Part shown: in pieces, positions 1-33,129 of the stretch
Layout: the number at the start of each line of letters is the position of its first letter
How positions within the stretch are numbered: the stretch's first letter is position 1
Assembly (NCBI GenBank): GCA_019683805.1
Contig: JADGHQ010000024.1
Span: 1 to 33,129, forward strand
Source: Thermoleophilaceae bacterium
GTDB taxonomy: Bacteria; Actinomycetota; Thermoleophilia; Solirubrobacterales; Thermoleophilaceae
DNA length: 33,129 bases
Direction of reading: 5' to 3'
Program-made: the position numbers and the translations under genes
The notes under the pieces: model-generated
What the model saw: only the letters and a program-made list of their open reading frames with translations
The model's database searches: none
What the model was told of the DNA's origin: nothing

Positions 1-13
1 CCCCAGGAGCAGC

Positions 14-940
14 ATGAGCAGCACCGCCGTGAAGGCCTCCCCCAGCGCGCGCCGCGCCGCCCAGGCCCTCGGCATCGATCTTGCGACGATCACCGGCACC
101 GGACCCGGCGGCCGGATCGTCAAGGAGGACGTCGAGGCCGCCGCCGCTGCGGCCGCCTCGCGCGCCCCTGTCGGCGGCTCGGCCGCGCCCGCGCCGCCCG
201 CCGATGCCGCGCCCGCGCAAGCGGCGCCCGCGCCCGAGGCCGCGAGCGCGCTCGGCGAGGTCAGCGTCCAGTCGCTCACCAACGTGCAGAAGGTCGTCGC
301 GCGGCGCATGGTCGAGTCGCGCTCGACAGTGCCCGAGTTCGAGCTGCGCATGGTCGTCGACATGGAGCGCGCCGTCGCGCTGCGCTCGGCTCTCAAGGAG
401 GCCGCGCGCGAGGGCGAGCCCGTGCCGTCCTTCAACGACATGGTCGTGCGCGCGGCCGCGCTGGCGCTGCGCCGGCACCCGCGCGCCAACGGATCCTTCC
501 GCGACAACGCCTTCCACCTCCACTCCCGGGTCAACGTGGGGGTCGCCGTCGCGGCCCAGGAGGCGCTGCTTGTGCCCGTGGTCCCCGACGCCGACACGAA
601 GCCCCTGAGCGCGATCGCTCGGGAGACCCGCGAGCTCGCCGCGCTCGCGCGCGAGGGCCGCCTCACGCCGGCCCAGATCGACGGCGGGACCTTCACCGTC
701 TCGAACCTCGGCATGTACGGCGTCCGCTCGTTCAGCGCCGTCATCAACGTCCCGCAGGCGGCGATCCTCGCGGTCGGGGCGCTCGAGCGCCGCCCGGTCG
801 TCCACGGCGAGGCGATCGTCGCCCGCCACGTGATGGACCTCACGCTCTGCTGCGACCACCGCATCCTCTACGGCGCGGACGCGGCCGCCTTCCTCGCCGA
901 GGTGCGCGGCAACCTGGAGCTCCCCGAGCGGCTGCTCTGA
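14..940 (+). CDS. 2-oxoacid dehydrogenase E2 (dihydrolipoyl acyltransferase), no lipoyl domain visible
   Basis: Acyltransferase core subunit of a pyruvate or branched-chain 2-oxoacid dehydrogenase complex, which moves the acyl group from lipoyl-lysine to CoA. A peripheral subunit-binding domain spans about residues 7-42 (ending GTGPGGRIVKEDV), then an Ala/Pro linker (43-85), then the catalytic domain to residue 308 with VSNLGMYG and the terminal DHRILYGAD motif (281-289). His282 is the catalytic base; the Asp usual four residues later is Tyr286. The N-terminal lipoyl domain of ordinary E2 proteins is absent. ATG at 14 has AGGAG only 4 bases upstream, and the frame is open to the left edge, so the true start may lie outside and the gene may be truncated here. 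The next gene starts 2 bases after the stop. Which 2-oxoacid is used cannot be told from E2 alone. Confidence 0.85.
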   Translation: MSSTAVKASPSARRAAQALGIDLATITGTGPGGRIVKEDVEAAAAAAASRAPVGGSAAPAPPADAAPAQAAPAPEAASALGEVSVQSLTNVQKVVARRMVESRSTVPEFELRMVVDMERAVALRSALKEAAREGEPVPSFNDMVVRAAALALRRHPRANGSFRDNAFHLHSRVNVGVAVAAQEALLVPVVPDADTKPLSAIARETRELAALAREGRLTPAQIDGGTFTVSNLGMYGVRSFSAVINVPQAAILAVGALERRPVVHGEAIVARHVMDLTLCCDHRILYGADAAAFLAEVRGNLELPERLL

Positions 941-942
941 CG

Positions 943-2181
943 ATGCGCCCCACGCCCGCCGACATCGAGGCCGCCCGCGACGCAGGCCGCGGGCTCGTGC
1001 GCCACACGCCGGTCCTCAGCGCGCGGTCGCTGTCGGAGCGCGTCGGGGGAACCGTCGCCCTGAAGGCGGAGAACCTCCAGCGCACCGGGTCCTTCAAGCT
1101 GCGCGGCGCGCTCGCGAAGCTGGCGTCGATCGCGCCCGGAGACGGGGTGGGCGTCGTCGCCGGCAGCGCCGGCAACCACGCCCAGGCGCTCGCCTACGCG
1201 GCGCGCGCCCGCGGTCTCGCCTGCGAGGTCTTCATGCCGGTCGGCGCCGCCGTCTCGAAGGTCGCCTCCGTTCGCGCCTTCGGCGCGACCGTCCGCCAGG
1301 AGGCAGAGTCGGTCGACGACTGCGTGGCGCAGGCGCGCGAGCACGCGGCGCAGACGGGCGCGGTCTTCGTCCACCCCTTCGACGACCCGCTCATCGTCTC
1401 GGGGCAGGCGACGCTCGGGCTCGAGCTGCTCGAGGACGTCCCCGACCTGGCGCAGGTGGTCGTGCCCGTCGGCGGCGGCGGGCTCGCGAGCGGCGTGGCG
1501 ATCGCCATCAAGGACGCCCGGCCCGAGGTGCGCGTGGTCGGCGTCCAGGCCGCCTCGTGCGCGCCCTTCATCGAGTCGCTGCGCCGCCATCGGCCGGTCG
1601 CGTCCCGGCACGCCACGACGATCGCCGACGGCATCGCCATCAAGCGCCCGGGCGAGCTCACGCTCGGGCTGATCGAGCGCTGGGTCGACGACCTGGTGAC
1701 GGTGGGCGAGGACCAGATCGCCGAGGCGATGGTGCTGCTCGCCGAGCGCTCGAAGCTCGTCGTCGAGGGCGCGGGCGCGGCGAGCGTGGCGGCGCTGCTC
1801 GCCGAGGCCGTCCGCCCCGCGCCGAAGGGAACGACCATCGCCGTGCTGTCCGGCGGCAACGTGGACATCGGGATGCTCGCCGCCGTCGCCCACTGGGCGG
1901 AGACCACGAGCGGAAGGCGCCTGCGCCTGTTCACGCGCGTCAGCGACCGCCCCGGCGGGCTCGCCGCGCTGCTCGCGACGGTCGCGCGCACCGACGCGAA
2001 CGTCCTCGACGTCGAGCACGTGCGCGACGGGGTGCCGCTGCACATCCAGGAGACCGGCGTCGAGCTGACGCTCGAGACGCGCGGGCGCGAGCACGCCGCG
2101 GCGATCTGCGCGACGCTCGAGGAGAACGGCTACCCGGTCGTGCCCGACCCGCCCGAGCTCCCGGTCGCCAAGAGAGGGTGA
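943..2181 (+). CDS. ilvA: threonine ammonia-lyase (threonine dehydratase) with C-terminal ACT domain
   Basis: PLP enzyme converting threonine to 2-oxobutyrate and ammonia, the entry to isoleucine synthesis or threonine catabolism. Fold-type II signatures are clear: Schiff-base Lys52 in GSFKLRG, the substrate loop GSAGNHAQ near 74-81, the phosphate-binding GGGGLASG loop, and SGGN near the end of the catalytic part. After about residue 325 a single ACT-like regulatory domain begins (RLFTRVSDRPGGLAAL). At 412 aa it matches the short, single-ACT biodegradative/TdcB-like form rather than the 500-aa two-ACT IlvA form, so the name ilvA or tdcB is a matter of convention. It sits 2 bases after the E2 gene and 1 base before the VOC gene, so co-transcription is near certain. 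2-Oxobutyrate would be a plausible substrate for the neighbouring 2-oxoacid dehydrogenase (inference). Confidence 0.92.
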   Translation: MRPTPADIEAARDAGRGLVRHTPVLSARSLSERVGGTVALKAENLQRTGSFKLRGALAKLASIAPGDGVGVVAGSAGNHAQALAYAARARGLACEVFMPVGAAVSKVASVRAFGATVRQEAESVDDCVAQAREHAAQTGAVFVHPFDDPLIVSGQATLGLELLEDVPDLAQVVVPVGGGGLASGVAIAIKDARPEVRVVGVQAASCAPFIESLRRHRPVASRHATTIADGIAIKRPGELTLGLIERWVDDLVTVGEDQIAEAMVLLAERSKLVVEGAGAASVAALLAEAVRPAPKGTTIAVLSGGNVDIGMLAAVAHWAETTSGRRLRLFTRVSDRPGGLAALLATVARTDANVLDVEHVRDGVPLHIQETGVELTLETRGREHAAAICATLEENGYPVVPDPPELPVAKRG

Positions 2182-2182
2182 C

Positions 2183-2617
2183 GTGCTGACGCGCACCGAC
2201 CACGCCTCGCTCGCCGTCGAGGACCTGGACGCGAGCCTGCGCTTCTACACGACCGCCTTCGGCTACGAGCTGCTCTTCCACGACGAGCAGCGCGAGCTGA
2301 TCGAGGCTCTGACCGGGGTTCGGGGCCTGAGCTGCGCGCTCGCGCAGCTCCGCCACCCGGCCGACGGGGCCGTGCTCGAGCTGGTCGCCTTCGATGTGCC
2401 CGACGGCCTCGAGGACGCGGCGCCGGTCCGCGCCGGCCACGGGCACGTCGCCTTCCGCGTCGATGACCTCGACGAGGCGCTCGCCGAGGTCCGGGCGCTC
2501 GGCGCCCGTCCGCTGGGCGAGACCGTGACTTTCGAGACCGGCCGCGCCGTGTACCTGCGCGAGCCGGGCGGCAGCGTCTTCGAGCTGTACGAGCCAAAGA
2601 CACGGAAAGGACGCTGA
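2183..2617 (+). CDS. VOC superfamily protein (glyoxalase I / lactoylglutathione lyase-like)
   Basis: A 144-aa protein with the paired beta-alpha-beta-beta-beta modules of the vicinal oxygen chelate fold. The four expected metal ligands can be placed: His7 (TDHASL), Glu66 (VLELVAF), His88 (GHVAFRV) and Glu134 (FELYEP). This H/E/H/E pattern fits glyoxalase I and methylmalonyl-CoA epimerase. The length and the region around residues 121-138 resemble glyoxalase I, but substrate cannot be fixed. An epimerase role would suit the propionyl/2-oxobutyrate theme of the operon, while a glyoxalase would detoxify methylglyoxal. GTG start at 2183 lies one base after the preceding stop, and the SDR gene follows after one base. 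Metal-dependent isomerase or lyase is secure; the exact reaction is not. Confidence 0.8.
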   Translation: MLTRTDHASLAVEDLDASLRFYTTAFGYELLFHDEQRELIEALTGVRGLSCALAQLRHPADGAVLELVAFDVPDGLEDAAPVRAGHGHVAFRVDDLDEALAEVRALGARPLGETVTFETGRAVYLREPGGSVFELYEPKTRKGR

Positions 2618-2618
2618 C

Positions 2619-3359
2619 ATGGGACGACTCGAAGGGAAGGTCGCGCTCGTCACGGGCGCGGCGCTCGAGCGCGGGCAGGGCGCCTGCGAGGCGCGACTGT
2701 TCGCGGCGGAAGGGGCGACGGTCGTGCTGACCGACGTCCAGTCCGAGGCCGGCCGCGCCACCGCGGCCGCGATCGGCGAGCGGGCGAGCTACGTGGACCT
2801 CGACGTGACCGACGGCGACGCCTGGGCGACCGTCGTCGGCGACGTCGTGGCGCGCCACGGCCGCCTCGACGTGCTCGTCAACAACGCCGGCATCTGGCAC
2901 ACCGGCGGCGTGCTCGAGACCTCGCCGGAGGACTACCGCCGCGTCGTGGAGATCAACCAGACCGGGGTCTTCCTCGGCATGCGCGCCGTCGCTCCGGTCA
3001 TGCGCGACCAGCGCGCGGGCTCGATCGTCAACATCTCCTCTGCCGCCGGCCTGCGCGGCGACCCGCGCATCCACGCCTACGTGGCGAGCAAGTGGGCCGT
3101 GCGCGGCATGACCAAGGCGGCGGCAGCCGAGCTCGCGCCGTACAACGTGCGCGTCAACTCGGTCCACCCCGGGCTGATCCAGACGCCGATGTCGGCCACC
3201 GAGTTCGAGCCGGGGAAGCCCGACCCGGGCCGCAACATCCCGCTCGGCCGCGTCGGCCAGCCCGAGGAGGTCGCCGAGCTCGTCTGCTTCCTGGCCTCCG
3301 ACGCGAGCGCGTACATCACGGGCGCCGAGATCGCGATCGACGGCGCCGTCACGGTGTAA
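2619..3359 (+). CDS. short-chain dehydrogenase/reductase (classical SDR)
   Basis: NAD(P)-dependent oxidoreductase of 246 aa with the classical SDR layout: N-terminal nucleotide-binding segment (VALVTGAAL, 8-16), Asp39 after beta-2 suggesting NAD(H) preference, NNAG at 88-91, catalytic Ser (NISS, 138-141), Tyr154 and Lys158 (YVASK), then VNSVHPGLIQTPM and a C-terminal ITGAEIAIDGA. The cofactor loop is unusual: it reads TG-AALER-GQG, two residues longer than the usual TGxxxGxG. It resembles 3-alpha/20-beta-hydroxysteroid and 3-hydroxyacyl dehydrogenases, but substrate is unknown. ATG at 2619 has AAAGGA about 9 bases upstream. It is the last gene of the four-gene run and is followed by a strong hairpin at 3407-3436. 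Confidence 0.9.
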   Translation: MGRLEGKVALVTGAALERGQGACEARLFAAEGATVVLTDVQSEAGRATAAAIGERASYVDLDVTDGDAWATVVGDVVARHGRLDVLVNNAGIWHTGGVLETSPEDYRRVVEINQTGVFLGMRAVAPVMRDQRAGSIVNISSAAGLRGDPRIHAYVASKWAVRGMTKAAAAELAPYNVRVNSVHPGLIQTPMSATEFEPGKPDPGRNIPLGRVGQPEEVAELVCFLASDASAYITGAEIAIDGAVTV

Positions 3360-3406
3360 GCGGCCGGCTCGCGTCCCGCCGCGCCGCGCAGCGAACGCCA
3401 AGACGC

Positions 3407-3436
3407 GGACGGCCCCGCCGCCCGGCGGGGCCGTCC
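3407..3436. terminator. GC-rich hairpin between convergent genes (bidirectional terminator)
   Basis: A perfect 13-bp inverted repeat (3407-3419 with 3424-3436) around a 4-base loop GCCC. It lies between the SDR stop (3359) and the acyl-CoA dehydrogenase stop (3458), so it can serve both strands. No T tract follows on either side, so it would be an I-shaped terminator of the kind common in GC-rich Actinobacteria. Confidence 0.75.
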
Positions 3437-3457
3437 CGGTCGCCAAGGGTCTCGGCG

Positions 3458-4630
<1,173 letters not shown>

Positions 4631-4646
4631 CGGTGCTCCTTGGACT

Positions 4647-4666
4647 GCGCGGCCCCCGGGCCGCGC
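4647..4666 (-). promoter_or_regulatory. hairpin just upstream of the acyl-CoA dehydrogenase SD
   Basis: A 9-base inverted repeat (4647-4655 with 4658-4666, GCGCGGCCC and its complement) sits between the operator-like palindrome and the AAGGAG ribosome site. With a realistic loop it would form about 8 GC pairs. If transcription starts upstream of it, it would fold in the 5' leader. If the start is inside it, it is only DNA symmetry. I could not place the -10 box with confidence. Confidence 0.4.
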
Positions 4667-4676
4667 CTAAGACTCG

Positions 4677-4694
4677 ATTGATTCGTCAGTCAAT
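4677..4694. promoter_or_regulatory. 18-bp inverted repeat, likely TetR-type operator
   Basis: Arms ATTGAnT and AnTCAAT separated by 4 bases, an AT-rich dyad in otherwise very GC-rich DNA, 47 bases upstream of the acyl-CoA dehydrogenase start. On the minus strand it contains TTGACT, which could be a -35 element, so a bound protein would block RNA polymerase. Fatty-acid degradation genes of Actinobacteria are commonly controlled by TetR-family repressors binding dyads of this size. The regulator is not encoded in this window. Confidence 0.5.
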
Positions 4695-4792
4695 GACGCT
4701 TACAAGATGGTACCCCAAGGGGTTCCGGGCGAAAACCCCCGACGGGACGCTCGCGAAGACGCCGCCGCATCCCGCCGTCACACTTACCGGAG

Positions 4793-5422
4793 GTGGAGGG
4801 AGCGTTCCCGATCGTCGTGATCGCCGTGTCGCTCGCGGCCCTCGTCGTGGCGGCGATCGCCTTCGCCGGGGCCGGCAAGGAGTACGAGCGGATCGGCAAG
4901 GGCCCCTTGGCGCTCGAGCGCGGCGGCCGCTCCTCTCCCCCGGGACCCGGCGCCGCTCGCGCCGAGCTCGAGGCCGAGGTGCGGCAGCTCGTCGAGGCGA
5001 AAGCGGCCCGCGGCGCGGCGCGCGGGGAGGCGCCGCTCGACGTCGAGGCCGAGGTCGCCCGCAGGCTGCGCGAGCTCGACCCCACCAGGCGTTTTGCCGC
5101 CTCGCCTCAATCGGGTATAGATACGCGGATGGCAAGCGGTCGACGCTTCGACCTCGACGAGCTCCTGATCAGGCCGGGGACGTACTTCAACCCGCAGACC
5201 GAGGTCATGGTCATCGTCGACGACTCCCCCTCGATCGACTCCGAGATCTTCAACCTCGAGGAGTTCGAGGGAGCCGACTGGATCCTGATCGGCGACGAGC
5301 TCCCGCTCGACGAGGCGCGCCGCGACGAGCTGCTCGAGGGCTTCCAGGCCCGCTACCACGGCGGCGACGGGCGCGCGGTCCCGGCCGAGGAGGACGACGA
5401 GTCCGACCTCGGCGACGACTGA
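4793..5422 (+). CDS. conserved hypothetical with N-terminal membrane anchor; probable two-part protein
   Basis: A 209-aa ORF of unrecognised function. Residues 5-27 form one hydrophobic helix, followed by a charged Ala/Glu/Arg-rich helical stretch (about 55-95), then a distinct acidic C-terminal part from residue 113 (MASGRRFDLDELL onward) rich in Asp/Glu and ending DDESDLGDD. GTG start at 4793 has GGAGG close upstream. The two halves look like separate small proteins joined in frame: between them is a short non-helical linker whose DNA carries a TATAGAT box six bases before an in-frame ATG at 5129. The cell may therefore make both the 209-aa membrane protein and a free 97-aa C-terminal protein. 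The function of either part is unknown to me. Confidence 0.6.
   Translation: MEGAFPIVVIAVSLAALVVAAIAFAGAGKEYERIGKGPLALERGGRSSPPGPGAARAELEAEVRQLVEAKAARGAARGEAPLDVEAEVARRLRELDPTRRFAASPQSGIDTRMASGRRFDLDELLIRPGTYFNPQTEVMVIVDDSPSIDSEIFNLEEFEGADWILIGDELPLDEARRDELLEGFQARYHGGDGRAVPAEEDDESDLGDD
5116..5122 (+). promoter_or_regulatory. candidate -10 box for leaderless internal start at 5129
   Basis: TATAGAT at 5116-5122 is followed by 6 bases and an in-frame ATG at 5129. A TTGCCG at 5094-5099 lies 16 bases upstream and matches 4 of 6 -35 positions. No Shine-Dalgarno sequence precedes this ATG. It would drive the C-terminal 97-aa protein (5129-5422) on its own. Confidence 0.5.
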
Positions 5423-5466
5423 GGGAGGATCGGCGGCCGTTCCGGCGCCGCCTCGCCGACCCCGGC

Positions 5467-5766
5467 TCAGCGCGCCGGCTCCGGCCTCGCCGAGCGGCCG
5501 ATGCGCAGCCCGAGCCGCCTGCGCGGCCGCGGCGCCGGGCGCAGGCTCGCGGCGTGGAGCCGCAGCAGCTCGACGAGCGGAGCGCTCGCGTGGAACGGGT
5601 CGGCGATCGCCCGGTCGTCGTCGAGCGACACGGCCGCTCGCGCGGCGCCGCCGGCCTCCGCGACCAGGACCGGGCCGAGCAGGGGCGGCTGGCTGTCGAG
5701 CGCCGCGAGCCGGACGAGCTCCGGCTCGCACCCCGCTCCATGTCTGATGGTGATGTCCTGAGTCAT
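5467..5766 (-). CDS. conserved hypothetical, 99 aa, divergent from lysR
   Basis: A small soluble protein, shorter than the open frame around it; I take ATG at 5766 because AAAGGAGAG lies about 9-11 bases upstream on the minus strand and because a longer frame would run into the lysR gene. The sequence (LAALDSQPPL, GPVLVAEAGG, AAVSLDDDRAIADPF, LVELLRL) resembles the C-terminal half of short GNAT-like proteins found widely in GC-rich Actinobacteria, ending in an Arg/Pro-rich tail. It has no acetyl-CoA binding loop that I can see, so enzymatic activity is unlikely and function is unknown. It lies back to back with the LysR regulator, which makes it a candidate target of that regulator. Confidence 0.65.
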   Translation of the reverse strand: MTQDITIRHGAGCEPELVRLAALDSQPPLLGPVLVAEAGGAARAAVSLDDDRAIADPFHASAPLVELLRLHAASLRPAPRPRRRLGLRIGRSARPEPAR

Positions 5767-5843
5767 CCCTTGTCTCTCTCCTTTCGGAGACCAGGGTGAC
5801 AACGGCGACGCATAAAGGCAAATGAAGAGTTTGGTGGACTGAG

Positions 5844-5858
5844 ATAAGATCCGCTTAT
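5844..5858 (+). promoter_or_regulatory. LysR-type box and -10 overlapping the lysR start codon
   Basis: ATAAG-N5-CTTAT is a perfect 15-bp dyad containing the T-N11-A motif of LysR-type regulators. Its last bases form the first two letters of the ATG at 5857. TAAGAT (5845-5850) inside it is also a good -10 hexamer, six bases before the ATG, and there is no SD, so the lysR mRNA may be leaderless and directly autorepressed. Confidence 0.6.
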
Positions 5859-6792
5859 GCTCGACGTGCGCCGGATGCGCGTCCTCCGGGAAGTGGCCCT
5901 GCGCGGATCGTTCTCCGCGGCGGCGGAGGCGCTCTCCTACACCCAGTCCGCCGTCTCCCAGCAGATAGCCGCGCTCGAGCGCGAGTGCGGCGCCAAGCTC
6001 GTCCAGCGCGGGGCGCGCGGAATCAGGCTCACCCAGGCGGGCGAGGTGCTCGTCCGCCACGCCGACGCGGTGCTCGCCCAGCTCGCCGACGCGCAGGCCG
6101 AGCTCGACGCGATCGCCGGCCTCCGCGGCGGGCGGCTGAGCCTCGCGACGTTCCCGAGCGCCGGCGCCTCGCTGCTGCCCGTCGCCGTATCACTCTTCCG
6201 CGAGGCCCACCCCGCCGTCGAGCTGACCATGATCGAGGCCGAGCCGCAGGACTCGCTGCCGCTCGTGAAGGCTGCCGAGATCGACCTCGCGCTCGTCTAC
6301 GAGCCCAATCTCGCCGGCGAGGAGGCGTTCGCGGGGCTCGACCGCCGCCAGCTGCTCGAGGACCCCCTCTACGCCGTCCTCCCCGCCCACCACCCGCTCG
6401 CGGCGCGCGCGAAGGTGCGCGTGGCGGATCTCGCCAGCGAGCCCTTCGTCAACCCCTCCCCCAACCACTGCGGCTCCTTCGACCTGCTGCTCCGCGCGGC
6501 GCAGCGCGCCGGCTTCGAGCCGCGGATCGCCTTTCAGACCGACGACTACGTCGCGATCCAGGGCCTGGTCGCGGCCGGAGTCGGCGTGGCGCTGATCCCG
6601 GCGCTCGGCCTCGCGCCCGTGCGCGACGACCTGGTCGTCCGCCCGCTGGCCGACATGAAGCTGCATCGCACCATCTGCTGCTGCTCGCTGCCGTCGGCCG
6701 AGCGGTCCCCCGCCGCGGCGGCGATGCTCGAGATGCTCACCCAGGCGGTCGGCCGCTTCCGCGAGGACGGTCTGCTCGCCGAGGCCGTCTGA
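5857..6792 (+). CDS. LysR family transcriptional regulator
   Basis: A 311-aa regulator with an N-terminal winged helix-turn-helix (residues 3-62; GSFSAAAEALSYTQSAVSQQIAALE is the recognition region) and a C-terminal periplasmic-binding-like effector domain (about 90-295, with LSLATFPSAGASLLP and the AAGVGVALIPAL hinge). The length is typical. The effector is unknown. The gene is divergent from the 99-aa ORF and is followed after 6 bases by the Ca2+/H+ antiporter, so it may control either. The dyad at 5844-5858 across its start codon argues for negative autoregulation. Confidence 0.93.
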   Translation: MLDVRRMRVLREVALRGSFSAAAEALSYTQSAVSQQIAALERECGAKLVQRGARGIRLTQAGEVLVRHADAVLAQLADAQAELDAIAGLRGGRLSLATFPSAGASLLPVAVSLFREAHPAVELTMIEAEPQDSLPLVKAAEIDLALVYEPNLAGEEAFAGLDRRQLLEDPLYAVLPAHHPLAARAKVRVADLASEPFVNPSPNHCGSFDLLLRAAQRAGFEPRIAFQTDDYVAIQGLVAAGVGVALIPALGLAPVRDDLVVRPLADMKLHRTICCCSLPSAERSPAAAAMLEMLTQAVGRFREDGLLAEAV

Positions 6793-6798
6793 CCTGGG

Positions 6799-7932
6799 AT
6801 GGCGGAGCCGGCGAGCCCGACTCGCTCACATAGGCTTTCGGGCCGCGTGCGCCCGGTCTACTACCTGAGCATCTTCATTCCCGTCGCCGTCGCGGCGGAC
6901 CTCGCGCACGCGAGCGCGGTCCTGGTGTTCAGCACGGCGGCGCTCGGCGTCATCCCCACCGCGGCGCTGATGGGGGAGGCGACCGAGCACCTGGCGGCCC
7001 GCTCGGGCCCCGGCATCGGCGGGCTGCTGAACGTGACCTTCGGCAACGCGCCGGAGCTGATCATCGCCTTCTTCGCGCTGATCGACGGCCTGCAGGAGGT
7101 CGTGAAGGCGTCCATCGTCGGGTCGATCATCGGCAACATCCTGCTCGTGCTGGGCGCCGCGATGCTCGTGGGCGGGCTGCGGCGCGAGCGCCAGTACTTC
7201 AGCCGCACCACGGCGCACGCGCAGGCGGCAATGCTGCTGCTCGCGCTCGTCGCGCTCGTGATGCCCGCGGTCTTCGAGCTCGTCCACGGCGGCCACCTGC
7301 CGAGCGTCGCCCAAGCGCGCGTGGAGTACAGCTCCACGACCGAGCAGCTCTCGCTCGCCGTGGCGGTCGTGCTGGTCGTGAGCTACGCGGCCGGCCTCGT
7401 CTTCTCGCTGCGGACGCACCGCGAGCTCTTCAACCCCTACTCCGAGGGCCAGGAGGCCGAGGTCGAGCGCGCCTGGACCGTCGGCCGGTCCGTGATCGCG
7501 CTGGCGGTCGCAGGCGTGCTCGTCGGCGTGATGAGCGAGATCCTCGTCGGCTCGATCGAGGAGGCGGCGTCGAAGGCCGGCCTCTCCGAGTTCTTCATCG
7601 GCGTGATCGTCGTGGCGATCGTGGGCAACGCGGCGGAGCACTGGGTCGCGGTCGTCGTGGCGGCGAAGGACAAGATGGACCTCGCGGTGAACATCGCGGT
7701 GGGGTCGAGCGCCCAGGTGGCGCTCTTCGTGGCGCCGGTCCTCGTGCTGCTGTCGTTCGTGTTCGGGCCGGGGCCGATGGCGCTCGTGTTCAACGGCTAC
7801 GAGCTCGGCGCGCTGCTGTTCGCGGTGCTGATCGCGAACTTCCTCACGCAGGAGGGCGAGTCGAACTGGTTCGAGGGCCTGCAGCTCCTCGCGGTCTACG
7901 CCGTGCTCGGGCTCGTCTTCTACTTCGCCTGA
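6799..7932 (+). CDS. calcium/proton antiporter (CaCA superfamily, Cax type)
   Basis: Integral membrane protein of 377 aa exchanging cytosolic Ca2+ (or another divalent cation) for H+. It has about 11 hydrophobic helices and the two inverted alpha-repeats that define the CaCA fold: GNAPELI at 82-88 and GNAAEH at 276-281 with GSSAQVALFVAP following. The acidic residues Glu86 and Glu280 in those motifs are the expected ion-binding ligands. Central residues 215-225 form a short acidic cytosolic segment (GQEAEVE), as in Cax proteins. The start is 6 bases after the lysR stop, suggesting co-transcription. It converges on the lipoprotein gene, with a hairpin at 7938-7956 between. Confidence 0.93.
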   Translation: MAEPASPTRSHRLSGRVRPVYYLSIFIPVAVAADLAHASAVLVFSTAALGVIPTAALMGEATEHLAARSGPGIGGLLNVTFGNAPELIIAFFALIDGLQEVVKASIVGSIIGNILLVLGAAMLVGGLRRERQYFSRTTAHAQAAMLLLALVALVMPAVFELVHGGHLPSVAQARVEYSSTTEQLSLAVAVVLVVSYAAGLVFSLRTHRELFNPYSEGQEAEVERAWTVGRSVIALAVAGVLVGVMSEILVGSIEEAASKAGLSEFFIGVIVVAIVGNAAEHWVAVVVAAKDKMDLAVNIAVGSSAQVALFVAPVLVLLSFVFGPGPMALVFNGYELGALLFAVLIANFLTQEGESNWFEGLQLLAVYAVLGLVFYFA

Positions 7933-7937
7933 CGTGC

Positions 7938-7956
7938 CGGCCGCGGCAGGCGGCCG
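7938..7956. terminator. hairpin between convergent genes
   Basis: A 7-bp GC stem (CGGCCGC with its complement) and a 5-base loop GGCAG, between the antiporter stop (7932) and the lipoprotein stop (7967). No T tract. Confidence 0.5.
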
Positions 7957-7966
7957 TGCGGAGCGC

Positions 7967-9040
7967 CTACGCGCCGTTGAGGATCTGCGAGCAGCGCGCG
8001 AGCGCCTCGGCGTTGCTCGGCCCGGCCTTGCGCAGGCAGTCGGTGTAGCGCCGGAAGTCCTCGGCGCTCGGCGACGACGCGGACGGGCCGGCGCCGCTGC
8101 CGGGCGCGGCTCCCGTCTCCCCGCCGGCGCTCCCCGCCCCGGACAGGGCCGCGATCTGCGACTGCAGATCCGAGAGCGGGAGGGCCTTGCGCGGCGGCGT
8201 GATCGGCCTGGCCGAGCCCACGTGGGCGAGCTCCATGTCGAAGGAGAGGCTGCCGCTCTCGATGCCGTTCACGCGCGCGCGCTCGTCCTTGGGCACCTCG
8301 AAATCGAGGTCGACCGAGATGCGCCGCAGCGAATGGTCCGACTTGGCCGCGTAGACGTCGATGCGCGGATCCCGCACGATCCTCTCGATGTCGCGCTTCT
8401 GCGCGTCGGTGAGCGGCTGCGGCCTCGACGCGCCGCCCAGGCTCGCCGGCGCCTTGCGCAGCGCGCTGTCGAGGTCGTCGAGCATGCGGCCGATGTCGAG
8501 GGCGCCGGAGACGTGCGTGGTCCGCTCGCCCGCGACCGTCGCATCGCCCTCGTCCCTGGCGTTCGCGATCCAGCTGCGGGGGTCGATGCCGAGCCGGGCG
8601 AGCCCCTGCTGCTTGCGCTGCCTCTCGTCCTGCCGGAGCTGCCGGTTGATGCGCGCGACCTGCGCCTCGCCGAGCTCGTACGACTGGCCCTGCAGCGTGA
8701 GCCACACGTTCTTGTCGGTCGTCGTCAGGCCCAGCGGCAGCGAGCTCCCGCCCGAGCCGATCGACGCCTGCAGGTCGAGCCCCGGCAACTTGCCCGGGCC
8801 GTTGTCGTGGAAGGGCCCGGAGACGTGCGCCACGAGAGGGCCGTGGAAGCCCGCGAGCCCCTTGATGTCGAGCCGCGCGTCGATCGTGACGTCCGCGCTC
8901 GGGATGGTCTTCTCGAAGGCGGTCGCGAGCAGGTCCTTCGCGGCGGGGTCGCCGCCCCCGCCGCCCCCGCCGCCGCAGGCGGCGAGCACGGCCGCAAGAC
9001 CGGCGAGGAGGAGGGCGAGGGTCGTGAGTCGAGATCGCAT
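7967..9040 (-). CDS. lipoprotein, LppX/LprAFG-like
   Basis: Exported lipoprotein of 357 aa. Residues 1-21 form a signal peptide with lipobox LAAC (Cys22), followed by a Gly8 run. The mature part begins with a block typical of LppX/LprG-like folds (LLATAFEKTIPSADVTIDARLDIKG), where a half-barrel holds a lipid ligand. Residues about 140-240 include a charged helical insert, and the C-terminal 60 aa are Gly/Ser/Pro-rich and end with a short Cys-containing helix (FRRYTDCLRKAG, LARCSQIL), which could form a disulfide. Ligand and role are unknown; lipid or glycolipid handling at the membrane is an inference from the fold. It is divergent from the C5-epimerase-like gene. Confidence 0.8.
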   Translation of the reverse strand: MRSRLTTLALLLAGLAAVLAACGGGGGGGGDPAAKDLLATAFEKTIPSADVTIDARLDIKGLAGFHGPLVAHVSGPFHDNGPGKLPGLDLQASIGSGGSSLPLGLTTTDKNVWLTLQGQSYELGEAQVARINRQLRQDERQRKQQGLARLGIDPRSWIANARDEGDATVAGERTTHVSGALDIGRMLDDLDSALRKAPASLGGASRPQPLTDAQKRDIERIVRDPRIDVYAAKSDHSLRRISVDLDFEVPKDERARVNGIESGSLSFDMELAHVGSARPITPPRKALPLSDLQSQIAALSGAGSAGGETGAAPGSGAGPSASSPSAEDFRRYTDCLRKAGPSNAEALARCSQILNGA

Positions 9041-9112
9041 CGCGAGCGGTGCGCATCGAGGGTATCCGATCGGTCAGCGGCCGCGCGCGACCTTGCGCGG
9101 CATGGGATCCTC

Positions 9113-10669
9113 ATGCCGGGAATGAGGAGGCGCCTCCCGATCGCGCTCTGCACCGTCGCCGCCGCCCTCGCGGCCGCGCAGGCCGCGGCCGCCTCGCCCG
9201 TCTACGTCGTGCGCGGCGACCGCGTCGAGCTGACCGACGACCCGACGCTGCCGGCCGACGACCTGCCGACCGGGCCGGCCGCCTGCGCCCGGCCGCAGCC
9301 CGCGCCCGCGCGTGCCCGCGCCGCCGCGGGGCCGAGCGTGGGCGACGCGCTGCACGACGCCTACGCCCACCACCGGATCACGCGAGCGCAGGACGCCGAG
9401 TACCGCGGCATGTACGCCGCCGCGCGGCGCGCGCACGGCCGGCTCTCGGGCCTGCGGCGCAGCGAGCTCGGCGCGGCGATCCGCACGCTGCAGCAGATCG
9501 CCGCGCGCGGGCAGCTCAGCGCCTCCCGCATGCCCGCGCTATTCCTGCAGCTCGAGCGCAACACCGAGCTCTGGTCGCGGCGGCCGATCCCGCCGCGTCC
9601 CGTGATCCACCCCGACCCGTGCGCGGCGTTCTTCCCCGCGCGCTCCGGCGCGCGCGCCCGCGCGGCGCAGCCGACGCGCATGACCTTCGGCGACAGCCCG
9701 CTGATCTTCCAGTGGTACCCCGGCAACGGGCTGCAGATCCAGCCGCTCGCGAACTTCGGCAAGGCGAACGGGCTCTGGAGCGCGTGCACGCGGACGCCGC
9801 CGAGCAGGGACTGCGACCTCGACACGCTGCGCCGGCTGCTCGACGACCTCGTCTCGATCGCGTCGCGCCGCGGCAGCCTCACGGCGTGGGAGTACTGGTT
9901 CCCGTTCGGCGGAGGCTCGCCGCCGTGGATCAGCGGGCTCACCGAGGGCACCGCGATCCAGGCGCTCGCGCGCGGCTACGCGCTCTTCGGCGACCGCAGG
10001 TACCTCGACGCGGCGCGCGACGCGCTCGGGGCCTTCCGCGCCGGCCCGCCCCTGGGCGTGCGCCGCCCCGTGCCCGGCGGCGCGCGCTACCTCGAGTACT
10101 CGTTCGCGCCGTCGCTCTTCATCGTCAACGGCTTCCTGCAGGCGGTGATCGGGCTGCACGACTACGCCGAGATCGCGAGGTCCCCGACCGCGCGCAGGCT
10201 CTACCGGGAGGGCGAGCGGGTCGCCGCGCGGGACCTGCCGCGCGCGGACACCGGCGCGTGGTCGCTCTACTCGCTCGGCGGAGCGGAGTCCGACCTCAAC
10301 TACCACCGGCTGCTGCGCGACTTCGCCCAGGGGCTCTGCGACCGCACGCGCAAGGCCGTCTACTGCCGCACCGCCGCGCGCTTCGCCGCGTACATGAAGC
10401 GCCACCCGCGCCTCAGCTTCAGGGGCCCGAGGACGGCGCGCGCGGGGCGCGCCACGCCGATCCGCTTCCACCTCTCGAAGATCTCGTGCGTGCAGGTGAC
10501 CGTCACGCGCGGCGGCCGCACCGCGTTCTCCTCGCGAGCCTCCTACGGGCACGGCCACCGGAGCGTGACCTGGGTGCCGCGCGCGCCCGGCCGCTACCGG
10601 GTGCGACTCGAGGCGGCGGACCTGCGCAACCACCACACGGTCGCGCTCGGAACGATCGCCGTCAGGTAG
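9113..10669 (+). CDS. secreted D-glucuronyl C5-epimerase-like protein
   Basis: A 518-aa exported protein. From the second Met (9122) the N-terminus is a clean Sec signal peptide (MRRRLPIALC then an Ala-rich core ending AAAASP), so either 9113 or 9122 may be the start; neither has a good SD. After a Pro/Ala linker and a helical domain (about 95-165), the central part carries the helical-barrel signature of the glucuronyl C5-epimerase C-terminal domain: FQWYPGNGLQIQPLANFGKAN, WEYWFPFGGG, GLTEGTAIQALARGYALF, YLEYSF and GAWSLYSLGG. The C-terminal 75 aa look like a beta-sandwich domain. The family epimerises glucuronate in heparan-type and alginate-like polymers, but a bacterial substrate is unproven. 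A role in modifying an exopolysaccharide or cell-wall glycan is inferred. Confidence 0.8.
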   Translation: MPGMRRRLPIALCTVAAALAAAQAAAASPVYVVRGDRVELTDDPTLPADDLPTGPAACARPQPAPARARAAAGPSVGDALHDAYAHHRITRAQDAEYRGMYAAARRAHGRLSGLRRSELGAAIRTLQQIAARGQLSASRMPALFLQLERNTELWSRRPIPPRPVIHPDPCAAFFPARSGARARAAQPTRMTFGDSPLIFQWYPGNGLQIQPLANFGKANGLWSACTRTPPSRDCDLDTLRRLLDDLVSIASRRGSLTAWEYWFPFGGGSPPWISGLTEGTAIQALARGYALFGDRRYLDAARDALGAFRAGPPLGVRRPVPGGARYLEYSFAPSLFIVNGFLQAVIGLHDYAEIARSPTARRLYREGERVAARDLPRADTGAWSLYSLGGAESDLNYHRLLRDFAQGLCDRTRKAVYCRTAARFAAYMKRHPRLSFRGPRTARAGRATPIRFHLSKISCVQVTVTRGGRTAFSSRASYGHGHRSVTWVPRAPGRYRVRLEAADLRNHHTVALGTIAVR

Positions 10670-10678
10670 CGCCGGGGG

Positions 10679-10684
10679 TAGAGT
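10679..10684 (+). promoter_or_regulatory. candidate -10 box upstream of the ArsA-like gene
   Basis: TAGAGT, ten bases before ATG 10695, in the short gap after the epimerase-like gene. No SD precedes the ATG. This is the loosest member of the leaderless-like set because of its longer spacing. Confidence 0.3.
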
Positions 10685-10694
10685 GGCGCCGTCG

Positions 10695-11885
10695 ATGGCG
10701 CCTCGCACGATCCTCTACACGGGCAAGGGCGGAGTGGGGAAGACGAGCGTGGCGGCGGCCACGGCGCGCCGCTGCGCCGCGGCGGGGCTGCGCACGATCG
10801 TGCTCTCCACCGATCCGGCGCACAGCCTGTCCGACTCGCTCGAGGCGGAGCTAGGGGGCGCGCCCACGCCCGTGGCGCCCAACCTGTTCGCGCAGGAGGT
10901 GCAGGCCCAGGAGCAGATGGAGCGCCACTGGGAGGCGGTGCAGGACTGGCTCGGCGAGCTGCTCGCCGAGCGCGGGCTCGACCGCATCGCCGCCGAGGAG
11001 CTGACGGTGCCGCCCGGGATGGACGAGCTGTTCTCGCTGCTCGAGATCAAGCGCCACCACGAGGAGGGGGAGTACGACGCGATCGTCGTCGACTGCGCGC
11101 CCACCGGCGAGACGCTACGGCTGCTCTCGTTCCCCGACGTGGCGCGCTGGTGGCTCGAGAAGGTCTTCCCCTGGGAGAGGCGGTTGGTGGCCGCGGCGAG
11201 GCCGTTCGCCCGCACCCTGCTCGACGCGCCGCTGCCCGGCGAGGCGGTGTTCGACGACGTGCAGCGGCTCGTGCGCAACCTCGTCGCGATGAACGCGATC
11301 CTCCGCGACCGCTCTGCCACCTCGATCCGGCTCGTGATGAGCCCGGACCGCATGGTGATAAAGGAGGCGATGCGGACCTTCACCTACCTCAACCTCTACG
11401 GCTTCCTGACCGACGCCGTGGTGGTGAACCGGGTGTTCCCGGCCGAGGTCGAGGGCGGCTACTTCGACGCCTGGCGCGCCGCCCAGGCCGAGCACCTGGA
11501 GCTCGTGCGCTCGGCCTTCTCCCCCGTGCCGATCCTCTCCGCGCCGTACTTCGAGCGCGAGGTGGCGGGCGGCGAGATGCTCGACCGCCTCGCGGCCGAG
11601 CTGTTCGGGGAGGTCGACCCGGCGGGGGTGCTGCACGCGGAGCTGGCCCAGGAGCTCTCGGCCGCGAACGGCTCGGCGACGCTGCGACTGCCGCTGCCCT
11701 TCGTCGAGAAGGGCGACGTCGAGCTGAAGAAGATCGGCCTCGAGCTGATCGTGCGGATCGGGCCGCAGAAGCGGACGATCATGCTGCCCCGGACGATGGC
11801 GGGCTACCGCCCGCGCGGCGCGCGCCTGGAGGGCGGCGCGCTCGAGGTCTCGTTCGAGGAGGCGAATGGCGAGCGCGCGGGCTGA
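10695..11885 (+). CDS. ArsA/Get3-family ATPase with C-terminal HSP20-like domain
   Basis: Cytoplasmic P-loop ATPase of 396 aa. Deviant Walker A GKGGVGKT is at residues 10-17, switch I TDPAHSLSD follows, then VDCAPTGETLRLL and a switch around the VVVNRVFP nucleotide-base loop, all hallmarks of ArsA/Get3. It has only one ATPase domain. The last 75 aa (LRLPLPFVEKGDVELKKIGLE onward) form a beta-rich HSP20-like domain seen on many bacterial ArsA-type proteins. The metal-binding cysteine triad of true ArsA is absent (only two Cys are present) and no ArsB or ArsR lies nearby, so arsenite export is unlikely. A protein-targeting or chaperone role is a guess by analogy with Get3. GTG at 10683 is an alternative start. 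It overlaps the next ORF by 20 bases. Confidence 0.88.
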   Translation: MAPRTILYTGKGGVGKTSVAAATARRCAAAGLRTIVLSTDPAHSLSDSLEAELGGAPTPVAPNLFAQEVQAQEQMERHWEAVQDWLGELLAERGLDRIAAEELTVPPGMDELFSLLEIKRHHEEGEYDAIVVDCAPTGETLRLLSFPDVARWWLEKVFPWERRLVAAARPFARTLLDAPLPGEAVFDDVQRLVRNLVAMNAILRDRSATSIRLVMSPDRMVIKEAMRTFTYLNLYGFLTDAVVVNRVFPAEVEGGYFDAWRAAQAEHLELVRSAFSPVPILSAPYFEREVAGGEMLDRLAAELFGEVDPAGVLHAELAQELSAANGSATLRLPLPFVEKGDVELKKIGLELIVRIGPQKRTIMLPRTMAGYRPRGARLEGGALEVSFEEANGERAG

Positions 11886-12204
11886 GGGGGCGGGCGCGCG
11901 GCCGCGGCCCGCGGAGACCGGAGGGGAGCGCGCAGGCAGCGTGCCGCCCCGCCGGGACGAGGCCGATCGGGAGGCGCGCGCCGCGGGCGGGCCGCCGCCG
12001 CGGGCCGCCCTCGGGCCCGATCTCGCGCCGCTGCTGCTCCTGCTCGAGGCCGCCCGCGCCGGGCTGCCGCGCGAGCTGAGCGCCCAGCTCACCGCGCTGC
12101 TGCGCGAGCTCCTGCTCACGCTGCGCGCCCTCATCGACTGGTACCTCGAGCGCCTCGAGCGGCCTGACAGCGGGCCGGCGGTCGAGGACATCCCGATCGA
12201 GTGA
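11866..12204 (+). CDS. small conserved protein coupled to the ArsA-like ATPase
   Basis: A 112-aa protein of unknown function. The first 48 residues are Arg/Ala/Pro-rich and probably disordered; residues 50-101 form an amphipathic Leu-rich helical segment (DLAPLLLLLEAARAG, LLRELLLTLRALIDWYLERLE) and the tail is acidic. Its ATG lies inside the last codons of the ATPase gene, a 20-base overlap that implies translational coupling and a functional link. The Leu-rich helix could be a membrane-surface or partner-binding helix; as a client-binding accessory of the ATPase it would make sense, but that is speculation. Confidence 0.7.
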   Translation: MASARAEGAGARPRPAETGGERAGSVPPRRDEADREARAAGGPPPRAALGPDLAPLLLLLEAARAGLPRELSAQLTALLRELLLTLRALIDWYLERLERPDSGPAVEDIPIE

Positions 12205-12216
12205 CCGCCCGAGCCG

Positions 12217-12232
12217 GCGCGGCGCCCCGCGC
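12217..12232. terminator. hairpin between convergent genes
   Basis: Six-bp stem GCGCGG/CCGCGC with loop CGCC, between the coupled small ORF (stop 12204) and the 68-aa ORF (stop 12235). No T tract. Confidence 0.45.
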
Positions 12233-12234
12233 TC

Positions 12235-12441
12235 TCAGACGACGCGGATGTGGCGGATCGACGCCTCGTCGGGGAGCTTGTCGAGCACCTGGCGGATGAC
12301 CTGCTGGACGTCCCGTTCCTCGTGGCCGTAGTCATCGAGCATCGACTTGAGCGCCGTGAAGGTCACCTTGAGCTGCGGGGGCGTCAGCTCGAGGTGGTAG
12401 GCGATGTCGTCGGGGCCGATCAGGCCGCTCTCCTCGGTCAT
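12235..12441 (-). CDS. conserved hypothetical, 68 aa
   Basis: A small acidic soluble protein (starts MTEESGLIGPDDIAYHLEL) predicted as three helices with a final beta-like IRHIRVV. ATG at 12441 has an excellent ribosome site (GGAGGGAG, about 5 bases away), which supports it as a real gene. It converges on the 112-aa ORF across a hairpin and is divergent from the EVE-domain gene. No domain recognised. Confidence 0.7.
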   Translation of the reverse strand: MTEESGLIGPDDIAYHLELTPPQLKVTFTALKSMLDDYGHEERDVQQVIRQVLDKLPDEASIRHIRVV

Positions 12442-12576
12442 CCCGTCTCCCTCCGTCGAAAGGTGCGCTCGACCTCACTGTCCCATCGCGCGCCGCGGCG
12501 CGCAACGCGGTCGGGCGAGCGCCCCACCGGCGCCGCCGGCTCGGCCGCCCCCCTCGGCCGGGCGCCGCCGCAGGGG

Positions 12577-12582
12577 TAATCT
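12577..12582 (+). promoter_or_regulatory. candidate -10 box for leaderless EVE-domain gene
   Basis: TAATCT followed by 7 bases and GTG at 12590; no SD. The bases after the hexamer (TTGGCCG) recur after the matching box of the MoxR gene at 18031. Confidence 0.5.
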
Positions 12583-12589
12583 TGGCCGC

Positions 12590-13051
12590 GTGGCCCAAGC
12601 CGTGCCGAAGACCTGGATCCTCACCGGCTCGCTCGACAACTTCCGCGCGACCCGCCACCACGGCTTCCGCGTGATCGGCGCCAAGGAGCGCCGGCGGCGG
12701 CTCGCGGAGCAGATCGAGCCCGGCGACCGGATCGTGCTGTACGTGACCGGCGTGCAGGCCTTCGGCGGGATCCTGCGCGTGACCGGCGAGATGTACGAGG
12801 ACCGCTCGCGGATCTGGCCCGGCAAGCCGGACAAGCCCGACCCCTACCCCTGGCGCTTCGAGACCGAGCCGGTCGTGGTGCTCGACGAGAGCGACTTCGT
12901 GCCCGCAGAGGAGCTCGCGCCCGAGCTCGAGCACGTCCGCAAGTGGCCCCGGGAGCACTGGCGGCTCGCCTTTCAGGGCCAGCTCCGCACCGTCTCCGAG
13001 GCCGACGCCCGGCTGCTCGAGCGGCGGATCCGGGAGGCCGTCCCGGCATGA
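12590..13051 (+). CDS. EVE-domain protein
   Basis: A 153-aa protein made of a single EVE (PUA-like) domain: TWILTGSLDNFRATRHHGF at the start, the basic RVIGAKERRRRLAEQI segment, GDRIVLYVTGVQAFGGILRVTG in the core and a C-terminal helix. EVE domains of the PUA superfamily bind modified bases in DNA or RNA. Freestanding forms occur widely and are often annotated only as EVE-domain proteins. GTG at 12590 is chosen for the TAATCT box just upstream; GTG at 12602 is an in-frame alternative. The stop overlaps the ATG of a 36-aa micro-ORF by 4 bases (ATGA). No restriction enzyme lies nearby, so a defence role is not supported here. Confidence 0.85.
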   Translation: MAQAVPKTWILTGSLDNFRATRHHGFRVIGAKERRRRLAEQIEPGDRIVLYVTGVQAFGGILRVTGEMYEDRSRIWPGKPDKPDPYPWRFETEPVVVLDESDFVPAEELAPELEHVRKWPREHWRLAFQGQLRTVSEADARLLERRIREAVPA

Positions 13052-13158
13052 CGTCGGGCGGCTCGCACAAGCCGCCCGAAGAGCGCGTCCGCACGCTCCT
13101 GCTGCGGGGCGACGACGTGATGAAGAGCCAGGGGCCGGAGGGCCCTCCGCGCGCTTGA
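13048..13158 (+). CDS. 36-aa micro-ORF coupled to the EVE gene
   Basis: A short basic peptide (starts MTSGGSHKPPEERV, centre TLLLRGDDVMK) whose ATG overlaps the EVE stop as ATGA and whose stop overlaps a possible TTG start of the next gene as TTGA. The centre looks like the start of a longer helical protein family, so it may be the truncated remnant of one. Double four-base overlaps favour real translation over chance, but the length makes this tentative. Confidence 0.45.
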   Translation: MTSGGSHKPPEERVRTLLLRGDDVMKSQGPEGPPRA

Positions 13159-13745
13159 GGCACGTCCGGCGCCACACCGTCGAGGAGGGGCAGCGCGGCG
13201 GCGGCCGCTCCGATCGCCTGACGCTCGCGGGCACGTGGCGCCGGCTCGGCCCGGAGCAGCGCGTCGCCGCGATCGCCGCGCTGCTGCTCGTGGTGAGCAC
13301 GTTCGGCCCGTTCTCGCTCGTCGAGGCGGCGGAGATCCTCACGGCGCTGGGCGTGCTGGCGCTCGTGCGCGCGCGCGCCGAGGGGCGCCTGTTCCACCTC
13401 CCGTTCGGGGACGGCGCCGTGATCGCCGCCGCCGGGGTGTGGTCGGCGATGTTGATCTTCATCCGGCTGCTCGACAGGCCGCTCGGCCAGAACCTGCTGG
13501 CGCTGGTGTGCGCGGCGATCCTCGTAGCCGCCGGGGTGAGGGAGCGGGCGCGGCGCGGCCCCGACGACCTGCCCGAGGAGGTGGCGGGCGGGCGCGAGCG
13601 CTCGTGGCTCGCCGAGACCGAGCGGCTCGGGACGAGGCCGTCGCCCACGCCGCGCCCGCCGCGCAGGCGCGCCGACGCGCGCACCGAGCCGCTCGGCGAG
13701 CCGCCCGGATGGGAGGGGGATCCTCCCACCGAGCGGCTGCCGTGA
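13155..13745 (+). CDS. small integral membrane protein, conserved hypothetical
   Basis: A 196-aa protein with a charged N-terminus (about 35 aa), three to four hydrophobic helices between residues 36 and 125 (RVAAIAALLLVVSTFGP, LTALGVLALV, AVIAAAGVWSAMLIFI, LLALVCAAILVAAG), and a long Pro/Arg-rich cytoplasmic tail ending PPTERLP. Function unknown. The TTG start at 13155 is tentative: it has no SD but overlaps the micro-ORF stop, which suggests re-initiation. A hairpin follows at 13755-13771. Confidence 0.65.
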   Translation: MRHVRRHTVEEGQRGGGRSDRLTLAGTWRRLGPEQRVAAIAALLLVVSTFGPFSLVEAAEILTALGVLALVRARAEGRLFHLPFGDGAVIAAAGVWSAMLIFIRLLDRPLGQNLLALVCAAILVAAGVRERARRGPDDLPEEVAGGRERSWLAETERLGTRPSPTPRPPRRRADARTEPLGEPPGWEGDPPTERLP

Positions 13746-13754
13746 ACCGAGCCT

Positions 13755-13771
13755 CTCCTGCCGCGCGGGAG
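13755..13771. terminator. hairpin between convergent genes
   Basis: Six-bp stem CTCCTG/CGGGAG (one G-T wobble) with loop CCGCG, between stops at 13745 and 13777. No T tract. Confidence 0.4.
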
Positions 13772-13776
13772 GTGGC

Positions 13777-14307
13777 CTAGCGGCTCGCCGCCTGGGTCGC
13801 GCTCGTGGGGAGGTCGTCGGGAGCCGGCACCACCTGCGGCGCCCGCTCGCGCTCCTCGGCGCCGACCGCGATCAGGCGGTCGATGAGCTCGAGCGCCTCG
13901 GCGTGCATGCCGTCGGGGTCGAGCGAGCGCCTGACCGCGCGGGCCGCGTAGACGCCGGCGCGCTCCGCGCCGATCGCCGAGAGGACGCGCAGGCGCAGCC
14001 GCGGCGCGTGCGTGAAGCGGCGCGAGTACTCGAGGCAGAGCTCGATCCGCTGGCGCTCGACCTGCTTGGACGACTTCGTGCCGACGACCGCCGCCGCGTA
14101 GCGGTACAGGTCCTGCCGGCGTCGATGGTCCACCCAGTCGTTGTAGGTGCGCAGGAAGCCGCCGATCACGGGGCAGACCGAGCGCGGACGGTCGCTGAAC
14201 GGCTCGTTCGCGAGCATCGAGGCCAGCTCCATGACGCAGACGCCCTCGTCGGGCGAAGCGTGCTTCCCCCTGCTCAGCCTCACGGTCTGGTGGCTCACAG
14301 GCGTCAT
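13777..14307 (-). CDS. conserved hypothetical, 176 aa
   Basis: A soluble protein of unknown function. I take ATG at 14307 because AGAAGGAG lies about 7 bases upstream and because the protein then starts MTPVSHQTVRLSRGKHASP. The first 60 residues, with GVCVMELASMLA, PFSDRP and SVCPVIGGFLRTYND, form a block that I recall from many actinobacterial genomes and that is the conserved core; the rest is helical (residues 60-150) with a disordered tail. Two Cys (24 and 44) flank the core. It is single on its strand, with the 170-base gap to the citrate synthase gene upstream. Confidence 0.75.
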   Translation of the reverse strand: MTPVSHQTVRLSRGKHASPDEGVCVMELASMLANEPFSDRPRSVCPVIGGFLRTYNDWVDHRRRQDLYRYAAAVVGTKSSKQVERQRIELCLEYSRRFTHAPRLRLRVLSAIGAERAGVYAARAVRRSLDPDGMHAEALELIDRLIAVGAEERERAPQVVPAPDDLPTSATQAASR

Positions 14308-14478
14308 GGCCCTTCTCCTTCTGTCGCTTCCTGGGACTGCTCTTGCTCTGCGCGTCCACTCCGACGCGCCTTGGAGTCGTCTGACCGGAGCTTTCCCGGG
14401 ATCGAGCGAGTCAGTCCTCGGAAAGGCCGGAGAGGGCGCCATGGCCGAAGCCGGCGCATGGTCGGTGGGCGCCGCCGG
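14308..14478. other. intergenic region, nothing recognised
   Basis: Upstream region of the 176-aa gene and downstream of citrate synthase on the same strand. Apart from the ribosome site next to 14307 I see no clear -10/-35 pair, dyad or hairpin. Confidence 0.5.
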
Positions 14479-15579
14479 CTAGGCCGCCCGCGCCTCGCCG
14501 CCCCCGACCGCGTCCCACGGGCGCGGGCCGGGGCCGACGTAGCGGGCCGTAGGCCGGACGAGCCTGCCCTCGCGCTTCTGCTCGAGGATGTGAGCCGACC
14601 AGCCGGCCACGCGCGCACACGCGAACATCGGCGTGAACAGCTCGGGCGGCACGCCGGCGAAGTCCAGCACCACGGCCGACCAGAACTCCACGTTCGTCGC
14701 GAGCACCCGATCGGGCTTGCGCGCCTTCAGCTCCGCGAGCGCGGCCTCCTCGAGCGCCTCCGCCACCTCGAGCCGCGGCGCGCCGAGCTCGCGGGCGGTC
14801 CGGCGCAGGACGCGGGCCCGCGGGTCCTCGGCGCGGTAGACGCGGTGGCCGAAGCCCATCAGCCGCTCGCCGCGGTCGAGCACGGCCCTCACGTAGCGCT
14901 CGGCGTCGCCGGTCCGCTCGACCTCGGCGATCATCTCGAGCACGCGCGAGGGCGCGCCGCCGTGCAGCGGCCCCGACAGCGCCCCGACCGCGGCCGACAG
15001 GCAGGCGGCCGCGTCGGCGCCGGTGGAGGCCACGATGCGCGCGGTGAACGTGGAGGCGTTCATGCCGTGCTCGGCGGCCGAGGTCCAGTAGGCGTCGATC
15101 GCCTTCACGTGCCGGGGGTCCGCCTCGCCCCGCCAGCGGATCAGGAAGCGCTCGGGGATCGTGCGGGCCTTGTCGACCTCGCTCTGGGGTACGGGCGGCC
15201 GCCCCGGCCCCCGGGCCGACTGGGCGACGAACGAGAGCGTCATCACAGAGGCGCGCGCGAGATCCTCGCGCGCCTGCTCGTCCGAGATGTCGAGAAGCTG
15301 CTTGAGGCCCCACTCCGGCGCGAGCATGGCCAGCGCGGACTGGATGTCGACGCGCGCGTCGCCCGAGCGGACGGTGAGGGTGTGCGGCTCGGCGGGAGGC
15401 ATGCCCGGCTCGTAGGAGCCGTCCACGAGGAGGCCCCACACGTTCTCGAAACGGACTCTCCCGACGAGGTCCTCGATGTCGACGCCGCGGTAGCGGAGGG
15501 CGCTTCCCTCCTTGTCCGGCTCGGCGATCTCGGTGGCGAAGGCGACTACGCCCTCGAGCCCCGACTGAACGTCCGTCAT
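14479..15579 (-). CDS. citA: citrate synthase, CitA (citrate synthase 2) type
   Basis: Condenses oxaloacetate and acetyl-CoA in the citric acid cycle. At 366 aa it matches the smaller actinobacterial citrate synthase 2. The conserved segments are present: EHGMNAS (His171), GPLHGGAPSRVLEM (His206, catalytic), MGFGHRVYRA (His245, oxaloacetate binding) and the C-terminal HILEQKREGRLVRPTARYVGP. The catalytic Asp of standard enzymes (NVDFYSG) is Glu298 here (NVEFWSA), which I recall as the usual form in the CitA subfamily. The region before residue 60 is shorter than in E. coli GltA, as expected for the non-NADH-inhibited type. ATG at 15579 has AAGGAGG five bases upstream. The gene is back to back with the cytochrome P450. 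Confidence 0.92.
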   Translation of the reverse strand: MTDVQSGLEGVVAFATEIAEPDKEGSALRYRGVDIEDLVGRVRFENVWGLLVDGSYEPGMPPAEPHTLTVRSGDARVDIQSALAMLAPEWGLKQLLDISDEQAREDLARASVMTLSFVAQSARGPGRPPVPQSEVDKARTIPERFLIRWRGEADPRHVKAIDAYWTSAAEHGMNASTFTARIVASTGADAAACLSAAVGALSGPLHGGAPSRVLEMIAEVERTGDAERYVRAVLDRGERLMGFGHRVYRAEDPRARVLRRTARELGAPRLEVAEALEEAALAELKARKPDRVLATNVEFWSAVVLDFAGVPPELFTPMFACARVAGWSAHILEQKREGRLVRPTARYVGPGPRPWDAVGGGEARAA

Positions 15580-15671
15580 CCAGCCTCCTTCTGCAGGAAC
15601 GGAGCGGGAGGATAATGGAGCGCCGGTGAGCGCTTCGGCCGGGGCGCCGCATCGAACGCGCCCCGATCGGG

Positions 15672-15677
15672 TACGCT
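15672..15677 (+). promoter_or_regulatory. candidate -10 box for leaderless P450 gene
   Basis: TACGCT followed by 7 bases and ATG at 15685, with no SD. No convincing -35 was found. Confidence 0.4.
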
Positions 15678-15684
15678 CACGTAC

Positions 15685-17019
15685 ATGACCGGGAGGCTCC
15701 CGCCGGGCCCGCGGACGCCGGCCGTGCTGCAGACGGCCCGCTTCATGGCGCGGCCGATCGGCACGCTCGACCGGCTCTACGAGCGCTACGGACCCGTGTT
15801 CACGCTGACGCTCTGGCCGCTCGAGCCGATGGTCGTGCTCGCCGACCCCGACGCCGTGCGCGAGGTGTGGTCGCGCGACCGCCTCAACCTCCTGCCGAAG
15901 GTCAGGAACGTGGTGCTCGAGCCGCTGCTCGGGCCGCGCTCGCTGCTGCTGCAGGAGGGGGAGGAGCACCTGCGCCGGCGCAAGCTGCTGCTGCCTCCCT
16001 TCCACGGAGAGCGCATGCGCGCCTACCGCGCCACGATGCGCGAGGCCGCCGAGCGCGACATGGAGCGCTGGCCGGTCGGCCGGCCGTTCCCGCTGCTCGA
16101 GCGCACCCAGGCGATCACGCTCGAGGTGATCCTGCGCGCGGTGTTCGGCACGACGCCCGGCCCGCGCGAGGAGGAGCTGCGCGTGCTGCTGCGCGACATC
16201 CTGAACTGGTCGGCCGGCCTTCGCGCGAACGTGATGCTCGCGCTCGCGCAGCGGCGCGAGCTCCTGCTGCGCACCCCGCTCGGCCGGCTCGTGGCGCGCG
16301 CCGACCGGCTGCTGCACGCGGAGATCGCCGAGCGGCGCGCGGCAAGCGACCTCGAGGACCGCAGCGACATCCTCTCGCTGCTCGTGATGGCGCGCGACGA
16401 GGACGGCGAGCCGCTCTCCGAGGCCGAGCTGCGCGACCAGCTCATGACCCTGCTCGCCGCCGGGCACGAGACGACGGCCACCGGGCTCGCCTGGGCCTTC
16501 GACGCGCTCTTCCGCAACCCGCGCGTGCTCGAGCGTCTCCGCGAGGAGCTCGCCTCGGGCGACGAGGAGTACCTCGGCGCGGTCGTGCAGGAGGCGCTGC
16601 GCGTCCGCCCGGTGGTGCCCGAGGTGGGGCGCTTGGTGGGCGAGCCCGTCGAGGTCTGCGGCCACCGGCTCGAGGCCGGCACTCCGGTGCTTGCGTCGGT
16701 CCAGCTCATCCACCGGCGAGCCGACATCTACCCCGACCCGCTCGCGTTCAGGCCGGAGCGCTTCCTCGAGGACAAGCCGGGCACCTACACGTGGATCCCG
16801 TTCGGCGGCGGGACGCGCCGCTGCATCGGCGCCGCGTTCGCCGAGCTCGAGATGAGGGAGGTGATCCGCGCGATCGTCGAGCGGGCGGACCTGCGGCCTG
16901 CGACCGACCGGCCCGAGCCGCCCGCCCGCCGCGCGGTCACGCTGGCGCCCGCGAACGGCACCCCCGTGATCGTCGCCGCGCCCGTCCGCTCGCGCGCGGC
17001 GGCGGCCGGGGCCGCCTGA
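15685..17019 (+). CDS. cytochrome P450
   Basis: Heme-thiolate monooxygenase of 444 aa, soluble (no N-terminal anchor). All core motifs are present: Pro-rich start (RLPPGPRTP), C-helix region with RRRKLLLPPFHGERM, I-helix AGHETT (259-264) with the acid/Thr pair for O2 activation, ExxR in the K helix (Glu303/Arg306), PERF (357-360) and the heme loop FGGGTRRCIG with Cys380 as ligand. The fold class resembles bacterial CYP102/CYP4-like or fatty-acid/terpene P450s more than CYP107, but substrate is unknown. No ferredoxin or reductase gene lies next to it, so redox partners come from elsewhere. It converges on purU with only 26 bases between stops. Confidence 0.95.
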   Translation: MTGRLPPGPRTPAVLQTARFMARPIGTLDRLYERYGPVFTLTLWPLEPMVVLADPDAVREVWSRDRLNLLPKVRNVVLEPLLGPRSLLLQEGEEHLRRRKLLLPPFHGERMRAYRATMREAAERDMERWPVGRPFPLLERTQAITLEVILRAVFGTTPGPREEELRVLLRDILNWSAGLRANVMLALAQRRELLLRTPLGRLVARADRLLHAEIAERRAASDLEDRSDILSLLVMARDEDGEPLSEAELRDQLMTLLAAGHETTATGLAWAFDALFRNPRVLERLREELASGDEEYLGAVVQEALRVRPVVPEVGRLVGEPVEVCGHRLEAGTPVLASVQLIHRRADIYPDPLAFRPERFLEDKPGTYTWIPFGGGTRRCIGAAFAELEMREVIRAIVERADLRPATDRPEPPARRAVTLAPANGTPVIVAAPVRSRAAAAGAA

Positions 17020-17045
17020 GGCGCCCGCGGCGCGCCGGCCCCGGG

Positions 17046-17906
<861 letters not shown>

Positions 17907-17915
17907 TCAGGGCAA

Positions 17916-17921
17916 ACCTTA
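17916..17921 (-). promoter_or_regulatory. candidate -10 box for purU
   Basis: On the minus strand TAAGGT, 9 bases before ATG 17906. The same hexamer precedes the GNAT gene start at 25826. Confidence 0.4.
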
Positions 17922-18030
17922 GTTTCCAGACGTACCGGTCTCCGGCGCCGACGGCCGCGCACGCCGAGCCGGGAAGACGGGGACGCCCGCGACACGAGCC
18001 GCACGCGGCTTTCGAGCGCGCGCCGAAAAG

Positions 18031-18036
18031 TATCCT
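18031..18036 (+). promoter_or_regulatory. candidate -10 box for leaderless MoxR gene
   Basis: TATCCT followed by 8 bases and ATG at 18045; no SD. The sequence after it (TTGGCCG) matches that after the EVE-gene box at 12577. Confidence 0.45.
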
Positions 18037-18044
18037 TGGCCGGC

Positions 18045-18944
18045 ATGGCGGAAGAGCTCGCGACCATCGCCGAGGTCCGCTCGGCGCTCGCCGAGGCGGG
18101 CTACCTCGCGGACGAGTCGGCCTCGCTCGTGTCGTTCCTCGCCGTCAGGCTGGGCAAGCCCGTGCTCGTGGAGGGCCCCGCCGGCGTCGGCAAGACCGAG
18201 CTCGCGAAGGCGCTCGCGCGCGCCACGGGCCGCAAGCTGATCCGCCTGCAGTGCTACGAGGGGCTCGACGAGGCGAAGGCCCTCTACGAGTGGAACTACC
18301 GCAAGCAGCTCCTGCGCATCCAGGTCGAGGCGAGCGAGGCCGGCTGGGAGCGCGTGCAGGAGGACATCTTCAGCGAGGACTTCCTGCTGACGCGCCCGCT
18401 GCTCGAGGCGATCGCCCACCCCGAGCCGGTCGTGCTGCTGATCGACGAGATCGACAAGACCGACCAGGAGTTCGAGGCGATGCTGCTCGAGGTCCTGTCG
18501 GACTTCCAGGTGTCGATCCCCGAGCTCGGCGTGGTCGAGGCGAAGAGCCGCCCGCTCGTGCTGCTCACCTCGAACAACTCGCGCGAGCTGACCGAGGCGC
18601 TCAAGCGCCGCTGCCTCTACCTGTGGCTCGACTACCCGGACGTGGAGCGCGAGCTCGAGATCGTGCGGCTCCACTCCCCGGAGCTGCCGGAGGAGCTCGC
18701 GCGTAAGCTCGTCGAGATCGTGCACATGGTCCGCAGCCTCGACCTCAAGAAGCCTCCCTCGATCGCCGAGTCGGTCGACTGGGCGCGCGCGCTCCTGCTG
18801 CTCGGGGCGGACGACATCGACCGCTCCGTGCTCGAGCGCACGATGAGCATCATCGTCAAGCACCGCAGCGATCTCGAGGTGGTGGCCGACCGCGTCGGAG
18901 TGAAGCTGACCGATGGCCTCGTCGGGCGGCAGCAGGCCGGCTGA
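18045..18944 (+). CDS. MoxR-family AAA+ ATPase
   Basis: A 299-aa AAA+ ATPase that acts as a chaperone-like activator, often for maturation of metalloenzymes or for cell-envelope functions. Walker A is GPAGVGKT (44-51), Walker B LLIDEID (131-137), sensor 1 TSNNSREL, and an arginine-finger region follows at LKRRCLYLWLDYP. The helix 2 insert typical of MoxR (EWNYRKQLLRIQ) is present. It overlaps the VWA gene by 32 bases, which is the classic MoxR-VWA pairing. The subgroup (CoxD-like) is suggested by its CoxE-like partner. No dehydrogenase target such as CO dehydrogenase subunits is encoded in the window. Confidence 0.93.
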   Translation: MAEELATIAEVRSALAEAGYLADESASLVSFLAVRLGKPVLVEGPAGVGKTELAKALARATGRKLIRLQCYEGLDEAKALYEWNYRKQLLRIQVEASEAGWERVQEDIFSEDFLLTRPLLEAIAHPEPVVLLIDEIDKTDQEFEAMLLEVLSDFQVSIPELGVVEAKSRPLVLLTSNNSRELTEALKRRCLYLWLDYPDVERELEIVRLHSPELPEELARKLVEIVHMVRSLDLKKPPSIAESVDWARALLLLGADDIDRSVLERTMSIIVKHRSDLEVVADRVGVKLTDGLVGRQQAG

Positions 18945-20334
18945 GGGAGCCCTCTACGGCGGCTTCCCGGAGCCTGGGCCGCCCGGCTTCGCCGCGCGCG
19001 TGCTGGAGTTCGCCGAGGAGCTCCGCCGCGAGGGCATGTCGGTCGGCACGAGCGAGCTGCTCGACGCCTTCTCGGCCCTCGAGCATGTGAGCTGGACGCG
19101 CCGCGAGGACTTCCGCGAGGCGCTCGCCGCAACGCTCGCCAAGTCGCAGGAGGACCGGCGCGTGTTCGAGCTGCTGTTCGACCGCTTCTTCTTCCGCGCG
19201 GTGGAGCGGCGGGCGGTCGAGCGCGGGCTGCGCGAGCGGCGCTTCGAGGGCGCCGGGCGGCTCGACTTCGACAGCCTCCGCGACCGCGTCCGCCAGGCGA
19301 TCCGCGCCGGCGGCGACGGCGAGCTGCAGGACCTGGCGCGGCTCGCGATCGCTGCCTTCGACCGCCAGGGCGAGGGCTCGGGCGTGATCGGCGTGGACGT
19401 GCAGCGCATCCGGCGCGCGCTCGGGCTGAAGGGCCAGCGCGAGGCCGCGCCGCTGCCCGACCCCGACTCGGTGCCGCAGGAGCGGCTCAAGCAGTTCGAG
19501 CGGCACCTGCGGCGCGAGCTCGAGCGCCGGTTGATCGAGCGCACCCGCTCGCTGCCCCCGGCGAAGCCGCTGAACGAGCTCGACCGGGCGCTGCCGACCG
19601 GCGCGATGCAAGACCTCGCGGCGGTGCACCGCGTGGTGGCGCAGCTCAAGCGCCGGCTCGCCACGCGCGGCCACGAGCAGCGCGGCCGCCGCTCCGGCGC
19701 GGCGGTGGACGTGCGCCGCACGATGCGCGCCTCGCTCGAGACGGGCGGCGTGCCACTTCGCCTCAAGCACCGGCCGCGGCGCCCGCGGAGGCCCGAGCTG
19801 TACGTGCTCTGCGACGTCTCGACGAGCGTGACGAGCGCGAGCGTGTTCTTCCTGTCCGTGCTCCACGCGCTCCACGACAACTTCCGCAAGCTGCGCTCGT
19901 TCGTGTTCGTGGAGCGGATCAGCGAGGTGACCGAGGTGTTCGAGCGCGAGCGCTCGTTCGAGGCGGTCTCGCGCGCGATCGCCGCCGACGCCGGCGTCGC
20001 GGACGTCTCCGGCTACACCGACTACGGCCGCGTCTGGCTCGAGTTCCTCGGCAAGGTGATCGACGACCTCGACCCCCGCTCGACTGTGATCGTGCTCGGC
20101 GACGCGCGCACCAACGGCCGGGAGCCGCACGCGGCCGCCTTCGCGCGGATCGCCGAGCACGCGGGCCGCATGTTCTGGATGAACCCGGAGCCGAGGCTCT
20201 ACTGGAACTACGGCGACTCCGTGATGAGCGCCTACGCGCCGTTCTGCGACGGCGTGTTCGAATGCTGGACCACGAAGCAGCTCGAGACGTTCGTGAACGC
20301 GCTGGCCGACCTGCGCGTGCCGTCTCGGGCCTGA
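18913..20334 (+). CDS. VWA-domain protein, CoxE-like, partner of MoxR
   Basis: A 473-aa cytoplasmic protein (no signal peptide or membrane helix). Residues 25-210 form a basic helical region, and the C-terminal half is a von Willebrand factor A domain with a MIDAS metal site: DVSTS at 301-305, the Thr in SGYTDYGR and the Asp in VLGDARTN. This is the layout of CoxE-like proteins, which work with a MoxR ATPase in metalloenzyme maturation, in which the MIDAS site probably grips the client. It overlaps MoxR by 32 bases and is followed 16 bases later by the cupin gene. The specific client is unknown. Confidence 0.9.
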   Translation: MASSGGSRPAEGALYGGFPEPGPPGFAARVLEFAEELRREGMSVGTSELLDAFSALEHVSWTRREDFREALAATLAKSQEDRRVFELLFDRFFFRAVERRAVERGLRERRFEGAGRLDFDSLRDRVRQAIRAGGDGELQDLARLAIAAFDRQGEGSGVIGVDVQRIRRALGLKGQREAAPLPDPDSVPQERLKQFERHLRRELERRLIERTRSLPPAKPLNELDRALPTGAMQDLAAVHRVVAQLKRRLATRGHEQRGRRSGAAVDVRRTMRASLETGGVPLRLKHRPRRPRRPELYVLCDVSTSVTSASVFFLSVLHALHDNFRKLRSFVFVERISEVTEVFERERSFEAVSRAIAADAGVADVSGYTDYGRVWLEFLGKVIDDLDPRSTVIVLGDARTNGREPHAAAFARIAEHAGRMFWMNPEPRLYWNYGDSVMSAYAPFCDGVFECWTTKQLETFVNALADLRVPSRA

Positions 20335-20350
20335 CGACGGAGGGAGGCAG

Positions 20351-20743
20351 ATGGCCGACTACACGCTCGTGAACCTGAGGGAAGTGGAGGACCTGGCGCC
20401 GCGCTTCGGCTACTCGCCGGGACTCGAGTCGCGCTTCGCGCGCGGCGCGCTCGGGCTCGAGAAGTCGGGGCTCAGCTACTTCCGGGTGGCGCCGGGCTTC
20501 CGCATCCCCTTCGGCCACCGCCACCACCAGCAGGAGGAGGTGTACCTGGTCGTGAGCGGGGGCGCGCGCATCAAGGTCGGCGAGGAGATCGTCGAGCTCC
20601 GGCCGTTCGACGCGCTGCGGGTGCCGCCCGAGGCGGAGCGCGCGTTCGAGGCCGGGCCGGACGGCGCGGAGATCGTCGCCTTCGGCGCGCCGAGCACCGA
20701 CGGCAACGACGCGGAGATGCTGCGCGACTGGTGGACGGACTGA
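20351..20743 (+). CDS. cupin-domain protein
   Basis: A 130-aa single-domain cupin. Motif 1 is clear: GHRHHQQEEVYLVVSG gives His56, His58 and Glu62/63 as metal ligands. Motif 2 (FDALRVPPEAERAF) lacks the usual final His, so metal binding may be incomplete. ATG at 20351 has a strong SD (GGAGGGAGG). It may be read with the MoxR-VWA pair, but the function is not known; a small-molecule-binding or isomerase role is possible. Confidence 0.85.
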   Translation: MADYTLVNLREVEDLAPRFGYSPGLESRFARGALGLEKSGLSYFRVAPGFRIPFGHRHHQQEEVYLVVSGGARIKVGEEIVELRPFDALRVPPEAERAFEAGPDGAEIVAFGAPSTDGNDAEMLRDWWTD

Positions 20744-20774
20744 GGCGTCCGCGCCGAGCGCCGCACGCCGGCTG

Positions 20775-20780
20775 TACACT
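20775..20780 (+). promoter_or_regulatory. candidate -10 box of the TPP-riboswitch operon
   Basis: TACACT, about 10 bases upstream of the riboswitch 5' side. A transcript starting near 20787 would begin just before the aptamer. No clear -35. Confidence 0.45.
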
Positions 20781-20789
20781 GCGGCCGAG

Positions 20790-20895
20790 ATAGCCAGGGG
20801 GGCTCGCGGGAAAGCGGGCTGAGATAGCGCACTCGACTCTGACGTCGCCCGGCGCTGACCCTTCGAACCTGTGGGGTAATGCCCGCGGAGGGAGC
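20790..20895 (+). ncRNA. TPP riboswitch (THI element)
   Basis: The thiamine pyrophosphate aptamer is recognisable by its conserved blocks in order: GGGGGCTCGC, then GCTGAGATA (pyrimidine-binding arm), a variable stem, GACCCTTCGAACCTG, then GGGTAATGCCCGCGGAGGGA (pyrophosphate arm and 3' end). It lies directly before the ABC transporter genes; the ATG at 20898 is only 4-5 bases beyond the aptamer, and its GGAGGGAG serves as the ribosome site. TPP binding would therefore close the SD and reduce translation. The exact P1 boundary is uncertain by a few bases. Confidence 0.93.
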
Positions 20896-20897
20896 AG

Positions 20898-21707
20898 ATG
20901 AAGACCGACCTCGAGGCTCCCGCGAAGGAGCCTCTTTCTTCGCAGGACACCGCGATCGCCCTGGAGGGCGTGAGCCGCAGCTACCGGTCGAGGCGGGGCC
21001 CGGTGCGGGCGCTTGCGCGCGTCGACCTGCGCGTGCGCGCGCGCGAGGCGCTGGCGCTCGTCGGCCCCTCCGGCTGCGGCAAGTCGACGCTGCTCGAGAT
21101 CGTGGCGGGGCTGCAGGAGCCCGACGAGGGAACGGTGTCGGCGCTCGGCCGCCGCGGCGCGCGCGAGCGGCTCGGCGTCTGCGCCTACATGGCGCAGCGG
21201 GACCTGCTGCTGCCCTGGCGGGACGCGCTCGGCAACGCCGCGCTCGCGCTCGAGGCGCAGGGGGTGGGGCGCCGCGAGGCGCGCCGCCGCGCCGCGCCGC
21301 TGTTCGAGCGCTTCGGGCTCGCCCGCTTCGAGCGCTCGCTGCCCGCCGAGCTGTCGGGCGGCATGCGCCAGCGGGTCGCGTTCCTGCGCACGCTGCTCGC
21401 GGGCCGCGAGGTGCTGCTGCTCGACGAGCCGTTCGCGGCGCTCGACTCGATCACGCGCGGCGAGATGCAGGAGTGGCTCGCGGACGCGCTCGCCGCGGAG
21501 GAACGCACCGCCGTGCTCGTCACGCACGACGTGGAGGAGGCGGTGTACCTCGCCGACCGGGTGGCGGTGCTCTCGCCGCGGCCGGGGAGCGTGGTGGCCG
21601 AGATCGAGGTGCCGCTCCCGCGCCCGCGCGGCCGCCGGCGCGAGGCGATGACGGACCCGGATTTCGCGCGCCTGGTGCGGCGTGCGCTGGAGGCTCTCGA
21701 GCGGTGA
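20898..21707 (+). CDS. thiZ: ABC transporter ATPase, thiamine-precursor uptake (ThiZ-like)
   Basis: Nucleotide-binding subunit of an ABC importer, 269 aa: Walker A GPSGCGKS (56-63), Q-loop Gln100, signature LSGGM (152-156), Walker B VLLLDE with catalytic Glu177, and switch His210 in VTHD. Among ABC ATPases it resembles the nitrate/sulfonate/taurine class. The substrate is inferred from the TPP riboswitch in its leader and the NMT1/THI5-like binding protein two genes on: probably hydroxymethylpyrimidine or its formylaminopyrimidine precursor. The permease GTG overlaps its stop by 4 bases. The gene symbol is by role and context. Confidence 0.9.
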   Translation: MKTDLEAPAKEPLSSQDTAIALEGVSRSYRSRRGPVRALARVDLRVRAREALALVGPSGCGKSTLLEIVAGLQEPDEGTVSALGRRGARERLGVCAYMAQRDLLLPWRDALGNAALALEAQGVGRREARRRAAPLFERFGLARFERSLPAELSGGMRQRVAFLRTLLAGREVLLLDEPFAALDSITRGEMQEWLADALAAEERTAVLVTHDVEEAVYLADRVAVLSPRPGSVVAEIEVPLPRPRGRRREAMTDPDFARLVRRALEALER

Positions 21708-22456
21708 GGCGGTACCTACTCTCCGCGCTCCTGCTCGCGGCGTTCGTCGCCCTCTGGCAGCTCGTGGCGAGCCTGCCCGGCGTGGACGACCTCACGCTCG
21801 CCTCGCCCGCCGAGACCGCGCGCGCCATCGGCCGCGACCGCTCCCTGCTTGCTTCGAACATGTGGGTGACGCTCGAGGAGGTGCTGCTCGGGCTCGCGAT
21901 CGCCGTCGCGCTCGGCGCCGGGAGCGCGATCCTGATGCACCTCTTCCGCCCGCTGCGCGAGGCGGCCTATCCGCTGCTCGTGGCCTCGCAGGCGATCCCC
22001 GTCGTGGTGCTCGCGCCGCTGTTCGTGCTGGCCTTCGACTACGGGATCGGCCCGAAGCTCGCGATCGTCGCGCTGATCTGCTTCTTCCCGGTCACCGTGA
22101 ACGTGCTCGACGGCCTGCGCTCCGTCGAGCCCGAGCTGCTCAAGCTGATGCGGAGCCTGGGGGCCTCGCGCCTCTCGACGCTCGTGCGCGTGGAGCTGCC
22201 CTCCGCCCTGCCGTTCTTCTTCAGCGGCCTGAGGGTGGCGGCTACGGTCTCGGTGATCGGCGCCGTGTTCGGCGAGTGGGCGGGCGCCGACAAGGGGCTC
22301 GGCCGGCTCGTCCTGCTCGGCAACAACCAGCTGCAGACCGCCCGCGTCTACGCGGGCGTAGTGATCCTGACCCTGATCGCGGTGGCGCTGTTCGCGCTCG
22401 TCACGCTGGCCGAGCGCGCCGCCGTGCCCTGGAGACGAGGAGGAACCGCCGGATGA
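21704..22456 (+). CDS. thiX: ABC transporter permease, thiamine-precursor uptake (ThiX-like)
   Basis: A 250-aa membrane protein with about six helices. The GTG start at 21704 overlaps the ATPase stop (GTGA); the protein starts MRRYLLSALLLAAF. The EAA-like coupling loop, which docks on the ATPase, is RSLGASRLSTLVRVELPSA near residue 150. It belongs to the BPD_transp_1 family (SsuC/TauC/ThiX type) and is expected to form a homodimer. Its stop overlaps the next ATG by 4 bases (ATGA), so the three genes form one coupled operon under the riboswitch. Confidence 0.9.
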   Translation: MRRYLLSALLLAAFVALWQLVASLPGVDDLTLASPAETARAIGRDRSLLASNMWVTLEEVLLGLAIAVALGAGSAILMHLFRPLREAAYPLLVASQAIPVVVLAPLFVLAFDYGIGPKLAIVALICFFPVTVNVLDGLRSVEPELLKLMRSLGASRLSTLVRVELPSALPFFFSGLRVAATVSVIGAVFGEWAGADKGLGRLVLLGNNQLQTARVYAGVVILTLIAVALFALVTLAERAAVPWRRGGTAG

Positions 22457-23460
22457 GGAGACGCCTGACCGCGCTCGTAGCGATCGCCCTCGTGGCGACG
22501 GCGACGGGCTGCGGCGAGAAGCAGGAGGAGCTGAAGCCCGGGACGACCGTGCCGTTCGAGCTGATGCTCGACTTCTTCCCGAACGCCGACCACGCGGGCA
22601 TCTACGCGGCGAAGGCGGCCGGCCTCTTCCGGCAGGCCGGCCTCGACCTGAAGATCCGCACGCCGTCCGATCCGGCCGCGCCGATCAGGCAGGTCGCGGC
22701 CGGGCGGGTGGACCTCGCGATCTCGTACGAGCCGGAGCTCCTGCGGGCGCGCGACCAGGGGCTGCGCGTGGTGGCCGTGGCCGCGCTCGTGCGCACGCCG
22801 CTGACGACGATCATCTCGCTGCCGAGGGCGGGGATCTCGAAGCCCTCCGACCTCGCCGGCAAGACGGTCGGCACCGCCGGGATCGACTACCAGTCCGCGT
22901 ACCTCGAGACGATCCTGCGCAAGGCCGGCGTGCCGCGCTCGCGCGTGAAGGAGCGCAACGTGGGCTTCGACCTCGTGCCCGCGCTCGCGACCGGCAAGGT
23001 GGACGCGATCCTCGGCGGCTACTGGAACTACGAGGGCGAGCAGCTCAGGCTCGCGCACCGGCGCCCGCGGATCATCAAGCTCGACCAGGCGGGCGTCCCG
23101 AGCTACGACGAGCTCGTGCTCGTGGCGAGCCAGGACGCGCTCGAGCGCCGCGGCGACGCGATCCGCGCCTTCATCGGCGCGCTGGCGCGCGGCACGCACC
23201 TGCTCGACCGCGACCCGGCTGAGGGGATCCAGGGGCTCCTGCGCGCGAACAGGGAGCTCGACCCCAGGCTGCAGCGGGCGTCGGTGAAGGTCACGCTCCC
23301 CTACCTCCTGCCCCCGCGCGGCAAGCCGTTCGGCTACATGGACCCCGAGCGCTGGCGGGCGTTCGCCGCCTGGATGCACGCGGGCGGCATCCTCCGCGAC
23401 GCGGCGAGCGCCGAGGGGGCGCTGACCGATGACTACCTGCCGGGCAAGGGGCCGAGCTAG
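22453..23460 (+). CDS. thiY: substrate-binding lipoprotein, NMT1/THI5-like (ThiY-like)
   Basis: Binding protein of the importer, 335 aa. A signal peptide (1-19) ends at a lipobox with Cys20 (ATATGC), so it is anchored to the outer face of the membrane. The mature protein has the NMT1/THI5-like fold: DFFPNADHAGIYAA (pyrimidine-binding signature), AAGRVDLAISYEPELL, LAGKTVGTAGIDYQSAY, ATGKVDAILGGYWNYEG. This family binds HMP or formylaminopyrimidine. It is translated by coupling with the permease. The hairpin at 23462-23482 follows. Confidence 0.92.
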   Translation: MRRRLTALVAIALVATATGCGEKQEELKPGTTVPFELMLDFFPNADHAGIYAAKAAGLFRQAGLDLKIRTPSDPAAPIRQVAAGRVDLAISYEPELLRARDQGLRVVAVAALVRTPLTTIISLPRAGISKPSDLAGKTVGTAGIDYQSAYLETILRKAGVPRSRVKERNVGFDLVPALATGKVDAILGGYWNYEGEQLRLAHRRPRIIKLDQAGVPSYDELVLVASQDALERRGDAIRAFIGALARGTHLLDRDPAEGIQGLLRANRELDPRLQRASVKVTLPYLLPPRGKPFGYMDPERWRAFAAWMHAGGILRDAASAEGALTDDYLPGKGPS

Positions 23461-23461
23461 G

Positions 23462-23482
23462 CCCTGCCCGGCGGGCTGCGGG
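23462..23482. terminator. weak hairpin between convergent genes
   Basis: An imperfect stem (GCCC/GGGC, with outer CCC/GGG across a small internal loop) between the thiY-like stop (23460) and the AlkA-like stop (23483). It could terminate both strands, but it is the weakest of the set. Confidence 0.3.
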
Positions 23483-24334
23483 TCAGACGTAGGCCCGCGC
23501 GAGGGCGTAGAGGCCCGCGAGCGCCTGGTAAGGCGCGTAGGGCGCGAAGAACTCGCGCACCTCCTGCTCGGTCGCGCGCCGGCCGAGGCGGGCGAGGCGG
23601 CCGACCGCCTTGGCGTAGGCGAGGTCGCCCGCGGGCAGCATGTCGTCGCGGCCCTGGCCCTGGAAGGCGAGCTTCTCGACCGTCCACGGGCCGACCTCGC
23701 GGATCGCGAGCAGCCGCCGCCAGGCGGGCTCGTGCTCGGCGAGGTCGACGCGGCCGGACGCCACCTCGCGCGCCACGCGCACCATCGCGATCGCCCGCCT
23801 CCCGGCCAGGTCGAGCGCCTCGAGCTCCGCGGGAGCGCGGCCCGCGAGCGCGGTCGGCGCCGGGGCGTCGCGCAGGCTCCCGCACTCGCTCACGCGCCCG
23901 TAGCGCCAGACGATCCGCCGCTGGATCGCCTCCGCGCGCTCGACCTCGATCAGCTGCTCGGTGATCGCCCAGATCAGCGCCTGGAAGGGATCGGCGACGC
24001 GCGTCGGCCGCAGCCACGGGCGCCGGCGGATGACCGGTCCGATCAGCGGATCCCGCCGGAAGCGTCGATGGAAGGGCCGCAGGTCGTGGTCGAGGCCGAG
24101 CGCGAAGCGCATGCGGTCGACCGCGTAGGCGGCCGCGAGCCGCGAGCGGGCCTGCGCCGTGATCCGCACCGCGCCCCCGACGGGCCGGGCGCTCACGACG
24201 GCCGGCTCGTCGCCGTGATGGATCAGCCGCACGAGCGCACGGTCCGAAGGACGCCGCCGCAGCACCCCGTCGCGGCCCGCGCGCGGCATGCGGTACGGAC
24301 CGCTGGGCCTGAGGTCGCGCTCGACGACCGCCAA
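23483..24334 (-). CDS. DNA-3-methyladenine glycosylase II-like (AlkA family)
   Basis: Base-excision repair glycosylase of the HhH-GPD superfamily, 283 aa. The helix-hairpin-helix lies near residues 206-225 (REVGPWTVEKLA) and the catalytic Asp is Asp237 in LPAGDLAY. Trp217 occupies the place where bifunctional glycosylase/lyases have Lys, so this is a monofunctional alkylbase glycosylase, as in AlkA. There is an extra N-terminal domain (1-100), as in AlkA. A TTG start at 24334 follows the stop of the upstream gene by one base, implying coupling. No Ada regulator is nearby. Confidence 0.88.
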   Translation of the reverse strand: MAVVERDLRPSGPYRMPRAGRDGVLRRRPSDRALVRLIHHGDEPAVVSARPVGGAVRITAQARSRLAAAYAVDRMRFALGLDHDLRPFHRRFRRDPLIGPVIRRRPWLRPTRVADPFQALIWAITEQLIEVERAEAIQRRIVWRYGRVSECGSLRDAPAPTALAGRAPAELEALDLAGRRAIAMVRVAREVASGRVDLAEHEPAWRRLLAIREVGPWTVEKLAFQGQGRDDMLPAGDLAYAKAVGRLARLGRRATEQEVREFFAPYAPYQALAGLYALARAYV

Positions 24335-24335
24335 C

Positions 24336-24650
24336 TCAGCGCTTGAGCAGGTGGACGTCGACGAGGAAGGAGCGCGTAGCGGCCACCTCGATCGCCCGGC
24401 CGCGGCGGCGGCGCCGGCGGCTGCCCGGCAGCGCCAGGCGGCGCGTGCCGCGCCGCAGCACGCGGGTGAGCGCGAGCGTCGCCAGGCCCGCGAGGAACCC
24501 GCCCGTCGCCGCGGCGATCGGAGCGGGAACCCCGAGCAGCATCGGCGCTGGCGAAGCCCCCGGCTCGACCGGCGTCACCTCGACTGCCTCCGCGAGCACC
24601 GGCAGGTTGCGCCCGTCGTCCCCGGCCGCGTTTTCGACCTGCTCGGACAT
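24336..24650 (-). CDS. small membrane protein, conserved hypothetical
   Basis: A 104-aa protein with an acidic N-terminus (about 35 aa), one hydrophobic segment (residues 39-64, PMLLGVPAPIAAATGGFLAGLATLAL), a strongly basic Arg-rich stretch (SRRRRRRGR) and a C-terminal beta-like ATRSFLVDVHLLKR. No family recognised. It lies 12 bases after the GNAT gene stop and 1 base before the glycosylase start, so the three genes form one transcript. Confidence 0.7.
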   Translation of the reverse strand: MSEQVENAAGDDGRNLPVLAEAVEVTPVEPGASPAPMLLGVPAPIAAATGGFLAGLATLALTRVLRRGTRRLALPGSRRRRRRGRAIEVAATRSFLVDVHLLKR

Positions 24651-24662
24651 GGGGAGCGGATG

Positions 24663-25826
24663 CTAGCCCGCCGGTCGGAGGTTCCCCTCGCCGGCCTGCG
24701 CCTCGAGGGGCTTCTCGAAGATCCGGTAGCGCTTCACGATGCGGCCCCCCATCGCCTCCATCGCCTTGTTCATGGCGACGTTGACCTCGAGGATCCAGCC
24801 CATCTCGCCCCACGTCTGGGGCGTGCGGGCCGCCATGTTGAAGTGCTCGATGTAGAGGCCGGCCGCGACGCCGGTGTGCTGGTACTCCGGCTTCACGCCC
24901 AGCGCGAACACGCGCACGGAGTCGATCTCCCTGCGCCGGCGCAGGGCCTTCAGCCAGCCGAACGGCAGCAGCCGGCCGTTGAGGTGCTTGAGCACCTGGT
25001 TGTAGTCCGGCAGGGTGAGCGCGCAGCCCACCACCTCGCCGTCCTTCTCGGCGATCATCGCCCAGTTCTCGTCGAGGATCGGCCGCAGGTCCTTCGCGTA
25101 CTGCTCGAGCTCGGCGTCGGTGAGCGGCACGAAGCCCCAGTTCTTCTCCCAGGCCGAGTTGTAGATCTCCATGAAGCGGCGCACCTCGTTCTTGAAGTCG
25201 CGCCGTCGCATGTGGCGGATGCGGATGCCGTGCTCGGGCTCGAGCTTCTCCGCGAGCTCGAAGATCACCGGCAGGATCTTCTCCCTGTCGGAGATGTGCA
25301 GCTCCCACTTGTAGAGGTCCATCGCCTTCTCGAGCTCGTAGCCCTCGAGCAGGCGGGCGTAGTACGGCGGGTGCCACGGCTCGAGGATCTGCGGCGGGCG
25401 CTCGTGGCCCTCGACGAGCAGCCCGCACTCGTGGTTGGTGGTGAAGTCCATCGGGCCGACCATGCGATCGCGGCCGCGCGCGCGCAGCCACGCCTCCGCG
25501 GCCTCCAGGAGCGCGCGCGCCGCCTCGGGGTCGTCCTCGCACTCGAAGAACCCGAACTGGCCCCAGGCGTTGTCGTGGAACTCGTTGAGGCGGTGATCGA
25601 CGTGCGCGCTGATCCGCCCGACCGGCTCCCCGTCGCGCCAGGCCAGGAAGTACTCGGCCTCGGCGTGCTCGAAGAACGGGTTCTTCGAGCGGTCCAGGAA
25701 CCTCATGCGCTCCGCGATGAGCGGCGGCACCCAGAGCGGCTCGTTACGATACAGCCGCCAGGGCAGCTTCACGAAGCGCTTCAGATCTCGCCTCGACTGG
25801 ACGGGGCGCACCTCGACCGCGGACAC
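24663..25826 (-). CDS. GNAT-family acetyltransferase-like protein
   Basis: A 387-aa protein. I choose GTG at 25826 because a TAAGGT box lies 8 bases upstream and because conservation begins with VEVRPVQSRRDLKRFV; a longer frame to 25868 exists. It looks like a GNAT-type acyltransferase with two halves: an N-terminal half containing FVKLPWRLYRNEPLWVPPL and PMDFTTNHECGLL, and a C-terminal half with the acetyl-CoA-like segment VFALGVKPEYQHTGVAAGL and the motif MIAEKDGEVVGCALTLPD. Substrate unknown. It is divergent by 44 bases from an alpha-oxoamine synthase-like enzyme, and the two could act on a common lipid or amino-ketone, which is an inference. Confidence 0.8.
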   Translation of the reverse strand: MSAVEVRPVQSRRDLKRFVKLPWRLYRNEPLWVPPLIAERMRFLDRSKNPFFEHAEAEYFLAWRDGEPVGRISAHVDHRLNEFHDNAWGQFGFFECEDDPEAARALLEAAEAWLRARGRDRMVGPMDFTTNHECGLLVEGHERPPQILEPWHPPYYARLLEGYELEKAMDLYKWELHISDREKILPVIFELAEKLEPEHGIRIRHMRRRDFKNEVRRFMEIYNSAWEKNWGFVPLTDAELEQYAKDLRPILDENWAMIAEKDGEVVGCALTLPDYNQVLKHLNGRLLPFGWLKALRRRREIDSVRVFALGVKPEYQHTGVAAGLYIEHFNMAARTPQTWGEMGWILEVNVAMNKAMEAMGGRIVKRYRIFEKPLEAQAGEGNLRPAG

Positions 25827-25834
25827 GGCGCGGC

Positions 25835-25840
25835 ACCTTA
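25835..25840 (-). promoter_or_regulatory. candidate -10 box for leaderless GNAT gene
   Basis: On the minus strand TAAGGT followed by 8 bases and GTG at 25826, without an SD. It is identical to the hexamer before purU. Confidence 0.45.
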
Positions 25841-25870
25841 CTCGAAGATCCCCGGGGCTCGCACACACAC

Positions 25871-27121
25871 ATGCCGACAGTCACCGACCTGTTCGAGAAG
25901 GCCCGGACGCACGACCGCGCCGAGCAGCTCAAGGCCGCGAAGGAGCACGACCTCCTCCCCTACTTCCGCCTGATCGAGGGCGAGGCGGGACCGGTGATGG
26001 AGATGGAGGGGGCCGAGCGGATCATGCTCGGCTCGAACAACTACCTCGGGCTCACGGGCGACGAGCGCGTGAAGCGCGCCGCGCGCGAGGCGCTCGAGCG
26101 CTACGGCACGGGCCTGACCGGCTCGCGCCTGATGAACGGCACGACGCCGCTCCACCTCGAGCTCGAGCGCGAGCTGGCCGAGTGGATGGGCACCGAGGAC
26201 GCCATCGCGTTCACCACCGGCTACCAGGCGAACCTCGGCACGATCGGCACGCTGCTCGGGCCGGGCGACACGGTGATCTGCGACTCGGGCGACCACGCCT
26301 CGATCCTCGACGGCGTGGCGCTCTCGCGCGCCCGCATCCGGCCCTTCCGCCACAACCGCCTCGACAAGCTCGAGCAGATGCTCGAGCGCGCGCAGGGCGA
26401 CGGGGGCGGCGTGCTCGTGGTCGTGGACGGGGTGTTCTCGATGGAGGGCGACGTCTGCGACCTGCCGCCGATCGTCGAGCTCTGCAGGCGCTACGGCGCG
26501 CGCCTGATGGTCGACGAGGCGCACGGCGTGGGCGTGCTCGGCGCGCGCGGCGCGGGAGTCTGCGAGGCGTTCGGCCTCGAGTCCGAGGTCGACCTGCGCA
26601 TGGGGACCTTCTCGAAGTCGCTCGCGAGCTGCGGCGGCTTCATCGCGGGGCCGCACGAGGTGATCGAGTTCCTGCGCATCCAGTCGCGCGCCTTCCTGTT
26701 CACGGCCTCGGCTGTGCCGGCGTCGGTCGGCGCCGCGCTCGAGGCCGTGCGCATCTGCCGCTCCGAGGAGGGCCCGCGGCTGTTCGCCAAGGTGCTCGAC
26801 AACGCCCGCTACCTGAACCGCGGGCTGCACGAGCTCGGGTTCCGCGTCGTCGACCCGCGTCCGATGAGCGACGGCAGCGAGCTCTTCACCTCGATCGTTC
26901 CGATCGTGATCGGCGACGACTGGCGCGCGGTGACGTTCTGGAAGGCGCTCTACGACGCCGGCGTCTACACGAACGTCGCGCTCTACCCGGCCGTCCCCCG
27001 CGGGGGCGCCCTGCTGCGCACGAGCGTGATGGCCACGCACGAGCGCGAGCACCTCGACCGGGCGCTCGAGATCTTCGCGCGCGTCGGCCGCGAGGCCGGC
27101 GTGCTCGACGCGCCTAGCTGA
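25871..27121 (+). CDS. alpha-oxoamine synthase family PLP enzyme (KBL/BioF/serine palmitoyltransferase-like)
   Basis: Fold-type I PLP enzyme of 416 aa joining an amino acid to an acyl-CoA with loss of CO2. Key residues: GSNNYLGL (54-61), His142 stacking on PLP, DEAHGVGVLG (215-224) and the PLP lysine Lys249 in GTFSKSLASCGGFIAG. The GTFSKS motif with SCGGF is closer to serine palmitoyltransferase and related enzymes than to 2-amino-3-ketobutyrate ligase or BioF, but the substrate cannot be assigned. An N-terminal extension (1-30) is typical of SPT-like proteins. ATG at 25871 has no SD. Its stop overlaps the convergent pyruvate kinase gene by 8 bases. Confidence 0.88.
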   Translation: MPTVTDLFEKARTHDRAEQLKAAKEHDLLPYFRLIEGEAGPVMEMEGAERIMLGSNNYLGLTGDERVKRAAREALERYGTGLTGSRLMNGTTPLHLELERELAEWMGTEDAIAFTTGYQANLGTIGTLLGPGDTVICDSGDHASILDGVALSRARIRPFRHNRLDKLEQMLERAQGDGGGVLVVVDGVFSMEGDVCDLPPIVELCRRYGARLMVDEAHGVGVLGARGAGVCEAFGLESEVDLRMGTFSKSLASCGGFIAGPHEVIEFLRIQSRAFLFTASAVPASVGAALEAVRICRSEEGPRLFAKVLDNARYLNRGLHELGFRVVDPRPMSDGSELFTSIVPIVIGDDWRAVTFWKALYDAGVYTNVALYPAVPRGGALLRTSVMATHEREHLDRALEIFARVGREAGVLDAPS

Positions 27122-28553
27122 CCGCCCCGCCCTGCGGGGGCTGCAGCGTCCTGACGGTGAACAGGTTGGTGCCGCCCGACAGGCCGGGCGGCAGGCCGGC
27201 CGTGATGCCGACGCGGTCGCCGGGCTTGACGATCCCGGTGGCGAGCGCCGCCTGGCACGCCTCGTCGAGCAGGTCCGTCGTGTCCTGCGGCTCCTCGTTG
27301 AGGAAGGCGCGCACGCCCCAGAGCAGGTTGCAGCGGCGCACCACCTCGCGCCTCGGCGAGAGCGCGATCACCGGGACGCGCGGCCGCTTCGAGGACACGA
27401 GCCGCGCGATCCGGCCGGACAGGCTCGGGGTGATCAGCGCCTTCAGGTCGAGCTGGTAGACGGCGCCGACGGCGCCGAAGGCGATCGCCGCGGACTCGTG
27501 CTCGCCGGCCTCGAGGCCGCGCTCGGTGAGCCAGCGCCCGTACGGGAGCTCCTTCTCCACGGTCTCCGCGATCGAGGCCATCATCGCCACCGCCTCCACC
27601 GGGTAGCGGCCCACGGCCGTCTCCTGGGAGAGCATGACGGCGTCCGTGCCGTCGAAGATGGCGTTCGCCACGTCCGTGACCTCGGCCCGGGTGGGCCGGC
27701 TCGAGCTCACCATCGACTCGAGCATCTGGGTGGCGGTGATCGTCGGCTTGGCGCGGTGACCCGCGAGCGCCAGCAGCTTCTTCTGGACGAGCGGCACCTT
27801 CTCGATGCGCAGCTCGATCCCGAGGTCGCCGCGGGCGATCATGATGCCTTCCGAGGCGTCGATGATCTCGGCGGCGTTCGCCGCCGCCTGCGGCTTCTCG
27901 ATCTTCGCGTAGATCGGCGTGTCGGCGCCGCGCGCGCGCAGGCGCTCGCGCACCGGTTCGAGATCCTCCCGGCGGCGCACGAACGAGAGCGCGACCACGT
28001 CCACGCCCATCTCGACGCCCGCGTCGATGAGCTCGAGGTCCTCCCCGCTCACGGCGGGCAGCGACATCGTCACGTTCGGGAGGTTGAGCCCCTGGCGGGA
28101 GGCGATCGTGCCGCCCACCTCGACCCTCGCGAGCACCTCGTTGTCGTGGATCTCGGCGACCCGCAGGCGGATCGCGCCGTCGGCGAGATACGCGACGTCG
28201 CCCGGCTCGACGATCTCGCTGAAGCCCGGCCACGCCACCGGCAGGCGCTTGGAGTCGCCCTCGATGTCCTCGGGGGTCAGGACGACGCGCGTGCCCGTGC
28301 CGAGCTCGGTCACGCCGTTGTGGACCGGGCCGATGCGCAGCTTGGGGCCCGGGATGTCCTGGAGCACGCAGACCTCCCGGCCCGCCGCCTCCGCGGCGGC
28401 GCGGATCCTCTCGACCGTCTCGGCGTGCTCCTCGGGATGCCCGTGCGCGAAGTTGAGGCGGGCGATGTCGAGCCCCGCGGCGATCATGCGCTCGAGCACG
28501 GGGCGCTCCCGCGACGCCGGCCCGATCGTGGCGACGATCTTCGTGGCCCGCAT
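27114..28553 (-). CDS. pyk: pyruvate kinase
   Basis: Last ATP-forming step of glycolysis (PEP to pyruvate), 479 aa, full length. Signatures: KIVATIGPAS at the start, RLNFAHG (normally NFSHG), GPKLRIG, the active-site block AKIEKPQA and IMIARGDLGIEL, and ATQMLESM; the C-terminal allosteric domain covers about residues 350-475. ATG at 28553 has GGAGGG 7 bases upstream. The first glycolytic motif has Ala in place of Ser, a mild variant. The gene is convergent with and overlaps the PLP enzyme by 8 bases. Confidence 0.95.
   Translation of the reverse strand: MRATKIVATIGPASRERPVLERMIAAGLDIARLNFAHGHPEEHAETVERIRAAAEAAGREVCVLQDIPGPKLRIGPVHNGVTELGTGTRVVLTPEDIEGDSKRLPVAWPGFSEIVEPGDVAYLADGAIRLRVAEIHDNEVLARVEVGGTIASRQGLNLPNVTMSLPAVSGEDLELIDAGVEMGVDVVALSFVRRREDLEPVRERLRARGADTPIYAKIEKPQAAANAAEIIDASEGIMIARGDLGIELRIEKVPLVQKKLLALAGHRAKPTITATQMLESMVSSSRPTRAEVTDVANAIFDGTDAVMLSQETAVGRYPVEAVAMMASIAETVEKELPYGRWLTERGLEAGEHESAAIAFGAVGAVYQLDLKALITPSLSGRIARLVSSKRPRVPVIALSPRREVVRRCNLLWGVRAFLNEEPQDTTDLLDEACQAALATGIVKPGDRVGITAGLPPGLSGGTNLFTVRTLQPPQGGAVS
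27125..27139 (+). terminator. hairpin just beyond the PLP-enzyme stop, inside pyk
   Basis: CCCCGC/GCGGGG stem of 6 bp with loop CCT starting 4 bases after the + strand stop at 27121. It lies in the 3' end of pyk, so it can end the + transcript while still coding on the other strand. No T tract. Confidence 0.35.
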
Positions 28554-28665
28554 CTACCGACCCTCCGGGCGTAGGTGAGGGAACCCGGACCGCTCCCCCA
28601 AAGTCGAACAAACGGGAGGATGAAGGAAAAGCCCGCTCTTAGCGACCGGGGCCGTCGGCGGGTTG

Positions 28666-28695
28666 TTGACCAGGGCAAGCATCTGCTCGTAAGTT
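28666..28695 (+). promoter_or_regulatory. sigma-70-type promoter of mIHF
   Basis: TTGACC (28666-28671), an 18-base spacer, and TAAGTT (28690-28695). It is the clearest -35/-10 pair in the window and points to the mIHF gene, with a leader of about 135 bases. Confidence 0.6.
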
Positions 28696-28748
28696 TCCCA
28701 ATGTCGGTCACGACTCGGGCGGCCGGTGACTCGAAGGGTGAGGCGAGT

Positions 28749-28782
28749 GCCCCGTGAGGCGGGGCGGCCCCGTCACGCCCCG
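28749..28782 (+). promoter_or_regulatory. structured mIHF leader: one CGGGGC, three GCCCCG partners
   Basis: GCCCCG occurs at 28749-28754, 28767-28772 and 28777-28782, and CGGGGC at 28760-28765 can pair with any of them. An outer GTGA/TCAC (28754-28757 with 28773-28776) supports the second pairing. Mutually exclusive hairpins in a leader can act as a switch or attenuator. No known riboswitch consensus recognised. Confidence 0.4.
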
Positions 28783-28837
28783 ATGCGGCCGCCGAAGGGT
28801 CTCGGCGAAAAATCCAAATCGATTGCGGGGAGAGTTG

Positions 28838-29260
28838 ATGGGCGAGATTGCCGCGGTCGACGCCGCGCCTCAGCATCTACAGGCGCTAGAACGTGCCAAT
28901 CGCGTGCGTCTTGCGCGCGCAGAGCTCAAGCGGAAGGTGAGCGCGAACGAGCTCACCGCTGCCCAGGTGGTGCTCGACTGCCCCTGGCAGGCCGAGAGCA
29001 TGTCCGTCAGCGACCTCCTCATGAGCCAGCCCCGCTGGGGCCGGGCGCGCTGCCGCCGCGTGCTCCTGTCGCTCGGGATTCCGGAGAACAAGCAGATCGG
29101 CACCCTCACGGGACGACAGCGCACCGCCCTCGCTGCGACGCTGCTCGCCAAGGCCGCCGCCAGGCCCGCCCTGCGCGGGCGCGCCGCTCGCGCCGAGGAC
29201 ACAGCCGCCACGCCCGACCGGCCGGCCCGCGCGCCCGGACACCAGGCCGCGCTGGCCTAG
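28838..29260 (+). CDS. mihF: integration host factor, actinobacterial type (mIHF)
   Basis: Nucleoid-associated DNA-binding protein of the mycobacterial IHF family, 140 aa. The conserved core runs from about residue 20 to 105: RANRVRLARAELKRKV, then LLMSQPRWGRARCRRVL and LGIPENKQIGTLTGRQR, a helix-two-turn-helix (S13-like) DNA-binding unit. The C-terminal 35 aa are an Ala/Arg/Pro-rich extension beyond the usual length. ATG at 28838 has GGGGAGAG 6 bases upstream; a longer frame to 28754 is not needed and would run through the leader hairpins. It bends and compacts DNA and is probably essential, by analogy with mycobacteria. Confidence 0.93.
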   Translation: MGEIAAVDAAPQHLQALERANRVRLARAELKRKVSANELTAAQVVLDCPWQAESMSVSDLLMSQPRWGRARCRRVLLSLGIPENKQIGTLTGRQRTALAATLLAKAAARPALRGRAARAEDTAATPDRPARAPGHQAALA

Positions 29261-29279
29261 AGGAGGCCCGCCGACCGAC

Positions 29280-29326
29280 GTCGCCGCGCGCCCGGTGCCC
29301 GTCTCCCCCGCGGGGCGCGCGGCGGC
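29280..29326. terminator. long hairpin between convergent genes
   Basis: A 14-bp stem (29280-29293 with 29313-29326, one G-T pair) and a 19-base loop, between the mIHF stop (29260) and the 181-aa ORF stop (29332). No T tract. Confidence 0.65.
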
Positions 29327-29331
29327 TCTCC

Positions 29332-29877
29332 CTATCTGAAGGCGACCCCGCCGGACGCCTTCCGGAAGGCGCGCCGGAACAGCCACCAGCAGAGCGCGAA
29401 CACCGCCGCGCCGGCGCCCACCGCAACGCCGAGGGGCGCCTGGCGGAAGCCGACCGCGACGAGCAGCGTCACCGCCACGCCGGCAGCGCCCGCGAGCAGC
29501 GAGGTGTGCGACCGGTAGCCGGCGTAGTGCTCGCGGATCGACACCTCGAGCCCGCCGAGCGAGCCGAGCGCCAGCGCGGCGACCACCATCGTGCGCCCGC
29601 GGTCGCCCCACACGATCACGCCGGTCACGAGCAGGACGATCGCGAGCAGCACCACCAGCTCGGTCAGCGGGAAGGAGCCCCACGGCGCCGGGGGCTTTGG
29701 GCGCGTGGCCGGCCGCGCCCTCACCCGATGGGGCCGGGCCGGCTCTCGCGCGAGCGCCTGCGCGCGCGCGCGGCGCGCGGCGTCGCGCTCAGCCCGGGTC
29801 GAGCCGACGGCCGACACCTCGCGCGCGCCGCCCGGCGCTCCGCCGGCGGCGCCGCGCTTGCGGCTACGCCTTCCCAT
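29332..29877 (-). CDS. membrane protein, conserved hypothetical
   Basis: A 181-aa protein with a basic, Arg/Ala/Pro-rich cytoplasmic N-terminus (about 65 aa) and four hydrophobic helices (about 72-88, 95-108, 124-142, 149-166) ending in a basic tail. The sequence between helices 2 and 3 (EVSIREHYAGYRSHTSLLAG) is the most distinctive part. Function unknown. ATG at 29877 follows the upstream stop directly (TGA then ATG), so it is coupled to the 177-aa gene. Confidence 0.7.
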   Translation of the reverse strand: MGRRSRKRGAAGGAPGGAREVSAVGSTRAERDAARRARAQALAREPARPHRVRARPATRPKPPAPWGSFPLTELVVLLAIVLLVTGVIVWGDRGRTMVVAALALGSLGGLEVSIREHYAGYRSHTSLLAGAAGVAVTLLVAVGFRQAPLGVAVGAGAAVFALCWWLFRRAFRKASGGVAFR

Positions 29878-30411
29878 TCACGAACGCGGCGCGAGGGGCC
29901 GTGGCCGCGGGCCGCGCCCCGGGGGTAACGGACATCCGGACGAGATCTTCACCCGCCACCAGCCCATGAGCATCCCGAGCAGGCCGAAGCGCGGGAGCAC
30001 GTGCCACTGCTTGCAGCCCGGCTCGCCGATGTCGGCGTTCGTGACGCGCTCCCACTTGTGGGCTGCCGGGTCGAGCAGCATCTGCTCGAGGCGGTGGCGG
30101 TTGCGCTGCTCGACGCGCAGCCGCTCGCTCAGGCGGCGGCGGTTGTCCTGAGCCCTTGCGGCGAGGTCGTCGCGCACGCGCTCGAGCTCCGCGAGCGACA
30201 GGATCCGCGGCCCGCCGCGCGCCCTTACGCGACAGTCGAGGCCGTTGCGCGGGAAGGCGGCGCAGAGGAGCCCCGACAGCTCACCTTCGAGCCTCGCGAT
30301 CTGGTCGAGCAGCGTCCGGCGCGCTGCCCGCTCGTCTACCTGCGGCAGCTCGACGCCGGGGTACGTGACGGGCGCGGCCGCCTGCGCGTGGTGCTGGATC
30401 GTCTCGGGCAC
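29878..30411 (-). CDS. conserved hypothetical with helical hairpin and two-Cys C-terminal motif
   Basis: A 177-aa soluble protein. GTG at 30411 is taken for its GGGGAGG ribosome site; a longer frame to 30450 exists. Residues 25-125 are mostly helical and coiled-coil-like (LLDQIARLEGELSGLL, LAELERVRDDLAARAQDN, RRLSERLRVEQRNRHRLEQML), followed by a compact conserved block with GEPGCKQWHV, RFGLLGMLMGWWRVK and SSGCPLP, in which two Cys and paired Trp may bind metal or a partner. I recall this block from other actinobacterial genomes without a function. The coupled downstream membrane protein suggests they act together. Confidence 0.72.
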   Translation of the reverse strand: MPETIQHHAQAAAPVTYPGVELPQVDERAARRTLLDQIARLEGELSGLLCAAFPRNGLDCRVRARGGPRILSLAELERVRDDLAARAQDNRRRLSERLRVEQRNRHRLEQMLLDPAAHKWERVTNADIGEPGCKQWHVLPRFGLLGMLMGWWRVKISSGCPLPPGRGPRPRPLAPRS

Positions 30412-30474
30412 GGCGCGTTCCTCCCCTGGTCGCTGCGGCGATCGTACCACCGGCCGGACGCGCGGGCGGCCGCT

Positions 30475-31110
30475 TCAGCGCCCCTGTCCGAGCACCTCCG
30501 CGACCGTCCAGAACGCCTCCTCGACGCTCATCTCCGGCACGCCCTTGACCCGCACGGCGGCGATCAGCAGCCTGCGGCTGCGGCGGCCCGGGCCGCGACC
30601 GGGGGCGACCTTCCCGAACAGCTCCGCCAGGACGTGCCGCTCGTCGGCCATGACGATGCGGCCGGCCGGCAGCTCGATCCCGTCGCCGCCGAGCCGCTCG
30701 CCGGGCCGGGCGAGCCGGATGCCGAGCGGCGGGCGGACGCGCTCGGCGTCGAGCGCCACGAGCGCCACGCCCGTCTCGACCGTCGCGATCAGCAGCGCGT
30801 CCTCGACCAGGCCGCGGCTCACAAAGCCTCCGGCGCGCATGCGCTCGAGCGCCGCCTGCTCGGGCGGGGTGCGGCGCTCGTCGGGGTCGAGCCCGATCTG
30901 GCGGAAGAACACGCGGTAGGCCCACGGGACCGGCTCGCGCCGGAGCTGGATCGCGCGGCCGCCGGTGAAGCGGTCGCTCATCGCCGCGAGGCGCCCGCGT
31001 ACCTCGCGCGGGCTGCGCCCCGCGCGAGCCTCGACGGCGAGCACGTAGAGGCCGAGGTGGGGGAACTCGTCGCTCACCTCGGGGGCGACCCAGCCGCGCT
31101 CGGCCCTCAT
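30475..31110 (-). CDS. B3/B4 tRNA-binding-domain protein
   Basis: A 211-aa freestanding B3/B4 domain, the fold of the phenylalanyl-tRNA synthetase beta-subunit editing domain. The N-terminal block (VAPEVSDEFPHLGLYVL), the RRE-PVPWAYRVFFRQIGLDPDE stretch and GGFVSRGLVEDALLIATVETGVALVALD are typical. Freestanding members may edit or deacylate mischarged tRNA, but this is family inference. ATG at 31110 overlaps the stop of the redoxin gene by 4 bases. Confidence 0.85.
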   Translation of the reverse strand: MRAERGWVAPEVSDEFPHLGLYVLAVEARAGRSPREVRGRLAAMSDRFTGGRAIQLRREPVPWAYRVFFRQIGLDPDERRTPPEQAALERMRAGGFVSRGLVEDALLIATVETGVALVALDAERVRPPLGIRLARPGERLGGDGIELPAGRIVMADERHVLAELFGKVAPGRGPGRRSRRLLIAAVRVKGVPEMSVEEAFWTVAEVLGQGR

Positions 31111-31871
31111 CGGCGGATCGCGCGCTCCAGCGCCCGCACCTCGGCGCGCAGCTCGGCGGAGGTGAGCATCCCGAGCTTCGTGGCGCGCACCGTGCGTCCC
31201 GGCTCGAGGAATACGGTGGTTGGGCAGACGCCGATGCGGTAGACGTTCACGACCTCGCCGTCGCGGTCGACCGCGACCGGGAAGCGCCAGTCGTGCTCGC
31301 TCGCGAGCCGCGCCACCTTCGCGCGTCCGTCGCCGCTCACGACCCCGGCGAACCCGACGCCGGGGAACTCGCGCCGCACCTGCTCCACGCGGTCGAGCTG
31401 GGGCGCGCAGCGCGCGCCGCGCGTGACGATGAAGGTGAGCACGAGCGGGCGGCGCGCCGTCGCGTCGCAGAGGTTGAAGACGCCGCGCCCGCGCACCTGG
31501 CAGGCGGGGACCTTGCCGAGCGCGTCGGGCTGCGCGGGGTCCTGCTTGACGTTCGCGTCGGCGTCGCTCGTGCCGGTCGCAAGAGGAGCGGCGAAGGCCG
31601 GCGCGGGCTTCCCGGGGTCCGGCCCGCGCACGCCCGCCCCCTTGTTGGGGATCGAGTTGACGCCCGCGATCACGAGCCCGATCGCGAACACCACGCCGAC
31701 GACCCACGAGTAGCGCCCGCGCTGCCGACGCTCCTGGGCGCGTCGCCTGCGCTCGCGCTCGCGCTCCCGGTCGAGCTCGGCGAGCCGCTCCGCGGCGTCG
31801 CCCCGCGCCTCGTCGCCGGTCGGCGCCGGCCGCGGGCCCAGGTCCTCGAAGCGGTCCTCAGCCACGTCCAC
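31107..31871 (-). CDS. membrane-anchored thioredoxin-fold protein (TlpA/redoxin-like), CxxC missing
   Basis: A 254-aa protein with a charged cytoplasmic N-terminus (1-52, an Arg/Glu-rich helix), one membrane helix (55-72), then an extracytoplasmic redoxin domain (about 85-245). The expected active site is degenerate: where TlpA has CxxC this has GARC (152-155), keeping only the second Cys (155). Cys124 and Cys135 in a preceding insert and Cys216 before the cis-Pro217 (GVCPTTVFLEPG) could give a different disulfide. It may bind or reduce a partner rather than act as a normal thioredoxin. GTG at 31871 overlaps the MMPL gene by 14 bases. Confidence 0.82.
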   Translation of the reverse strand: MDVAEDRFEDLGPRPAPTGDEARGDAAERLAELDRERERERRRRAQERRQRGRYSWVVGVVFAIGLVIAGVNSIPNKGAGVRGPDPGKPAPAFAAPLATGTSDADANVKQDPAQPDALGKVPACQVRGRGVFNLCDATARRPLVLTFIVTRGARCAPQLDRVEQVRREFPGVGFAGVVSGDGRAKVARLASEHDWRFPVAVDRDGEVVNVYRIGVCPTTVFLEPGRTVRATKLGMLTSAELRAEVRALERAIRR

Positions 31872-33129
31872 CGCGACGGCCCGGCAGCCCGGCGAGGCGC
31901 GCCGGCCGCGTGAGCGCGGCGCCGCCCTTCCGGCGGCGGCGCGCGGCGGCGCGCGCGATGCGGCGCGGATCGAGGTCGCCGAGCCTGCTCTCGCCGTGCC
32001 TCTCCGCCCACACGAGCGCCGCGGGCAGCACGAGCAGCACGCCGAGCAGCGCTAGCGTCAGGTCCACGACCGTCACGACGCCGAAGTCGCGCAGCATGCG
32101 GATGTCCGACGCGATCAGGGCGGCGAAGCCGGCGATTGCGGTCGCGCCGGAGGCGAGCACCGCGGCGCCGGTCGAGGCGTACGTCAGCTCGAGCGCCCGC
32201 GCCGGCGAGGCGCCCGCGCGGCGCTCCTCCTCGTAGCGCGCCGAGAGCAGCACGCTGAACTCGGTCGAGATGGCGATCACGAGCGCCCCCATCGTGGCCG
32301 ACATCGGGTTGAGCGGGATGCGCAACAGGAACAGCACGAGCGCCGACCAGCCGGTGGCGAGCGCGATCGGCACGAGCGGCACGGCGGCGCGGCGGACGCT
32401 CCGCCGCAGCGCCAGCAGCAGCAGGAAGACCGCGGCGAGACCCGCGAGCAGCGTGAGCGCGCGCCGGCCGCTGGACGAGAGCGCGGCGTTCGCCTCCGCC
32501 GCGAGCACCGGCACCCCCGCCACCGACGCGCTCACGCCGGCCGGGGGGTGAAGCTGACGCCTGATCTCGTCGATCACCTGCTCCTGGCGGTCGAGCGGCA
32601 TCAGCCGGATGCCGAAGGCGAGCGTGGCCGTGCGCCGGTCGGGCGAGATCACCGCCTGCGAGAAGTAGCGCGGCACCGCGGCGAGCAGCGAGTCGATCTG
32701 CTGCTGCGACCCGACGCCGCCGGAGCGGAACAGGTCGGGCAGCGACAGCGCCGGGCAGATCTCGGGCGGGTCCTTGCGCTGCGCGCAGGTCGAGCCCGTC
32801 CGCCAGCCGTGCTGCTCGAGCACGCGCCGCTGGAAGCCGGTCATCCACGAGATCACGCGCGGGCTCGTCACGCTCGCGCCCTCAAGCATCACGTCGATCT
32901 CCCCGGAGACCCCGGTCTCCCGCTGCAGCGCGTTCACGTCCTTGAGCTCGCGGATGTCCTGGGGCATGAGCTGCGTGAGGTCCGACACCACGCTCGTGCG
33001 GGTGTCGGCCACCCAGCCGAACGCCGCGAGCGCGAGCGCGAGCGCGAGCACGGCGCGCGGCCGCCGGATCGCGGCCGCGCGCGCGAGCACGGCGCGGTCG
33101 AGCAGCGCCTCGCGCATGCGCGCGGCGCC
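31858..33129 (-). CDS. MMPL/RND-superfamily transporter, C-terminal part (N-terminus beyond the window)
   Basis: The reading frame is open to the right edge, so the start lies outside. The visible 420 or more residues hold one transmembrane helix (RAVLALALALAAFGWVAD), a large extracytoplasmic domain (about 45-205 in the visible numbering, with QDIRELKDVNALQRETG), and five helices near 215-365 that include the RND-type block NPMSATMGALVIAISTEFSVLL, then a basic cytoplasmic tail. This is the second half of a two-repeat MMPL/HpnN-like exporter; such proteins move lipids or other hydrophobic compounds. Its overlap with the redoxin and B3/B4 genes suggests an operon. Confidence 0.85.
   Translation of the reverse strand, partial: GAARMREALLDRAVLARAAAIRRPRAVLALALALAAFGWVADTRTSVVSDLTQLMPQDIRELKDVNALQRETGVSGEIDVMLEGASVTSPRVISWMTGFQRRVLEQHGWRTGSTCAQRKDPPEICPALSLPDLFRSGGVGSQQQIDSLLAAVPRYFSQAVISPDRRTATLAFGIRLMPLDRQEQVIDEIRRQLHPPAGVSASVAGVPVLAAEANAALSSSGRRALTLLAGLAAVFLLLLALRRSVRRAAVPLVPIALATGWSALVLFLLRIPLNPMSATMGALVIAISTEFSVLLSARYEEERRAGASPARALELTYASTGAAVLASGATAIAGFAALIASDIRMLRDFGVVTVVDLTLALLGVLLVLPAALVWAERHGESRLGDLDPRRIARAAARRRRKGGAALTRPARLAGLPGRRGGRG

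Follow-up and report, generated by a model that had tools for sequence, protein, structure and literature searches.

TPP riboswitches with the ribosome site inside the aptamer are found mostly in Actinobacteria and Cyanobacteria (Barrick and Breaker 2007, PMC2258182), and in the direct attenuation outlined in that paper the purine-rich 3' end of the actinobacterial aptamer serves as the ribosome site, an arrangement shared by the locus described here. A comparable leader belongs to the thiC switch of Corynebacterium glutamicum, where, in the passages of PMC3890552 on its mapping, the 5' untranslated region (1,373,210-1,373,105) nearly coincides with the aptamer (1,373,213-1,373,103), as is predicted here. 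For the thiM, thiC, and tbpA switches of Escherichia coli, the relevant passages of PMC11487190 report that TPP lowers both translation and the mRNA level, which we count as a further likeness, and that early codons in thiM and tbpA may influence the mRNA level. On the protein side, our operon shares its NMT1-type binding protein, ATPase, and permease with the ThiXYZ system, whose ThiY (structure 3ix1) is an N-formyl-4-amino-5-aminomethyl-2-methylpyrimidine binding protein.

The window, that is, the whole stretch of 33,129 nucleotides that was analyzed, carries a match to the TPP covariance model RF00059 at positions 20786-20910 (48.2 bits, E 1.8e-8 for a 501-base stretch; all features given here are on the forward strand). 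This is below the Rfam gathering score of the family (54.3), and the aptamer is missing from the gathering-level scan of the window. In the RF00059 alignment, the UGAGA loop, GAACCUG, the CG of J5/4, and the UNR loop of P5 are all present, while three of the five P1 pairs are non-standard. P1 is scarcely better across the 45 importer-associated aptamers that we collected (that of the window plus 44 further matches from a panel of relatives), with a mean of 2.04 pairs out of 5 versus 1.86 +/- 0.11 in shuffled sequences, 5.1% of the shuffles reaching the observed mean. P1 is the variable switching helix of these riboswitches, and membership in the TPP class therefore rests on the core. We describe the element, which fills the 5' leader (20786-20893), as a TPP aptamer (THI element) whose P1 is unconvincing. 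The association of aptamer and operon is more than chance, since a TPP match is present in 59 of the 61 panel genomes and the order aptamer, ATPase, permease, and ThiY was found again in most of them. Of the named loci that carry the operon, two (L179 and L200) are labeled as Solirubrobacterales or Solirubrobacteraceae. One genome (G052) has a different gene order, with the binding protein first, and in another (G042) aptamer and importer sit on contig ends that by eye appear to overlap.

Upstream of the aptamer there is a predicted -10 box, TACACT (20775-20780). The pattern TANNNT lies 18-40 bases upstream of the aptamer GGGG in 44 of the 45 cases (mean of 4.1 and maximum of 12 in shuffled upstream regions), and a start site 5-10 bases downstream of the box, at the edge of the aptamer, is therefore to be expected. 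At the other end, GGAGGGA (20887-20893) forms the 3' strand of the aptamer (P4 and beyond) and also the Shine-Dalgarno sequence, separated by the four bases GCAG from the ATG at 20898-20900. An open reading frame (ORF) of more than 200 residues follows 38 of the 45 aptamers, and in 34 of these 38 the start codon comes 0-5 bases past AGGGA or AGGAA, as in direct translation attenuation. The base preceding this motif is G in 25 leaders, which yields GGAGG, and A in the other 13; the consensus U was found in none.

The operon that follows consists of a ThiZ-type ABC ATPase (20898-21707; PF00005, ABC_tran, 1.5e-26), a ThiX-type permease with a GTG start (21704-22456; PF00528, BPD_transp_1, 1.2e-31), and a ThiY-type lipoprotein binding protein (22453-23460; PF09084, NMT1/THI5-like, 3.4e-58). 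The first two genes are joined by a GTGA overlap and the last two by ATGA. The nearest solved relative of the binding protein is ThiY 3ix1 (E 6.3e-50), followed at a distance by 4nmy (4.5e-18), although no NCBIfam model passes its own cut-off for this protein. A role as a THI5 HMP-P synthase was discarded; the CCCFC motif of that enzyme is replaced at the aligned place by SYDEL-type residues, like in ThiY. From these matches the operon is likely a ThiXYZ-type importer that carries an HMP-type pyrimidine. The first-pass annotation had recognized THI-box blocks, a ribosome site within the ligand-binding fold just before the ATG, and an ATPase-permease-lipoprotein operon fused by 4-base overlaps; the covariance match (with a score under the gathering value), the spacing of four bases, and the overlaps together with the Pfam matches bear out all three.

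The junction J4/5 of the window aptamer is two bases short in the RF00059 alignment. Letters are missing between CCTG and P5 throughout the importer aptamers, so that 44 of the 45 have 6 or 7 ahead of AAT, while the spacing is of 8 letters in G052 and in seven aptamers found elsewhere in these genomes. We considered that the short junction could mean a changed pyrophosphate pocket or a new ligand, and dropped the idea because the same shortening is common elsewhere, for instance in Bacillus, Mycobacterium, and Listeria. In a pattern scan of genome contigs, 78 of the 119 matches listed have 7 letters and 40 have 6, a few of them looking like chance matches. The importer aptamers keep, by alignment, the bases that presumably correspond to G60, C77, and G78. 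These three are the conserved bases on the pyrophosphate side of the TPP aptamer (PMC3764141).

The first-pass annotation missed a hairpin inside the ATPase gene that could provide the switch with a second output. It reads GAGGCTCC-CGCGAA-GGAGCCTC (20913-20934), begins at +16 of the gene, spans codons 6-13, and is followed by the T-rich tail TTTCTTCG (20935-20942). With 8 pairs (6 of them G-C), a 6-base loop, and at least 5 T in 8 bases, it fits the pattern of an intrinsic terminator and is the sole terminator-like site within 20650-21100 (shuffles, 0.0). The hairpin is not universal: at least 7 of the 8 pairs form in 17 of the 38 ORFs and fewer in the remaining 21. The 17 comprise 11 of the 18 ORFs of family f1 and 6 of the 20 from the three further families. 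Behind the hairpins, T is enriched both in f1 (46 T in 11 x 9 bases versus 13.9 +/- 3.1, p 5e-5) and in f2/f3 (17 T in 6 x 9 bases versus 7.9 +/- 2.3, p 5e-4).

Part of the 5' arm, GCTCCC (20916-20921, codons 7-8), is complementary to GGGAGC (20890-20895) at the Shine-Dalgarno end of the aptamer, which could thus act as an antiterminator strand. In 16 of the 17 hairpin-bearing leaders, the Shine-Dalgarno strand and the 5' arm can form 5 or more consecutive pairs, and the minimum-energy fold of 20786-20950 takes this pairing over the terminator. This layout suggests a possible terminator/antiterminator switch with the 3' strand of the aptamer as its pivot. The stem is more conserved than the pairing, since in the genomes where it has drifted to GCGCC-type sequences (G025, G029, G031, G034, G037, and G054) the Shine-Dalgarno strand has not followed and the runs are of only 3-4 pairs.

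We propose that a TPP OFF-switch governs an importer for a pyrimidine precursor of thiamine (HMP being the simplest candidate) in a predicted pyrimidine auxotroph. Transcription would begin at the 5' end of the aptamer, making the leader little more than the aptamer itself. With TPP bound, the AGGGA of the Shine-Dalgarno sequence would be locked in P4 and the junction, where the ribosome could not load, and the freed GCTCCC arm would fold into the in-gene hairpin, which with its T-rich tail would end transcription some 45 bases after the start of the ATPase gene. Without TPP, the Shine-Dalgarno strand would be open to the ribosome or briefly paired with GCTCCC, the terminator would be delayed, and the operon would be expressed. 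Unless the GGGAGC/GCTCCC pairing is short-lived, it would itself mask the Shine-Dalgarno sequence in the ON state. According to the abstract of Li et al. (2015, PMC4824070), terminators can work efficiently in E. coli when they lie in the initial 100 bp of a coding region, and by analogy ribosomes may be unable to override one placed so early.

The strongest alternative is that control is exerted on translation only, the aptamer hiding the Shine-Dalgarno sequence and the hairpin at +16 tuning initiation or mRNA stability with no termination. Direct attenuation is the mode described for actinobacterial TPP switches in PMC2258182, the stem is kept more widely than its complementarity to the antiterminator strand, and some stems have no T-rich tail (one T in G016, two in G001, and none in G044). 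Against these stand the strong enrichment of T behind the f1 hairpins, the terminator pattern of the window site, and the complementarity of the 5' arm to the Shine-Dalgarno strand in nearly all hairpin-bearing leaders. We give this alternative a substantial chance, although short of an even one; a start-proximal hairpin that does not terminate is nearly as likely as a terminator. We advance only tentatively the reading of an expression platform within the coding sequence, in which the 3' strand would serve as part of the ligand fold, as Shine-Dalgarno sequence, and as antiterminator, and codons 6-13 as terminator when TPP is bound, so that a single strand would yield two OFF outputs.

The metabolic side of the proposal rests on gene content. 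The genome (2.56 Mb in 134 contigs, about 95% complete) yielded no thiC in a search where 13 of 14 controls gave signal, and no TenA (TIGR04306); a weak PF03070 match was rejected as TenA, being closest to the CADD family instead. Its second TPP match (54.1 bits, contig C62) has thiE on one side and, on the other, a divergent run made up of thiO, a frame that by eye resembles thiS, and thiG. We also found thiL and thiD, the latter with 259.7 bits in a match that reaches the end of a contig, its first residues being matched on another. The absence of thiamine genes near the operon, as first annotated, agrees with the Pfam matches of 20 further reading frames of the window (chosen from 71), which include none, but elsewhere in the genome thiO, thiG, thiE, thiD, and thiL do exist. 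Of the three genes whose search had been suggested, thiD and thiE were thus found and thiC was not.

Among the 61 panel genomes, all absences being from drafts, thiC was found in 12 (11 over the cut-off) and TenA also in 12, while 39, including that of the window, have neither. In the high-quality subset (at least 90% complete and at most 5% contamination) thiC was found in only 7 of 39 genomes and not in the other 32. ThiY matches at E < 1e-72 are present in 57 of the 61. Because the thiazole genes are kept, thiC is undetected, and ThiY is widespread, the importer is the likely source of the pyrimidine: thiazole synthesis would have been retained and pyrimidine synthesis lost. By prediction, the cell is a pyrimidine auxotroph with the pathway otherwise partly kept. 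HMP, usable by ThiD, would be the simplest cargo, since no TenA was found and formylaminopyrimidine would need an unknown enzyme. The salvage of a pyrimidine first suggested for this operon is thus upheld by the missing thiC and the ThiY-like protein in what concerns HMP, but not for a formyl- or aminopyrimidine route through TenA.

It could be argued that the cargo is another compound, such as thiamine or formylaminopyrimidine, and that HMP-P is supplied either by an unknown enzyme or by a thiC lying in sequence that the assembly lacks. Formylaminopyrimidine is what the nearest solved homolog binds, and the incompleteness and fragmentation of the genome leave some room for an unseen gene. We nevertheless consider this explanation rather improbable, given the lack of TenA (the weak PF03070 match being CADD-like) and the fact that thiC was not found in 49 of the 61 panel genomes, good-quality ones included.

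That the conserved hairpin acts at the level of RNA is supported by comparison. In the alignment of the 38 ORFs, 73.3% of the cells pair, versus at most 48.0% when the arms are slid, and the covariation score is 0.242 versus at most 0.145. Two-sided changes affect 25 cells, compared with 12.1 +/- 2.8 in shuffles, although the relatedness of the sequences means that the cells do not count as independent. Pairs that change on both sides number 5 and show no excess, since 372 of 500 shuffles reach that figure. The conservation could alternatively be due to the peptide EAPxxEP, which is similar in many genomes, and comparing its folding energy with that of synonymous recodings gives a weak signal (p < 0.05 in 7 of 38 ORFs, mean z -0.74). 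However, of the 28 ORFs with alanine in the 5' arm, 21 encode it by GCT, versus 37 of 1088 alanine codons later in the same ORFs. Moreover, the wobble position of this codon covaries with the middle position of the Glu/Ala codon facing it (U-A 20, G-C 8, C-G 1, and U-G 1), and T-rich Leu/Ser codons come next, all of which makes the peptide a very improbable explanation.

Even less credible is that a protein regulator uses the site as a DNA operator, despite the perfect 8-base inverted repeat with a 6-base center, since the repeat occupies codons 6-13 behind an RNA switch, is mostly fixed at +16, has a T-rich tail on one side only, and was not seen by eye at the gene start of six ThiXYZ operons with no upstream TPP match (G003, G017, G024, G041, G058, and G059). 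Among the genomes of these six, thiC exceeds the cut-off in G003, G017, G024, and G058 and is matched in part in G041. Behind other TPP aptamers (83 ORFs, a few of them from the same clade), early hairpins scoring at least 16 showed no excess over the remainder of the ORFs (22.9% versus 29.0%). The hairpin thus seems to be a particular feature of this importer within the clade.

For the whole explanation, a TPP OFF-switch with importer and in-gene terminator, we see the chances as evenly balanced. The aptamer, the operon, the lack of detectable thiC, the position of the Shine-Dalgarno sequence, and the RNA-level hairpin are supported by sequence comparison, while we infer the binding of TPP, the cargo, and transcription termination by the hairpin. 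If the explanation is true, riboswitch expression platforms would extend into the reading frame, the choice of amino acids being partly set by RNA function, and a bacterial order would be predicted to depend mostly on its neighbors for the pyrimidine of thiamine. In the titles and abstracts of open-licence papers, we recognized no description of terminators within coding regions under riboswitches, nor of thiamine auxotrophy in Solirubrobacterales or Thermoleophilia.

The riboswitch itself, the Shine-Dalgarno sequence within an actinobacterial TPP aptamer, the ThiXYZ importer, and the shortened P4/P5 junction are already known. Unlike the system of ThiY 3ix1, the genome studied here has no detectable TenA or thiC, and its cargo is predicted. 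The switch of C. glutamicum regulates thiC rather than an importer, and the passages of PMC3890552 on it do not mention an in-gene hairpin. The E. coli thiM, thiC, and tbpA switches are Rho-dependent in the account given in PMC11487190, whereas this locus has a site resembling an intrinsic terminator. Compared with the systems outlined in PMC2258182, P1 is undetectable here and a conserved terminator-like hairpin is added within the ORF. As far as the titles and abstracts of open-licence papers show, this in-gene hairpin, tied to the strand of the switch, is what is new.

TPP aptamers with a P4/P5 junction one or two bases below the Rfam consensus length are widespread in Firmicutes and Actinobacteria (loci L059-L101 and L119-L237), and many of the importer aptamers of the window's clade, those ahead of ThiXYZ-type operons, do not reach the Rfam gathering score. 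No TPP match was found 5' of six ThiXYZ operons of the relatives panel (loci L107, L108, L109, L111, L112, and L114). Four of these six genomes carry thiC above the cut-off and a fifth matches thiC in part; control of the ThiXYZ importer, or the need for it, may be different where pyrimidine synthesis has been kept.

In the window, a small cupin protein (20351-20743; PF07883) is encoded between the riboswitch and a VWA CoxE-like gene (18913-20334; PF05762), which adjoins an AAA-type reading frame. This same CoxE-like gene seems to lie directly 5' of ThiXYZ in four relatives (G003, G017, G024, and G058). Farther upstream, a minus-strand reading frame (17049-17906) matches ACT and formyl transferase domains; its product is probably a PurU-type formyl-THF deformylase.

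Elsewhere in the genome (G000) there are two more NMT1-type binding proteins, at C99:995-1897 and C97:70-1041, with 38% and 25% identity, respectively, to that of the window. A second TPP aptamer (54.1 bits) is found on contig C62 (locus L003; region 10121-13107), flanked by thiE on the minus strand and thiO-thiS-like-thiG on the plus strand. Here the Shine-Dalgarno-like AAGGAG sits 3' of the aptamer, an arrangement different from that of the window, where the Shine-Dalgarno lies inside it.
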